51,808 bases of DNA from assembly GCA_947631565.1 (NCBI GenBank), contig CANRLV010000008.1:1-51808 (forward strand), written 5' to 3'. Positions 1 through 51,808 of the stretch are shown one piece after another (position 1 is the first letter of the stretch; each line of letters opens with the position of its first letter). A program made the translations under genes and the position numbers. Below the pieces are notes generated by a model. The model ran no database searches. It worked only from the letters and a program-made list of their open reading frames with translations, and was not told the origin of the DNA. Origin of the DNA: an uncultured Gemmiger sp. (GTDB taxonomy: Bacteria; Bacillota; Clostridia; Oscillospirales; Ruminococcaceae).

Positions 1-480
1 GCCGAGTTTGGCCGCGTCAGCTACACCGAGGCGGTGGAGATCCTCAAAAAGAACAACGCCAACTTCCAGTACAAGGTGGACTGGGGCACCGACATCCAGA
101 CCGAGCACGAGCGCTACCTGACCGAGCAGGTCTACCACAAGCCGGTGTTCGTGACCGACTATCCCAAACAGATCAAGAGCTTTTATATGCGCCTGAACGA
201 CGACGGCAAAACCGTGGCCGCCGCCGATATGCTGGTGCCCGGCATCGGCGAGCTCATCGGCGGCTCCCAGCGCGAGGAACGACTGGACGTGCTGACGGCC
301 CGCATGGACGAGCTGGGCTTAAAGCGCGCCGACTATGAGTGGTATCTGGACCTGCGGCGCTTCGGCACCGTCAAGCACGCGGGGTACGGGCTGGGCTTTG
401 AACGGCTCATCATGTATGTGACCGGCATCGCCAACATCCGCGACGTGCTGCCCTTCCCGCGCACCTGCGGCGGGTTCTGA
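1..480 (+). CDS. asnS: Asparaginyl-tRNA synthetase, C-terminal part (5' end outside window)
   Basis: This is the last 159 codons of a class II aminoacyl-tRNA synthetase that charges tRNA-Asn with asparagine in the cytoplasm. The frame is already open at base 1, so the start codon lies upstream of the window. The C-terminus carries class II motif 3 ([15 protein letters not shown]), whose arginine binds ATP, followed by [11 protein letters not shown], which is characteristic of AsnRS rather than AspRS (AspRS normally ends this motif with FP-K or related variants). The segment [19 protein letters not shown] before it is the usual AsnRS motif-2-proximal region. The final residues (TCGGF) differ slightly from the common TPGNAEF ending. 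The gene is followed after only three bases by mutY, so the two are probably translationally coupled. Confidence 0.93.
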
Positions 481-483
481 GCG

Positions 484-1533
484 GTGCCCGGTGCAGCGCT
501 GGCAGCCCCCATCGCCGGGCCGCTGCTGGCATGGTTCCAACAAAACAAACGGCTCCTGCCTTTCCGGCAGGAGCCTTCGGCGTATCATATCTGGGTCAGC
601 GAGATCATGCTGCAGCAGACCCGCGTCGCCGCCGCGCTGCCCTACTATGAACGGTTCATCCGCGAACTGCCGGACCCCGCCGCCCTCGCCGCCTGCGGGC
701 CCGATACGCTGCGCAAGCTGTGGCAGGGGCTGGGGTATTACAACCGCGCCGCCAATATGCAGAAGGCGGCCGTCATCGTGTGCGAAAAGTACGGCGGGGC
801 GCTGCCGGCCGACTACGCCGCCCTGCGCGCGCTGCCCGGCATCGGCGATTACACGGCCGGGGCCATCGCCAGCATCGCCTTCGGCATCCCGGCGCCGGCC
901 GTGGACGGCAACGTGCTGCGCGTGTTCGCGCGCCTGTATGACGACAGCGCCGACATCACCCAGCCGGCCACGAAAGCGGCCTTTACCGAACGCGTGGCGG
1001 CCGAAATGCCAAAGGATACGCCCGGCCCCTACAACGAGGCGCTGATGGAGCTGGGCGCGCTGGTCTGCGTGCCGGGCGCGCCGCGCTGCGATGCCTGCCC
1101 GCTGCGGGCGCTGTGCCGCGCCCATGCCGCCGGCACCGCCGCGGCGCTGCCGGTAAAACCGCCCAAAGCCCCCAGGCCGACGCTGCCGGTGACGGTGGCG
1201 CTGATAAAAAGCGAGCGCGGTCTGCTGTTGCAGCGCCGCCCCGCCAAGGGCCTGCTGGCCGGGCTGTGGCAGCCCGCCGCCTTTGAGGCGGCGCTGGACA
1301 AGGCCCGGCTCACGGCCGCGCTGGCCGACCTCGGCGTGCCGGCCGTGCTCACGGCGCCGCTGCCGGCGGCAAAGCATATCTTCACCCACCGTGTGTGGGC
1401 GCTGGGCGGCTGGCGCGGCACCGCCCCCGCCGTGCCGCTGCCCGAGGGCTTTGTCTGGGCCGACCCGGCCGCCTACCCGATCCCCAGCGCCTTTTCCGCC
1501 TATCTGCCGCCAAAAGGACCGGAAAATCCATAA
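484..1533 (+). CDS. mutY: A/G-specific adenine DNA glycosylase MutY
   Basis: MutY removes adenine mispaired with 8-oxoguanine in the base-excision pathway. The 349-residue protein has the HhH-GPD fold: the catalytic glutamate in SEIMLQQTRV (E40), the helix-hairpin-helix LPGIGDYTAGAIAS (about 117-130) and the catalytic aspartate in AVDGNVLRVFARL (D141). A [4Fe-4S] site follows with the correct C-x6-C-x2-C-x5-C spacing (C195, C202, C205, C211). The C-terminal third (about 230-349) is the NUDIX-like domain that recognises 8-oxoG. Length is normal for the family. The GTG start at 484 sits three bases after the asnS stop without a strong Shine-Dalgarno, suggesting coupling; a start a few codons later is possible. 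Confidence 0.95.
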   Translation: MPGAALAAPIAGPLLAWFQQNKRLLPFRQEPSAYHIWVSEIMLQQTRVAAALPYYERFIRELPDPAALAACGPDTLRKLWQGLGYYNRAANMQKAAVIVCEKYGGALPADYAALRALPGIGDYTAGAIASIAFGIPAPAVDGNVLRVFARLYDDSADITQPATKAAFTERVAAEMPKDTPGPYNEALMELGALVCVPGAPRCDACPLRALCRAHAAGTAAALPVKPPKAPRPTLPVTVALIKSERGLLLQRRPAKGLLAGLWQPAAFEAALDKARLTAALADLGVPAVLTAPLPAAKHIFTHRVWALGGWRGTAPAVPLPEGFVWADPAAYPIPSAFSAYLPPKGPENP

Positions 1534-1584
1534 AAAGTGCCGAAAAGTCCACCCGCCGGCCGGGGAATTTTGCCAAACTGACGG

Positions 1585-1613
1585 TTGTATTCCGCGCCGG
1601 GGTCGGGTATAAT
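1585..1613 (+). promoter_or_regulatory. Sigma-A-type promoter for the small acidic membrane protein
   Basis: A perfect -10 hexamer TATAAT (1608-1613) lies 17 bp after a weak -35 TTGTAT (1585-1590). It precedes the start codon at 1690 by about 75 bases and sits in the first AT-rich stretch after mutY. Confidence 0.6.
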
Positions 1614-1689
1614 AAATTTGATTCGATGGCTTTCGCCCTTTAAAGGGCAGGGCCGCGGGAATGTTACACTGACCGGAAGGAGCACCACT

Positions 1690-1932
1690 ATGATGAGCAA
1701 AACGACCTTCGGCGCGGCGCTGGCTTTTTTGGCGGCGGCCGCCGGTGTGCTGGCGGCGGCTGCCATCTACCTGTACCGCCGCGAGAAGGAGCTGGACGAG
1801 TACGAGGAGCTGCTGTTCAGCGACGATATCGACGAGTATGACGACGAGGACGAGACCGTCTATGAGGAGCTGGACGGTGACGACGCCCCCGCCGAGGAAG
1901 ACGACGCCGGGGAAGAGACCCCGGAGGAATAA
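1690..1932 (+). CDS. Small acidic single-pass membrane protein, unknown function
   Basis: The predicted product is 80 residues. A short basic N-terminus is followed by one hydrophobic helix (about residues 6-28, rich in Ala and Leu), then YRREKEL and a very acidic tail dominated by Asp and Glu. That arrangement predicts a membrane anchor with an acidic, probably cytoplasmic, tail. I chose the ATG at 1690 because a GGAAGGAG Shine-Dalgarno ends about 6 bases upstream; the longer reading from 1585 starts inside the promoter. I do not recognise a family. The gene has its own promoter and a terminator, so it is likely a single-gene transcript. Confidence 0.7.
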   Translation: MMSKTTFGAALAFLAAAAGVLAAAAIYLYRREKELDEYEELLFSDDIDEYDDEDETVYEELDGDDAPAEEDDAGEETPEE

Positions 1933-1946
1933 CCCCATCGTGCCCC

Positions 1947-1987
1947 GCCCCGCAGCAGCTTGACAGAGGGGCTTCTGCGGGGCTTTT
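1947..1987 (+). terminator. Intrinsic terminator after the small membrane protein
   Basis: GCCCCGCAG (1947-1955) pairs with CTGCGGGGC (1975-1983) across a 19-base loop and is followed directly by TTTT. Confidence 0.65.
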
Positions 1988-2102
1988 GCATGGTACGGCA
2001 GGCCGGCGTGCCGATCCGCCATCCTGAACATACCCCGCGCACCAGGAACATAAAATGGGATGAAACAGGCCGGAACCAAAAAGAGCGATCGGGAGAAGAA
2101 CT

Positions 2103-4031
2103 ATGGCTGGTAAGAACGAGGACCAGCAGTCGGCGGCGCCGCGCAGCGCGGCGCCGAAGGAGACTGCCGCGGCGCGGCCGGAAAACGCGCCGCCGCCCGT
2201 GCCGGAAGAGGAGCCGGCCCGGGCCGAGACCGCCGAGACCCAGGACCAGGTAGAGAACACCACCGCGCCCCTGACAGAAGAAGAGCCGCAGCCCACCCCG
2301 GCAGAGCCTGCCGGGGATGCTGTGTTGCCAAACGGGGCGGCGCAGGACGGCGCGGACGACGCGCCGGACGACGGCGAGGAAGAAGCCGGGGAAGACGAAG
2401 CGGACAGCGCCGAAGCGCCCAACGACGGAAACAACGAGGCTGCCGACACTGACGCCGAAGCGGACGCGGATGATGCCGATGGTGCCGGTGAAAACGAAGA
2501 AGAGGAAAGCGAGGAGGAGCGCCGCCGCGTGGCCGAGATGACGCGCACGGTGCAGCTCTCGCTGGAGCAGATCACGGCCCGCATGGCGGACCTCGACGCC
2601 GCGCAGGCGGCAGAGGAGGAAGCCGACGGCGAGAGAGACGCGGTGCCGGAGCCGGCGCCCACGCGCTACCGCAAGCCCTCGCTGGGGCGGCGCATCGGCC
2701 GGGCGGCCGGCAGCGGCGTGCTGCACATCACGCGCTGGCTGCTGCTGGTGGTGTTTTTTGTGGCGCTCATCGCCGCGGTCGGCATCGCCTTTTTGTACCG
2801 CGGCGCCACCGCGGACCTCATCCCCAAGGTCTCGGTCACGCTGGACGGCCAGACCGTGCCGCCCACCGCCTATGACTGGAACGTGCCGGTCGTCAACCAC
2901 CTGTTCAGCCGCCGCTACCACGGCACCAACAGCGAGACCGCCGTCACGCTGGAAAAGGCCGTCGAGGGCATCCGCCCCGAGCTCGTCGTCACCCCGCAGG
3001 AGTTCGAGAGCCATCTCGTGCTCAAGGACAGCGCCGGCAACGAGCTGTACAGCGGCTCGGTGTTCGGCTTCCGCGAGTTCACGTTCGAGAAGGACGGCAC
3101 CTACGCGGCCGAGCTGACGGTGGCCAACAAGGCCACCCAGTTCGACGTCAACGCCGTCGAGGGTTCCCAGACCTATGACTTCACCTTTGACATCAGCCTG
3201 CATCCCTCGGTACGGCTGGACACCAGCTCCGCTTTGCAGGGCGATGTGGTGGCCGTCGTGGCCGCCGGCATCCCCCTGAGCGACAAGCCGACGCTGATCT
3301 GCGGGTTCGAGAACATCGGCTTCGTGCCGGCGCTCAACGGCTGGATCGCCTATGTGCCCATCCCCATGGACGCCGAGCCCGGCGAATATCCCTTCACCGT
3401 GCAGAGCAGCCGCCACGAGCAGACGATGAACCTGACCGTGCACGAGCGCGCCTGGCGCGAGCTCAAGCTGGCGGACGAGACCGACCTGCACTGGGCCTGG
3501 ATCGGCCCCGACAACACCCCCAACGAGGTGCTGGAGGCGCTGAAAACCAACGAAGACAAGATCTATTGGGAAGACGAAGGCTTCGCCATGCCCTATGACG
3601 AGGAAAAAGTTGAGGTCGAGCTGGATTTCGGCACCGCCGAGATCGTGGACGACGGCGCCGGCCCCGACATCGAGACGACGCGCCGCAGCATCAACATGGT
3701 CGGCCAGGTCGATATGCGTGACTACGGCTCGCCCCTGACCGCCCCGGCGGCCGGCCGCGTGATCTTCGCCGAGGATCTGGGCGGCGAGCTCAGCCCCGTC
3801 CACGGCGTCATGCTGCCCAACAAAACGGTGGTCGTGGACCACGGCGGCGGCCTCAAGACGGTGTACTACAACCTCAACACCATCGACGTCAAGGTCGGCG
3901 ATGTGGTGGAGCAGGGCCAGACCGTCGGGACCTGCCAGCTCACCGTATGCGTGGGCGCCTACGCCGGCACCGTGCCGGTCGACCCGCTGACGCTGTGGCA
4001 GGGCCAGAGCAACGCCGTTCGCTTCTATTGA
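2103..4031 (+). CDS. Membrane-anchored protein with degenerate LytM/M23-like domain
   Basis: The 642-residue protein has three parts. Residues 1-200 are an acidic, low-complexity Ala/Glu/Asp/Pro-rich cytoplasmic region. A transmembrane helix spans about 208-231. The rest is extracellular, and the last ~110 residues resemble an M23/LytM fold (ADLGSPL-like strand, VVVDHGGGLKTVYYNL, IDVKVGDVVEQGQTVG). The zinc ligands of active M23 peptidases are missing: the first HxxxD is replaced by DMRDYGSPL and the final HxH by CQLTVCVG. By analogy with inactive LytM proteins such as EnvC or SpoIIQ, it is more likely a scaffold or activator than a hydrolase; this is an inference. An AGAAG-like site precedes the ATG at 2103. 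Confidence 0.72.
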   Translation: MAGKNEDQQSAAPRSAAPKETAAARPENAPPPVPEEEPARAETAETQDQVENTTAPLTEEEPQPTPAEPAGDAVLPNGAAQDGADDAPDDGEEEAGEDEADSAEAPNDGNNEAADTDAEADADDADGAGENEEEESEEERRRVAEMTRTVQLSLEQITARMADLDAAQAAEEEADGERDAVPEPAPTRYRKPSLGRRIGRAAGSGVLHITRWLLLVVFFVALIAAVGIAFLYRGATADLIPKVSVTLDGQTVPPTAYDWNVPVVNHLFSRRYHGTNSETAVTLEKAVEGIRPELVVTPQEFESHLVLKDSAGNELYSGSVFGFREFTFEKDGTYAAELTVANKATQFDVNAVEGSQTYDFTFDISLHPSVRLDTSSALQGDVVAVVAAGIPLSDKPTLICGFENIGFVPALNGWIAYVPIPMDAEPGEYPFTVQSSRHEQTMNLTVHERAWRELKLADETDLHWAWIGPDNTPNEVLEALKTNEDKIYWEDEGFAMPYDEEKVEVELDFGTAEIVDDGAGPDIETTRRSINMVGQVDMRDYGSPLTAPAAGRVIFAEDLGGELSPVHGVMLPNKTVVVDHGGGLKTVYYNLNTIDVKVGDVVEQGQTVGTCQLTVCVGAYAGTVPVDPLTLWQGQSNAVRFY

Positions 4032-4062
4032 GCGCCGCGCGGCAGATTTTTGCAAAAACCAC

Positions 4063-4091
4063 TTGCAAGCCGGTGCAAAATATGCTATCAT
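4063..4091 (+). promoter_or_regulatory. Extended -10 promoter for rpsT
   Basis: TTGCAA (4063-4068) and TATCAT (4086-4091) are separated by 17 bp, and TGC precedes the -10 as an extended element. The ATG of rpsT is 39 bases downstream. Confidence 0.8.
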
Positions 4092-4129
4092 AAAATGCAC
4101 TGTTATGGGGCATTAAGGAGGTGGAACGA

Positions 4130-4393
4130 ATGCCTAACATCAAATCTCAGAAAGACCGCGTCGTGCAGGCCAAAAAGGAAGCCGCGCACAACAAGGCCAT
4201 CAAGTCCAACCTGAAAACAGTCATCAAAAAGGCAGACGCTGCCATCGACAGCAATGCCGAGAATAAGGATGCCGCCATCAAGGCCGCCGTCCGCGCCATT
4301 GATTCGGCCAAGAGCAAGGGTGTCATCCACAAGAACACCGCTTCGCGCAAGGTCAGCCGTATGGCCAAGCGCGCCAACAAGGCCGCGCAGTAG
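4130..4393 (+). CDS. rpsT: Small ribosomal subunit protein bS20
   Basis: The 87-residue, Lys/Ala-rich protein begins MPNIKSQKDRV and ends SRMAKRANKAAQ. It binds 16S rRNA in the body of the small subunit and is needed for early 30S assembly. The ATG at 4130 is chosen because AAGGAGG (4115-4121) lies at ideal spacing; the GTG inside the Shine-Dalgarno at 4121 is not a credible start. The gene is monocistronic, with its own promoter upstream and a strong terminator immediately downstream, as is common for rpsT. Confidence 0.97.
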   Translation: MPNIKSQKDRVVQAKKEAAHNKAIKSNLKTVIKKADAAIDSNAENKDAAIKAAVRAIDSAKSKGVIHKNTASRKVSRMAKRANKAAQ

Positions 4394-4409
4394 ACCCGGA
4401 TACGATGAT

Positions 4410-4442
4410 AAAGCCCCTCCCGATTTTCGGGAGGGGCTTTTC
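4410..4442. terminator. Bidirectional terminator between rpsT and the acyltransferase
   Basis: AAAGCCCCTCCCG pairs with CGGGAGGGGCTTT around a 4-5 base AT loop. T-runs on both sides let it stop rpsT (+) and the acyltransferase transcript (-). Confidence 0.88.
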
Positions 4443-4452
4443 GTATGCTTTG

Positions 4453-5355
4453 TCAGGGGCCGGGCGGCCGGCCCAGGGCCCGGGCGACGGGCCGCGCCGC
4501 CTGCCGCAGCCCCCAGGCCAGCAAAAAGGCAAGCGGCAGGTACAGCGCGTACCCGCCCCAGTAGCCCAAAAAGGCGAGTCGGGGCGCGAACACAAGCGTC
4601 AGCAGCACATGGTGGACCAGAAACACGCCGTAGCATTCCCGCGCCAGCGCGCGCAGCCAGCGCCAACGTTCCGATGCCGCCCAAGGGCCCGGCGCCGGGC
4701 GCCGGGCCAACAGGCTGCCCAGCGCGATGCCGGCCCAGAACACCGGCAGCCGCCACAGCAGCGTGTGGGTGTACTGGATGCCGGCCCCGGCGCGCGGCAG
4801 CCAGACCCACGCCAGCGCGCACACGGCCGCCGGCACGGCGTACCAGGCAGGGCGCCGTGCCGCCGCGCGCAGCACCCGCACCAGGGCGGGGAAGAGCAGG
4901 TAACACAGCAGCAATACGCCCAGAAACCATTCGCCGATCTTATAAAAGGTGGCGGTGAACTGCGAGAGATACCCGTCCAGCCCGAGCAGCGAGAACACCA
5001 CCCGCCAGCGCGGCACGTCCGGGTTGTTGCCGTGCAGCACCTCACCGTACACAAACAGTGCCCCGAAGCCCAGCCAGTACATCGGGTAGATGGCCAGCAC
5101 CCGCCCGCGCGCGTAGCGCCGCCAGTCGGGCGCCGGCACCTGCGGGCCGTACCCCAGCGCCAGACTGGCGCCCGAAAGCAGAAAAAATACATTGACGGCC
5201 AGCTCGGTCAGCGCTGCCAGCGCGGCAAAGGCCGGGCCGGCGGTGCTCTGCGGGGCCAGGAAGGCCATCTCGACGCCGTAGTGATAGCTGATGATGGTCA
5301 GCGCCGCGAGCAGGCGCAGCGCGTCCAGCGCCGGATAATAGCGTTTGCCGCCCAT
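4453..5355 (-). CDS. Membrane acyltransferase family 3 (OatA/NodX-like)
   Basis: The 300-residue protein is an integral-membrane acyltransferase-3 family member. The N-terminus has the family's diagnostic opening (YPALDALRLLAALTIISYHYG, with the catalytic-site histidine in the first helix), followed by about eight to ten hydrophobic helices and FFLLSGASLALGYG. Such proteins O-acylate envelope glycans or lipids using an acyl donor; the substrate cannot be read from the sequence. There is no C-terminal SGNH domain. It starts 54 bases after the dipeptidase stop on the same strand, so the two may be cotranscribed. AAAGGGGG precedes the ATG. Confidence 0.82.
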   Translation of the reverse strand: MGGKRYYPALDALRLLAALTIISYHYGVEMAFLAPQSTAGPAFAALAALTELAVNVFFLLSGASLALGYGPQVPAPDWRRYARGRVLAIYPMYWLGFGALFVYGEVLHGNNPDVPRWRVVFSLLGLDGYLSQFTATFYKIGEWFLGVLLLCYLLFPALVRVLRAAARRPAWYAVPAAVCALAWVWLPRAGAGIQYTHTLLWRLPVFWAGIALGSLLARRPAPGPWAASERWRWLRALARECYGVFLVHHVLLTLVFAPRLAFLGYWGGYALYLPLAFLLAWGLRQAARPVARALGRPPGP

Positions 5356-5409
5356 GCCGCAGCCCCCTTTATGGATTTGATGCGCAGCCCCAGCCGCCGG
5401 TTTCCCCGG

Positions 5410-6396
5410 TCAATGCATGGCGTCGTGCAGCACGCGCAGCACGTTGCGGGAAAATATCTTTTCGATCTCGGCGGCGGTAAAGCCCTCCTTTTGCAGGGCG
5501 TCGGCGAGCAGAGGTATCTTGGTGCTGTCGCCGATCTCAAGCTCACCCGAGATGCCGTCAAGGTCACTGCCCAGGGCCACGCACTCCACACCGCCCACGT
5601 CGGCCAGGTGGCGGGCGTGACGGGCGATGAGGGCGGCCGTGCTCGTTTCGCCGGTCCCGTCCGGGTGCAGGAACTGCGGGCAGAAGTTCAGCCCCGTCAC
5701 GCCGCCGGCATTGGCCAGGACCTTTACCTGCTCATCGGTCAGGCCGCGCTGGTGGGCGCAGAGCGCGCCGCGGCTGTTGGAATGGCTGGCGATGAAGGGC
5801 TTTTTGCAGACGTCCGCCACATCGTAAAAGCCGCCCTCGGACAGGTGCGAGACGTCCACCAGCATACCCAGCTCCTGCATATAGGCCACCGCCTCTTTGC
5901 CGAAGGGCGTCAGGCCCTGCGCCATCACGGCCGGATCGGCCGAGTTGGGGGCGCCGAAGCAGTTGGCGCCGTTCCACGTCAGCGCGATGGCCCGGAAGCC
6001 CTGCCTGTAAAACCGGTCCAGATTGTCCAGCCTGCCCTGCACAGCGCGGCCGTCCTCCATCGTTAGAATGGCGGACATTTTGCCGGCGGCACGGTTTTGG
6101 CACACATCCCCGGCGCTGTAGGCCATGGCGATGATATCGCCGTACCGCTGCACGTTCTGCAAAAGGATCTGGCGCAGCGTTTCGATGTACGCCTCATCGC
6201 TCATGGCAGGGATGCCGTACTCGGCAAAGGACCCGGCCGGCGGCAAAAACACGGCGAAGAACTGCGCCAGCTGCCCGGCCTGCCGCATGCGGGCCAGGTC
6301 CAGCATCGCCGCCGGGCAGCGGTACAGGTCCCGATTTTCAGGGTCGTGCAAAAGCACCGCGCCCAGTGTATCGCAGTGCATATCGATAAATTCCAT
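5410..6396 (-). CDS. Membrane dipeptidase, peptidase family M19
   Basis: This is a 328-residue M19 (renal dipeptidase-like) zinc dipeptidase of the amidohydrolase fold. The metal-binding HxD is at the N-terminus (IDMHCDTLG, H7 and D9). The bridging glutamate region is in ILTMEDGRAV, the second histidine in VDVSHLSEGG, the third in PFIASHSNSR, and the C-terminal SDLDGI provides the substrate-site aspartate. Family members hydrolyse dipeptides, including D-containing ones. No signal peptide is evident, so it is probably cytoplasmic. Length is normal for bacterial M19. It is upstream of the acyltransferase on the same strand. Confidence 0.93.
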   Translation of the reverse strand: MEFIDMHCDTLGAVLLHDPENRDLYRCPAAMLDLARMRQAGQLAQFFAVFLPPAGSFAEYGIPAMSDEAYIETLRQILLQNVQRYGDIIAMAYSAGDVCQNRAAGKMSAILTMEDGRAVQGRLDNLDRFYRQGFRAIALTWNGANCFGAPNSADPAVMAQGLTPFGKEAVAYMQELGMLVDVSHLSEGGFYDVADVCKKPFIASHSNSRGALCAHQRGLTDEQVKVLANAGGVTGLNFCPQFLHPDGTGETSTAALIARHARHLADVGGVECVALGSDLDGISGELEIGDSTKIPLLADALQKEGFTAAEIEKIFSRNVLRVLHDAMH

Positions 6397-6425
6397 GGGG
6401 TCACCGCTTTTTTGTACTTGCTTCT

Positions 6426-6461
6426 ATTGTAAACAATGCCAGATTTTTCCCGTTCTGTCAA
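6426..6461 (-). promoter_or_regulatory. Possible promoter of the dipeptidase operon
   Basis: On the minus strand a perfect TTGACA (6456-6461) lies upstream of an AT-rich stretch containing TACAAT (6426-6431). The spacing between these two hexamers is 24 bp, too long for both to belong to one promoter, so the exact -10 is uncertain. Confidence 0.35.
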
Positions 6462-6518
6462 CCGTCTTTGTGCTGCCGGGGAGCCGGCTTGCTTTTCCAC
6501 AGCGTCAGGAGTGATTTG

Positions 6519-6573
6519 CCCGCGTCCTGCGCGACTGCCCGCAGGGCAGATCGCGCGCCGGCGGGACGTGTGG
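6519..6573. repeat. 55-bp intergenic repeat, copy 1
   Basis: This stretch matches 42034-42088 at 52 of 55 positions and in the same orientation. It contains an internal hairpin CCTGCG/CGCAGG. It lies in non-coding DNA between the dipeptidase and the recombinase scar. Confidence 0.85.
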
Positions 6574-6698
6574 CCGGCACGGGTTTTCGCACGCCGGGCC
6601 ATGCCCGGCGCACGCGTGAAACGCATGGCGAAAACGAACGCGCAGCGTTCGTACAAAAATATGCGGCCCGCAAGCGCGGGCTATGACGGGAGACGAAA

Positions 6699-6728
6699 AG
6701 GGGCCCACGGCTTTGCCGTGGGCCCCCT
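6699..6728 (-). terminator. Strong GC hairpin, terminator-like on the minus strand
   Basis: GGGGCCCACGGC and GCCGTGGGCCCC form a 12-bp stem around a 3-base loop, followed on the minus strand by TTTTC. It sits just beyond the stop of the recombinase remnant, so it probably was that gene's terminator. Confidence 0.6.
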
Positions 6729-6732
6729 GGCT

Positions 6733-6858
6733 CTATGGAGCATTACCGTCTAAAATTGAACCCAAGACCTCTTGCAGCGATACGAGCCTGTCGCTCTCCT
6801 TGTAATTGAAATTCACAACTACCTTATCATCAAACACATAGACCGAGTTTAAAGACAT
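6733..6858 (-). pseudogene. Serine recombinase, C-terminal remnant A
   Basis: On the minus strand a 41-codon open stretch reads SVYVFDDKVVVNFNYK followed by a Leu/Val-rich end and a TAG stop. The ending (VYVFDDKxVxNxNYK) is typical of the extreme C-terminus of large serine recombinases/transposases of Firmicutes mobile elements. The catalytic domain and the whole remainder are absent, so this is a relic. It points left, with a terminator-like hairpin after its stop, and its intact end abuts the XRE regulator gene at 6885. Family assignment rests on memory of such C-termini; a protein search would settle it. Confidence 0.6.
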
Positions 6859-6884
6859 CTTACGACGGAAAGGATGCTGTTAAG

Positions 6885-7301
6885 ATGTTTTTAGACAATC
6901 TTTCCGCCAACGTTCTCCAACTGTGCGACTTCTATCATCTCAGCTACGAACGCGGTGCCGAGCAGTGCTCCATCAGTTCCCGTTACTTTGGTTCCATTGC
7001 CAGGGGCAAGACCGCACCAACTATCGTTACCCTTGAAAAACTTTGTACCGGTTTTGACCTGACCCCAAACGACCTGCTTATCGCCTCCACCATGCAACAG
7101 GAACTGGCCTACCGTCAGCCCTTACCCGTCACACAGGTCCGCTGCTTTCGCTTTGCTTCCGGCTTGACTGGATTTCCGGTCTGCCCGCGGTGCGGCTGCA
7201 CGATGGAGCGAGAATACCAGAGCTACTGTGACCGCTGCGGGCAAACTCTTGATTGGCGCAATTTTGACAGTGCAGCCATAATTACATTGGAAAACCAATA
7301 A
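6885..7301 (+). CDS. XRE-type HTH regulator with C-terminal zinc ribbon
   Basis: The 138-residue protein has an N-terminal Cro/CI-type helix-turn-helix (about 8-65; ISSRYFGSIARGKTAPTIVTLEKLC, ending in DLTPNDLL). A C-terminal zinc ribbon has paired cysteines (C100-x2-C103 and C115-x2-C118). It presumably binds DNA; its target is unknown. GGAAAGGA stands about 11 bases before the ATG. Small HTH/zinc-ribbon proteins like this are frequent on Clostridia mobile elements, and it lies between two recombinase scars. Its codon use and AT content are less GC-rich than the flanking housekeeping genes, consistent with acquisition. Confidence 0.78.
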   Translation: MFLDNLSANVLQLCDFYHLSYERGAEQCSISSRYFGSIARGKTAPTIVTLEKLCTGFDLTPNDLLIASTMQQELAYRQPLPVTQVRCFRFASGLTGFPVCPRCGCTMEREYQSYCDRCGQTLDWRNFDSAAIITLENQ

Positions 7302-7315
7302 CGCAGCACAAAGTA

Positions 7316-7344
7316 TTGACAATCCGGCATAATCGTGGTATAGT
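7316..7344 (+). promoter_or_regulatory. Near-consensus sigma-A promoter for the DUF3800 gene
   Basis: TTGACA (7316-7321), a 17-bp spacer and TATAGT (7339-7344) make one of the best promoters in the window. Transcription should begin near 7351, giving a ~100-base leader before the start at 7450. Confidence 0.87.
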
Positions 7345-7350
7345 ACAGAT

Positions 7351-7435
7351 ACAATAAAGGGTAGCTTGCTACTCTTTGGGCTGGCCGCAAGGCCCTGGTC
7401 CACCGTAGGCGGGGATATACCCCGCCATTTTTATT
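7351..7435 (+). ncRNA. Structured leader RNA upstream of DUF3800 (candidate DUF3800-motif RNA)
   Basis: The leader can form three hairpins in succession. The first is GTAGC-TT-GCTAC. The second is GGCC-GCAA-GGCC, extended by flanking GGGC/CCT pairs and capped by a GNRA tetraloop. The third is GGCGGGG-ATATA-CCCCGCC (7408-7426), followed by ATTTTTATT, which reads as an intrinsic terminator placed just before the ribosome-binding site. That arrangement implies attenuation of the downstream gene. Several candidate RNA motifs named after DUF3800 have been reported upstream of such genes; I cannot tell which one, if any, this is. Confidence 0.6.
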
Positions 7436-7449
7436 AGGAAGTGAAAGCC

Positions 7450-8130
7450 ATGGCCAAGAAAGAGCTTAGTATTTTTGTAGATGAATCCGGAGATTTTGGT
7501 CCATTTGACGTTCATACACCTTATTATCTGGTGACCATGGTATTCCACGATCAGGCCAAATCCATAGAGCCACAGGTCCTTCAACTGGAACAGGCGATGA
7601 AGGAATTTAACTATACCCGGCACGCTATTCATACCGGCCCGCTGATCCGGAAAGAAAACGAATACTATACATGGGATGTGGCGGAGCGCAGAGCGATCTT
7701 TAACAAGCTGTTCCATTTCATGCGCCACTGCGATATTACCTATCATACCTTTGTGTTCAACAAAAAGGAGTTTGGCAACCCCGTCGAGCAGGCAGGCCGC
7801 ATGGCAAAGGAGATCAGCGCGTTTTTGCGGGATCATGCAGACTTCTTTGGTGAGTTTGAGCGGATCGTCGTCTACTACGATAACGGGCAGACGGAATTGA
7901 ATCGCATCCTCAGTACTGTGTTTCATGTCCTGTATGGAAATATCGAATTCAGGCAAGTGCTTCCGGCAAAATACCGATTGTTCCAGGTGGCCGATCTGCT
8001 TTGCACGCTGGAGCTGGTCGCATTGAAATTGAAGGAGCATCGGCTGAGCAAGTCGGAAAGGCTCTTCTTTGAAAACAACGAGGTTTTGAAAAAGGTTTAT
8101 TTACGTCCGGCAATGAAGAAAAAGCAATAA
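7450..8130 (+). CDS. DUF3800 domain protein
   Basis: The 226-residue protein belongs to DUF3800, a family with RNase H-like features. The diagnostic N-terminal acidic motif is present (SIFVDESGDFG), the middle acidic residues are in VVYYDNGQTELN, and the C-terminal QVADLLC closes the set of conserved aspartates; the likely role is nuclease-like, but no function is proven. DUF3800 genes are common on mobile elements and in defence-like neighbourhoods. I prefer the ATG at 7450 over the GTG at 7441, because AGGAAG lies at proper spacing from 7450. A bidirectional terminator follows. The neighbourhood (recombinase scars) suggests it arrived horizontally. Confidence 0.87.
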   Translation: MAKKELSIFVDESGDFGPFDVHTPYYLVTMVFHDQAKSIEPQVLQLEQAMKEFNYTRHAIHTGPLIRKENEYYTWDVAERRAIFNKLFHFMRHCDITYHTFVFNKKEFGNPVEQAGRMAKEISAFLRDHADFFGEFERIVVYYDNGQTELNRILSTVFHVLYGNIEFRQVLPAKYRLFQVADLLCTLELVALKLKEHRLSKSERLFFENNEVLKKVYLRPAMKKKQ

Positions 8131-8166
8131 TCGAAACCCCACGCTCCTGCGTGGGGTTTCGATTGT
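8131..8166. terminator. Bidirectional terminator between DUF3800 and the response regulator
   Basis: TCGAAACCCCACGC and GCGTGGGGTTTCGA form a perfect 14-bp stem with loop TCCT, directly after the DUF3800 stop and before the convergent regulator gene. Confidence 0.85.
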
Positions 8167-8241
8167 TTGTAGAGGATTTTTCTTTCGGATAAACTGACCG
8201 GCAGCAACTATGCGCAAAGCTGAGCCCAGTGATTTGCCGCG

Positions 8242-9693
8242 TTATTCCGCGCCGGCGCCGCGGGTGGCTGCGGCACGGCGGTATTCGGTGGGGGAGAGAC
8301 CGACAGCCGCCTTGAACACCTTCAGGAAATGCTTGTCATCGGCAAAGCCGACCCGGCGCCCGATCTCATTCACCTTCCAATCTGTTTCGGTCAGCAGCCG
8401 CCGGGCTTCGTCCAGGCGCAGCTTTTGCAGGTAGCTGACAAAGTTTGTGCCGGTGTATTGCTTGAAAAGCAGGCTGAACAGCGAGTAATTCATCGAGACC
8501 TCATTGCTCACCATCGCCATGTTCAACGGCTTGGCATAGTTTTTCTGGATATACTGCACGGCGGTGCGGATCTTCTGTTTGTTCTCGTAGTCGGCAAATT
8601 CCTGCGCGATTTGGGTACAGAACCCGTCCAGCCAGTCACTCAACTCGCCAAGATAGCTCCGGCTGTCCGCAAAGGCCCATACATCGCCAAAGCGGGCCAG
8701 ATCCTCGCCGGTATCCATGATGTTGCGGTAGGTCTCGTGCAGCTCCTTGACGAAAGCGGCGCACAGCTCGCAAAAGCTGTCCGGCGAAAGCTCGCCGCCC
8801 TCCACACGCCGGGCCTCGCCCGTCAGCTGGCGCACCACCTCGGCGGCGCGGGAAAGACCGACCAGGTCCACAAGGTGCTGCGCCGTACAGTTTGGCTTGC
8901 CGGCCGGCGTTTCCCCGCCGGCACGGATGATCGGTTCGCCCTGCCGGATAAAGAACGCCCTTTTCCACGCCGCAAAGGCTTCGGTATGGCAATCGTACAG
9001 GGCCGCGAGGCCGGTTTTTTCCGTGCTGATGCCGACGGGGCCGTCCAGCACAGCCAGCACATCGCTCTCCTGCTGTTTGGGGGCAACGAGCAGCGACAGG
9101 GCGCCGATGTTGTGCAGATGGATCACGCCGGCCGGTATGGTTGAGGGCTCTTTCGGCGCGGCGGCCGTGCAAAGACCAATATACGCCCCTGCCATAAAGC
9201 GGTCCGTGTAACGGGCCAAAAGCTCGCCGCGTTCCTTGCTGCCGGCGTCGCCGTCCAGCATCAGGTAGCGCAAGGCATGGTGATACTGCTGCGTGTCGCT
9301 GCGGCGCTCAGCTTCCGCCTCGGCCAGCAGATCCTCCATCTTTTGCAGGGCCGCGTACAGCTTTTCCCGTTCCACCGGCTTGAGCAGATAGTCCTGCGCA
9401 CCGCCGCGCAGCATGGCAACGGCATAGTCAAAATCGCCGTAGCCGCTGATGACCAGCACCAGCGGCCGGTGCGCCAGGTTGTCCAGTTGGGCGACCAGCT
9501 CCACGCCGTCCATGTGCGGCATACGGATATCGGTGACGAGCACATCCACGGGGCAGCTGCGCAGGATCTCCAGCGCCTCGGCGCCGTCGTGCGCTTCCAG
9601 TATTTCGCCAACCGGCACCGGCGCGCGCTCGATCATCACCCGAATACCCCGGCGGATGAATTTTTCGTCCTCTGCGATCAAAATCGTATTCAT
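8242..9693 (-). CDS. AraC-type response regulator (YesN-like)
   Basis: The 483-residue protein has an N-terminal receiver domain (about 1-120: acidic pocket in IAEDEKFIRRG, phospho-acceptor aspartate in VLVTDIRMPHMDG, conserved lysine in YLLKPVEREKL). A long variable middle follows, then a C-terminal AraC/XylS double helix-turn-helix (about 375-478, ending in the signature VGFADDKHFLKVFKAAVGLSPTEYR). Such regulators pair with YesM-type kinases and usually control carbohydrate transporters. Its ATG overlaps the kinase stop (ATGA, 4-base overlap), so the pair was once coexpressed. The partner kinase is now 5'-truncated, leaving this regulator without its original promoter or phosphate donor. 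Confidence 0.93.
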   Translation of the reverse strand: MNTILIAEDEKFIRRGIRVMIERAPVPVGEILEAHDGAEALEILRSCPVDVLVTDIRMPHMDGVELVAQLDNLAHRPLVLVISGYGDFDYAVAMLRGGAQDYLLKPVEREKLYAALQKMEDLLAEAEAERRSDTQQYHHALRYLMLDGDAGSKERGELLARYTDRFMAGAYIGLCTAAAPKEPSTIPAGVIHLHNIGALSLLVAPKQQESDVLAVLDGPVGISTEKTGLAALYDCHTEAFAAWKRAFFIRQGEPIIRAGGETPAGKPNCTAQHLVDLVGLSRAAEVVRQLTGEARRVEGGELSPDSFCELCAAFVKELHETYRNIMDTGEDLARFGDVWAFADSRSYLGELSDWLDGFCTQIAQEFADYENKQKIRTAVQYIQKNYAKPLNMAMVSNEVSMNYSLFSLLFKQYTGTNFVSYLQKLRLDEARRLLTETDWKVNEIGRRVGFADDKHFLKVFKAAVGLSPTEYRRAAATRGAGAE

Positions 9694-10317
9694 TCAGAAC
9701 TGCCTTTCTGAAGGTCGTCCGCCTTTTCCCGATAGGGCAGGCGCACGGTAACGGTGGTCCCTGCCCCCGGCTGCGAGAAGACCGAGAGCCCATATTGCTT
9801 GCCGTAATTCATTTGGATGCGATCCTGCACGTTTTTCAGCCCGATCCCGTTGCCGGAGGACGAGCGGGTGCGTTCCTCGCCGGAGATCTGCCGGTTCAGG
9901 CGGGCCAGACCTTCCGCGTCAAGGCCGCGGCCCTCATCGACCACGGCGATGGTATAAACGCCGTTTTCACGGTCGATGCGGCCCCGCAGCAGGATGGAGC
10001 TGTCCGCTTCCAGCACACTGGCGCCGTGGACAACGGCATTCTCGACCAGCGGCTGCAGGCTGATTTTGGGCAGCTCCTGCGTAAGCAGCTCGTCCGGGAT
10101 ATCCAGCCGCAGCGAGATCACATAGTCAAACCGCAGGTTCATCAGGGCCAGATAGTTTTCAACGTATTCCAGCTCCTGTGCCAGCGGGACGCCGCCACGC
10201 TCCAGCTTCATGCCATAGCGCAGCAGCTTGCCAAGATGGGTCAGGGCGTCTGCGATCTCGTATTCCTCGTCGATCTCCGCCATCATCTTGATGGCTTCCA
10301 GCACATTGTAGTATAGA
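9690..10317 (-). pseudogene. YesM-like sensor histidine kinase, 5'-truncated
   Basis: Only the catalytic half of a HisKA_7TM/His_kinase-type kinase remains. Reading leftwards it starts at LYYNVLEAIKMMAEID, which corresponds to the family's phospho-acceptor helix (HFLYNTLEAI) just after the histidine. It continues through PKISLQPLVENAVVHG (N box), VVDEGRGLD (G1) and GNGIGLKNVQDRIQ (G2). The membrane sensor, the HAMP region and the phosphorylated histidine are missing. The homology stops at about 10317, exactly where an antisense recombinase fragment begins. The frame stays open further right only because the opposite strand happens to lack stops. It cannot autophosphorylate, though its ATPase domain is intact. 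Confidence 0.85.
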
Positions 10318-10886
10318 TCCAAACCGGATATTCGGTCGAGAAACTGGACGGCATCGTGGAAACGCTGATCGTGGCACTGTTCAAGAGCATCCATCCTGTC
10401 TCGGAGCAGGAGCTGGTTTCTAAGCAGATGGAGCGGCAGCAGAGGGAACAGCGGGCCGCACTCGCACGCCTCAAAGAGCAGAAAGCAAAGAAAGAGAAAG
10501 AACTCGAAAGCTACAAAGGCGAGGTCTACAAAGCCATCCGGGGCGAGAGCACATGGGATAAAGAGCTGCTCAACGAGCTCATCCTTGATACAAAGAAAGC
10601 TCTGCAGGATACCAATACGGAGATCGCTGCCGTGCAGAAAGAGCTGGATGAGCAGGAGCGCACGGCTGCCGAGATTAAGGAACGGTATAACAAGGTGCTG
10701 ACCTGGGTCGAGCTGTTCGAGGGGAGCAGCCTGGAAGGCAAGAAGATGATCGTCTGGCAACTGATTGACAAGGTACGCATCTACCGCGATTATCGCAGCG
10801 AGATTGATCTGAAGGTGGAATTCCAGCAGCTCTGTGAATTGTGGAACGAGGGAAAGAAGGCAAACAAGACGGAGAAGGCTGCCTGA
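10317..10886 (+). pseudogene. Serine recombinase, C-terminal remnant B
   Basis: The reading frame from a stop at 10314 begins TGYSVEKLDGIVETLIVALF, the region after the zinc-ribbon of large serine recombinases. It continues with the long Glu/Lys/Arg-rich coiled coil (about EQELVSKQMERQQREQRAAL to QERTAAEIKERYN) and a C-terminal LIDKVRIYRDYRSEIDLKVEF strand region. The N-terminal resolvase catalytic domain, with its active-site serine, and the recombinase domain are gone. The fragment is fused to the truncated kinase at about 10317 and ends 50 bases from the tRNA-Ala gene. Its C-terminus belongs to a different subfamily from remnant A, so two separate elements have visited this region. Confidence 0.78.
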
Positions 10887-10907
10887 AAGCCGGATATATG
10901 CGGAAAT

Positions 10908-10930
10908 CCCCCGCGGCAAAGCCGCGGGGG
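10908..10930 (-). terminator. Hairpin downstream of tRNA-Ala
   Basis: CCCCCGCGGC and GCCGCGGGGG form a 10-bp stem with a 3-base loop between the tRNA 3' end and the recombinase remnant. The T-run is weak on either strand. Confidence 0.5.
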
Positions 10931-10936
10931 ACCGCA

Positions 10937-11009
10937 TGGACCTGGAGGGATTCGAACCCTTGACCTCTGCGATGCGAACGCAGCGCTCTCCCAACTGAGC
11001 TACAGGCCC
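10937..11009 (-). tRNA. tRNA-Ala (anticodon CGC)
   Basis: The minus strand folds as a 73-base cloverleaf. The acceptor stem is GGGCCTG/CAGGTCC and includes the G3-U70 wobble that identifies alanine tRNAs. The D stem is GCTC/GAGC. The anticodon stem is CTGCG/CGCAG with loop TTCGCAT, giving anticodon CGC for codon GCG. The T arm contains GGTTCGAATC; the outermost T-stem pair is an A-C mismatch. CCA is not encoded. GCG is a frequent codon in this GC-rich genome. Its 3' end faces the recombinase remnant, a position often used by integrating elements. Confidence 0.95.
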
Positions 11010-11029
11010 ATATTCTGGCGACGATGTTT

Positions 11030-11058
11030 AGTTTAATCTATGCGCCGCCAAATGTCAA
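11030..11058 (-). promoter_or_regulatory. Promoter of tRNA-Ala
   Basis: On the minus strand a perfect TTGACA (11053-11058) and TAAACT (11030-11035) are 17 bp apart, about 20 bases upstream of the tRNA 5' end. Confidence 0.75.
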
Positions 11059-11145
11059 GAGGAAAACGGGAGATTTTGTGTGCCGCTTGCTCTTTGTTCC
11101 GGCGGTACCGGCGGGCAAAAATGCGCACGGCGGATGGAAAATGCC

Positions 11146-11174
11146 TTTACAAACAGAACAGATTTTGTTATAAT
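11146..11174 (+). promoter_or_regulatory. Promoter of the Spo0A-like operon
   Basis: TTTACA (11146-11151), a 17-bp spacer and a perfect TATAAT (11169-11174). The following ~130-base leader is AT-rich and carries three TCGA-centred motifs (near 11210, 11250 and 11263), two of which form an inverted repeat TTCGAT/ATCGAA. Confidence 0.82.
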
Positions 11175-11314
11175 CATAATAAACAAACATATATTGCTCC
11201 CAGCGAATAAAATCGAACGCCAAAATCCGTTGCATTTCCGGCGCTGATTCGATATATTGGAAATCGAAGTAGATTTCCTGCATCAGCCGCAGACGCGGCG
11301 TGCGCGCCAGGGAG

Positions 11315-11650
11315 GTGGATCCCATCAAAAACGAATTGTTGGCCGTCTATACGCGTTGCTATTCCGACATACCGCCCTTTCAGCGGCCGGGCTGTACGGA
11401 GTATGCCCTTTGCCGTGCTGAGGGCGTTTTGCGCGTCATCGTGCGCACGCAGCACACGGATGAAGCCGCGATGCGCGCCGCGCAGTGTGAGCTGTGCGGC
11501 GTGGATGGGGTCACGGCCCGCCGCCTGCTGCTGTTTTTGTACGAGAACGCGGTCTCGGTGGAAAACGTCTGCGACCTTTTGCAGGATCTCTTGCCGGCAG
11601 CCGGCGGGCAGGGCACACATCGCCCGTCCGCTGCCGACGCCTTGCCCTGA
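11315..11650 (+). CDS. Small hypothetical protein, first gene of the Spo0A-like operon
   Basis: About 111 residues (NELLAVYTRCYSDIPPFQRPG near the start, LLLFLYENAVSVENVCDLLQ near the end). I do not recognise a family. It is probably soluble and alpha-helical, contains several cysteines (CELCGV among them), and has no membrane segment. AGGGAGG (11309-11315) is a strong ribosome-binding site, but no ATG follows at good spacing: candidates are GTG at 11315 (overlapping the site), a non-canonical ATC at 11324, TTG at 11336, or GTG upstream at 11300. It shares the promoter at 11146 with the response regulator 60 bases downstream, so a role in that pathway is plausible but unproven. Confidence 0.55.
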   Translation: MDPIKNELLAVYTRCYSDIPPFQRPGCTEYALCRAEGVLRVIVRTQHTDEAAMRAAQCELCGVDGVTARRLLLFLYENAVSVENVCDLLQDLLPAAGGQGTHRPSAADALP

Positions 11651-11712
11651 CCGGGATACCGGCCGGGCATGACGGAGAAAACCGCGGCGGCAATGCACGC
11701 CGCGCTGGGAGT

Positions 11713-12486
11713 GTGAAGGACGTGGGCAAGGAAAAGCCGCTTAGCAAGGTGACGGCGCTGCTTGTGGACAGAGATGCGGCCTACCGCAGGACTGTGCAGC
11801 GCTTTGCGGACGAACAGGATCTGGTGGAGCTGTGCGCGGTGACCGCCGATGCGGTGCGTGCGTGGGAGCTGCTGGAAGCCGGGCTGCGCCCGCAGGTGCT
11901 GGTGCTGGACACCGCGCTGCAGGACCCGGACGCCGGCTGGCTGCTGGCCAGGCTCCGGCACGAGCTGCCGGAATGGCACTTTTGGGTGCTGCTGTGCAGC
12001 GTCAACGGTTTGGCGGCGGAAACCGCCCTGCAGGCGTTCCTGCCGCCGGAGACCTACTACACACTGGTCAAGCCCTACCCCATGCCCGACCTGTTTGACC
12101 AGATCTACCGCAACGGCTGCCGTACCGCGGACCTGCCCCGCTACCGCGTGCACCGCTGCCTGGAGGAGCTCTGCTGCCGGCTGCATCTGGGCCCGCGCCT
12201 GAGTGGGGTCAATTATCTGGAACGGATGGTCTGTGAGTTGGTGCTGGGCGATGCCTGGCAGGTCAGCACCGAACAGCTGTACGACCGCATCACCGACAAC
12301 GATTACGTCACCCTGACCGGCATCGCCTCGGCCATACGCCGATTGGCCGAGGCTGCCTGTGCCCGCCATACGCCGCTTTACGCGCAGCTGTGTGAGCGCT
12401 ACGGCAAGCCGGCCGACGCAGTGCTCAGCAATACCGAACTGATCTGGGGCATCGGCGAACAGGTCAGGCAGCGGCTGCAGCTGTGA
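11713..12486 (+). CDS. Diverged Spo0A-like response regulator
   Basis: The ~257-residue protein has an N-terminal receiver with acidic residues in LLVDRDAAYRR, the phospho-acceptor D66 in VLVLDTALQD and the conserved K120 in TLVKPYPMPD. The C-terminal ~120 residues align by eye with the Spo0A DNA-binding domain: LHLGPRLSGVNYLERMVCEL matches the LG-P-x-x-x-GYxYL segment, IASAIRRLAEAACAR matches the recognition helix VERAIRHAIEVAW, and LSNTELIWGIGEQVRQRL matches the NSEFIAMIADKLRL end. The recognition helix is strongly altered, so the DNA target may have changed. GTG at 11713 or 11722 are both possible starts. The gene is followed by a kinase-like ATPase. Confidence 0.75.
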   Translation: MKDVGKEKPLSKVTALLVDRDAAYRRTVQRFADEQDLVELCAVTADAVRAWELLEAGLRPQVLVLDTALQDPDAGWLLARLRHELPEWHFWVLLCSVNGLAAETALQAFLPPETYYTLVKPYPMPDLFDQIYRNGCRTADLPRYRVHRCLEELCCRLHLGPRLSGVNYLERMVCELVLGDAWQVSTEQLYDRITDNDYVTLTGIASAIRRLAEAACARHTPLYAQLCERYGKPADAVLSNTELIWGIGEQVRQRLQL

Positions 12487-12531
12487 GCGGCGGCCGGTCC
12501 CGGCCCGCGACCGGGCCAGAAAGGACAAACC

Positions 12532-13347
12532 ATGGCAAGACCTATCCAATCTTCGCCCTTGGACGAACAAACGCTGCTGCGGCTGCAGGGTGGTGTAAAG
12601 GGGCGCTTCGCCCGCAGCTTCAGCGTGCTGCAGGGCAACGTCGATACGCTGGAGCGATACCTGCAGCGCCACACCAACGGCGCCGTGCAGGACGATACCG
12701 AACCGCTGTTTGAAAGTATTTATGCGCAGATCGATGCGCTGGAGCACCTGAGCACCAACGCCGTCGACCTGCTGAACGGCACCGTGCTGCACGACCCGCA
12801 GCAGCTGCAGCCCATGGATGTGGCGGCGTTCCTGCGCGCCTTCTGTGCCGGCACCAACGAGGAGCTTGCCTGCCGGGGCGCCGGGGCCCACATCACACTG
12901 GACCTGCCCGCCGGGCAGGGGCTGTACCTGCCGGCCAGCGAGGCGCTGCTCAACGCCCTGTTCGTCAACCTGATCACCAACTCGGTCCATGTCCGGCACG
13001 ACACGGTCATCACCGTAAGCGGCGGGCCGGGGAACGTTTTGACCTACCGCGATACCGGCCCCGGCCCGGCGCCGGAGCTGCTGGACATCCTGCGCGGCGG
13101 CGCCGTCAGCCTGGCGCTGCTGCACCGCGGCGGTATGGGTCTGCTGGTGGCCGCGGTCTGCGCGCAGGACCTGGGCTGGCAGCTGGAGCCGGAGGCCGGG
13201 GCGGGCGGCTTTGCACTGGGGATGCATTTGCCGCAGTCACAGCCGGCGCCCGCGGCGGTCCTGTGCAGCGATGCCGGGCAAAGGGCGCTGCAGGACCGCC
13301 TGCGCCGCCTGCTGCGGCGCGAGTTGGCGTATGCCTTGCGCGGCTGA
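12532..13347 (+). CDS. Soluble histidine-kinase-like ATPase
   Basis: The 271-residue protein has no membrane segment or sensor domain. Its C-terminal half is a GHKL ATPase: N box in NALFVNLITNSV, G1 in TYRDTGPGPAPE and G2 in HRGGMGLLVAAVCAQ. The N-terminal helices (SFSVLQGNVDTLERYLQRH) occupy the place of a dimerisation/phosphotransfer domain, but no histidine stands at the usual phospho-acceptor position. It may therefore act as a phosphatase or as a Spo0B-like partner for the upstream regulator rather than as a classical kinase; that is an inference from adjacency. AAAGGAC precedes the ATG, 45 bases after the regulator stop. Confidence 0.72.
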   Translation: MARPIQSSPLDEQTLLRLQGGVKGRFARSFSVLQGNVDTLERYLQRHTNGAVQDDTEPLFESIYAQIDALEHLSTNAVDLLNGTVLHDPQQLQPMDVAAFLRAFCAGTNEELACRGAGAHITLDLPAGQGLYLPASEALLNALFVNLITNSVHVRHDTVITVSGGPGNVLTYRDTGPGPAPELLDILRGGAVSLALLHRGGMGLLVAAVCAQDLGWQLEPEAGAGGFALGMHLPQSQPAPAAVLCSDAGQRALQDRLRRLLRRELAYALRG

Positions 13348-13363
13348 ACGCTTTACAAACGGA

Positions 13364-13398
13364 GCCGCGCGCCCGGTACACAGTACCGGGCGCGCGGC
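13364..13398. terminator. Convergent-gene hairpin
   Basis: A perfect 16-bp stem (GCCGCGCGCCCGGTAC and its complement, loop ACA) lies between the ends of two convergent genes and probably terminates both. Confidence 0.75.
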
Positions 13399-13402
13399 GA
13401 TC

Positions 13403-14158
13403 TTATTGCAGGCCGTTGTACTGTGCGTCGTCCACCGGCTCCAGCCATTCGTTGGAGCCGTTTTCGCCCGGCACCTCCACGGCCAGATGGCTGAACCAAC
13501 TGTCCGGCGCGGCGCCGTGCCAGTGCTTGACACCGGCCGGGATGTTGACGCAGTCGCCCGGCTTCATCTCCACGGCGGGCTTGCCCCACTCCTGATAGTA
13601 TCCGCGCCCGCCGACGCAGATCAAAATCTGCCCGCCGCCCTTGTCGGCATGGTGGACGTGCCAGTTGTTGCGGCAGCCCGGCTCAAAGGTCACGTTGAAG
13701 ATGCCCACCTGCTCCTTGGAGACGGGGGCCAGATAGCTCTGCCCGCTGAAATACTGCTTGAAGCCGTCGTTGGGCGCGCCGATGGGGAAAAGGATGGTCT
13801 GCTGGTAACGGTCTTTGTCCGTCAGGGCCGGCCCGTCGTCCTTCCACACATCCTTGGCCAGCCGGAACACGGCCCACGCCTTGGGCCAGCCGACGTAGAA
13901 GCCGACGTGGGTCACGATGGCGGCGATCTCCGACCGGGTGACGCCGTGGGTTTTGGCGTTTTCCAGATGGTAGACGAGCGAGGAATCGGTGACGCCGGAG
14001 CTCATCAGCGCCACCACGGTCAGGATGCAGCGGGTCTTGAGGTCGATGTCGTGGTTGTTCCAGTTCTCGCCAAAGAGAACGTCGTCGTTGAAATGGGCAA
14101 AATCCGGCGCGAAGCTGCCGAGCTGGTCTCTGCCCGCGGTCTGGGTGATCTTTTCCAT
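13403..14158 (-). CDS. Carboxymuconolactone decarboxylase-like / cupin fusion
   Basis: The 251-residue protein joins two domains. Residues 1-110 are a carboxymuconolactone decarboxylase (CMD/AhpD-like) fold (NDDVLFGENWNNHDIDLKTRC, ALMSSGVTDSSLVYHLENAKTHG), without the CxxC of AhpD peroxidase partners. Residues 135-235 are a small cupin with metal-site histidines in NNWHVHHADKGGGQ and in AGVKHWHGAAPDSW. Fusions of this type are usually annotated as CMD-cupin proteins of redox or quinone detoxification operons; the substrate is unknown. AGGAGG precedes the ATG. It is the last gene of the TetR-regulated minus-strand operon. Confidence 0.87.
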   Translation of the reverse strand: MEKITQTAGRDQLGSFAPDFAHFNDDVLFGENWNNHDIDLKTRCILTVVALMSSGVTDSSLVYHLENAKTHGVTRSEIAAIVTHVGFYVGWPKAWAVFRLAKDVWKDDGPALTDKDRYQQTILFPIGAPNDGFKQYFSGQSYLAPVSKEQVGIFNVTFEPGCRNNWHVHHADKGGGQILICVGGRGYYQEWGKPAVEMKPGDCVNIPAGVKHWHGAAPDSWFSHLAVEVPGENGSNEWLEPVDDAQYNGLQ

Positions 14159-14184
14159 GGTAAAGTTCCTCCTGTGTATGAAGT

Positions 14185-15195
14185 TTAAACTACGTTTCCG
14201 GCCTGTTGCCTGCCGTTCTGCGCCATGACGCCGACCAGCGCATGGGGAACGTACAGCTCTTCCAGGTACGCTATTTCCTCCGGCGTCAGCGCCAGCTCCA
14301 CCGCCCTGGCTGCGCCCTCCACATGGGAGAGCTTTGTCGCGCCCACCACCGGGGCCGTGACCTTGGTCAGCAGCCAGGCGAGGGAGATCTCGGTCATGGA
14401 TACGCCGCGCCTGTCGGCCAGCTCCGCCACGCGGGCGATGATCCTACCGTCCGCCTCGGCCGTGGCATCGTACTTGAATTTCGCGTAGGCATCCTGTTCG
14501 AGCCGTTTGGAGGTCTCGCCGGGGCGCTTGGAGAGCCGCCCGCCGGCCAGCGCGCTGTACGGCGTCATGGCGATGTTCTGGTCGGCGCAGAAGGGCGCCA
14601 TCTCGCGTTCTTCCTCGCGGGCGATCAGGTTGTAATGGCCCTGGATGGAGACGAATTCCGTCAGGCCGTGCTCGCGGGCGTAGAAATTGGCCTTGGCCAG
14701 CTGCCACGCATAGCAGTTGGAGATGCCGATATAGCGCGCTTTGCCGGCCTTGACCGCATCGTGCAGGCCCTCCATGATCTCCTCCATCGGGGTGTGGTAG
14801 TCCCACATATGACAGATATAGAGGTCAACATAGTCCATGCCGAGGTTTGCAAGGCTCTGGTTCAGAGTTTTTTCGATGTGCTTTTGCCCGCTGACGCCGG
14901 CGTCGATCTCGTCCTGGGTGCGGGGCGTGAATTTGGTGGCGACCACGACCTCGCCGCGTTTGGCAAAATCCCGCAGGGCCCGGCCCAGGTACTGTTCGCT
15001 GGTGCCGTTCTGGTAGACGATGGCGGTATCAAAGAAATTGATGCCGAGGTCAAGGCCGCGTTTGATGATCTCGCGGGTCTGTGCCTCGTCCACCGTCCAG
15101 CTGTGCTGCCCCGCGGCGGCGTTGCCGAAGCCCATGCATCCCATGCAGATGCGGGAAACGGTCAGGTCGGAGTTTCCGAGCTTTGTGTATCGCAT
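14185..15195 (-). CDS. Aldo/keto reductase
   Basis: The 336-residue NADPH-dependent oxidoreductase has the complete AKR catalytic tetrad: D56 (NFFDTAIVYQ), Y61, K88 (VVVATKFTP) and H129 (LYICHMWD). The nucleotide-binding end (APVVGATKLSHVEGAARA) is also present. The set resembles the YhdN/IolS-like group acting on small carbonyl compounds. I start it at the ATG at 15195, which has GGGAGG 8 bases upstream; the upstream in-frame start at 15216 lies inside the TetR gene. The stop of the TetR gene is 14 bases upstream, so the genes are cotranscribed. Confidence 0.93.
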   Translation of the reverse strand: MRYTKLGNSDLTVSRICMGCMGFGNAAAGQHSWTVDEAQTREIIKRGLDLGINFFDTAIVYQNGTSEQYLGRALRDFAKRGEVVVATKFTPRTQDEIDAGVSGQKHIEKTLNQSLANLGMDYVDLYICHMWDYHTPMEEIMEGLHDAVKAGKARYIGISNCYAWQLAKANFYAREHGLTEFVSIQGHYNLIAREEEREMAPFCADQNIAMTPYSALAGGRLSKRPGETSKRLEQDAYAKFKYDATAEADGRIIARVAELADRRGVSMTEISLAWLLTKVTAPVVGATKLSHVEGAARAVELALTPEEIAYLEELYVPHALVGVMAQNGRQQAGNVV

Positions 15196-15209
15196 CGTTT
15201 GCGCCTCCC

Positions 15210-15833
15210 TCAGCATCCCAACAGCGCTCTTGCGCAGTTGTAGGTGATTTGGTAAATGGACATAAACACATAATCAACGCCGGCCTGTTCCATGGCCGCG
15301 CGCTGCTTTTCGGTCACATATGTGTAGGGATAGATGCCGAACATGAACGGGAAAAAGGTGTAGATAAAATCCTGCTTTTGCGCCGCGGGCATGGCGGGGA
15401 AGTACTTGTCAAGGCCCGTCTGCACCGTGCGGAGAGCCTCGCCGTACGCGACCTTGAATGCCGCCAGATGCTCCGGGCGGCTGCCGGTCTCCATGTCATA
15501 GTGGTTCATCGACATGATTTTCAAAAGTTGGGCGCGCTCCGCCAGGGAACGTGCCAGCATGGCGGCGAACTCGTCCTTTGTCATCGTCTCGGCCGCGGCC
15601 ATCGCCTTTTGCAGCGAGGCGATCCACAGCTCGTATTCCCGCTGCAGCAGTGCCAGGAAAATTTCCTCCTTGGTCTGGAAATAGTTGTAGATGGAGGTGC
15701 GGGTAAAGCTGGTCGCGCTGCCGATGTCTTTTAAAGTGAGTTCTTTAAAGCTTTTTGTCTGATAGATTTTTTCGCAGGCGTTGATGATCTCTTCCCGGCG
15801 GGCCTGCGTCAGTTCCGGCGAACCTTTTGGCAT
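15210..15833 (-). CDS. TetR-family transcriptional regulator
   Basis: The 207-residue protein has a TetR N-terminal helix-turn-helix (about 8-55; REEIINACEKIYQTKSFKELTLKDIG, then TSIYNYFQTKEEIFLALLQ) and a helical ligand-binding C-terminus. The ATG at 15833 is preferred because AAGGAGG stands 6 bases upstream; the longer version from 15878 would start within the flavin reductase end. It is encoded second in its own operon. Two palindromes over the operon promoter (16432-16444 and 16468-16480) are its likely operators, so autorepression relieved by a small ligand is expected. Confidence 0.92.
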   Translation of the reverse strand: MPKGSPELTQARREEIINACEKIYQTKSFKELTLKDIGSATSFTRTSIYNYFQTKEEIFLALLQREYELWIASLQKAMAAAETMTKDEFAAMLARSLAERAQLLKIMSMNHYDMETGSRPEHLAAFKVAYGEALRTVQTGLDKYFPAMPAAQKQDFIYTFFPFMFGIYPYTYVTEKQRAAMEQAGVDYVFMSIYQITYNCARALLGC

Positions 15834-15844
15834 GCCATACCTCC

Positions 15845-16399
15845 TTACTGTTCCGGCGCCGGTTTGAAAGACAGGCATTTGCCGAGCACATCGCCGGTCT
15901 TCAGATACTGATAGGTGGGGAACTCGAACAGCACCGGCTTCAGGGTCTCATAGTTGATCTTGCCGGTTTCGTTCAGGTGTTCCTCCGCCACCCAGGTGTT
16001 GTCGACGGTGCAGATGAAGCTCTCAAAGTTGGGGGTGCTGTAAACGTCCGCAACGCTGCACTCCATCGTCAAGGGAGACTGGCGGATGACCGGCACGCCG
16101 GCCTTGCCAAGGTCATAGTCGAACACGGCAGATTTATCTGCCTTTGCGCCGCTGACCGAACCGACATAGTCGGCCAGGGGCAGCATGGCCTCGTCCACAA
16201 GGTTGATGGAGAGCTTTTTCGTCTGCTTGATGCAGCCGTTGATAAAGTGCGGCGCTGCAAGGCTGACCAGCACCCGATCATGGCCGATGATCCCGACATG
16301 GGCGACCAGCGTCCAGGTGGGCTTGTCGCCGTTCATGGCCCCAATGACCGTGACCGGCGTGGGATAAAGAGCCAGCAGGGAACCAACATTTTTCTTCAT
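15845..16399 (-). CDS. Flavin reductase-like (FMN-binding split barrel) protein
   Basis: The 184-residue protein is a flavin reductase-domain protein of the FMN-binding split-barrel fold (YPTPVTVIGAMNGDKPTWT, HVGIIGHDRVLVSLAAPHFINGCI, SINLVDEAMLPLADYVG). Members bind FMN and transfer electrons from NAD(P)H or act as flavoproteins in detoxification. It is the first gene of the operon flavin reductase-tetR-aldo/keto reductase-CMD/cupin, which suggests response to a reactive carbonyl or quinone. Eleven bases separate its stop from the tetR start. The start is preceded by AGAGGG. Confidence 0.88.
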   Translation of the reverse strand: MKKNVGSLLALYPTPVTVIGAMNGDKPTWTLVAHVGIIGHDRVLVSLAAPHFINGCIKQTKKLSINLVDEAMLPLADYVGSVSGAKADKSAVFDYDLGKAGVPVIRQSPLTMECSVADVYSTPNFESFICTVDNTWVAEEHLNETGKINYETLKPVLFEFPTYQYLKTGDVLGKCLSFKPAPEQ

Positions 16400-16431
16400 G
16401 AGCTCGACCCTCTGGGGCTGCCAATATATTC

Positions 16432-16444
16432 TGACGCTGTGTCA
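16432..16444. promoter_or_regulatory. TetR operator 2
   Basis: TGACGCTGTGTCA is a 13-bp palindrome with one mismatch. It lies at the transcription start of the minus-strand operon, 36 bp centre to centre from operator 1. Confidence 0.75.
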
Positions 16445-16452
16445 GTACAGAT

Positions 16453-16481
16453 AATATAGCACAGCTCTGACACAGTGTCAA
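16453..16481 (-). promoter_or_regulatory. Promoter of the TetR-regulated operon
   Basis: On the minus strand TTGACA (16476-16481) and TATATT (16453-16458) are 17 bp apart. The -35 box is overlapped by operator 1. Confidence 0.87.
16468..16480. promoter_or_regulatory. TetR operator 1
   Basis: TGACACAGTGTCA is a perfect 13-bp palindrome (TGACAC-A-GTGTCA) covering the -35 region; binding here should block RNA polymerase. Confidence 0.78.
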
Positions 16482-16532
16482 CCCCCGGGCGAGAAAAAAT
16501 GCCGGGCGGGGCCCGCCGCGTGTTTTCCGCCC

Positions 16533-16561
16533 TTTACAACGCGGGCAAACTATTGTACAAT
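16533..16561 (+). promoter_or_regulatory. Promoter of the pyrH-polC operon
   Basis: TTTACA (16533-16538), a 17-bp spacer and TACAAT (16556-16561), with the pyrH start 35 bases downstream. Confidence 0.8.
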
Positions 16562-16595
16562 AATATCGATTATGATGCACACAAAGGAGACTGTC

Positions 16596-17303
16596 ATGCA
16601 GCTGAAATACAAGCGTGTTCTGCTCAAAATCAGCGGCGAGGCGCTGGCCGGCGCCAGAGGCACCGGCTTTGACGACGCCACCATCGCCGCCATCTGCGCG
16701 GGAGTGAAACAGGCCCGCGCGCTGGGCGCCCAGATCGGCATCGTGGTGGGCGGCGGCAACTTCTGGCGCGGCCGATCCAGCGGCGAGATGGACCGCATGG
16801 TCGCCGACAAGATCGGGATGCTGGCCACCGTGATGAACGCCCTGGCCGTCAAGGATATGCTGCGCCGGCTGGATGTGCCGGCGACGGTGATGACCAGCTC
16901 GGTGATGCCGCAGGTGGCCGAGGTGTTCACGAGCGAGAAGGCCGTGGCCGCGCTTGAGGCGGGCACCGTGGTGGTGTTCGGCGGCGGCACCGGCAACCCG
17001 GTCTTTTCCACCGACACGGCGAGTGCGCTGCGCGCCATCGAGATCGGCGCCGACGCCATGCTGAAGGCCACGATGGTGGACGGCGTGTATGACAAGGACC
17101 CCCACAAATACCCGGACGCCGTGCGCTATGATGCCCTGACCTTTACCGAGGTGCTGGACAAGCGCCTGGCCGTGATGGACACGGCGGCCGCCGCCTTGTG
17201 CCGCGAGGGGGACCTGCCCTGCGTGGTGTTCGACCTGGGCCGGCCGGACAACATCGCCCGGGTGATGGCGGGCGAAAACATCGGAACGCTGGTGCGGGAA
17301 TGA
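16596..17303 (+). CDS. pyrH: UMP kinase
   Basis: The 235-residue UMP kinase of the amino-acid-kinase fold phosphorylates UMP to UDP for pyrimidine nucleotide supply. It shows KRVLLKISGEALAG at the N-terminus, the glycine-rich GIVVGGGNFWRGR, DRMVADKIGMLATVMNALA, and the UMP/ATP site GGGTGNPVFSTDTASALRA with DGVYDKDPHKYP. The ATG at 16596 has AAAGGAGA 5 bases upstream; the in-frame ATG at 16572 lacks a ribosome-binding site. In many Firmicutes pyrH follows rpsB-tsf, but here it begins its own transcript. Confidence 0.96.
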   Translation: MQLKYKRVLLKISGEALAGARGTGFDDATIAAICAGVKQARALGAQIGIVVGGGNFWRGRSSGEMDRMVADKIGMLATVMNALAVKDMLRRLDVPATVMTSSVMPQVAEVFTSEKAVAALEAGTVVVFGGGTGNPVFSTDTASALRAIEIGADAMLKATMVDGVYDKDPHKYPDAVRYDALTFTEVLDKRLAVMDTAAAALCREGDLPCVVFDLGRPDNIARVMAGENIGTLVRE

Positions 17304-17353
17304 CATCCCCACCCGACAAATAGAAAAAACGCGAAAGTGAGGAGACAAGACCT

Positions 17354-17908
17354 ATGAGCAGTACCACCAAACCGTATGAGGAAAAGATGCAGGCGAGCCT
17401 GGACTATTTGAGCCGCGAGCTGGGCGCCGTGCGCGCCGGGCGCGCCAACCCGGCGGTGCTGGACAAGGTCGCGGTGGACTACTACGGCAGCCCCACCCCC
17501 GTCAACCAGATCGCCGCCGTGGCCGTGGCCGAGGCCCGCATTTTGACCATCACCCCCTGGGACCGCCAGATGCTGCGGCCCATCGTCAAGGCCATCCAGG
17601 CCAGCGACATCGGCATCAACCCCATCGACGACGGGCAGACCATCCGGCTGGTGTTCCCGGCCCCGACCGAGGAGCGCCGCCGCCAGCTGACCAAGGACGT
17701 GCAGAAGCTGGGCGAGGACGCCAAGGTGGCGGTGCGCAACATCCGCCGCGAGGCGATGGATAAGTTCAAGGCGATGAAGAAGGCCGGCGAGCTGACCGAG
17801 GACGACCAGAAAAAGCTGGAGAAAGAGACCCAGGAGCTGACCGACAAGTTCGTCAAGAAGGCGGACGATATCTGCGCCGCCAAGAACAAGGAGATCATGG
17901 AGCTGTAA
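17354..17908 (+). CDS. frr: Ribosome recycling factor
   Basis: The 184-residue RRF splits post-termination ribosomes together with EF-G. The sequence has the family's features: an N-terminal helix (YEEKMQASLDYLSRELGAVRAGRANPAVLD), the domain II strand region (YYGSPTPVNQIAAVAVAEARILTITPWD), INPIDDGQTIRLVFP, and a C-terminal basic helix (VAVRNIRREAMDKFKAMKK). Length and pyrH-frr order are typical. GAGGAGA precedes the ATG. Confidence 0.97.
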   Translation: MSSTTKPYEEKMQASLDYLSRELGAVRAGRANPAVLDKVAVDYYGSPTPVNQIAAVAVAEARILTITPWDRQMLRPIVKAIQASDIGINPIDDGQTIRLVFPAPTEERRRQLTKDVQKLGEDAKVAVRNIRREAMDKFKAMKKAGELTEDDQKKLEKETQELTDKFVKKADDICAAKNKEIMEL

Positions 17909-17915
17909 CGACAGC

Positions 17916-17989
17916 GCACCGCGGCGGGCACAAACAGGCGCCGCGGTGCATACATTTAAGGGCCGGCGGCGCGCCGCTGCGCCGCGGCC
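17916..17989 (+). other. Two strong hairpins in the frr-cdsA gap
   Basis: The first is a perfect 11-bp stem (GCACCGCGGCG at 17916-17926 with its complement at 17939-17949). The second is a long GC stem at 17961-17989. No T-run follows either, so they may stabilise or process the mRNA rather than terminate it. They stand where uppS is found in most Firmicutes. Confidence 0.55.
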
Positions 17990-18030
17990 CGGACTGCTGC
18001 CAAATTGCTGTGGGAAAGGACCCCCTGCCG

Positions 18031-18894
18031 ATGAAGACACGCATCATCACCGCCGCCGTGGGGCTGTGTGTGCTGGCCGCCGTGCTGGCTTTTTTTGACA
18101 CCGCCCTGTTCGACTTGACGCTGTCGCTGGTCTGCCTGCTGGCCATCCATGAGGTGTACGCCGCCATGGGCTTTGGCAAAAAGCAGTGGCCGCTGTACGC
18201 GCTGGCGGTGCCCTTTACGCTGCTGGTCATGCTCTCGACCAGCGAGGCCATCCGCGCGCTGGTGCTGCCGGCGGCGTTTTTGACCGCGCTGTGCTACAAC
18301 ATCCTGCTCGTCGCCCGCGGCAAAACGCTGGATTTCGGCAAATTGAGCAGCTTTGTCTACTTCGGCGGGGTCATCATCTTCTGCTTCTATTCGCTCATCC
18401 ACCTCAAGCGCACGCTGCCCGCCGCGCAGTATCACTATGACGCGGTCTACTTCATCCTGCTCACGCTGTGCTTCGCCTGGGGCGGCGACACCGCCGCCTA
18501 CTTTGCCGGGCGGGCCTTCGGCAGGCACAAGATGGCCCCCTTCGTCAGTCCCCACAAGACCTGGGAGGGCGCTGCCGGCGGCGTGCTGGGCAGTATGGCG
18601 GCGGGCGTCATCGCCACCGCCGTGTACGGGTATCTGTCGGGGCGGTACGCATCGCTGACCGTCGAGGTCGGTATGCGGCACTTCATCGTCATCTCGGTGA
18701 TGGGGGCCGTCGCCTCGGTGCTGGGCATCCTGGGGGACCTGTTCGCCTCGGTCGTCAAGCGGCAGGCGGGCATCAAGGATTACGGCACCATCTTCCCCGG
18801 GCACGGCGGCATCCTGGACCGCTTTGACAGCGTGATGTTCATCGCGCCGTTCGTCTCCATCGCCGTGCGCTATTTCTTCTACCACCTGGTATAG
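18031..18894 (+). CDS. cdsA: Phosphatidate cytidylyltransferase
   Basis: The 287-residue integral membrane enzyme makes CDP-diacylglycerol from phosphatidate and CTP. About seven to eight hydrophobic helices end in the family signature KRQAGIKDYGTIFPGHGGILDRFDS, with its metal-binding Asp residues; AWGGDTAAYFAGRAFG and SPHKTWEGAAGG are also conserved. The ATG at 18031 follows GGGAAAGGA; the GTG at 18010 lies within that region and is less likely. It sits between frr and dxr; the uppS gene normally preceding it is absent. Confidence 0.95.
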   Translation: MKTRIITAAVGLCVLAAVLAFFDTALFDLTLSLVCLLAIHEVYAAMGFGKKQWPLYALAVPFTLLVMLSTSEAIRALVLPAAFLTALCYNILLVARGKTLDFGKLSSFVYFGGVIIFCFYSLIHLKRTLPAAQYHYDAVYFILLTLCFAWGGDTAAYFAGRAFGRHKMAPFVSPHKTWEGAAGGVLGSMAAGVIATAVYGYLSGRYASLTVEVGMRHFIVISVMGAVASVLGILGDLFASVVKRQAGIKDYGTIFPGHGGILDRFDSVMFIAPFVSIAVRYFFYHLV

Positions 18895-18904
18895 CGAGGT
18901 CCTT

Positions 18905-20056
18905 ATGGCAAAAACCGTCACCTTGCTGGGCTCGACCGGGTCCATCGGCACCCAGAGCCTGGACGTCATCCGCGCGCAGGGGTATACCGTCTTCGGTCTG
19001 GCCGCGGGCACCCGCGCCGAGGTGCTGCTTGGGCAGATCGCGGAATTCCGCCCGCAATGGGTCGCCGTCGCCGACGAGGACGCCTATGCGAAGGTGGAGG
19101 CCGCGCTGGCCGGCACGGCCGGCGCGCCGCGCCTGCTGAAAGGGCCGGAGGGCGTGCGCGAGCTGGCCGCCATGGACGGGCCGGACATCGTGCTCAACGC
19201 CGTGGTCGGCATCGCCGGGCTGGCGGCCTCGCTGGCGGCCATCGGGAGCGGGCACGACCTGGCGCTGGCAAATAAAGAGAGCCTGGTCACCGGCGGCCAC
19301 CTCGTCACCGACGCCGTGCGCCGCAGGGGCGTGCAGCTGCTGCCGGTGGACAGCGAGCATTCCGCCATCTTCCAGTGCCTGCAGGACGCGCACAGCGCCA
19401 AACGGCTGGAAAAGATCCTGCTTACCGCCTCCGGCGGGCCGTTTTACGGGCTGACGGCGGCCCAGCTTGCCGGCAAGACCAAGGCCGACGCGCTCCGGCA
19501 CCCCAACTGGAACATGGGCGCAAAGATCACCGTCGATTCGGCCACACTGATGAACAAGGGCCTTGAGCTCATCGAGGCAGTGTGGCTGTTCGGCCTGCCG
19601 CCGGAACAGATCCAGATCGTCGTCCAGCGCGAGAGCATCATCCACTCGGCCGTGCAGTTCGCCGACCACTCGGTGCTGGCGCAGCTCGGCGTTCCGGATA
19701 TGCGCATCCCCATCCAGTACGCCCTGACCTGGCCCGACCGCGTGCCCGGCCCGGCCCCGGCGCTGGATTTTGCCGCCCTGACCAGGCTGACCTTCGGCAC
19801 CGCGGATGAGGAGACCTTCCGCTGTTTGGCCGCCTGCAAAAAGGCCATCGCCAAGGGCGGGCTGGCCCCGGCCGCCGCCAACGGCGCCAACGAGGAAGCC
19901 GTCGCCCTGTTCCTGCAGGATAAGATCGGATTTTTGGACATCGGCCGCCTGGTCGAGGGCGTGGTGGACAGCGACCGCTTTGGCGGCAGCTATGACCTGG
20001 CCGATGTGTACGCAGCCGACGCGATGGCCCGCGCCTATGTGCGCGCCCACTGCTGA
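18905..20056 (+). CDS. dxr: 1-deoxy-D-xylulose 5-phosphate reductoisomerase
   Basis: The 383-residue enzyme converts DXP to 2-C-methylerythritol 4-phosphate, the committed MEP-pathway step to isoprenoids. It has the NADPH site LLGSTGSIGTQSLDVI near the N-terminus, LANKESLVTGG, the active-site LPVDSEHSAIFQCL, SGGPF, HPNWNMGAKITVDSATLMNKGLE, and the C-terminal ANGANEEAVALFL. Size is standard. It overlaps functionally with ispG, two genes downstream in the same operon. The start lies 10 bases after the cdsA stop. Confidence 0.97.
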   Translation: MAKTVTLLGSTGSIGTQSLDVIRAQGYTVFGLAAGTRAEVLLGQIAEFRPQWVAVADEDAYAKVEAALAGTAGAPRLLKGPEGVRELAAMDGPDIVLNAVVGIAGLAASLAAIGSGHDLALANKESLVTGGHLVTDAVRRRGVQLLPVDSEHSAIFQCLQDAHSAKRLEKILLTASGGPFYGLTAAQLAGKTKADALRHPNWNMGAKITVDSATLMNKGLELIEAVWLFGLPPEQIQIVVQRESIIHSAVQFADHSVLAQLGVPDMRIPIQYALTWPDRVPGPAPALDFAALTRLTFGTADEETFRCLAACKKAIAKGGLAPAAANGANEEAVALFLQDKIGFLDIGRLVEGVVDSDRFGGSYDLADVYAADAMARAYVRAHC

Positions 20057-20080
20057 CGCGGCCGCGGGGGAGGGGAAACG

Positions 20081-21199
20081 ATGCTGACCGTACTCGTCGC
20101 GCTGCTCGTATTCGGCGTGATGATCCTGCTGCATGAGCTGGGCCACTTTCTGGCGGCCCGGCACTGCGGCGTGCGGGTCGAGGAATTCTCGGTCGGCTTC
20201 GGGCCGGCGCTGTGGTCCACGGTCAAAAACGGTACCCGCTACAGCCTGCGCCTGCTGCCGCTGGGCGGCTACAACCTGCTGGCGCAGGAGAACGGCGCCC
20301 CCGACGCCGGGGATGCGGACGGCGGGGAAGAGGGGCCCGACAGTGCCCCGGCGGACCGGGCCGCCCCGGCGCCCGCCGCACCCGACGCGGACGGCGCCGT
20401 GTGCGTGGCGGGCAAGAATTTCCCCGAGGCCGGGGTATGGCAGCGGTTCTTTATCATCGCCGCCGGGGCGCTGATGAACTTTGCGCTCGGCTTCGCGCTG
20501 CTGCTGGCCCTGCAATGCGCGCAGGACGGCGCCGCCAGCCGCGTGGTGTATGATTTTCTGGACGGCGCTACCAGCCAGGCGGACGGCCTGCAGGCCGGGG
20601 ACAAGATCTTACAGGTCAACGGCCGCGCCTGCTTTGTTTGGGGCGATATTTTGTACGAGCTGGCCGCCAACAACTACCAGCCGGTGGCCCTGACGGTGCT
20701 GCGCGGCGGGCAAAAGATGACCCTGCCGGCCGTGCGCATCAGCGCCGGCACCGACGACGAGGGCCACGCGCTGCCGGTGGACTTCCATGTATACGGGGTC
20801 AAGAACACCCCGACCGTGGTGGTGAAGGCAGCCGCGGGCAACTTTTTGTACTATGCGCGCGCGCTGGTGCGCAGCTTTGCCGACCTGGCGCGCGGTGCGG
20901 TGCCGGTGTCGGACCTGTCCGGCCCGGTGGGCGTGGTCGAGGAGGTGCACAAGGCCATCCAGTACGGCTGGCAGGACGTCGCCAACCTCGCCGTGCTGCT
21001 GACCATCAACCTGGGCATCTTCAACCTGCTGCCGCTGCCCGGCCTTGACGGCGGCAAGCTGCTGTTTTTAGCGATAGAGGGCATCAGCCGCCGCAAGCTG
21101 CCCCCGCGTTTGGAGGAGGCCGTCACGCTGGCCGGCATGATGGCGCTGGTGGCGCTGATGCTGTTCGTCACCTTCAACGACGTTCTGCGGCTGTTCTGA
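20081..21199 (+). CDS. rseP: RIP metalloprotease RseP/SpoIVFB family (site-2 protease)
   Basis: The 372-residue intramembrane zinc protease has the HELGH active site in the first helix (VMILLHELGHFLAAR), a central PDZ domain (about 175-250; ADGLQAGDKILQVNG) and the second metal-binding motif LLPLPGLDGGKLL near the C-terminus. It cleaves membrane-embedded anti-sigma factors or signal peptides. Between the first cytoplasmic loop and the second helix (about 68-105) there is an acidic, Ala/Asp/Pro-rich insertion that is not part of the usual fold. It starts 24 bases after dxr, with GGGGAGGGG upstream. Confidence 0.94.
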   Translation: MLTVLVALLVFGVMILLHELGHFLAARHCGVRVEEFSVGFGPALWSTVKNGTRYSLRLLPLGGYNLLAQENGAPDAGDADGGEEGPDSAPADRAAPAPAAPDADGAVCVAGKNFPEAGVWQRFFIIAAGALMNFALGFALLLALQCAQDGAASRVVYDFLDGATSQADGLQAGDKILQVNGRACFVWGDILYELAANNYQPVALTVLRGGQKMTLPAVRISAGTDDEGHALPVDFHVYGVKNTPTVVVKAAAGNFLYYARALVRSFADLARGAVPVSDLSGPVGVVEEVHKAIQYGWQDVANLAVLLTINLGIFNLLPLPGLDGGKLLFLAIEGISRRKLPPRLEEAVTLAGMMALVALMLFVTFNDVLRLF

Positions 21200-21218
21200 A
21201 AAGGAAAAGGAGAGCGCC

Positions 21219-22268
21219 ATGCGGCAGGTAAAAAAGGAAGTCCGGGTCGGCAGCATCACCATCGGCGGGAACCATCCCATCGCCGTGCAGACCATGCTCA
21301 ACGTGCCGGTGGAGGACATCGCCGGCAACGTGGCGCAGGCCAGGCGCTGCGCCGCCGCCGGCTGCCAGATCCTGCGCGTGACCGTGCCCACCCCCGCCGA
21401 CGCCGCCGTGGTCGCGGCCATCAAAGAGGCGGTGGACATCCCGGTCGTCGCCGACATCCACTTTGACTACAAGGCGGCGCTGGCCGCCATCGACGCCGGC
21501 GCCGACAAGATACGCCTGAACCCCGGCAACATCGGCGCCGACGACAACGTGGCCGCCGTGGCCAAAGCCTGCACGGCCAAGGGCATCCCCATCCGCATCG
21601 GCGTCAACGGCGGCAGCCTCGAAAAGCACATTTTGGCCCGGTACGGCGCCCCGGTGCCGCAGGCGATGGTAGAGAGCGCGCTCTACCACATCCGCCTGCT
21701 GGAAAAGCACGATTTTGGCAACATCGTCGTCTCCATCAAATCCAGCAACGTGCCGCGCATGATGCAGGCCTACCGCCTGCTCAGCGAACAGTGTGACTAC
21801 CCGCTGCACATCGGCGTGACCGAGGCCGGCACCGCCCGCATGGGGCTCATCAAATCCGGCATGGGCATCGGCGGGCTGCTGCTCGAGGGGCTGGGCGACA
21901 CGCTGCGCGTCTCGCTGACCGACGACCCCGAGGCCGAGGTCCGGGCCGGGTTCGATATCCTGCGCGCCGCCGGCTATGCGGTGGCCGGGCCGGAGATCAT
22001 CAGCTGCCCCACCTGCGGGCGCACGCAGTACCCGATGCAGGCCATCGCCGAAAGGGTCGAGCAGCGGCTGGCCGCCGACGGCTTTAAAAAGCCGATCAAG
22101 ATCGCCATCATGGGCTGCGTGGTCAACGGCCCCGGCGAGGCGTCCGACGCCGACATCGGCATCGCCGGCGGCAAAAATGAGGCGCTGCTCTTCATCCGCG
22201 GGCAGAAGGTCCGTATGCTGCGGGGCGACATCGTCGGGCAGCTCCTGGAGGAAATATACAAACTGTAA
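21219..22268 (+). CDS. ispG: 4-hydroxy-3-methylbut-2-enyl-diphosphate synthase
   Basis: IspG (GcpE) reductively converts MEcPP to HMBPP in the MEP pathway. The 349-residue protein has a TIM-barrel domain opening with VRVGSITIGGNHPIAVQTMLN, then RLNPGNIG and RIGVNGGSLE. The C-terminal [4Fe-4S] ligands are in ISCPTCGRTQY (two Cys) and IMGCVVNGPGEA (one Cys). Length is typical for the bacterial two-domain form. It has AGGAAAAGGAGAG upstream and lies 19 bases after rseP. Confidence 0.97.
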   Translation: MRQVKKEVRVGSITIGGNHPIAVQTMLNVPVEDIAGNVAQARRCAAAGCQILRVTVPTPADAAVVAAIKEAVDIPVVADIHFDYKAALAAIDAGADKIRLNPGNIGADDNVAAVAKACTAKGIPIRIGVNGGSLEKHILARYGAPVPQAMVESALYHIRLLEKHDFGNIVVSIKSSNVPRMMQAYRLLSEQCDYPLHIGVTEAGTARMGLIKSGMGIGGLLLEGLGDTLRVSLTDDPEAEVRAGFDILRAAGYAVAGPEIISCPTCGRTQYPMQAIAERVEQRLAADGFKKPIKIAIMGCVVNGPGEASDADIGIAGGKNEALLFIRGQKVRMLRGDIVGQLLEEIYKL

Positions 22269-22304
22269 AATAATACGGAATAAATGTACAAACCGTAAAG
22301 AGGT

Positions 22305-25300
22305 ATGCCGTTGAGACCCTACGTCACCGAGGTCTGGCCGCAGTTCACCGCCGACGCACAGTTCACCGCCAATTTTGGGCAGGTGCGCGTGGAGCGCGCG
22401 GTGCAGAACAACCGCCAGCGCACCGTCACCCTCTGCCTGCGCAGCCCTGTCCCCCTGGACGCGGCGCTGTGCGGGCGGCTTTGCGCTTCCTTACAGCCGG
22501 AGTTCGGCAAATATGCGCTGCGGGTGGAAAACTATTTTGACTACACCGCCCTGACGGCCGCCGCGGCCGCCGCGCTGGTGCAGGAGCTGCGGGCGGCGGG
22601 CTGCCCCGTCAAGGGCTTCCTGCGCGAGCCGGAGCCGGTCGAAGTGGGGCCGGACGGGCTGACGCTGTATGTGACGGCGGGCCGCGAGCTGGTCGAGAAG
22701 AGCGATGTGGCCGGGCAGCTGGCGGCGCTGGTGGAGCAGCGCACCGGTGTGCGCCCCGCCGTGCGCCTGGCCGACACCGCCCCCGCCGAAAGGCGCGGGG
22801 ACCCGGCGGAAACGGCGGCCCCGGCCGCCCCGCCGCCGCGCTTTGCCGCCCACCCGCGCGGCACCGTCAAGCCGTTCACGATACCGGGCCTGGAACTGAC
22901 GGCCGCCCCGCCGCGGCTGTTTGCCGGCAAGGCTTTTACCCCCACCGACGTGCGCCCGCTGCATGACCTGGGCGACGGCGGCAAGGTGACGGTGTGGGGC
23001 GACGTGTTCGCCGCCGAGGTCAAGGGCAGCCGCCGCAAGGTGTACCTGACCTCCATCACCGACTACACCGGCTCGGTCAACCTCAAGGTCATGGCTGAGG
23101 ACGGGCAGAACAGCTCGAAATGGGAGGGCATCGCCCCCGGCACCACGCTGGTGGTGCGCGGCAACTACACCTACGACAAGTACGAGCACGACTATGTGCT
23201 GCTGCCCTATGACGTGCTGGCGGTGGAGCGCGCGCCCCGCGCCGACACCGCCCCCGCCGGGCAAAAGCGGGTGGAGCTGCACCTGCACACCAAGTCGAGC
23301 GCGCTGGACGCTTTCTGTGAGCCGGGCAAGGTCATAAAGCTGGCCCACGGCATGGGGCACCGGGCCATCGCCATCACCGACCATGGCGTCTGCCAGGGCT
23401 ACCCGGAGGCGATGCTCGCCGCCGAGGCCATCCGCAAAAAGGACCCTGACTTCAAGCTCATCTACGGCTGCGAGGCCTATTTCGTCGACGACATGATCCC
23501 CGTCGTCTACGGCGCCGGGGCGGGGCCGCTGACCGGCCGCTTTGTCGTTTTTGACATCGAGACCACCGGTCTTGACCCCCGGCAGGACGCCATCACCGAG
23601 ATCGGCGCCGTCTATGTGGAAAACGGAAAAATCAACGAGAAAAAGAAGTTTTCCACCTTCGTGGACCCCGGCCGGCCCATCCCGCAGCGCGTGGTGGAGT
23701 TGACCGGCATCACCGATGCCATGGTCGCCGGGGCGCCCGGCCCCGACGAGGCCATCCGCGCTTTCAAGGAATTCTGCGGCGACGCCGTGCTGGCGGCGCA
23801 CAACGGCGCGAGCTTTGACATGGTGTTCATCCGCCGCGCCGCCGACGCCGCCGGCATCGAATTCCAAAACCCCCACATCGATACGCTGCCGATGGCGCAG
23901 GCGCTGTTCCCGGGCCTGCACAACTATAAGCTGGATACCGTCAACAAGCACCTGGAGCTGCCGCCGTTCGGCCACCACCGCGCCGTCGACGACGCGATGG
24001 CGCTGGGGCGCATCTTTGAGAAGATGCTCGAGGACCTGTCCCTGCGCGACATCCACGCCGTGGAGGACATCAACACGGGGCTCGGCGGCAACAAAGAGGT
24101 GCTGAAAAAGAAGTACTACCATCTCATCATCCTGGTCAAAAACCAGATCGGGCTCAAAAACCTGTACCGCATCGTCAGCGCGGCGCACACGCAGTACTTT
24201 TTCAAGCGCCCGCGCGTGCCGCGCAGTCTGCTGGACCGCTACCGCGAGGGGCTGATTTTGGGCTCCGCCTGCGAGGCGGGCGAGCTGTACCGCGCCATCG
24301 TCGAGGGCAAGCCGCGCGAGGAGCTGCTGCGCATCGCCGACTACTATGACTACCTCGAGGTGCAGCCCCTGGGCAACAACGAGTTCATGGTGCGCGAGGG
24401 GCGCGTGCCGTCCATCGAGACGATACAGGACTTCAACCGCACGGTGGTGGAGCTGGGCGAGGCGCTGCATAAGCCGGTGGTGGCCACCGGCGACGTGCAT
24501 TTCCAGGAGCCGGAGGACAGCGTCTACCGCAGCGTTTTGCAGGCCGGCAACGGCTACAAGGACGCCGACAGGCAGGCGCCGCTGTTCTACCGCACCACGC
24601 AGGATATGCTGGAGCAGTTCGCCTATCTGGGGCCCGACAAGGCCTATGAGCTGGTAGTGACCAACCCCAACAAGATCGCCGCCACCGTCGACAACGACCT
24701 GCGCGCCATCCCGCGCGGCACCTACCCGCCCGATATGCCGGGCGCCGAGCAGGACCTGCGCCGCAGCACCTGGGCCAACGCCAAAAAGGCCTACGGCGAC
24801 CCGCTGCCGGACATTTTGCAAAAGCGGCTGCAGAAAGAGCTGGATTCCATCTGCGGGCACGGGTATGCGGTGCTGTATATGATCGCCGTCAAGCTGGTGG
24901 CCTACTCCAACGCCGGCGGCTACCAGGTGGGCAGCCGCGGCTCGGTCGGCTCCAGCGCCGTGGCGCACTTCTCCGGCATTTCCGAGGTCAACAGTATGCC
25001 GCCGCACTACCTGTGCCCGACCTGTAAGCACAGCGAGTGGATCGACGACGGCGTCCACTTTGACGGCTTTGACCTGCCCGACAAGGTCTGCCCGGTCTGC
25101 GGCACGGCGATGAAGATGGACGGCCATGACATCCCGTTCGAGACCTTTTTGGGCTTTTACGGCGACAAGGAGCCGGACATCGACCTCAACTTCTCGGGCA
25201 TGTACCAGTCGAGCGTGCACCGCTACACCGAGGAGCTGTTCGGCAAGCAGAACGTGTTCAAGGCGGGCACCGTCTCGGGTCTGCAGGACAAGACCGCCTA

Positions 25301-26624
25301 CGGCTACGTCAAGCGGTACCTCGAGGAGCGCGACCGCACCGTGAACCGCGCCGAGGAGAACCGCCTGACCATCGGCTGCACCGGCGTCAAGCGCACGACC
25401 GGCCAGCACCCCGGCGGCATGGTGGTCGTGCCGGATACCTTTGATATCTACGATTTCTGCCCCATCCAGCACCCGGCCGACGACGTCAAGGGCGGGCTGG
25501 TGACGACGCACTTTGAGTTCAAGTACCTGCACGATACGCTGCTCAAGCTGGACGAGCTCGGCCACGATGTGCCGACTTTCTACAAGTATTTTGAGGAGTA
25601 CACCGGCATCCCCATCGATTCCATCCCGATGAACGACCCGCAGGTGTACAGCCTGCTCACCTCGCCGGACGCGCTGGGCGTGACGGCGGAGCAGATCGGA
25701 AGCGAGACCGGCACCTTCGGCATCCCCGAGATGGGCACCAACTTCGTGCGCGGTATGCTGCTGGACGCCCGACCCAGGAATTTCTCCGAGCTTATTCAAA
25801 TCTCCGGCCTGTCCCATGGTACCGACGTGTGGACCAACAACGCCGACGAGCTCATCCGCTCCGGCACCTGCACCATCGCCGACGTCATCGGCTGCCGCGA
25901 CAGCATCATGCTGTATCTTTTGCGCAAGGGGCTTGAGCCCAAGACCGCCTTTGACATCATGGAGGCCGTGCGCAAGGGCAAGGTGGCGAAGGAGGGCTTC
26001 AAGCCCGGCTGGGAGGAGACGATGCGCGCGCACGATGTGCCGGACTGGTATATCGACAGCTGCCGCAAGATCAAGTATATGTTCCCCAAGGCCCACGCCG
26101 TCGCCTACCTGATGGCGGCCATCCGTCTGATGTGGTTCAAGATCTACCGCCCGGCGGCGTTCTATGCCGTCTACTTTACCGTGCGCGGCGCCGATATCGA
26201 CTACGAGGCCGCGGTCGGCGGCATCAAGGTGGCGAAGGAGCACATCAAGGCGAACGAGCACATCCCCAAGGAGGAGCGCACCGCCAAGGACGACGACGCG
26301 CTGGTCAGTTTGCAGCTCGTCAACGAATGCCTGCAGCGCGGCGGCGGCTTTTTGCCCATCGAGCTGGGCAAGAGCTGCGCCAGCAAGTATGTGTTGGAGG
26401 ACGGCAAGATCCGCCTGCCCTTCACCGCCATCCGCGGTCTTGGCGAGACCGTCGCCCAGGCGTTGGAAAACGCCACCATGCACGGCCAGAGCTACATCTC
26501 GGTCGAGGAATTACAGCAGGCGTCCGGCGTGGCCGGCAACCTGCTGGAGCGCCTGCGCGCCGTCGGCGCGCTGGGCGATCTGCCCGAGACCAGCCAGGTG
26601 GACCTGTTCAGCATGGTGCAATAA
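22305..26624 (+). CDS. polC: DNA polymerase III alpha subunit, PolC type
   Basis: The 1439-residue replicative polymerase is specific to low-GC-type Gram-positive lineages. Domains run in order: an N-terminal domain, an OB fold (about 220-310), the PHP domain (HLHTKSSALDAFCEPG, AITDHGV) interrupted by the DEDD proofreading exonuclease (FVVFDIETTGLDPRQDAITEIG, HNGASFD, HRAVDDA), a zinc-binding insertion (CPTCKHS and CPVCG), and the palm with the catalytic aspartates (GDKEPDIDLNFSG). AAAGAGG lies only one base before the ATG at 22305 but 7 bases before a TTG at 22311, so TTG may be the true start, giving two residues fewer. Confidence 0.97.
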   Translation: MPLRPYVTEVWPQFTADAQFTANFGQVRVERAVQNNRQRTVTLCLRSPVPLDAALCGRLCASLQPEFGKYALRVENYFDYTALTAAAAAALVQELRAAGCPVKGFLREPEPVEVGPDGLTLYVTAGRELVEKSDVAGQLAALVEQRTGVRPAVRLADTAPAERRGDPAETAAPAAPPPRFAAHPRGTVKPFTIPGLELTAAPPRLFAGKAFTPTDVRPLHDLGDGGKVTVWGDVFAAEVKGSRRKVYLTSITDYTGSVNLKVMAEDGQNSSKWEGIAPGTTLVVRGNYTYDKYEHDYVLLPYDVLAVERAPRADTAPAGQKRVELHLHTKSSALDAFCEPGKVIKLAHGMGHRAIAITDHGVCQGYPEAMLAAEAIRKKDPDFKLIYGCEAYFVDDMIPVVYGAGAGPLTGRFVVFDIETTGLDPRQDAITEIGAVYVENGKINEKKKFSTFVDPGRPIPQRVVELTGITDAMVAGAPGPDEAIRAFKEFCGDAVLAAHNGASFDMVFIRRAADAAGIEFQNPHIDTLPMAQALFPGLHNYKLDTVNKHLELPPFGHHRAVDDAMALGRIFEKMLEDLSLRDIHAVEDINTGLGGNKEVLKKKYYHLIILVKNQIGLKNLYRIVSAAHTQYFFKRPRVPRSLLDRYREGLILGSACEAGELYRAIVEGKPREELLRIADYYDYLEVQPLGNNEFMVREGRVPSIETIQDFNRTVVELGEALHKPVVATGDVHFQEPEDSVYRSVLQAGNGYKDADRQAPLFYRTTQDMLEQFAYLGPDKAYELVVTNPNKIAATVDNDLRAIPRGTYPPDMPGAEQDLRRSTWANAKKAYGDPLPDILQKRLQKELDSICGHGYAVLYMIAVKLVAYSNAGGYQVGSRGSVGSSAVAHFSGISEVNSMPPHYLCPTCKHSEWIDDGVHFDGFDLPDKVCPVCGTAMKMDGHDIPFETFLGFYGDKEPDIDLNFSGMYQSSVHRYTEELFGKQNVFKAGTVSGLQDKTAYGYVKRYLEERDRTVNRAEENRLTIGCTGVKRTTGQHPGGMVVVPDTFDIYDFCPIQHPADDVKGGLVTTHFEFKYLHDTLLKLDELGHDVPTFYKYFEEYTGIPIDSIPMNDPQVYSLLTSPDALGVTAEQIGSETGTFGIPEMGTNFVRGMLLDARPRNFSELIQISGLSHGTDVWTNNADELIRSGTCTIADVIGCRDSIMLYLLRKGLEPKTAFDIMEAVRKGKVAKEGFKPGWEETMRAHDVPDWYIDSCRKIKYMFPKAHAVAYLMAAIRLMWFKIYRPAAFYAVYFTVRGADIDYEAAVGGIKVAKEHIKANEHIPKEERTAKDDDALVSLQLVNECLQRGGGFLPIELGKSCASKYVLEDGKIRLPFTAIRGLGETVAQALENATMHGQSYISVEELQQASGVAGNLLERLRAVGALGDLPETSQVDLFSMVQ

Positions 26625-26647
26625 ACCGGCGGCCGCACCCCGGCACA

Positions 26648-26693
26648 AAAAATACCGTTCCCACGCCCGAGAGCATGGGAACGGTATTTTTGC
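26648..26693. terminator. Bidirectional terminator of polC and the peptide operon
   Basis: AAAATACCGTTCCCA pairs with TGGGAACGGTATTTT over an 18-base-scale stem, flanked by T-runs on both strands, so it stops polC (+) and the peptide genes (-). Confidence 0.9.
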
Positions 26694-26720
26694 TTCTGAT
26701 AAACCGGGCCCGCCGGCGGC

Positions 26721-26933
26721 TTATCCCTTTGGGTTGAAGGGGCAGCGACCGCCATTAAATGTAAGCGTTACGATCTCAGGGTCCCTATGGTAGGGACAAG
26801 TGTCGACCTGCTTGTCGCAGCCGCCGCAGGTTTTTGTAACAGCTTCATCAAACTTTTGGATCTCCTCGATAGAGGGCATGCCCCCCGCGGCCTTTTCGAG
26901 GGCTTCGTCGTTCAGTTTCTTTTCTTCATTCAT
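26721..26933 (-). CDS. Double-glycine-leader Cys-rich peptide 1
   Basis: The 70-residue product begins MNEEKKLNDEALEKAAGG, a double-glycine leader of the LNxExLxxVxGG kind recognised by C39-peptidase transporters in other systems. The core has TCGGC, then TCPYH and GGRCPFNPKG, i.e. four cysteines in a CxxC...CP...CP pattern. It is the last of four tandem paralogues on this strand. AAGGAGGAACC precedes the ATG and is nearly identical to the site in front of peptide 3. It could be a RiPP/bacteriocin precursor or a small metal-binding exported peptide; no modification enzyme is adjacent. Confidence 0.78.
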   Translation of the reverse strand: MNEEKKLNDEALEKAAGGMPSIEEIQKFDEAVTKTCGGCDKQVDTCPYHRDPEIVTLTFNGGRCPFNPKG

Positions 26934-26946
26934 GGCAGGTTCCTCC

Positions 26947-27144
26947 TTACCACTTGGGCTCGAAAGCTATGCACAGCTCATGCGTGCCATCTCCGACTGC
27001 AGATACTGCCTCAGCGTTGGTCCAACAGGGGCAGGTCAGGATGCTGCCACTATTTTTGCAGTCTCTACAGGTCTGACCTGTGCCTGTACCCCCCCCCGCG
27101 ACCTGGTCGAGGGCTTCGGCGTTCAGTTTCTTTTCTTCGTTCAT
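26947..27144 (-). CDS. Double-glycine-leader Cys-rich peptide 2
   Basis: The 65-residue product has the leader MNEEKKLNAEALDQVAGG and a core with TCRDCKN, LTCPCW and THELC, five cysteines in all. The core is clearly related to peptide 3: both share TCxDCxN-x-GS, TCPxW-x-N, an AV pair and GTH-x-LC. I chose the ATG at 27144 because the leader begins there, although GGCGGGA is a weaker ribosome-binding site than those of its siblings. Thirteen bases separate it from each neighbour's coding region on the left side, consistent with an operon. Confidence 0.78.
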   Translation of the reverse strand: MNEEKKLNAEALDQVAGGGTGTGQTCRDCKNSGSILTCPCWTNAEAVSAVGDGTHELCIAFEPKW

Positions 27145-27157
27145 GGCAGGTCCCGCC

Positions 27158-27352
27158 TTAGTTCTCGGTCTCGAAAAAGTGGCACAGCGGATGCGTGCCA
27201 TTTTTGATTTCAGCGACTGCCTTAGGGTTGGACCAATAGGGGCAGGTCTCGGTGCTGCCAATATTTACGCAGTCGTTACAGGTCATTTCTCTGCCACTGC
27301 CCCCCGCGACCTTTTCGAGGGTCTCGGCGTTCAGCTTCTTTTCTTCGTTCAT
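27158..27352 (-). CDS. Double-glycine-leader Cys-rich peptide 3
   Basis: The 64-residue product has the leader MNEEKKLNAETLEKVAGG and a core with TCNDCVN, ETCPYW and THPLC (four cysteines). It is the closest relative of peptide 2; the differences between them concentrate in non-cysteine core positions and leave the leader almost unchanged, which is the pattern expected of diversifying precursor peptides. AAGGAGG lies at ideal spacing before the ATG at 27352. It follows peptide 4 after 55 bases and precedes peptide 2 by 13. Confidence 0.8.
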   Translation of the reverse strand: MNEEKKLNAETLEKVAGGSGREMTCNDCVNIGSTETCPYWSNPKAVAEIKNGTHPLCHFFETEN

Positions 27353-27407
27353 AGCAGGTTCCTCCTTGTGGGTTTGTGTGTGATGGCCGGCAGGCGCGCT
27401 GTGCGGC

Positions 27408-27629
27408 TTATGCGTTGTAGGGGCAGCTGCCACCCATATATGCATAATATATTACCCTCATATCATGATTATGGGGACACGGGTTCGTCTTACAGCCGGC
27501 GCAAGTTTTTGCGACATCGGAAGACCACGCACCCATCTCCGCTTCAGAGGGTATGACGATGGGGTTTACCTCCCCACCGCCCGTGACCTGGTCGAGGGCT
27601 TCGGCGTTCAGCTTCTTCTCTTCGTTCAT
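27408..27629 (-). CDS. Double-glycine-leader Cys-rich peptide 4 (first gene of the operon)
   Basis: The 73-residue product has the leader MNEEKKLNAEALDQVTGG. Its core is longer at the front (EVNPIVIPSEAEMG) and then carries KTCAGC, NPCPHNH and GGSCPYNA, four cysteines. The C-terminal part resembles peptide 1 (TCxGC ... CP ... GGxCPxN). It has a strong AAGGAGG site 6 bases before the ATG and is the promoter-proximal gene of the four-gene cassette, 110 bases downstream of the predicted transcription start, with a structured leader in between. Confidence 0.8.
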   Translation of the reverse strand: MNEEKKLNAEALDQVTGGGEVNPIVIPSEAEMGAWSSDVAKTCAGCKTNPCPHNHDMRVIYYAYMGGSCPYNA

Positions 27630-27657
27630 GGGGTACCTCCTTATGGGTCCGCATGCG

Positions 27658-27725
27658 GCGGCCCCCAGGCGCTCCGGCGCCGGCCCTTGCGCATGGACGC
27701 AAAGCCGGCCTATTCCTGTGGGGCA
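27658..27725 (-). ncRNA. Conserved structured leader element, copy A (peptide operon)
   Basis: On the minus strand, 21 nt after the -10 box, a ~65-nt element can fold with an outer helix (GCCCC-CAGG with CCTG-GGGGC, one bulge), an inner GCCGGC/GCCGGC helix capped by TTGCG/CGCAA, and a competing hairpin GGCGC/GCGCC. Copy B at 33807-33870 has the same order and matches about 80% of positions. In the capping hairpin the central C-G pair here is T-A in copy B, a compensatory change. Confidence 0.62.
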
Positions 27726-27745
27726 GTTTTGCCGCTTCCGTTACC

Positions 27746-27774
27746 AGTATCCGACAAATCGGGCCTGTTGTCAA
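27746..27774 (-). promoter_or_regulatory. Promoter of the peptide operon
   Basis: On the minus strand TTGACA (27769-27774) and GATACT (27746-27751) are separated by 17 bp. Confidence 0.75.
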
Positions 27775-27824
27775 CCATTTTTGGCCGCATCGGCCAAGGG
27801 CCGCGCGCAAAATCGCGCTTTTTC

Positions 27825-27853
27825 TTGACAGCGGCAGGCACTTATAGTAAAAT
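27825..27853 (+). promoter_or_regulatory. Promoter of the methyltransferase-STAS gene
   Basis: TTGACA (27825-27830), 17 bp, then TAAAAT (27848-27853). It is divergent from the peptide-operon promoter, with the two -35 boxes about 50 bp apart. Confidence 0.82.
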
Positions 27854-27917
27854 GCACAATGCAGTCATAAAATTTGACGGCAAACAGTAGAATTTCCTGT
27901 TTATAAACTGGGCCCGC

Positions 27918-27949
27918 GCATAAGAACCATACCGCTATGCATCTTATGC
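27918..27949 (+). promoter_or_regulatory. Inverted repeat in the methyltransferase-STAS leader
   Basis: GCATAAGA (27918-27925) and TCTTATGC (27942-27949) form a perfect 8-bp inverted repeat with a 16-base centre between promoter and start codon. It could be a regulator site or an RNA hairpin. Confidence 0.45.
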
Positions 27950-27984
27950 AAACCATACAAAAAACCTAAAAGGAGGCTTGCGGG

Positions 27985-29280
27985 ATGAGCGAGCAAAAGG
28001 ACGTACGGGAGCAGACAAACCCGATCTTCAACACGGCCAAGGCCATGCTGCTGCACTATTGCATCGCGGGCGACCCGGATGCACCTGCCCTGGCGAAAAA
28101 GTTCGGCATCGACGCCGACTCGCTCATCGGCACCGAGGAGCAGAAGATCGCCCTCAGCCTCGATCTGACCGTCACGGTCGAGACCCGCTTCCGCGCCAGC
28201 AACAAAATTGCCGCCAACTACAAAGACAGCACCATCGTGGACATTGCCTGCGGCTATACGCCGCGCGCACTGAATGAGCCGTTCCGGGATATGCACTACA
28301 TCGGCTGTGACCTGCCCGTCGTGACCGAGGAGCTTGCGCCGGTCTACGGCGAGGTGTTTGCCGAGCGCGGCATTATTAAAAACAAGGAATTCCACGCCGC
28401 CGACGCGACGAATTACCGTTCGCTGCGGGACGCACTGGATTCGGTCAACGGCAAGATCACCATCCTGACCGACGGGCTGCTGACCTATTTCAACAATTCG
28501 GAGCTGACCGAGCTCTGCACGAACATCCGCCGCCTGCTGGCGGAATTCGGCGGGCGGTGGATTACCTCCGACCCGGACATGAACCCGCTTTTCATGGCGG
28601 CGCTGACGGCCGTCCGCGGCAAAGCCGCACTCGCGGACCTGCTCAAGGCAAAGGACGCCTACGAGGGCCAGTCGGACACAAACATGGAAGTGCAGAACAT
28701 GACCGTGCTGGCGTTCGATTACGAGAACAGCATGAACACCGTCACCAACTTCCTGCGCACGGTCGGCCTGAAATGGGAGATCGTGCCCATGGCGGACTAT
28801 GTGACGGAGGTCCACAGCCTGGCCGGGTATCCTGACGAGACAAAGGCGGCGTACCTGAAATCGCTGGAAAACGTGCACATCTGGATCTTCACGCCCGATG
28901 AAAACTACAAGGAGGCCGAGGCCGACTATGACGGCGAGGCCTTTGGCCTGAAGGCGCGGGTGCGCGGCGGCACGATGGATATCGCGCTGCGCGGCCGTTT
29001 GGACACCCTGACCGCGCCGGCGCTGCTGGAGAAATTCGAGAGCGTGAAGGAGGGCGTGACGGCCTGCACCGTGAACATGAAGGAGCTCGATTATGTTTCC
29101 TCGGCGGGCTTGCGCGTTTTGCTGATGATGTACAAGGCCCTGGACGGTAACATGAAGCTGGAGAATGTCAACGACGAGGTCAAAGAGATCCTCGAAGTGA
29201 CCGGGTTTGGGCAGTATTTCCTACAAGAGGCCGCCCCGCTCTGCCGGGCACAGAAACAAAGCGCCGCCGCCATTTTTTGA
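27985..29280 (+). CDS. SAM-dependent methyltransferase (LCM/PPM1-like) fused to a STAS domain
   Basis: The 431-residue protein has two parts. Residues ~1-290 resemble the leucine-carboxymethyltransferase/O-methyltransferase family (SAM-binding STIVDIACGYTPRAL, the acidic CDLPVV and ITILTDGLLTYFN). Residues ~310-405 are a STAS domain (MDIALRGRLDTLTAPALLEKF, then LDYVSSAGLRVLLMMYKAL), which retains the serine pair where SpoIIAA/RsbV anti-anti-sigma factors are phosphorylated. A methylase that is also a partner-switch component is an unusual combination. AAAGGAGG precedes the ATG. The last codons and the stop lie inside the terminator hairpin, and the tail duplicates at 30710. Target of methylation is unknown. 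Confidence 0.82.
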   Translation: MSEQKDVREQTNPIFNTAKAMLLHYCIAGDPDAPALAKKFGIDADSLIGTEEQKIALSLDLTVTVETRFRASNKIAANYKDSTIVDIACGYTPRALNEPFRDMHYIGCDLPVVTEELAPVYGEVFAERGIIKNKEFHAADATNYRSLRDALDSVNGKITILTDGLLTYFNNSELTELCTNIRRLLAEFGGRWITSDPDMNPLFMAALTAVRGKAALADLLKAKDAYEGQSDTNMEVQNMTVLAFDYENSMNTVTNFLRTVGLKWEIVPMADYVTEVHSLAGYPDETKAAYLKSLENVHIWIFTPDENYKEAEADYDGEAFGLKARVRGGTMDIALRGRLDTLTAPALLEKFESVKEGVTACTVNMKELDYVSSAGLRVLLMMYKALDGNMKLENVNDEVKEILEVTGFGQYFLQEAAPLCRAQKQSAAAIF

Positions 29281-29327
29281 AATGGCGGCGGCGCTTGTTG
29301 GTTATGCCCCAAAACCGCGGGGGACGG
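29206..29327 (+). repeat. ~120-bp direct repeat, copy 1 (3' end of the STAS gene plus terminator)
   Basis: This segment, running from the FGQYFL codons through the hairpin and beyond to CCCAAAACCGCG, recurs at 30710-30832 in the same orientation with roughly 80% identity. The two copies bracket the DUF4143 ATPase gene. Confidence 0.85.
29260..29295 (+). terminator. Terminator of the methyltransferase-STAS gene
   Basis: A 16-bp stem (AGCGCCGCCGCCATTT with its complement) has the stop codon of the gene in its loop region; it is followed by TGTTGG, so the T-run is modest. Confidence 0.7.
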
Positions 29328-29395
29328 GGGAATCCTCTTTGCTTCGGGATATTCTATCGTGTTTTGAATAATATTTCCCCGTCTCGGGATTTTTA

Positions 29396-29424
29396 TTGAC
29401 AGAGGAAGTCTTTTGTGTCATACT
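29396..29424 (+). promoter_or_regulatory. Promoter of the DUF4143 ATPase gene
   Basis: TTGACA (29396-29401), 17 bp, then CATACT (29419-29424). Confidence 0.7.
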
Positions 29425-29454
29425 GTTCCTATACAGTCACGGGAGGCAGCCGCC

Positions 29455-30681
29455 ATGGTACAACGGATAGAGCACCTGAAAACACTCGCCTTGTGGCGGG
29501 ACAAAAATGTGATCAAAGTCATAACCGGCATTCGCCGCTGCGGAAAGTCCACCCTTCTGGAGCAATTCCAGGAGCAGCTCCGCAAAAGCGGCGTTGCGGA
29601 TGCGCAGATCCTTTCGCTGAATTTTGAAAAACTCGACTATGAAGACCTTTTGGATCACAAGGCGCTGTATCAATATGTCATGAGCCGCCTGCAAAAAGGG
29701 AAAACCACCTATGTATTCCTGGATGAGGTCCAGCTGGTGCCGGATTTCCAGAAGGCGGTAGACAGCTTATACATCCAAAAAAACGTGGATCTGTATATTA
29801 CCGGTTCAAATGCCTGGCTGCTCTCGGGGGAGTTGGCCACGCTTTTGTCGGGCCGGTATGTCGAGATCAATTTGCTGCCCTTCTCTTTTGCCGAATACTG
29901 CCGTGCCAGAGATGTGTCCGGCGATGCGGCGCTTGCCGAGTATCTGCGCTGGGGCGGGTTCCCCTATGTTGCATCGCTCGACAAGGTGCAGGAGCAGGCG
30001 GATACCTATCTGGAGGGCATCTACAACACCATCATCGTGAAGGACATTGACCTCCGCCAGCGGCGCAGGGAATACGATCCCAACAAGCGCAAGGTGACGG
30101 ACATCACCTTGTTAAAAAATATCTCCCGCTTTCTGGCCGGGTCGGTCGGCAGCCCTGTATCGGACAAAAGCATTGCGGACTATATCACTTCTTCCGGCAG
30201 AAAGGTTTCTCAAAGCACGATCAGTGATTATGTTGAGGCTCTGGTGGAGCCGTATATCTTTTATCCCGTGCAGAGATTTGACGTTTCCGGGAAGCAGCTT
30301 CTCAAGCAGAATCGAAAGCTCTACATTGCCGATTTGGGTCTGCGCCGCCATCTGCTTGCCCGCCGAGAATATGATTTGGGCTATTCTTTGGAAAACGTTG
30401 TATACTTTGAATTGCTGCGGCGGGGGTATCGCGTCAGTGTCGGCAAGCTCGGTCAAAAAGAGATCGATTTTGTCGCGGAAAAGGACGCGCGCACGGTGTA
30501 TGTGCAGGTCACGGCGTCCATGACCGACGCCGCCGTATTTGAGCGCGAGATGGCGCCGCTGCAGGCCATCCGGGACAATTATCCCAAGATCGTGTTGACG
30601 CTGGACCGGTTCACCGCCGGCAGCTACGAGGGGATCGAGGTCATCAACGCGGTGGATTGGCTGATGGAACAGTACGATTGA
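29455..30681 (+). CDS. AAA ATPase with DUF4143 domain
   Basis: The 408-residue protein has an N-terminal AAA_14 ATPase: Walker A in TGIRRCGKSTLLEQF, Walker B in TTYVFLDEVQLV, and a sensor region LYITGSNAWLLSGELATLLSGR. The C-terminal DUF4143 domain ends in a PD-(D/E)xK-like nuclease motif (ENVVYFELLRRGY, then KEIDFVAEKDARTVYVQV). Such proteins are abundant, often multi-copy and frequently transferred, with unknown biological role. The ATG at 29455 has GGGAGG at 9-base spacing. The gene is less GC-rich than its surroundings and sits between two direct repeats, both signs of insertion. Confidence 0.9.
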   Translation: MVQRIEHLKTLALWRDKNVIKVITGIRRCGKSTLLEQFQEQLRKSGVADAQILSLNFEKLDYEDLLDHKALYQYVMSRLQKGKTTYVFLDEVQLVPDFQKAVDSLYIQKNVDLYITGSNAWLLSGELATLLSGRYVEINLLPFSFAEYCRARDVSGDAALAEYLRWGGFPYVASLDKVQEQADTYLEGIYNTIIVKDIDLRQRRREYDPNKRKVTDITLLKNISRFLAGSVGSPVSDKSIADYITSSGRKVSQSTISDYVEALVEPYIFYPVQRFDVSGKQLLKQNRKLYIADLGLRRHLLARREYDLGYSLENVVYFELLRRGYRVSVGKLGQKEIDFVAEKDARTVYVQVTASMTDAAVFEREMAPLQAIRDNYPKIVLTLDRFTAGSYEGIEVINAVDWLMEQYD

Positions 30682-30709
30682 TACGACCGGCTGCCGGGAC
30701 GGCTTCCTC

Positions 30710-30832
30710 TTTGGGCAGTATTTCCTGTAAGCGGGGCCGCCCCGCTTTGCCGGGCACAGAAACAAAAGGCCGCCGCCATTTTTTGAAATGGCGGCGGCGC
30801 TGATTTTGTCATGACCCAAAACCGCGCGGGGC
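30710..30832 (+). repeat. ~120-bp direct repeat, copy 2
   Basis: The copy begins with the same TTTGGGCAGTATTTCCT as the STAS gene's 3' end but meets an immediate stop (TAA) after the FGQYFL codons. It includes a second version of the terminator hairpin and ends near CCCAAAACCGCG. Confidence 0.85.
30768..30800. terminator. Bidirectional terminator of the ATPase and peptide 5
   Basis: GCCGCCGCCATTT and AAATGGCGGCGGC form a 13-bp stem. On the minus strand it is followed by CTTTTG, so it can end the transporter-peptide 5 transcript as well. Confidence 0.75.
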
Positions 30833-30876
30833 CGGCCGTCCTCGCCTGGGGTCTCAACAGATTTCCGTCACAAGTT

Positions 30877-31074
30877 TCATTCAGTCGGAACAAATTCCAT
30901 GTAATCCGTGGTGCCGCAATGTGGGCAGTGGGGCGGCGTTTGTTTGGAGTGGTGTATTCCAGCCCACCGCCAATGACAGCGCGAGCAGCGGAAGTATCCT
31001 AATACCAAGGGCCCGCTCCCGCCCCCGGCGACCTCTTCCAACGTCTGTTCGTTGAGCGTCTTTTCCTCGTCCAT
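30877..31074 (-). CDS. Double-glycine-leader Cys-rich peptide 5
   Basis: The 65-residue product begins MDEEKTLNEQTLEEVAGG, the same double-glycine leader family as peptides 1-4 but the most diverged. The core has FRCSRCHWRW and PPHCPHCGTTD, two CxxC pairs that look like a zinc ribbon, and ends in an acidic tail. AGAAGGGAG lies upstream. Its start is only 21 bases after the stop of the ABC transporter on the same strand, so it is expected to be made from the transporter mRNA, whose leader carries the same structured element as the peptide 1-4 operon. Confidence 0.76.
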   Translation of the reverse strand: MDEEKTLNEQTLEEVAGGGSGPLVLGYFRCSRCHWRWAGIHHSKQTPPHCPHCGTTDYMEFVPTE

Positions 31075-31095
31075 GGTGTTTCTCCCTTCTGTGGT

Positions 31096-33771
31096 TCAAA
31101 TCGTGAAGATAAGGCGGTTCACGCCGTCGGTACAGGTGTGCCGGTAGCTTTGAACGGCGGCCTTTACCAGCTTGACGGAAAGCTCGTCGCCCTCCCGCAT
31201 GGGGTCAAAGGCGGCGCCGCGCCAGGTGAAGTGCATCTCCAGCCGGTCCTCCTTCTCGGCGTATTCCACCGATACGTCCACCGGGAAGGATGCGCCCGGG
31301 CAGGGGATGATGCTCTGCGCCAGGATCTCCTCGTACACGCTTTGCATAGCCAGCACCCGCCTGCGGCCCAGCAGGTTCTTCTCGCCGAAGCGGCGGAGGC
31401 TCTCGGACTGGCCGATGAAGTCGTAATCCGCGGACCGGGCCGAGAGGGAGAGCGTCTTGAGCCGCTTGACAAAGACCCGGGTCCGGTCCTCACGCGGGTG
31501 GTCGAAGATCTCCTCCGGGGAGCCCTGCTCAAAGATGACGCCCTCGTCCATATAGAACACCCGGGTGGACACGTCGCGGGCAAACTGCATCTCGTGGGTG
31601 ACGATGACCATGGTCAGGCCCTCCGCCGCCAGCTGCTTCATGACGGTCAGGACCTCCCCCACCATGGTGGGGTCAAGGGCGCTGGTGGGCTCGTCAAAAA
31701 GGACCAGCTCCGGCTCCATCGCAAGGGTCCGGGCGATGGCGGCGCGCTGGCGCTGCCCGCCGGAAAGCTCGTCGGGGTAGCGGTCGGCCTTCTCCGCCAT
31801 ACCCACCATACGCAAAAGCCGCATGGCGTTTGCCGCCGCATCCCGTTCCGGCACGCCGCCCAGCAGCATGGGGCCAAGGATGATGTTCTCCATCACGGTA
31901 AGATGGCCGAACAGGTTGAAGGATTGGAACACCATGCCCATCCGCCGGCGCACCGCGCCAAGCTGCCTGGGTTTGGCTGCGGTCATCTCCTGCCCGAAAG
32001 CCACGATGCTGCCCTGTGTGGGCGTCTCCAGCCCGTTCAGGCAGCGCAGCAGCGTGCTCTTGCCGGTGCCGGAGGGGCCGATGACGGTGACCACCTCGCC
32101 GCGGCGTATCTCGGCGTTCACATCCTGCAGCGGCGTGACGTTGGGGTACGCCTTTTTCAGGTGGGATACGGTGACGAGGGGCGCGTCCGTGTCTGTGTTC
32201 TCGCCCTTGAAGCGGGCGGGGGCGGGCGGAGGGGCGGCGTCCGGCTCGCCGTAGGTCTTGCGGGGACGGCGTTTGGGGTCCAGCCGCCTTTCCGCCACGC
32301 GCAGCACCGAGGTCAGCAGCCAGGCCAGCAGGAAGTAGATCAGCGCCGACGCCAGCAGCGGGAAGAACGCCTCAAAGGTCGCGCTGCGGATCAGGTCCGT
32401 CACCCGCGTCAGGTCCTGCACCGCGATGTAGCCCACGATGGAGGTCATCTTCACCAGCGAGATGAACTCGCCCCGGTAGACGGGAAGGATGTGCCGCGCC
32501 GCCTGGGGGGCAATGATTTTGGTAAAGGTCCTGACCCGGTCGAAGCCAAGGGCCACGGCGGCCTCCCACTGGCCCCTGTCCACGGCGTCGATGCCCGTGC
32601 GCATCATCTCGGACACATAGGCCGCAAAGTTGATGGAGAAGGCCACGACGGACACCGCCACGCCGCTGATGCTCACGCCGGCGAACACGATGTAGAACAG
32701 CACCAGCAGCAGCACCAGCAGCGGCACGCCCTGGATGATGCCCACCAGACACGCCACGGCGGCGGACAGGACACGCAGGCGGCTGCGGCGCATCAGGCAC
32801 AGGCCGAAGCCCAGCACGGTGCCGAACAAAACCGAGAACAGTGAGATGATCGCCGTGACGCCGAGGCCCGACAAAATCATCTCCCAGCGGTTTTCACGGA
32901 GGAAGGTCTTTTCAAAGCTGGTCGAGAGCCGGTCAAAAAAGCCGCCGCCGGTGCGCACCGCTGCACCCGAACGGACCAGAAAGGCCGTTTCGGAGGTGTA
33001 GATGGGGTCGGAGAAGTCGATGCGCTCCTGGCGCTCCGGGGTGACGTTCAGGTTGGTCATGACGCAGTCGATGACGCCGGTCTGGGCCGCGGCGATGACG
33101 CCGTCAAAGTCATAGAGGTCAAACTCGACCCCCGCCCCCAGCCAGGATGCCAGGCGCGTGGCCATCTCGATGTCAAAGCCGCAGATGCGGTTGTCCTTGT
33201 AGTAGCTGAAGGGCTTCACGAACCCGGTGGTGCCCACCCTCAGCGTGATGATGGGGTCCTGTGGCAGAGGGATGTCGGGCATGGTCTCGTCGGCTTGGTC
33301 GATCCACCGGCGCTTCATATCGTCCAGCGTGCCGTCCGCCTTGATGGAATCCAAAAATGCGTTGATCTTCTCGCGCAGGTCGGGGATCTCCGTCTTGCGG
33401 GACACGCCGATGGCGATGTCCGTGATGTCCCCCATGGTCTCGTCAAGGATCTTGACCCCCGCAAGGCCCCCGGCTAGGGCGCAGCGGAGCATGGTGGCGT
33501 CAAAGGCGAAGGCGTCCAGCTTGCCCTGCTGCACGGCCAGATACGCGGTGGCGCTGTCGGAGTAACGGTTGACGGTCACGTTGCGGAAGCTTTTGGTCAC
33601 CGCCGTGTCGCCGGCGGAGCCCATGGCCACGCCCACGGTGCGCCCCGGCTGGTCCAGCTGTGCCAGCGACGTGATCAGGTCGTCCTTCCCGCCGCAGCCC
33701 GCCAGCAGGCAGGCAAGCAGCAGGAGCACCAGCGTCATCGCCGCCGGCTTGACAGACTGCTTTTTCATCAT
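31096..33771 (-). CDS. All-in-one polar amino-acid ABC transporter with RsbW-like C-terminus
   Basis: One 891-residue chain holds a whole importer. A lipoprotein signal ([13 protein letters not shown]) is followed by a family 3 solute-binding domain (about 40-285; [35 protein letters not shown]). A permease domain (about 300-505) has the EAA loop [20 protein letters not shown]. The ATPase (about 535-775) has Walker [13 protein letters not shown], signature LSGGQRQR and Walker [13 protein letters not shown]; it resembles GlnQ/GlnH/GlnP. The first binding-domain segment (about 30-160) looks like a partial second binding domain. The last ~120 residues resemble a degenerate RsbW-type HATPase ([29 protein letters not shown]), lacking the N-box asparagine. 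The natural substrate cannot be read. Confidence 0.88.
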
Positions 33772-33806
33772 GATGATCCCGTTCCCCTCATTTCGCCCGG
33801 TCCAGC

Positions 33807-33870
33807 GGCCCCAAGGCGCTTTGGCGCCGGCCGTGCGCGGTCACAAAGCCGGCCTGCTCCTGCGGGGCAT
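33807..33870 (-). ncRNA. Conserved structured leader element, copy B (transporter operon)
   Basis: On the minus strand, 18 nt after the -10 box, this copy repeats the element at 27658-27725. The outer GCCCC/GGGGC helix, the GCCGGC/GCCGGC helix and the GGCGC/GCGCC hairpin are all kept. The capping hairpin reads TTGTG/CACGG, with T-A in place of C-G and two wobble pairs. Confidence 0.62.
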
Positions 33871-33886
33871 GGCTTCTACATTCTAA

Positions 33887-33915
33887 ATTGTACCATCGAA
33901 CCGCCGGTGTGACAA
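33887..33915 (-). promoter_or_regulatory. Promoter of the ABC transporter-peptide 5 operon
   Basis: On the minus strand TTGTCA (33910-33915), 17 bp and TACAAT (33887-33892). Confidence 0.78.
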
Positions 33916-33951
33916 CACTTTTATCGGAAAAGCGCCAATATCCCCCATGAA

Positions 33952-33992
33952 AAAGACAGCAGACACGGTTTGCTGTGTCTGCTGTCTTTCTG
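33952..33992 (-). terminator. Terminator of the AEC transporter
   Basis: AAAGACAGCAGACAC and its complement form a perfect 15-bp stem with an 8-base loop; on the minus strand it ends in TCTTTTTC. Confidence 0.88.
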
Positions 33993-34036
33993 CCATTTCC
34001 GCCCGGCCGGCGGCGGTTTCCGATACGCCTTTTTGT

Positions 34037-34948
34037 TCACAGCAGCACGGCCAGCGCGGTGACGATGCAGACGATGCTGATCAGGATGGACAGCGAGTTG
34101 ACGGCGCTGGCCAGCCCGAAATCGCCGCCCAGGCGGGCCGTGAAGGCGGGGGCGGTGCTGGCCACCGGGCTGAAGGCCAAAATGACCAGCGCCTGCCGGT
34201 ACTCGGCCGGCCAGGGCAGGGCGAACCAGAACAGCGCCGCCGCCGCCCCCGCCAGCGCAAAGCGCAGGCCCAGCAGGCGCGCCAGCGCGCCGAGCTGGCC
34301 TTTGTCGGCGTGCAGCTCAAAGCCGACACCGATCATCAGCATGGCCAGGAAAGCATTGGCGCCGGCGATGATGTCGGCAAACTGCACGACCGGCCCCGGC
34401 AGCGGGACGTGCAGCAGGCAGAGCACCGTCATCGTTATGTAGGCGAGGAACGGCGCCGAGCTGGCCAGGGCTTTGAGGATGGGCCTGGCCGAAAAGCGCC
34501 CGCCGCCGCGGCGTACCGTGTCGGCCGCGCCGTAGGCAAGGCCCAGGCCGATGCTGCTGTTGCCGGCGTCGAACAGGCTGACCACCATCACCCCGACGGG
34601 GCCGAGAAAGCTCTGCGCAAAGGGCAGCACAAAGTTGCCGATGTTGCACCCCGCGCAGTTGAGCACGGCGAAGGCGCGCTCCTCCCGCGGGCGGCCGAGG
34701 TGGCACAAAAACGCGCACAGCATCGCCAAAAGGCCAAAGCCGAAGCCCAGCACGCAGACCAGCAGCATCGAGGCGTCCAGCTCTTGGCCGGCAAAGCTGC
34801 TGACGATGGCCGCGGTCAGCGTGATCTTGAGCACGAGCTTGCTCAAAAAATGGAAGTCCTCTTTTTTGAAAAAGCCCACGCGCCGCAGCACATAGCCGAG
34901 CACGATGACCCCGACAAAGCTGCCCGCGCGGGTCAGGATATCCAGCAT
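34037..34948 (-). CDS. AEC-family (auxin efflux carrier-like) transporter
   Basis: The 303-residue protein has about ten hydrophobic helices arranged as two five-helix halves, as in the AEC/BASS-type fold: an N-terminal half with GYVLRRVGFFKKEDFHFLSKLVLKITL and the crossover NCAGCNIGNFVLPFAQSFLGPVGV, and a C-terminal half with MLMIGVGFEL and SPVASTAPAFTARLGGD. Bacterial members export or import small carboxylates such as malate. I start at the ATG at 34948 with GGGAGGGA upstream. A perfect 12-bp palindrome (34970-34981) in its leader suggests control by a GntR-type regulator not encoded in the window. Confidence 0.87.
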   Translation of the reverse strand: MLDILTRAGSFVGVIVLGYVLRRVGFFKKEDFHFLSKLVLKITLTAAIVSSFAGQELDASMLLVCVLGFGFGLLAMLCAFLCHLGRPREERAFAVLNCAGCNIGNFVLPFAQSFLGPVGVMVVSLFDAGNSSIGLGLAYGAADTVRRGGGRFSARPILKALASSAPFLAYITMTVLCLLHVPLPGPVVQFADIIAGANAFLAMLMIGVGFELHADKGQLGALARLLGLRFALAGAAAALFWFALPWPAEYRQALVILAFSPVASTAPAFTARLGGDFGLASAVNSLSILISIVCIVTALAVLL

Positions 34949-34969
34949 CGTTCTCCCTCCCGCCAATAT

Positions 34970-34981
34970 CTTGTATACAAG
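34970..34981. promoter_or_regulatory. GntR-type operator-like palindrome
   Basis: CTTGTATACAAG is a perfect 12-bp palindrome. It resembles the TTGTATACAA boxes bound by GntR/FadR-type repressors and lies just downstream of the AEC transcription start, where binding would block transcription. Confidence 0.65.
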
Positions 34982-34992
34982 TCGGTGTCCTT

Positions 34993-35021
34993 ATTATAGC
35001 ACCCGGCGCGGCCCGCCGCAA
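34993..35021 (-). promoter_or_regulatory. Promoter of the AEC transporter gene
   Basis: On the minus strand TTGCGG (35016-35021), 17 bp and a perfect TATAAT (34993-34998). Confidence 0.75.
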
Positions 35022-35081
35022 GGGCTTTGGCGCGATGCAGCGTGCAGGCGCCGAAAACGGCGGCCCGTGCTGCGGAAACAT

Positions 35082-35111
35082 TTGACAAACCGGCCCAATT
35101 TGTGGTTAAAT
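35082..35111 (+). promoter_or_regulatory. Promoter of the parE-parC operon
   Basis: TTGACA (35082-35087), 18 bp and TTAAAT (35106-35111), 58 bases before the parE start. Confidence 0.72.
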
Positions 35112-35168
35112 ATTTGTATATGCGCAATATATAGGTACATCGCCACAACAGCAGGGGGAAAGCGCCGC

Positions 35169-37145
35169 ATGGCAAAGAAAACCGAGTACGGCAACGAGAG
35201 CATCACCGCCTTAAAGGGTGCCGACCGTGTGCGCAAGCGCCCGGCCGTCATTTTCGGTTCCGACGGCATCGAGGGCTGCACGCAGGCCATCTTTGAGATC
35301 GTATCGAACTCACTCGACGAGGCGCGCGACGGCCACGGCGACCGCATCAACGTCACGCTGCTGCCGGACCACGTCGTCGAGGTCGAGGATTTCGGCCGCG
35401 GCATCCCGGTGGACTACAACCAGCGCGAAAAGCGCTGGAACTGGGACCTCATCTTCTGCGAGCTGTACGCCGGCGGCAAGTACGGCGAGGGCGAGGGCAC
35501 CTATGACTTTTCCCTGGGCCTCAACGGTCTGGGGCTTTGCGCCACGCAGTACGCCAGCGCCTGGATGACCGCCGACATCTACCGCGACGGCTGCCACTAC
35601 CACCTCGACTTCAAGAAGGGCAAAAACGTCGGCGGGCTGCAAAAGGAGGAGTTCAAGGGCCGGCGCACCGGCAGCGTCATCCGCTGGCTGCCCGACCGTT
35701 CGGTCTTCACCGACATCGACGTCTCGCCCGACGTGTTCAAGGATATGCTCAAGCGGCAGGCGGTCGTCAACGCCGGGGTGACGCTGAGCTTTACCGACAA
35801 AAGCGGCCCCCGCCCCGAGAAGACCGACTATTACTACGAGAACGGCATCGCCGACCATGTGGCCGAGCTGGCGGGGGAGACGAGCCTGACCCCGGTGCAC
35901 GTCTGCGCCGGGTCGGCCGTCACGCGCGACCGCGACGACCAGCCTGAATACCAGCTGCGCATGAACGCGGCCTTTTGCTTCTCGAACAACGTGCAGGCGC
36001 TGGAATACTACCACAACTCGGCGTGGCTCGAGCACGGCGGCAGTCCCGACCGCGCCGTGCGCCTGGCCTTTGTAGGCCAGATCAACGCCTGGCTCAAAAA
36101 CAAGGGCCTGTACAAGAAAAACGAGAGCTCCATCACCTTTGCCGATGTGCAGGACTGCCTGGTGCTGGTGTCCTCCAACTTCTCGACCCGCACCAGCTAC
36201 GAGAACCAGACCAAAAAAGCCATCACCAACAAGGGCGTCGCGCAGGCGATGACCGAGTTTTTGAAGCACCAGCTCGAGGTCTATTTCATCGAGCACCCCG
36301 ACGAGGCTGAGAAGGCCTGCAGGCAGGTGCTCATCAACAAGCAGAGCCGCGAGCACGCCGAGAAGGCGCGCATCACCATCAAAAAGACGATGACCCAGCA
36401 GATGGACCTCGCCAACCGCGTGCAGAAGTTCGTGGACTGCCGGTCCAAGGACGCCGCCCGCCGCGAGCTCTACATCGTCGAGGGCGATTCCGCCATGGGT
36501 GCCGTCAAGCAGAGCCGCGACTCGGAATTCCAGGCCATCATGCCCATCCGCGGCAAGATTTTGAACTGTCTCAAGGTCGACTACGCCCGCATCTTCAAGA
36601 GCGACATCATCACCGACCTCATCCGCGTCATGGGCTGCGGGGTGGAGCTGGGCGGCAGCCACAACAAGGAGCTGGCCAGCTTCAATTTGGACAACCTGCG
36701 CTTTAACAAGGTGGTCATCTGCACCGACGCCGACGTCGATGGCTACCAGATCCGCACGCTCGTGCTGGCCATGCTCTACCGCCTGACGCCGACGCTCATC
36801 AACGAGGGCTACGTCTACATCGCCGAGAGCCCGCTGTACGAAATCAATACAAAAAACAAGACTTTCTTTGCCTACACCGAGCCGGAGAAGACCGACATCC
36901 TGCGCCGTATCGGCGATGAGAAATACACCATCCAGCGCTCAAAAGGTCTGGGCGAGAACGACCCCGAGATGATGTGGCTGACGACGATGAGCCCCGAGAG
37001 CCGGCGGCTGATCAAGGTCATGCCGACCGATGCCGCGCGCACGGCCGAGATGTTCGACTTGTGGCTGGGCAACAACCTGCAGGGCCGCAAGGACTATATC
37101 GCCGCCCACGGCGCCGAGTATATGGACGATCTGGATGTATCCTGA
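35169..37145 (+). CDS. parE: Type II topoisomerase subunit B, topoisomerase IV-like (ParE)
   Basis: The 658-residue ATPase subunit has the GHKL ATP site (IVSNSLDEARDGHGD, VEDFGRGIPVD, GLNGLGLCATQYAS), the transducer lysine loop (QTKKAITNKGV region), and a C-terminal TOPRIM domain (LYIVEGDSAMGAVKQSRDS, then CTDADVDGYQI). It pairs with the downstream ParC-like subunit to decatenate or relax DNA. I call it topoisomerase IV rather than gyrase because its partner lacks a canonical GyrA box; the lineage also normally has a separate gyrBA near the origin. GGGGGAAAG precedes the ATG at 35169; the longer frame upstream runs through promoters. Confidence 0.88.
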   Translation: MAKKTEYGNESITALKGADRVRKRPAVIFGSDGIEGCTQAIFEIVSNSLDEARDGHGDRINVTLLPDHVVEVEDFGRGIPVDYNQREKRWNWDLIFCELYAGGKYGEGEGTYDFSLGLNGLGLCATQYASAWMTADIYRDGCHYHLDFKKGKNVGGLQKEEFKGRRTGSVIRWLPDRSVFTDIDVSPDVFKDMLKRQAVVNAGVTLSFTDKSGPRPEKTDYYYENGIADHVAELAGETSLTPVHVCAGSAVTRDRDDQPEYQLRMNAAFCFSNNVQALEYYHNSAWLEHGGSPDRAVRLAFVGQINAWLKNKGLYKKNESSITFADVQDCLVLVSSNFSTRTSYENQTKKAITNKGVAQAMTEFLKHQLEVYFIEHPDEAEKACRQVLINKQSREHAEKARITIKKTMTQQMDLANRVQKFVDCRSKDAARRELYIVEGDSAMGAVKQSRDSEFQAIMPIRGKILNCLKVDYARIFKSDIITDLIRVMGCGVELGGSHNKELASFNLDNLRFNKVVICTDADVDGYQIRTLVLAMLYRLTPTLINEGYVYIAESPLYEINTKNKTFFAYTEPEKTDILRRIGDEKYTIQRSKGLGENDPEMMWLTTMSPESRRLIKVMPTDAARTAEMFDLWLGNNLQGRKDYIAAHGAEYMDDLDVS

Positions 37146-37187
37146 CAGAGGAGACCAGGTCCAGAGCAACAGAAAAAGGGGAACGAA

Positions 37188-39449
37188 ATGCCAAAACGTG
37201 TCCGCGTGAAAAAAACGACCCAGCCCGTCCGGCCGACCTTGGGCGCCAACGTGGAGATCGCCTCGGCCGGGCAGGTCATCGACAGCCCCATCACCGAGAC
37301 GCTGCGCGTCAACTATATGCCCTATGCGATGAGCGTCATCGTTTCGCGCGCGCTGCCGGAGATCGACGGCTTCAAGCCCGCCCACCGCAAGCTGCTGTAC
37401 ACGATGTACGGCATGGGCCTGCTCAAGGGGGCGCGCACCAAGTCGGCCAACATCGTGGGCAGCACGATGCACCTCAACCCCCACGGCGACGCCGCCATCT
37501 ACGAGACGATGGTGCGCATGGGCCGCAGCAACGAGAGCCTGCTCGTGCCCTTTGTCGACAGCAAGGGCAACTTTGGCAAGGCCTACAGCCGTGATATGGC
37601 CTATGCCGCCGCCCGCTACACCGAGGCCAAGCTCGAACCGGTGTGTGAGGAGCTGTTCCGCGACATTGATAAGGACACGGTGGATTTTGTGCCCAACTAT
37701 GACGGCACCACCACCGAGCCGACGCTGCTGCCGGTCACCTTCCCGACCATTCTGGCCAACAATACCCTGGGCATCGCCGTCGGTATGGCGTCCAACATCT
37801 GCTCGTTCAATCTGCGCGAGCTGTGCGCCGCTACCGTCGCCCTGATGAAGGACGAAAACGCCGACCTCAAGGAAATACTGCCGGCGCCGGATTTCGTCGG
37901 CGGCGGGTCCATTTTGTACGATGCGGCCGAGATGGAGAGCGTGCTCGAGACCGGGCGCGGCAGCGTGCGCGTACGCGCCAAGTGGAGCTACGACAAGGCC
38001 AACAACTGCATCGACATCCGCGAGATACCCCCCACCACCACGGTGGAGGCCATCATGGACAAGATCACCGAGCTGGCCAAGGCCGGCAAGGCGCGCGAGA
38101 TCAACGATATGCGCGACGAGACCGACCTGAACGGCCTCAAGCTGACCATCGACCTCAAGCGCGGGCAGGACCCTGACAGGCTGATGGCACGCCTGTTCAG
38201 GACGACGCCGCTGGAGGACAGCTTTGCCTGCAACTTCAACCTGTTGATCGGCGGGCAGCCGCAGGTGCTGGGCGTGCGGCAGATCCTGACCGAGTGGACG
38301 GCCTTCCGCGTCGAGTGCGTGCGCCGCCGCGTGTATTTTGATCTGCAGGGCAAGGAGAAGCGCCTGCATTTGCTGGAGGGGCTCGAGGCCATCCTGCTCG
38401 ACATCGACAAGGCCATCGCCATCGTGCGCGAGACCGAGGAGGAGGCCGAGGTCGTGCCCAACCTGATGATCGGGTTCGGCATCGACGAGGCGCAGGCCGA
38501 GTATGTGGCCGAGATACGCTTGCGCCACCTCAACCGCGAGTATATCTTAAAGCGCACGGCGGAGATCGAAGAGCTCAAAAAGGACATTGAAGACCTGAGG
38601 GATACGCTTGACCGCCCCGCCCGCGTGCGGCGCATCATCATGGCCGAGCTTGAGGCTGTGGCGCAAAAGTACGGCAAACCGCGCAAGAGCGAGATCCTGT
38701 ACGATGCTGCCGTGGCCGACGATGAGGAGGAGAGCGCCGCCCCGGCGCCCGATTACGCGGTGACGCTGTTCTTTACGCGCGACGGCTACTTCAAAAAGAT
38801 CACGCCGCAGAGCCTGCGGATGTCGGGCGAGCAGAAGCTGAAAGACGGCGATGAGCTGATCTTCACCGCCGAGGCCACCAACAACACCGAGCTGCTGTTC
38901 TTCACCAACCACTGCCAGGTCTACAAGGCGCGCGTGGCCGATTTTGCCGACGGCAAGGCGAGCGTTCTGGGCGACTATGTGGCCAGCACCCTGGGCATGG
39001 AGGAGGGCGAGACGCCCGTTGCCATGGTGCCCACCGCCGACTATAAGGGCCATGTTCTGTTCTTCTTCCAGAACGGCAAGTGCGCCAAGGTGCCGCTGGC
39101 AAGCTACCAGACCAAGCAGAACCGCCGCAAGCTGCTCAAGGCCTACAGCGACAAGGCCGAGCTGGCGGCCCTGCTGGCCATGACCGAGGAGCAGGAGCTG
39201 GCCATCTTTACCAGGGCATCGGCCGGCGACCGCCTGCTTCTGGCCGGCAGCGCGCTGATCCCGGCCAAGACCACGCGCGACACCGCCGGCGTCAACGTCA
39301 TCACGCTCAAGCGCGGCGCGCGCATCGCGCGCGTTGTGCCGGCGGCGGGACTGGAGCTTTCCGACGAGCACCGCTACCGCGTGCGCAAGCTGCCGGCCAT
39401 GGGCGCCCTGCTCAAGGCCGAGGACACCGCCGAGCAGATGACGCTGTAA
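37188..39449 (+). CDS. parC: Type II topoisomerase subunit A, topoisomerase IV-like (ParC)
   Basis: The 753-residue breakage-reunion subunit has the winged-helix region FKPAHRKLLYTMYGMGL and the catalytic tyrosine Y144 in AARYTEAKLEP. A long coiled coil follows, then the C-terminal beta-pinwheel (about 520-745). No QRRGGKG-type GyrA box is present; the nearest stretch is QTKQNRRKLLKAY, arguing for a decatenase. At the quinolone site NPHGDAAIYETM, positions equivalent to E. coli GyrA S83 and D87 are Ala102 and Glu106, which would weaken the water-metal bridge used by fluoroquinolones. It lies 42 bases after parE with AAAAAGGGG upstream. Confidence 0.9.
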   Translation: MPKRVRVKKTTQPVRPTLGANVEIASAGQVIDSPITETLRVNYMPYAMSVIVSRALPEIDGFKPAHRKLLYTMYGMGLLKGARTKSANIVGSTMHLNPHGDAAIYETMVRMGRSNESLLVPFVDSKGNFGKAYSRDMAYAAARYTEAKLEPVCEELFRDIDKDTVDFVPNYDGTTTEPTLLPVTFPTILANNTLGIAVGMASNICSFNLRELCAATVALMKDENADLKEILPAPDFVGGGSILYDAAEMESVLETGRGSVRVRAKWSYDKANNCIDIREIPPTTTVEAIMDKITELAKAGKAREINDMRDETDLNGLKLTIDLKRGQDPDRLMARLFRTTPLEDSFACNFNLLIGGQPQVLGVRQILTEWTAFRVECVRRRVYFDLQGKEKRLHLLEGLEAILLDIDKAIAIVRETEEEAEVVPNLMIGFGIDEAQAEYVAEIRLRHLNREYILKRTAEIEELKKDIEDLRDTLDRPARVRRIIMAELEAVAQKYGKPRKSEILYDAAVADDEEESAAPAPDYAVTLFFTRDGYFKKITPQSLRMSGEQKLKDGDELIFTAEATNNTELLFFTNHCQVYKARVADFADGKASVLGDYVASTLGMEEGETPVAMVPTADYKGHVLFFFQNGKCAKVPLASYQTKQNRRKLLKAYSDKAELAALLAMTEEQELAIFTRASAGDRLLLAGSALIPAKTTRDTAGVNVITLKRGARIARVVPAAGLELSDEHRYRVRKLPAMGALLKAEDTAEQMTL

Positions 39450-39458
39450 AAATAATCC

Positions 39459-39487
39459 TTGCAATTTTGCGCGGCGTGTGGTATAGT
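39459..39487 (+). promoter_or_regulatory. Promoter of secG
   Basis: TTGCAA (39459-39464), 17 bp and TATAGT (39482-39487), 34 bases before the secG ATG. Confidence 0.82.
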
Positions 39488-39521
39488 AACACTTGCACTA
39501 TGAAAAGGGAGGGCTATCTCC

Positions 39522-39767
39522 ATGAGCCTGTATGAATATATCCTGGGCGGCGTTCTCATCGTGGCCGCGCTGCTGATCATCGCTTTCACGCTGCTGCAGC
39601 AGCAGCGCGGGCAGGGCCTGTCCGCCGCCATCATGGGCGACAACAGCCTGATGGCCGCCGGGCGTGAGCGCTCCAACGAGGCAAAGCTCGCCACCGCCAC
39701 CAAGGTGTTGGGCGCGGTGCTGTTCGTGGTCACGTTGGTGCTGTGCGTGCTTGCCGCCCGCCTGTGA
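39522..39767 (+). CDS. secG: Preprotein translocase subunit SecG
   Basis: The 81-residue protein has two hydrophobic helices (about 5-25 and 56-78) joined by the conserved cytoplasmic loop LQQQRGQGLSAAIMGDNSLM, which is the SecG signature. SecG assists SecYE-mediated protein export. AAAGGGAGG precedes the ATG. It has its own promoter and a terminator before rnr; the secG-rnr order is common in Firmicutes, where smpB and ssrA often follow, and here those genes are close by on the opposite strand. Confidence 0.94.
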   Translation: MSLYEYILGGVLIVAALLIIAFTLLQQQRGQGLSAAIMGDNSLMAAGRERSNEAKLATATKVLGAVLFVVTLVLCVLAARL

Positions 39768-39787
39768 TTTGATTTTGACCGAACCGA

Positions 39788-39815
39788 GCGACCTGCCGGC
39801 AGGCAGGTCGCTTTT
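39788..39815 (+). terminator. Terminator between secG and rnr
   Basis: GCGACCTGCC and GGCAGGTCGC form a perfect 10-bp stem with a 4-base loop, followed by TTTTG. Read-through would supply rnr, which has no clear promoter of its own. Confidence 0.85.
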
Positions 39816-39836
39816 GTGTGTGATTGGGGAGACAAG

Positions 39837-41975
39837 ATGGAACAACACGACATCGAACAAAAGATCCTGCGCGCCGTGGCCCGCCGCCCGCACACGGCGC
39901 AGCAGCTGCAAAACAACTTACAGGTGCCGGGCGCGCAGCTGCGCAAGCTGTTGGACGGCATGGTCGCGGCCGGGCAGTTGGCGCGGCAGGGCGGAGAATA
40001 TGTGCCCGGCGGTGTGCCGGCCAGGGCGGGCGGCGGTGCCGCGGCCGCGGAGGATCTTGTGCCCTGCACGCTGTCCAAATTGGCGCCGCGCTTCGGCTTT
40101 GCCGCGCGCGACGACGGGGCAGGGGAGCTGTTCATCCCGGGGCGGTACCTGCACGGGGCGATGCCGGGGGACGGGCTGCTGGTGCGCGTGCTGCCGGCGT
40201 CGGACGGTGACAAGCCCACCGGCGAGGTGGCACGTCTGACCGCGCTGCAAAACCGCTTTGCCGGCACCGTGCGCTATGACGACGAGCGCTGCCTGTGCGT
40301 GGAGCCGGACGGCTGCCGCGATGTGCTCATCGCCCTGCAGCCGGGGCAGACGGCGGGCGCACAGGCCGGCGATAAGGTCGGTGTCGAGCTGACGGCGCGC
40401 GGCGAGCACCACCGCGACCACCGCGCCGCCGTGCGCCTGCGCTTTGGCCCGGCCGCCAGCGCCGCCCACTGTGCGCAGGCGCTGGTCTACGGGCGCGGCT
40501 TTGCCGCCGAGTTCCCGCCCGCCGTGCAGGCTGAGGCGGCCGCCCTGCCGGATACCGTGGACGACAGCGAAGTACAGGCAGGGCAGCGCATCGACCTGCG
40601 CGGGGTGCCGGTGTTCACCATCGACAGCGCCGAGACAAAAGACATCGACGACGCCGTCAGCATCCTGCCGCTGGCCGCCGGCGGCTGGGAGCTGGGCGTG
40701 CACATCGCCGACGTCAGCCATTATGTGCGCCCCGGCACCGCGCTGGACGCCGAGGCGCTGGCCCGCGGGACCAGCGTGTACTACGCCGACCGCGTGCTGC
40801 CCATGCTGCCGCCGGCGCTCTCGAACGGCATCTGCTCGCTCAACGCCGGGGCGGACCGGCTGGCTTTCTCCTGCCTGATGCGGCTGGACGCCGAGGGGCA
40901 TTTATGCCGTTACAACTTCGCAAAAAGCATCCTGCGCAGCCGCGTCAAGGGCGTGTATAAGGAGGTCAACCTGCTGCTGGACGGCGCCAACGACCCGTCG
41001 CTGGTCGGCAAGTACGCCGCCGTGGCCGGGCAGCTGCCGGCTTTCAGGGCCTTGTATGAAAAGCGGCTGGCGCTGCGCAAAGCGCGCGGCGGCATGGCGC
41101 TGGACAGCGCCGAGGGCAAGCTGGTATTGGATGAAAGCGGGCGCTGCGTCGACATCGCGGTGCGCCCGCGCGGCCTGGCCGAGTGCATCGTCGAGGAATG
41201 TATGCTGCTGGCCAACCAGTGCGCGGGCGCGGCCGGGCGCACGAACCGCGTGCCGTTCGTCTACCGTGTGCACGAGGCGCCGCCGCCCGAAAAGCTCGAG
41301 CGCCTGCAAACGATGCTCACGGCTGCCGGGGTCAAGGCGCAGTTTGCAGGCCCGGCGCCGACGCAGAAAGAGCTGGCCGCCCTGCTCGAGAGCGTGCAGG
41401 GGCAGCTGAACGCCGCCGCCGTCTCGGCAGCCGTGCTGCGCAGCCTGCCCCGGGCCCGCTACGCGCCGCAGCCGCTGGGACATTACGGGCTGGCCCTGCG
41501 GGACTACGCCCACTTTACCAGCCCCATCCGCCGTTACCCGGACCTGGCCGTGCACCGCATTTTGACAGACCTTTTGCACGGCGTGCGGGCCGAGCGCCTG
41601 GTCGAGGATTACAGCGAGTATGCCGCCCACGCCGCCGCCCAGGCTACCCTGCGCGAGGGGCTGGCCGCCGGGCTCGAGCGTGACGCCGAGGCCCTGTACA
41701 AAGCCGAGTACGCCCATGCGCACCTCGGGGAGGAGTGCGCGGGCAGCATCTCCGGCCTGACGCCGCACGGGGCCTTTGTGCAGCTGCCAAACACCTTGGA
41801 GGGCTTTGTGCCCGCGGCCCAGCTGTGCAAAGGCGAGCCGGAGCTGACCGACGGCGTGGCCCTGCACGACCCGCTGACCGGTAAGACCTGGCGTTTGGGC
41901 GACGCGATGCGCGTGCGCATCGCCGGCGCCGATGTGGCGCTGGGTCAGGTCGATTTTGAAAAGCTGGCGGATTGA
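39837..41975 (+). CDS. rnr: Ribonuclease R
   Basis: The 712-residue 3'-to-5' exoribonuclease degrades structured RNA and tmRNA-released mRNAs. An N-terminal winged helix (about 1-65) is followed by cold-shock OB folds. The RNB catalytic domain (about 255-580) has the metal-binding aspartates in IDSAETKDIDDAVSI and HIADVSHYVRPG. A C-terminal S1 domain (about 628-705; GSISGLTPHGAFVQLPNTLEGFVPA) completes it. I use the ATG at 39837 after GGGGAGA. The C-terminal basic tail common in other RNase R proteins is short. Confidence 0.94.
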   Translation: MEQHDIEQKILRAVARRPHTAQQLQNNLQVPGAQLRKLLDGMVAAGQLARQGGEYVPGGVPARAGGGAAAAEDLVPCTLSKLAPRFGFAARDDGAGELFIPGRYLHGAMPGDGLLVRVLPASDGDKPTGEVARLTALQNRFAGTVRYDDERCLCVEPDGCRDVLIALQPGQTAGAQAGDKVGVELTARGEHHRDHRAAVRLRFGPAASAAHCAQALVYGRGFAAEFPPAVQAEAAALPDTVDDSEVQAGQRIDLRGVPVFTIDSAETKDIDDAVSILPLAAGGWELGVHIADVSHYVRPGTALDAEALARGTSVYYADRVLPMLPPALSNGICSLNAGADRLAFSCLMRLDAEGHLCRYNFAKSILRSRVKGVYKEVNLLLDGANDPSLVGKYAAVAGQLPAFRALYEKRLALRKARGGMALDSAEGKLVLDESGRCVDIAVRPRGLAECIVEECMLLANQCAGAAGRTNRVPFVYRVHEAPPPEKLERLQTMLTAAGVKAQFAGPAPTQKELAALLESVQGQLNAAAVSAAVLRSLPRARYAPQPLGHYGLALRDYAHFTSPIRRYPDLAVHRILTDLLHGVRAERLVEDYSEYAAHAAAQATLREGLAAGLERDAEALYKAEYAHAHLGEECAGSISGLTPHGAFVQLPNTLEGFVPAAQLCKGEPELTDGVALHDPLTGKTWRLGDAMRVRIAGADVALGQVDFEKLAD

Positions 41976-42033
41976 AATCCGGTTTCGGCCTGCGAATGCG
42001 GGCCATGGTGGGAGAGGGAAATGATGGGAATCT

Positions 42034-42088
42034 CCCGCGCCCTGCGCGACTGCCCGCAGGGAAGGTCGCGCGCCGGCGGGACGTGTGG
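42034..42088. repeat. 55-bp intergenic repeat, copy 2
   Basis: This matches 6519-6573 at 52 of 55 positions, in the same orientation, and lies between rnr and the tmRNA gene. The rest of the 41976-42191 gap shows nothing else recognisable. Confidence 0.85.
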
Positions 42089-42191
42089 TTTCTCACCGGG
42101 TAAATGGTCGGCCCCGGCCCGGTGATTTGCTGCCTTTTGTGACTGCTCCCTTTGACGCCGGCACGTGCTGTTCGATTCCCTGCAATTTTTT

Positions 42192-42251
42192 ATGCACTAA
42201 AGGGGGCCCCTCGCAAGCCTGTAGGCTTGCGAGGGGCCCCCTTTAGTGCAT
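42192..42251. repeat. Perfect 29-bp inverted repeat abutting the tmRNA 3' end
   Basis: Two 29-base arms (beginning ATGCACTAAAGGGGG and ending with its complement) are separated by only GT. The last base coincides with the 3' end of tmRNA. It probably terminates tmRNA transcription from the right and rnr from the left, though no long T-run follows on the minus strand. Confidence 0.85.
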
Positions 42252-42596
42252 GGAGATGATGGGAATCGAACCCATGTCCGAAAAGAAAGCGGTTAGAGTG
42301 TCTCCGGGCGCAGGCTGCCTATTCAAATTCCCGCAGCGCTCGCGGGCAGCCGCGTGTTGCGCGTTGGTAGCTTCGTTAGTACCTGACGGGCGGCCAAGCT
42401 CAGGCCCGTGCATGTTCAGCGCCTGTCGACGCCCTGGCCCCACGCGGCGCTAAAGTGGGCAGGACGGCTGCCTTTAGTTAGGCAGCGACTGCAACAGTGT
42501 TGTTGTCAGTTACTTTGTTTTGGCGCTTTTAACGTGGGTCACCGCCACGGCCCGCTGCTCACGCCTCTCTCTCCCCGTCGAAACCATTGCATCCCC
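42251..42596 (-). ncRNA. ssrA: Transfer-messenger RNA
   Basis: The minus strand folds at its ends into an alanine-like acceptor (5' GGGGATG with 3' CATCTCC-A, including the G3-U70 wobble), followed by the conserved ATGGTTTCGACGGGGA 5' segment. The 3' T arm has GGGTTCGATTCCC. The mRNA-like part contains a frame ending GACAACAACACTGTTGCAG and GTCGCTGCC-TAA, encoding a tag that ends DNNTVAVAA; I could not fix the resume codon from sequence alone. CCA is not encoded. Pseudoknot-forming GC stretches follow. It lies 55 bases downstream of smpB, its protein partner in ribosome rescue. Confidence 0.95.
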
Positions 42597-42651
42597 GTAT
42601 CAAACGGCGCTGCGGCCGGGTCGGCATTGGCGTGTGTTGGTTGGTGTTCGG

Positions 42652-43119
42652 TCAGATGTTGTTTTTGAGCGCGCGCTCGATGCTGCGTTTGGCATCCTTC
42701 GCCGCTGCTGCGGCGCGCTTGTCATAGAGCTTTTTGCCCTTGCACAGCCCCAGCTCCAGCTTGACCCGCCCGCCCTTGAAGTAGAGCGACAGCGGTACCA
42801 GCGTGTACCCTTGGAGTTTGATCTGCTGGGCCAGGCGCCGAATCTCGCGCTTGTGGGCGAGCAGGCGCCGCGGGCGCACGGGGTCGGGGTTGAAGATGTT
42901 GCCCTGCGCGTAGGGGCTGACGTGCATCCCCTTGACGATGAGCTCGCCGCCCTCGATGTCCACCCAGGAATCCTTGAGGTTGACGGTGCCGGCGCGCAGG
43001 CTCTTGACCTCGGTACCGACCAACTCGATGCCGGTCTCGAGCGTTTCCAGCACGAAATACTCGTGGCGCGCCTCACGGTTCTGGGCAATGTTTTTGGTAG
43101 CCTGTTTGTCCGCGGCCAT
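42652..43119 (-). CDS. smpB: SsrA-binding protein SmpB
   Basis: The 155-residue protein binds tmRNA and mimics the missing anticodon arm during trans-translation. It contains NREARHEYFVLETLETGIELVGTEVKSLR, VNLKDSWVDIEGGELIVKGMHVSPY and the C-terminal basic tail DKRAAAAAKDAKRSIERALK. The ATG at 43119 has AAAGGAGGTG 6 bases before it; an upstream in-frame start at 43179 lacks such a site. It is between recR and ssrA on the same strand, so smpB and tmRNA are probably expressed together. Confidence 0.96.
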   Translation of the reverse strand: MAADKQATKNIAQNREARHEYFVLETLETGIELVGTEVKSLRAGTVNLKDSWVDIEGGELIVKGMHVSPYAQGNIFNPDPVRPRRLLAHKREIRRLAQQIKLQGYTLVPLSLYFKGGRVKLELGLCKGKKLYDKRAAAAAKDAKRSIERALKNNI

Positions 43120-43190
43120 GGGGCACACCTCCTTTGCGCACCGGGCCATTATTGTAGCACGCCCGCCGCGCAAAAGCAAGGCGAAAAAGG

Positions 43191-43787
43191 TTACAATTCG
43201 CCGCGGCCCTGCATGGCGCGGTAGATGGTGGTCTCGTCGGCATATTCAAGGCTGGAGCCGACCGGCAGCCCGTAGGCAAGGCGGGTCGCCTTGACGCCTA
43301 AGGGCTTGACGAGCCGGGCCAGATACATGGCCGTGGTCTCGCCCTCCACCGTCGGGCTGGTGGCCATGATGACCTCCTTGACGGTGCCGTCCAGCCGGGC
43401 CAGCAGCTCCTTGACGCAGAGCTGGTCGGCCCCGATGCCGTCCATCGGCGAGATGAGCCCGTGCAGCACATGGTAGAGCCCGTGGTACTCGTGCGTGCGC
43501 TCGATGGACTTGATGTCCCGCGGGCTTTCCACCACGCAGATGGTGGTGCGGTCCCGCTTGGCGCTCTGGCAGATGGGGCAGACGTCATTGGCGGTAAAAT
43601 CCTGGCAGACGCGGCAGCGGTGCAGGCGGGTCTTGGCCTGCTCGATGGCCTTGGCCAGCTCCATCGCCTCGGCGTCGGTCATGCCCATGACCTCATAGGC
43701 CATGCGCGTGGCGCCCTTGCGCCCTACGCCGGGGAAGCGGGCGAACTGGTCGATCAGGTGTTCCAGCGGTTCAGCGTTTTGCGGCAT
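43191..43787 (-). CDS. recR: Recombination mediator RecR
   Basis: The 198-residue protein helps RecFO load RecA at gaps. It has the helix-hairpin-helix FARFPGVGRKGATRMA, a four-cysteine zinc finger (RCRVCQDFTANDVCPICQS) and a TOPRIM domain (RTTICVVESPRDIKSIERT, then GIGADQLCV and EGETTAMYLARL). I chose the ATG at 43787 because it gives the standard length; the longer frame uses a TTG at 43814. It follows ybaB after 19 bases, the classical dnaX-ybaB-recR arrangement. Confidence 0.96.
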   Translation of the reverse strand: MPQNAEPLEHLIDQFARFPGVGRKGATRMAYEVMGMTDAEAMELAKAIEQAKTRLHRCRVCQDFTANDVCPICQSAKRDRTTICVVESPRDIKSIERTHEYHGLYHVLHGLISPMDGIGADQLCVKELLARLDGTVKEVIMATSPTVEGETTAMYLARLVKPLGVKATRLAYGLPVGSSLEYADETTIYRAMQGRGEL

Positions 43788-43806
43788 ACGGTGTGCAGCG
43801 CTCCTC

Positions 43807-44148
43807 TCAGCCAAGGCCGGGGATGTTCATGCCGCCGGTCAAGGCGCCCATCTGTTCCTCGGCGTCCTTGTCGACGGCGGCCACCGCGCTGTTGACGGCG
43901 GCGGCGACCAGGTCCTCCAGCATCTCGATGTCGTCGGGATCCACGGCCTCCGGCTTGATGGCCACGGCGGTCACGGCGTGCTTGCCGGTCATCGTCACGC
44001 TGACCAGTCCGCCGCTGGCGGTGCCGGTGTACTCGGTGGCCTCCAGCTCGGCCTGCTTGGCGCGCATATCCTCCTGCAGCTTCTGCACCTGGCGCATCAT
44101 CGCACCGGGGTCCTGGCGGCCGTAGCCCTGGGGCAGTCTTGCTTTCAT
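43807..44148 (-). CDS. ybaB: YbaB/EbfC nucleoid-associated protein
   Basis: The 113-residue DNA-binding protein begins with a glycine-rich stretch and the conserved MMRQVQKLQEDMRAKQAELEATEYTG helix, followed by SGGLVSVTMTGKHAVTAVAIKPEAVDPDDIEMLEDLVAAAVNSA. YbaB dimers bind duplex DNA without strict specificity. AAAAGGAGA precedes the ATG. It lies between dnaX and recR, which is its usual place. Confidence 0.94.
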   Translation of the reverse strand: MKARLPQGYGRQDPGAMMRQVQKLQEDMRAKQAELEATEYTGTASGGLVSVTMTGKHAVTAVAIKPEAVDPDDIEMLEDLVAAAVNSAVAAVDKDAEEQMGALTGGMNIPGLG

Positions 44149-44217
44149 GGCGGGTCTCCTTTTCTTTTATGCATAAGGTGGGCGGCGCGGGCGGCGTTTA
44201 TGCGCCCGGCCGCGGGG

Positions 44218-45903
44218 TCATCGGTCGGTCCTGTCCACGTCCACGCCCAGGCGGTCCAGCGTCTGCATCGTGGCTTCGAGCCTTTGGGCCGGGTCGGCGT
44301 CCGTTTTGGGCGGCTCCCAGGGGCCGATGAAGCAGTTGACCCCGGTCACCTGGTAGATGTATTCGCGGATGCGCTTGGCGGTGTCGCGGTTGCGGCGCAT
44401 GAATTCCCGGAAGGCGTCGCCGCAGTCGATGAGTACCCGCTTGCCGTCATAGTAGGCGATGCTGTCGTGCAAAAACGAGTTGAGCAGCGGTTCATTCTCG
44501 GCGATGCGGGCCAGCACGGCCGGCCACTGGGCAAAGCGCAGCGGCTTTTGCACGGCCGGAGCAGGGGAGGGCGTTGGCGCAGGCGCAGATACCGCGGGGG
44601 CCGGGGCAGGGGCGGCAGGCGACGGCTCCGGCGCGGCGGGCGCGGGGTCGGGGCCCAGCTCGGGCTGCAAAAAGGGCGGCTCGGCGTCGGGCGCCGCAAA
44701 GGGCGGCACGTCCGCGTCACGGGGGGCGGACGGTGCGACCGGGGCGCTGGCGAACGGCTGCGGCGCGGCACCCGCTGCGGGCGCCGCGGTAGGGGCGGCG
44801 GCAGGCGCCGAGACGATGCCTGCCGTCTCCGGCTCGGCAAGGCTGAACAGCGCCAGCTCCAGCGCCAGGCGCTGGTCGGCGCCGGTGCCCATCTGCTCCA
44901 GTGCCTGGCCGAAAGCCTCGATGGCGCGCACGCAGGTGCGGCGCGGCGTGTCGCGGCGGGCCGCGTAGGCGGCGTCCTCCTCCGGCGAGGTGCCGGTGAG
45001 CAGTGCCTCGCCGCCCGGCGTGCCGGCCAGCATCAGGTTGCGGTAATGCCCGGCCAGCTCAGAGCACAGGCGGCGCATATCGACGGAATCCTGCCGCAGT
45101 GCGGCGACCTTTTCGAGCGCCGCGACGGCATCGTGGGCGGCCACGGCGTCCGAGATGGCGAACAGGTACTGCCGGTCGGTGACGCCGGCCATGCGGCGCA
45201 CGAGCGCCTCATCAACGTCGGCCGAAACGCCGGCGCAGGTATCGAGGATGGAGAGCGCGTCGCGCATGGCCCCGTCGGCCAGGCGGCCGATGAGGGCAGC
45301 GGCGCCCTCGGTCAGTTCAATCTTTTCCTGTTCGGCCACATAGAGCAGGCGGGAAGCGATCTTATCAGCGGTGATGCGCTTGAAATCGTACCGCTGGCAG
45401 CGGCTCAGAATGGTGGCGGGGACCTTCTGCACCTCGGTGGTGGCAAGGATGAAGATGACGTGCTCGGGCGGCTCCTCCATCGTCTTGAGCAGCGCGTTGA
45501 AGGCCGAGGCCGAGAGCATATGCACCTCGTCGATGATATAGACCTTGTACTTGCAGGCGGCGGGCAGGTAGGCGGTCTCCTCGCGCAGGTCGCGGATGTC
45601 GTCGACGCTGTTGTTGGAGGCGGCGTCGATCTCCAGCACATCCAAAATGCTGCCGTCGTCGATGCCGCGGCAGGCCGGGCAGACGCCGCAGGGGTCCGGC
45701 CCGGCGGGGTCCTGGCAGTTGACCGCCTTGGCGAATATTTTGGCGCAGGTGGTCTTGCCGGTGCCGCGCGTGCCGGTGAACAGGTAGGCGTGGCCGATGC
45801 GCCCGGCCGTGATCTGGTTCTGCAGGGCGGTGACGATGGCCTCCTGCCCGACGACGTCGGCAAATTTCTGCGGCCGCCATTTGCGGTAGAGCGCGCGGTA
45901 CAA
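44218..45903 (-). CDS. dnaX: DNA polymerase III subunit gamma/tau
   Basis: The ~561-residue clamp-loader ATPase begins YRALYRKWRPQKFADVVGQ. It has Walker A FTGTRGTGKTTCAKIFAKA, four zinc cysteines around DPCGVCPACRG, Walker B YIIDEVHMLS, the SRCQRYDFKRI sensor and a Pro/Ala-rich linker (about 390-470) before a tau-like C-terminal domain. The GGAGG site lies 8 bases before a TTG at 45903 (MYRALYRK...) and only 2 before an ATG at 45909, so TTG is the better start. It is downstream of the SRP RNA, as in Bacillus. Confidence 0.95.
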   Translation of the reverse strand: MYRALYRKWRPQKFADVVGQEAIVTALQNQITAGRIGHAYLFTGTRGTGKTTCAKIFAKAVNCQDPAGPDPCGVCPACRGIDDGSILDVLEIDAASNNSVDDIRDLREETAYLPAACKYKVYIIDEVHMLSASAFNALLKTMEEPPEHVIFILATTEVQKVPATILSRCQRYDFKRITADKIASRLLYVAEQEKIELTEGAAALIGRLADGAMRDALSILDTCAGVSADVDEALVRRMAGVTDRQYLFAISDAVAAHDAVAALEKVAALRQDSVDMRRLCSELAGHYRNLMLAGTPGGEALLTGTSPEEDAAYAARRDTPRRTCVRAIEAFGQALEQMGTGADQRLALELALFSLAEPETAGIVSAPAAAPTAAPAAGAAPQPFASAPVAPSAPRDADVPPFAAPDAEPPFLQPELGPDPAPAAPEPSPAAPAPAPAVSAPAPTPSPAPAVQKPLRFAQWPAVLARIAENEPLLNSFLHDSIAYYDGKRVLIDCGDAFREFMRRNRDTAKRIREYIYQVTGVNCFIGPWEPPKTDADPAQRLEATMQTLDRLGVDVDRTDR

Positions 45904-45947
45904 GGTCATCACCTCCGGAAATGTAACAACGGGCATATTTTAAAGCC

Positions 45948-46134
45948 ATCGGCTCCGGCGGGCGTGTACCGACGGAGCCGATACCTCTAGAGCAAAAATG
46001 CCGCGGCAAGTCGCCGCAGGTATGCGCAAGGCATTTTTGCGACGGGGTGTGTCCAAGAGAGGGGTGCAGGCGGACCGGCGCAGCCAGTAACGCCGAACCC
46101 CTCTTTTGCAGCGTGTCGAGGAACTCGACACGCT
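45948..46134 (-). other. Four-hairpin spacer between SRP RNA and dnaX
   Basis: Four separate inverted repeats fill this gap: ATCGGCTCCG with CGGAGCCGAT (45948/45973), GCAAAAATGCC with GGCATTTTTGC (45992/46030), AGAGGGGT with ACCCCTCT (46058/46097) and AGCGTGTCGAG with CTCGACACGCT (46110/46124). None shows a clear U-tract on the minus strand. No reading frame of interest is present. Confidence 0.7.
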
Positions 46135-46138
46135 GAGA

Positions 46139-46313
46139 GAGCAGGGCGCGGGGCACGCCCCGCGGCTGCGCCGCTTGGTCTACGGATGCGGACTGGCCGC
46201 AGCACCGGACGCATACGCTTAATGCTGCTCGGTTCCCCGCCTGACATGGTTCACGCGGCGCCCGCGCACGGGGCCCGCATCCGTAGACGAAACAGCGCAG
46301 AACTGCCCTGCTC
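46139..46313 (-). ncRNA. ffs: Signal recognition particle RNA
   Basis: On the minus strand a ~175-nt transcript closes with GAGCAGGGC/GCCCTGCTC. It has a long second helix GTCTACGGATGCG/CGCATCCGTAGAC, then an apical segment ACCATGTCAGGCGGGGAAC followed by CGAGCAGCATTAAG. This matches the conserved SRP domain IV region (GUCAGG ... GAA ... AGCAG), where Ffh binds, with CGGGGAACC replacing the common UCCGGAAGG. It sits upstream of dnaX, its normal Firmicutes place, and has a near-ideal promoter. Ends are inferred from pairing. Confidence 0.9.
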
Positions 46314-46323
46314 AACACAAAGC

Positions 46324-46352
46324 ATTATACAATAGCCGGCCGTCAAATGCAA
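46324..46352 (-). promoter_or_regulatory. Promoter of SRP RNA (and probably dnaX-recR)
   Basis: On the minus strand TTGCAT (46347-46352), 17 bp and a perfect TATAAT (46324-46329), with initiation expected about 46316. Confidence 0.87.
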
Positions 46353-46377
46353 GGGGCGCCGGCGATTTGGCCGGATA

Positions 46378-48828
46378 TCAGCCGCCCAGCACCTGTTTGG
46401 CGATGTCGGCGCTGGCCTTGGCGTCGCGGGCGTAGAAGTCGGCGCCGATCTGTTCGGCGTAGGCCGGGGTCAGCACCGCCCCGCCGACCATGACCCGGCA
46501 GGGCAGCTGCGCGGCGCGCAGCGCCTCGATGGTGGCCTGCATACTGGGCACGGTGGTGGTCATCAACGCCGAAAGGCCGACCAGGCGCGCACCGGTGCAC
46601 TGCACGGCCTCGACGACGCGCTCGGGCGGCACGTCGCGGCCGAGGTCCAGCACGTCATAGCCGTAGTTCTCCAGCACCACGCGCACGATGTTTTTGCCGA
46701 TGTCGTGGATGTCGCCCTTGACGGTGGCGAGCACGATCTTGCCCTTGCCGGCCGTGGGCGCGCCGCTGTGGGCCAGCGCCGCCTTGATGGCCTCAAAGGC
46801 GCTCTGGGCGGCGGCGGCCGACTGCAAAAGCTGCGGCAGGAACAATGTGCCCTTTTCAAACGCGTCGCCGACGGCGTCCAGCGCCGGGATGAGCGAGGCG
46901 TTGACGAGCTCGAGCGGCGGCTGCCCGCTTTGCAGGGCGGCCGCGGCGGCGGTTTTGGCCTTGGCCTTGAGGCCGCGGTGCACGGCGGTGAACAGCGCGT
47001 CGCCGCTTTGGCCGGGCGCGGTCTGCGGCAAAGATACGGCGGCCTGCGGGCCGCCACATGGGGCGGCCCCTACGGAAGTCCCGGCGATGGCGGCCCCTGC
47101 GACCTGCATATTGGCGTAAGCAGCGATATACTCAGCGCTCTGCGCATCCTGGCAGGTGAGCACGCGGAAAGCGCGCACGGCGGCCATCATCTCGGGTGTG
47201 TTGGGATTCATGATGGCCAGGTCCAGTCCGGCCTGCATGGCCATGGTCAAAAAGGCGGTGTTCAAAAAGCCGCGGCAGGGCAGGCCGAAGCTGATGTTGG
47301 AGACGCCCAGCACGGTGCGCACGCCCAGCTCCCGCTTGCAGGCGGTCAGGGCGGCCAGTGTCTGCTGTGCCGCAGCCTGCTCGGCGCTGGCGGTCAGGGT
47401 CAGGCAGTCGATGTACACGTCTTCGGGCGGGATGCCGGCGGCCGCGGCGGCGGCCGTGATGCGGCGGGCGATCCCTAAGCGGCCCTCGGCCGTCTTGGGG
47501 ATGCCGTGCTCATCGAGCGTGAGGCCGACGACGGCGGCGCCGTACTTTTTGCACAGCGGCAGCACGGCGTCGAGAACCCTCTGCTCGCCGTTGACCGAGT
47601 TGACGATGGGCTTGCCGTTGTACACGCGCAGCGCCCGCGCAAGGGCCGCCGGGTCGGAGGAATCGAGCTGTAAGGGCAGGTCGGTGACGGCCTGCAGCTC
47701 GGTGACAAGGCGCTCCAGCGTGGCGGCTTCGTCGATGCCGGGCAGACCGGCGTTGACGTCCAAGAGCTCCGCGCCCGCCTCGGCCTGCTGTACGGCCTGC
47801 GCGCAGGCGTAGGCCATGTCGCCGTCCCGCAGGGCCTGCTGCAGGCGCTTTTTGCCGGTGGGGTTGATGCGCTCGCCCACCACCGTGATGCCATCGACCT
47901 CCACGCAGCGCACCGGCGTGCAGAGCACGCTGCGCCGCAGCGGTACCTTTTGGGCGGGGACCCTGTCCTTATAAAAATCGCGCAGGCGGCGGATGTGCGC
48001 CGGCGTGGTGCCGCAGCAGCCGCCCACCATCGACACGCCGACGGCGGCAAATTCCTGCATCTGTTCGGCGAATTTTTCCGCCGTCAGGTCATAGCTGCCG
48101 TCGGGCGCGGGCAGGCCGGCGTTGGGCTTGACGAAGACCGGCAGCCCCGCCGGCACGGCGCGGCACAGCCGCCGGGCAAAGGGCAGGATCTCCGCCGGGC
48201 CCAAGGAGCAGTTGATGCCGATGGCGTCGACGCCGAGGCCCGCGGCGGTGGCGGCAAAGCTCTCGACCGTGCAGCCGGTAAAGGTGCGGCCGCGTGCCTC
48301 AAAGCTCATCGAGGCGAAGACCGGCAGAGTGCTGTGCTCTTTGGCGGCGAGGATGGCCGCCTTGAGCTCGTAGAGGTCGGTCATCGTCTCGAGAAAGATC
48401 AGGTCCGCCCCGGCGGCGGCCCCGGCCGCCACGACCTGGGCAAAGCGGTCATAGGCATCGGCGAAGGCGAGGGTGCCGGCGGGGGCCAGCAGTTCGCCCA
48501 GCGGGCCGATGTCCAGCGCCACCAAGGCCCCGGTGCCTTGGGCGGCGGCGCGGGCGCAGGCCAGCGATGCGGCGACCGTCTCCGCCAGCGTATGGCCGGT
48601 GCCGGCCAGCTTGCGCGGGTTGGCGCCAAAGGTGTTGGCCAGCAGGATATCGGCCCCGGCGGCGGCATACTCGGCGTGGATGGCGGTGAGCGCCTCGGGC
48701 ATGAAGAACGCCGCCAGCTCAGGTCTTTGGTCCAGGCGCAGGCCGCGCTTTTGCAGCTCGGTGCCCATGGCGCCATCCAAAATGATGTACGACCGGCGGT
48801 CGAAGACGGCTTGCAGTTTATTCGGCAC
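46378..48828 (-). CDS. metH: Cobalamin-dependent methionine synthase (without reactivation domain)
   Basis: The 816-residue enzyme transfers a methyl group from methyltetrahydrofolate to homocysteine via cobalamin. Domains run: homocysteine-binding (about 1-290; zinc cysteines in GINCSLGP and VGGCCGTTP), pterin-binding (about 310-570; VGERINPTGKKRLQ), cap (about 600-690) and B12-binding (about 700-816; GDIHDIGKNIVRVVLENYGYDV, the DxHxxG motif giving the lower cobalt ligand). The C-terminal AdoMet reactivation domain is absent and is a separate upstream gene. The interdomain linker (near 47048-47069) contains a repeat-like 8-bp hairpin. GTG is the start, after AGGGGG; it overlaps the upstream gene by 11 bases. 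Confidence 0.95.
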   Translation of the reverse strand: MPNKLQAVFDRRSYIILDGAMGTELQKRGLRLDQRPELAAFFMPEALTAIHAEYAAAGADILLANTFGANPRKLAGTGHTLAETVAASLACARAAAQGTGALVALDIGPLGELLAPAGTLAFADAYDRFAQVVAAGAAAGADLIFLETMTDLYELKAAILAAKEHSTLPVFASMSFEARGRTFTGCTVESFAATAAGLGVDAIGINCSLGPAEILPFARRLCRAVPAGLPVFVKPNAGLPAPDGSYDLTAEKFAEQMQEFAAVGVSMVGGCCGTTPAHIRRLRDFYKDRVPAQKVPLRRSVLCTPVRCVEVDGITVVGERINPTGKKRLQQALRDGDMAYACAQAVQQAEAGAELLDVNAGLPGIDEAATLERLVTELQAVTDLPLQLDSSDPAALARALRVYNGKPIVNSVNGEQRVLDAVLPLCKKYGAAVVGLTLDEHGIPKTAEGRLGIARRITAAAAAAGIPPEDVYIDCLTLTASAEQAAAQQTLAALTACKRELGVRTVLGVSNISFGLPCRGFLNTAFLTMAMQAGLDLAIMNPNTPEMMAAVRAFRVLTCQDAQSAEYIAAYANMQVAGAAIAGTSVGAAPCGGPQAAVSLPQTAPGQSGDALFTAVHRGLKAKAKTAAAAALQSGQPPLELVNASLIPALDAVGDAFEKGTLFLPQLLQSAAAAQSAFEAIKAALAHSGAPTAGKGKIVLATVKGDIHDIGKNIVRVVLENYGYDVLDLGRDVPPERVVEAVQCTGARLVGLSALMTTTVPSMQATIEALRAAQLPCRVMVGGAVLTPAYAEQIGADFYARDAKASADIAKQVLGG

Positions 48829-49474
48829 AGGTGGTCCCCCTTTTGCGGTAGGCGCAGGTCGTTTGCAGCAGGCAGTGCGCGCACCCGGCCCGCGCGCCGG
48901 TCACCGGCATATCGGCCAGGCCGAGCACGGCGGTGGTGCTCTTGCGCGGGGTCAGCAGGTGGGCGTCGGTCACGGCCAGGCCGATGCCGCGCACGGTGTC
49001 CAGCGCCAGGCACAGTTCGTCATTGAAGGCCAGCGGGCAGTCCCCGTAGCCGGGGGCATAGCGCCCGGTCATGTACTGCCCGGCCGGCAGCCCGGCGCGG
49101 ACGATGCCCTCCAGCGCGTCGGCGGCATGCTCGACGAGCACCGAAGCGGCGGCATCGGCCGCGGCGGCCAAGGCGATGTCGCTGCTCTCCAGCCGGCGCA
49201 GCAGCGCGTCGGTCTCGGCGCCCAGGGTGACGGCCAGCAGCACGGCGCTGTGGCAGCCCGCCAGGTGGCGGGCCAGGTCGGTGCCGAGCTCCGCCGCGGG
49301 CAGCGCCGTCACCGGCAGCGTGCGCCATGCCCCGCGCGGGGTGGCGGCAGCCAGCACCTGCGCGGCGGCCCGGTCCAGCAGCGCGGCGGCGGCCGCGTCC
49401 GGCTGCCAGCCGGCGGCGCCGAGATACCGCAGCACGGCGGCACGGTCTATCGCTTGCGGCAGGGGCAGGTCCAT
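48818..49474 (-). CDS. Methionine synthase reactivation-domain protein
   Basis: The 218-residue protein matches the AdoMet-dependent activation domain found at the C-terminus of E. coli MetH but here is free-standing. The conserved core is present as RYAPGYGDCPLAFNDELCLAL, then GIGLAVTDAHLLTPRKSTTAVLGLAD. The C-terminal CAHCLLQTTCAYRKRG adds cysteines that may bind a metal. It would reductively methylate cob(II)alamin in MetH. It lies between metF and metH, 11 bases after metF and overlapping metH by 11 bases, so stoichiometric expression is likely. Confidence 0.88.
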   Translation of the reverse strand: MDLPLPQAIDRAAVLRYLGAAGWQPDAAAAALLDRAAAQVLAAATPRGAWRTLPVTALPAAELGTDLARHLAGCHSAVLLAVTLGAETDALLRRLESSDIALAAAADAAASVLVEHAADALEGIVRAGLPAGQYMTGRYAPGYGDCPLAFNDELCLALDTVRGIGLAVTDAHLLTPRKSTTAVLGLADMPVTGARAGCAHCLLQTTCAYRKRGTTCAE

Positions 49475-49485
49475 GGCGCGCCCCC

Positions 49486-50352
49486 TTACAGCAGATCCTT
49501 GATGCCGTCATAGACGGCGGCGGCGACGGCGGCGTCGTTCATGGCGTAGAGGTGGATGCCGTCCGCGCCGCCCTCGATGAGGTCGCGCAGCTGGGTGACG
49601 GCGTACTCGATGCCGGCCTTGTAGAGGCCGTCGGGGTCGTCCTGCCAGCGCGAGACCATGTGGGTGAAGGCGGCGGGCAGACTGGCGCTGGACAGCGCCA
49701 CCGTGCGCTCGATCTGGCTGCGGCGCACGATGGGCATGACCCCGGCCGAGACCGGCAGCGTAATGCCGGCACGGCGGGCCAGATTCAAAAAGCGGTAGTA
49801 GCAGATGTTGTCAAAAAACAGCTGGGTGAGCAGATGGCTGACCCCGGCGGCCTGCTTGTGACGCAGATTTTCGACGTCGGTACGCAGATTGGCAGCCTCG
49901 GGGTGGCCCTCCGGGTAGCAGGCACCGTGGGTGGTGAACTGCGGCGCAGTCTCGCGCACAAAGGCCGCCAGGTCCGACGCGTGCGGGAAATCGGCGCTCT
50001 CGGCACGGTAGGGCGTGCGGTCGCCGCGCAGGGTCAGCACGTCGCGCACGCCGATGGCGGAAAGCGCCGCCAACAGCGCTGCCATGCTGGGCTTGTCGCT
50101 GCCCATGCACAGGATATGCGCCAGCGCCGTGATGCCCAGTGTGTTTTGCAGGTAGTCGGCCACCTCGACGGTGGAGACGCCGCCCGCGCTGCCGCCGGCG
50201 CCGTAGGTGACGCTGACGAAATCCGGGCGCAGCGCGGCCAGCTGTTGCAGGCCGGCTTTCATCCTGTCAAAATTGGTGGTCTGCTTGGGCGGGAAGCATT
50301 CGATGGAGAACACGCAGCGCTTGGCGGCAAAGGTCTCGGTGATGGTGGACAT
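49486..50352 (-). CDS. metF: Methylenetetrahydrofolate reductase
   Basis: The 288-residue flavoprotein reduces 5,10-methylene-THF to 5-methyl-THF, the methyl donor used by the adjacent MetH. It shows FSIECFPPKQ near the N-terminus (active-site glutamate), SVTYGAGGSAGG, LTLRGD, HPEA, LLTQLFFDN and the SAGVMPI segment. The ATG at 50352 has AAAGGAGG upstream. The MetV-type zinc/iron partner gene is not adjacent. Neighbours downstream make this a compact methionine branch. Confidence 0.95.
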   Translation of the reverse strand: MSTITETFAAKRCVFSIECFPPKQTTNFDRMKAGLQQLAALRPDFVSVTYGAGGSAGGVSTVEVADYLQNTLGITALAHILCMGSDKPSMAALLAALSAIGVRDVLTLRGDRTPYRAESADFPHASDLAAFVRETAPQFTTHGACYPEGHPEAANLRTDVENLRHKQAAGVSHLLTQLFFDNICYYRFLNLARRAGITLPVSAGVMPIVRRSQIERTVALSSASLPAAFTHMVSRWQDDPDGLYKAGIEYAVTQLRDLIEGGADGIHLYAMNDAAVAAAVYDGIKDLL

Positions 50353-50378
50353 GGGCAGCCTCCTTTTGGGGCAAAGCT

Positions 50379-51389
50379 TCAGGCGGCGGGGGCGGCGGCG
50401 TCCGCCTTGCCGGCGGTGCGCAGCGTCAGCTCGCCGTCCTGCCAGGTGTAGGTCAGGGCGCCGTCGGTGTCGGTGCGGGCGTACTGTACGCCAAATTGGG
50501 CAAAGCGGCGCAGCGCCGCATCGTGCGGGTGGCCGTACTCGTTGCCGGCGCCGCAGCTGATGGCGGCCATGTGCGGGCCGGCGGCGCGCAGCAGCGCCGC
50601 CGTGTTGGAGCTGGCGGAGCCGTGGTGCCCGGCCTTGAAGAGATCGCAGCGCAGGCCGGCGCCCCAGGTATCGGCCAGAGCCTGCTCGGCATCGGCCTCG
50701 GCGTCGCCGGTGTCCAGAAAGGCAAAGTCCCCGGCCGTGTAGCGCACACAGAGCGAGGCGTCGTTCTCGATGCTGTTCCCGGTCAGGCCGGTGGGGTCGG
50801 CCACGGCAAAGCCGGCCTGCAGGACCGTCAGCGTGCCGGTGCCCACGGCGTAGGTCTGGCCGGTCTCGGCCGTGACCACCTTGGCGCCGTGGTTTTCGGC
50901 CACGGTGGTGAGCAGCGTCAGCGTCCACGGCGTTTCGCCGCCCGCCGCCACCGGCGGCAGCAGCAGCGTCTCGACGGGGTAATCGCGCAAAATCTGCACC
51001 ATGCCGCCGCTGTGGTCGGCGTGCGGGTGGGTGAGCACGGCCAGCTTGAGCCGCCGCACCCCCAGCCGGTCCAGCGCCGCCGACAGCGCCTCGGCGCCGG
51101 CCGCGGTACCGGCGTCCAGCAGGCAGTATTCGCCGTTCTGGGCCAGCAGTACGGCGTCGCCCTGGCCGACGTCCAGCACCGTCACCGTGACGGCGTCGTC
51201 CGCGGCATTCTCTGTGTCCGCCGTCTCGAGAGGGACGCCGAGGGCGCGGTACAGCTGCCCCCAGGTGGGGATGCCGTGCTGCCCGCCGAAAGCCTCGATG
51301 ACAAAGGCGGCGGCCAGCACCAGCAGCACCAGCGCCTGCACAAGGCGGCGCCCGGTATGCCCGCGGCGGGGCTTGCAGCGTTTAGCCAT
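50379..51389 (-). CDS. ComEC-like metallo-beta-lactamase-fold protein
   Basis: The 336-residue protein has an N-terminal membrane anchor (about 14-35, LVQALVLLVLAAAFVIEAF) and an extracellular metallo-beta-lactamase domain. The catalytic motif is LTHPHADHSGG, with VLDVGQGDAVLL before it and DLFKAGHHGSASSN after; these match the soluble C-terminal domain of ComEC/Rec2. The ComEC pore domain is missing, so it could be a secreted nuclease or lyase-like enzyme. Its start codon overlaps the ftsK stop by 8 bases, implying cotranscription, and metF follows 26 bases after it. Confidence 0.85.
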   Translation of the reverse strand: MAKRCKPRRGHTGRRLVQALVLLVLAAAFVIEAFGGQHGIPTWGQLYRALGVPLETADTENAADDAVTVTVLDVGQGDAVLLAQNGEYCLLDAGTAAGAEALSAALDRLGVRRLKLAVLTHPHADHSGGMVQILRDYPVETLLLPPVAAGGETPWTLTLLTTVAENHGAKVVTAETGQTYAVGTGTLTVLQAGFAVADPTGLTGNSIENDASLCVRYTAGDFAFLDTGDAEADAEQALADTWGAGLRCDLFKAGHHGSASSNTAALLRAAGPHMAAISCGAGNEYGHPHDAALRRFAQFGVQYARTDTDGALTYTWQDGELTLRTAGKADAAAPAA

Positions 51390-51808
51390 CGCTGCGGGCG
51401 CTCAGTTTGCGCTCCTGCCACTGGGCCATCGTGATGAGCACGCTGCGCGGCTTGGCGCCCTCGTACGGGCCGATGACCTTTTCCTGCTCCATCTGGTCCA
51501 TGATGCGGGCGGCGCGGGCGTAGCCCAGCTTGCAGCGGCGCTGCAAAAGGCTCGTCGAGGCCTGCCCGGCCTCAATGACGCATTCCACGGCCTGCTCGAA
51601 CATCGGGTCCAGCGCGCCGCCCTCGTCGCCGTCGGCGTCCTTTTTGGCGCCCTTCTCGGCCACGGCGCGGCGCTCCATCTCGGCGATCATCTCCTCGTCA
51701 TAGCGGGCGTCGGAGGTGGACTTGATGAAGCCGAGCACGGCGGCGATCTCCTCGTCGGTCACAAAGGTGCCCTGCACGCGCAGCGGCTTGGGCGCGCCGA
51801 CGGGCAAA
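51382..51808 (-). CDS. ftsK: DNA translocase FtsK/SpoIIIE, C-terminal part (5' end outside window)
   Basis: About 142 C-terminal codons are present; the frame is open to the window edge. LRVQGTFVTDEEIAAVLGFIK is the conserved end of the FtsK motor. The last ~65 residues (ALDPMFEQAVECVIEAGQASTSLLQRRCKLGYARAARIMDQME) are the winged-helix gamma domain that reads KOPS/SRS sequences to orient translocation toward dif. The motor domain itself lies outside. The gene overlaps the ComEC-like gene by 8 bases. Confidence 0.93.
   Translation of the reverse strand, partial: LPVGAPKPLRVQGTFVTDEEIAAVLGFIKSTSDARYDEEMIAEMERRAVAEKGAKKDADGDEGGALDPMFEQAVECVIEAGQASTSLLQRRCKLGYARAARIMDQMEQEKVIGPYEGAKPRSVLITMAQWQERKLSARSDG

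Follow-up and report, generated by a model that had tools for sequence, protein, structure and literature searches.

The closest described counterparts of the system reported here are the NHLP and Nif11 precursors with their NHLM exporter (TIGR03793 and TIGR03798 with TIGR03794, TIGR03796 and TIGR03797; Haft et al. 2010, PMC2887384). Class II bacteriocins and ComC-type pheromones (Pfam ComC and Bacteriocin_IIc) have the same short double-glycine leader and small core as the peptides treated below, and DUF5651 (PF18892) and zinc ribbons such as Zn_ribbon_8 or the FmdB type share with these cores the cysteine spacing and some residues.

How does the present locus compare? By the window we mean the whole stretch of 51,808 nucleotides that was analysed. 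It belongs to a 2.47-Mb draft genome (G000) in 140 contigs, 89.2% complete and 5.05% contaminated. The peptide genes and the adjoining repeat are as follows.

26648..26691, no strand: inverted repeat with 19-nt arms, between a polC-type gene and the peptide array
26721..26933, minus strand: peptide gene 1 (70 aa), last of the array; leader MNEEKKLNDEALEKAAGG, core TCGGC...CPY...C
26947..27144, minus strand: peptide gene 2 (65 aa), five cysteines; nine-G run at the leader/core junction
27158..27352, minus strand: peptide gene 3 (64 aa)
27408..27629, minus strand: peptide gene 4 (73 aa), first of the array
30877..31074, minus strand: peptide gene 5 (65 aa), same leader, zinc-ribbon-like CxxC...CxxC core

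The inverted repeat is a possible two-way terminator. The open reading frames, the alignments and a 70-base repeat bear out the description in an earlier note on this DNA of four tandem small genes with nearly invariant GG leaders and diverse cores carrying four cysteines. Its cassette of four stands as a tandem array, but the fifth gene had been overlooked; similarly, the near-identical ribosome-binding sites that it reported are those of peptides 1–3, and that of peptide 4 differs (AAGGAGGTACCCC). The listed reading frame of peptide gene 3 starts at 27445, its leader at 27352 behind AAGGAGG. Peptides 1–4 are 64–73 residues long with leaders of the form MNEEKKLN(A/D)E(A/T)L(E/D)(K/Q)(V/A)(A/T)GG, and the window leaders, 18 residues ending in GG, precede cores of 46–55 residues. 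Pairwise, the leaders of peptides 1–4 match at 13–17 of 18 residues and 81–91% of nucleotides, the cores at 59–74% of aligned nucleotides; T35, C36, C39, C46, P47 and C64 are invariant. The 70-base repeat spans start and leader and occurs in five copies, 63–90% identical to the reference copy (63% in peptide gene 5). When peptide 4 was used as query against the whole genome, peptides 1, 2 and 3 were returned at E 2.8e-11, 9e-4 and 0.017. Leader-profile E-values in G000 of 2e-9 to 4e-7 (3.6e-7 for peptide 5) are partly circular, the profile including these leaders; a weak match at C1:42191 (E 0.07) yielded no peptide by the peptide filter. The window peptides have what marks double-glycine precursors, a conserved N-terminal leader ending in GG before differing cores. 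Similarity beyond chance among the window leaders is confirmed, as is the presence of the same leader type in other genomes.

As in the NHLP/Nif11 systems covered by PMC2887384, the exporter families are the same, a GG-ending leader is shared by differing cores and there are several precursors per genome. Unlike the precursors described there, those of the window have a leader of just 18 residues and cores that resemble zinc fingers; beside the listed arrays no TOMM or lanthionine enzyme was seen, and the set includes SpoIIE/STAS genes and a recurring promoter. None of the five window peptides matches the NHLP/Nif11 leader models (Pfam at E<=1, NCBIfam at E<=10), and we do not assign them to those families.

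On the coding strand, G is repeated at the GG codons, nine times in peptide gene 2 (window 27089-27097) and six times in peptide genes 1 and 3. The radical-SAM-linked leaders of two rabbit-gut genomes described below have runs of seven to ten (L188 1908 and 2377; L189 7645 and 7196), and at these loci some leader reading frames stop right behind the run, with a second leader and core in another frame. The runs might be a phase-variable switch, or else sequencing or assembly error.

Is the family found elsewhere? Two rabbit-gut MAGs of the Oscillospiraceae, G482 and G483, have arrays of the same peptide family, as does G514, a genome of the same order and another taxonomic family. The leader HMM search that the earlier note had proposed was productive, giving 59 matches in G482, 60 in G483 and 6 in G000 at E<=10, some of those in the rabbit MAGs being weak. 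Over 394 genomes of the order, it was positive in G000 and G514 (2/394), the latter with 10 matches at E<=0.001. A 70-aa query over 150 relatives was positive in three, G000 and two marginal cases, so that neither this query in its 150 relatives nor the leader profile in its 394 genomes gave a clear match in other species of the genus. Scanning the collected genome contigs yielded five loci, all in the two rabbit-gut MAGs, which were then searched whole as G482 and G483. A whole-peptide profile run at E<=1 over 396 genomes of the family had 145 positives including G000, the best outside G000 at E 0.0017; those listed outside G000 were mostly partial and were not counted as members. A profile scan of viral contigs, made with a viral origin in mind, found no relative.

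The stretches read of G482, G483 and G514 hold 107 family peptides. The full set of 112 (5 from G000, 45 from G482, 46 from G483 and 16 from G514) was drawn from stretches around leader matches by a filter that demands a ribosome-binding site; one false positive in the window, at 44100, was excluded. At least three cysteines are present in 96 of the 112, or in 71 peptides after removal of near-duplicates. Leaders are 17–34 residues long in the filtered peptides, against 18 in the window. The core types CxxC-C(P)-C, CxxC-CxxC, cysteine-free and other number 21, 15, 8 and 1 in G482, 23, 15, 6 and 2 in G483, and 12, 2, 1 and 1 in G514; the window has three of the first and two of the second, the fifth cysteine of peptide 2 also fitting the second pattern. 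Among or near leader-peptide genes of a rabbit MAG there are also large secreted-looking proteins with Sel1-like repeats, as judged by eye (L058 6025-11376 and 12378-13640; L192 7316-12001).

Do the cores share more than the spacing of their cysteines? The 71 dereplicated cores matched 75 Pfam families at E<=0.01, against 5 for a control in which every cysteine was fixed and all other residues of the same cores were shuffled. Among the 25 families listed of the 75, most are zinc fingers or ribbons. At most three of the 71 cores fall in any one family, and one core may match many zinc models, so that the family counts overlap and do not tell what proportion of the cores is zinc-like. Eight relatives' peptides were scanned with their leaders: three pass a Pfam cut-off (DUF5651, zf-LSD1 and Paired_CXXCH_1), one matches zinc ribbons below cut-off and the other four match nothing of zinc type. 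The DUF5651 match of a relative's peptide reaches 29.8 bits (cut-off 27); that of peptide 1 lies below cut-off at 20–22 bits (E 4.8e-4), as do those of peptide 5 to Zn_ribbon_8 (Pfam, E 0.0017) and to the FmdB type (NCBIfam, E 0.0012). No window peptide of the five passes a curated zinc cut-off in Pfam or NCBIfam. What sets the family apart from DUF5651 and the zinc ribbons is that its cores stand alone behind an export-type leader. Judged by its residues, the core set carries more than cysteine spacing and resembles zinc ribbons, and the earlier note's alternative of metal-binding exported peptides fits best. An AlphaFold model of peptide 1 was poor (pLDDT 56) and was set aside as evidence; a search for solved structures with a profile from 16 peptides gave chance-level matches, the best at E 0.3.

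The same leaders and cores bear on another candidate identity, that of class II bacteriocins which carry two disulfides and no modification. Double-glycine leaders would be expected of these, and there are weak leader matches, all below cut-off, to ComC in peptide 3 (E 0.033) and to Bacteriocin_IIc in peptide 5 (E 0.05), with ComC matches in 3 of 16 peptides. We nevertheless regard this as unlikely: the cores as a set are highly varied and zinc-ribbon-like, with four cysteines, and no obvious immunity gene was seen beside the arrays in gene lists inspected by eye, from which very small genes could escape.

If zinc-ribbon-like cores are exported, what exports them? The earlier note saw no lanthipeptide, radical-SAM or C39 gene in the window, and none appears by eye in its gene list, part of which was scanned. 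In relatives the position is different from that in G000. The C39 peptidase domain (PF03412) is present in 7 of 7 relatives chosen for leader matches (five of these matches being weak) and in G514, against a genus background of 3 in 35 genomes. Three loci are laid out as follows.

G482 (L057): STAS, MATE, GH3, SpoIIE-HATPase, STAS-kinase, HlyD-like, C39 ABC1, ABC2, four leader peptides
G483 (L059): same order as in G482, with three leader peptides; GH3 and SpoIIE-HATPase by Pfam
G514: 13 leader peptides, two other genes, STAS, SpoIIE-HATPase with dCache sensor, HlyD-like, ABC1, ABC2, methyltransferase-STAS, leader peptide

ABC1 and ABC2 pass the cut-offs of TIGR03796 and TIGR03797 at 952 and 731 bits in G482 and at 951 and 731 bits in G483, where a second PF03412 match is weak (21 bits). 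In the G482 locus the MATE model is below the NCBIfam cut-off, and the HlyD-like protein is a partial match to TIGR03794 (42 vs 156 bits). The ABC1 frame of G514 is interrupted, stopping after 498 residues (544 bits, profile positions 1–486) and resuming in another ORF, either through mutation or through an error of assembly. Leader peptides stand directly after ABC2 in L057 and L059 and beside exporter genes in L169/L171. Of the genus-mates with C39, G022 and G028 have no leader-profile match and G031 has weak ones (E 0.5–2.5). A GH3-family (auxin-conjugase-like) gene adjoins the SpoIIE gene, by Pfam, at L057 13322-14887 in G482, L059 5223-6863 in G483 and L101 11992-13668 in G022.

An NHLM-type C39 exporter in each of the three genomes with strong leader matches makes export, as the earlier note had supposed, with a cut behind GG the natural reading. 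Zinc-ribbon cores are common among cytosolic proteins, and one core, described below, is joined to a STAS-like fragment instead of a leader; these would suit a leader that tags ordinary small zinc proteins for handling in the cytosol. The GG ending of the leader, and the place of leader peptides right after or beside the exporter, make such a tag very improbable.

Two further genes recur beside the peptides.

27985..29280, plus strand: probable LCM-type methyltransferase with C-terminal STAS (by Pfam), divergent from the array
31096..33771, minus strand: amino-acid ABC fusion of binding protein, permease, ATPase (by Pfam) and C-terminal HATPase-like domain (by hhalign only)

The N-terminal part of the window methyltransferase-STAS protein has no Pfam match; its homologue in G514 passes the Pfam LCM cut-off (25.7 vs 22.3 bits). 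Counting alignments of at least 250 residues, there are nine copies (one in the window, two in G482, two in G483 and four in G514), and all nine lie within 10–398 nt of a leader-peptide gene, in stretches mostly chosen around peptides and to that extent a biased sample. The ABC fusion lies 21 nt upstream of peptide gene 5. Its homologue in G482 (77% identical) is two genes away from the leader peptides behind the exporter, and that in G514 (67–82% identical) lies between a leader-peptide gene and a methyltransferase-STAS gene. Pfam lists no HATPase in the fusion; hhalign pairs its C-terminus with the RsbW-type HATPase domains of SpoIIE proteins (90%, E 1.6e-6, 64 columns). An AAA/DUF4143 ATPase gene at 29455-30681 stands between the two copies of a 67-nt direct repeat (96%; window 29229-29295 and 30735-30801) that takes in a hairpin and the last part of the methyltransferase-STAS gene, an arrangement that looks like a duplicating insertion of the ATPase gene.

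Are the scattered genes tied together by a promoter? The window has one candidate.

27746..27774, minus strand: promoter-like TTGACA-17-GATACT with a spacer common to relatives, 145 nt upstream of peptide gene 4; putatively active

One promoter type, TTGACAAC-G-CC...TCGGATACT, recurs in front of peptide arrays, of methyltransferase-STAS genes and of a radical-SAM gene. The pattern was defined by TTGACAACAGGCCCGATTTGTCGGATACT upstream of peptide gene 4 and TTGACAACCGCCCCAAATTTTCGGATACT upstream of a G514 array. With up to three mismatches it has 15 sites in 4 of 7 genomes, against one for the reversed pattern. These sites precede leader peptides (four, including the two defining sites), a radical-SAM gene (two), methyltransferase-STAS genes (three, all in G514, one 218 nt away), genes of secreted-looking proteins (four, one judged by position in L190) and unrelated or unclear genes (two, one being the second match in G000). 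Under a looser pattern the stretches read have 21 distinct sites (25 lines less four duplicates), of which 16 precede leader peptides, one a methyltransferase-STAS gene and four no called gene; these stretches were picked for the peptides in them, and the two rabbit MAGs contribute many of the sites as orthologous pairs. The window methyltransferase-STAS gene has a different promoter-like site (27825). Over 66 upstream regions, a sigma-A-like score averaged 8.07 vs 7.68 for shuffles, weak alone; the shared spacer, rather than this score, is the informative part of the comparison.

The radical-SAM gene returns us to modification, which the earlier note had inferred, by enzymes in trans if need be. 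Both rabbit MAGs have a radical-SAM gene of 463 aa (L188 and L189; 74.6 bits in Pfam for the copy in L188) with the shared promoter type, and an enzyme 62% identical to it, in G022, adjoins C39, STAS and HlyD-like genes and a Nif11-type precursor (TIGR03798, 27.3 bits, cut-off 32.3). From this one could argue that the four-cysteine cores are true RiPPs, cross-linked in trans by radical-SAM before export. The rabbit-MAG gene is followed, however, by leader peptides of its own with CxC/GGGG-rich cores, which are likely its substrates; no homologue of it or of the G022 enzyme was found in 1.11 Mb (45%) of G000; and by eye no maturation enzyme was seen beside the four-cysteine arrays in the gene lists around those read. 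Thioether peptides usually do not look zinc-ribbon-like, as these cores do. Modification of the four-cysteine cores is possible but not indicated, cross-linking by radical-SAM in trans is in our judgement improbable, and we continue with largely unmodified zinc-ribbon-like cores.

What, then, of the genome from which the window comes? The genome-wide search for C39 that the earlier note had suggested came back empty: G000 (a draft 89% complete) has no PF03412 match. Nor does it have a close NHLM ABC2, the best six candidates being 25–42% identical and two of them contig-end fragments that read as ordinary ABC transporters. A SpoIIE-HATPase protein, at E<=1e-20, is present in 4 of 35 genomes of the genus (G000, G022, G028 and G031), the last three of which have C39. 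In G000 it lies on contig C12.

C12 of G000: MATE, glycosyltransferase-like gene, STAS, SpoIIE-HATPase, hairpin with T run (by eye), 84-residue ORF at 13731-13477

The 84-residue ORF (L066), which has neither a GG leader nor a Pfam match (13477-13731), has a STAS-like start of 29 residues fused in frame to a peptide core. When five sequences were compared, the start matched two STAS genes at the DNA level (E 9e-5 and 3e-4), and the core is 85% identical in DNA to that of peptide 1 (132/156), from 3 nt past the leader to the stop. In relatives, STAS or STAS-kinase genes precede HlyD and ABC1 (G482 and G022), and HlyD, ABC1 and ABC2 directly follow SpoIIE-HATPase in G514 or a separate HATPase gene in G028. 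The fusion and the missing exporter suggest, on this comparison of gene orders, a deletion with one end in a STAS gene and the other in a peptide gene; they would also follow from an assembly chimera or from the absence of a contig.

For G000 itself, then, the earlier note's export has against it the missing C39 and a core homologue without a GG leader. Its peptide genes may be orphans of a lost exporter, their products uncut in the cytoplasm, which would be compatible with export at the level of the family. We take this as a real but minority possibility. C39 and a close ABC2 are missing, and the STAS-core fusion sits beside SpoIIE where relatives keep exporter genes; against it, leaders and frames are intact in five genes, the promoter-like site has been kept, and an exporter contig is possibly missing because the draft is 89% complete in 140 contigs.

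The explanation towards which we lean, if only slightly, is that the family consists of leader-tagged, mostly unmodified mini-proteins that would bind zinc and be exported by an NHLM transporter. The precursors, sharing the acidic leader MxEEKKLxxExLxxVxGG, would be recognised and cut after GG by the NHLM-type peptidase-ABC exporter. The released cores would be stabilised by their four cysteines, most likely around a zinc ion, for the most part with no enzymatic modification. One main exporter in the relatives would serve dozens of scattered peptide genes, many of them under the common promoter type that also stands before methyltransferase-STAS genes, and the whole is probably controlled through partner switching among the SpoIIE phosphatase, STAS and HATPase proteins encoded next to the exporter. 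G000 has the other components, namely peptides, promoter, methyltransferase-STAS gene, ABC-HATPase gene and SpoIIE/STAS genes; its exporter, which was not found, was probably lost in a deletion joining the start of a STAS gene to a peptide core, unless the draft simply lacks it. Two points lower our confidence a little: the zinc evidence is divided among many models, each matching few cores, and the exporter frame of G514 is interrupted.

By analogy, the peptide family would work like a double-glycine-leader NHLM-type export system with an unusual, zinc-finger-like cargo. The exporter families are already known from RiPP work. Dozens of zinc-finger-like mini-proteins per genome as NHLM cargo were not found described in PMC2887384 or in the titles and abstract openings searched, and as far as these sources go that cargo is the new part. 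More tentatively, and with rather less than even confidence, we propose an undescribed secretion regulon of gut Clostridia: an NHLM exporter, dozens of zinc-finger-like mini-proteins per genome, a common promoter, and SpoIIE/STAS/HATPase switching tied to an amino-acid ABC importer and to methyltransferase-STAS proteins. The common leader makes the whole peptide set easy to find and to test. If the proposal is true, gut bacteria would release varied metal-binding small proteins, raising questions of zinc competition, of signalling and of action on neighbours or the host.
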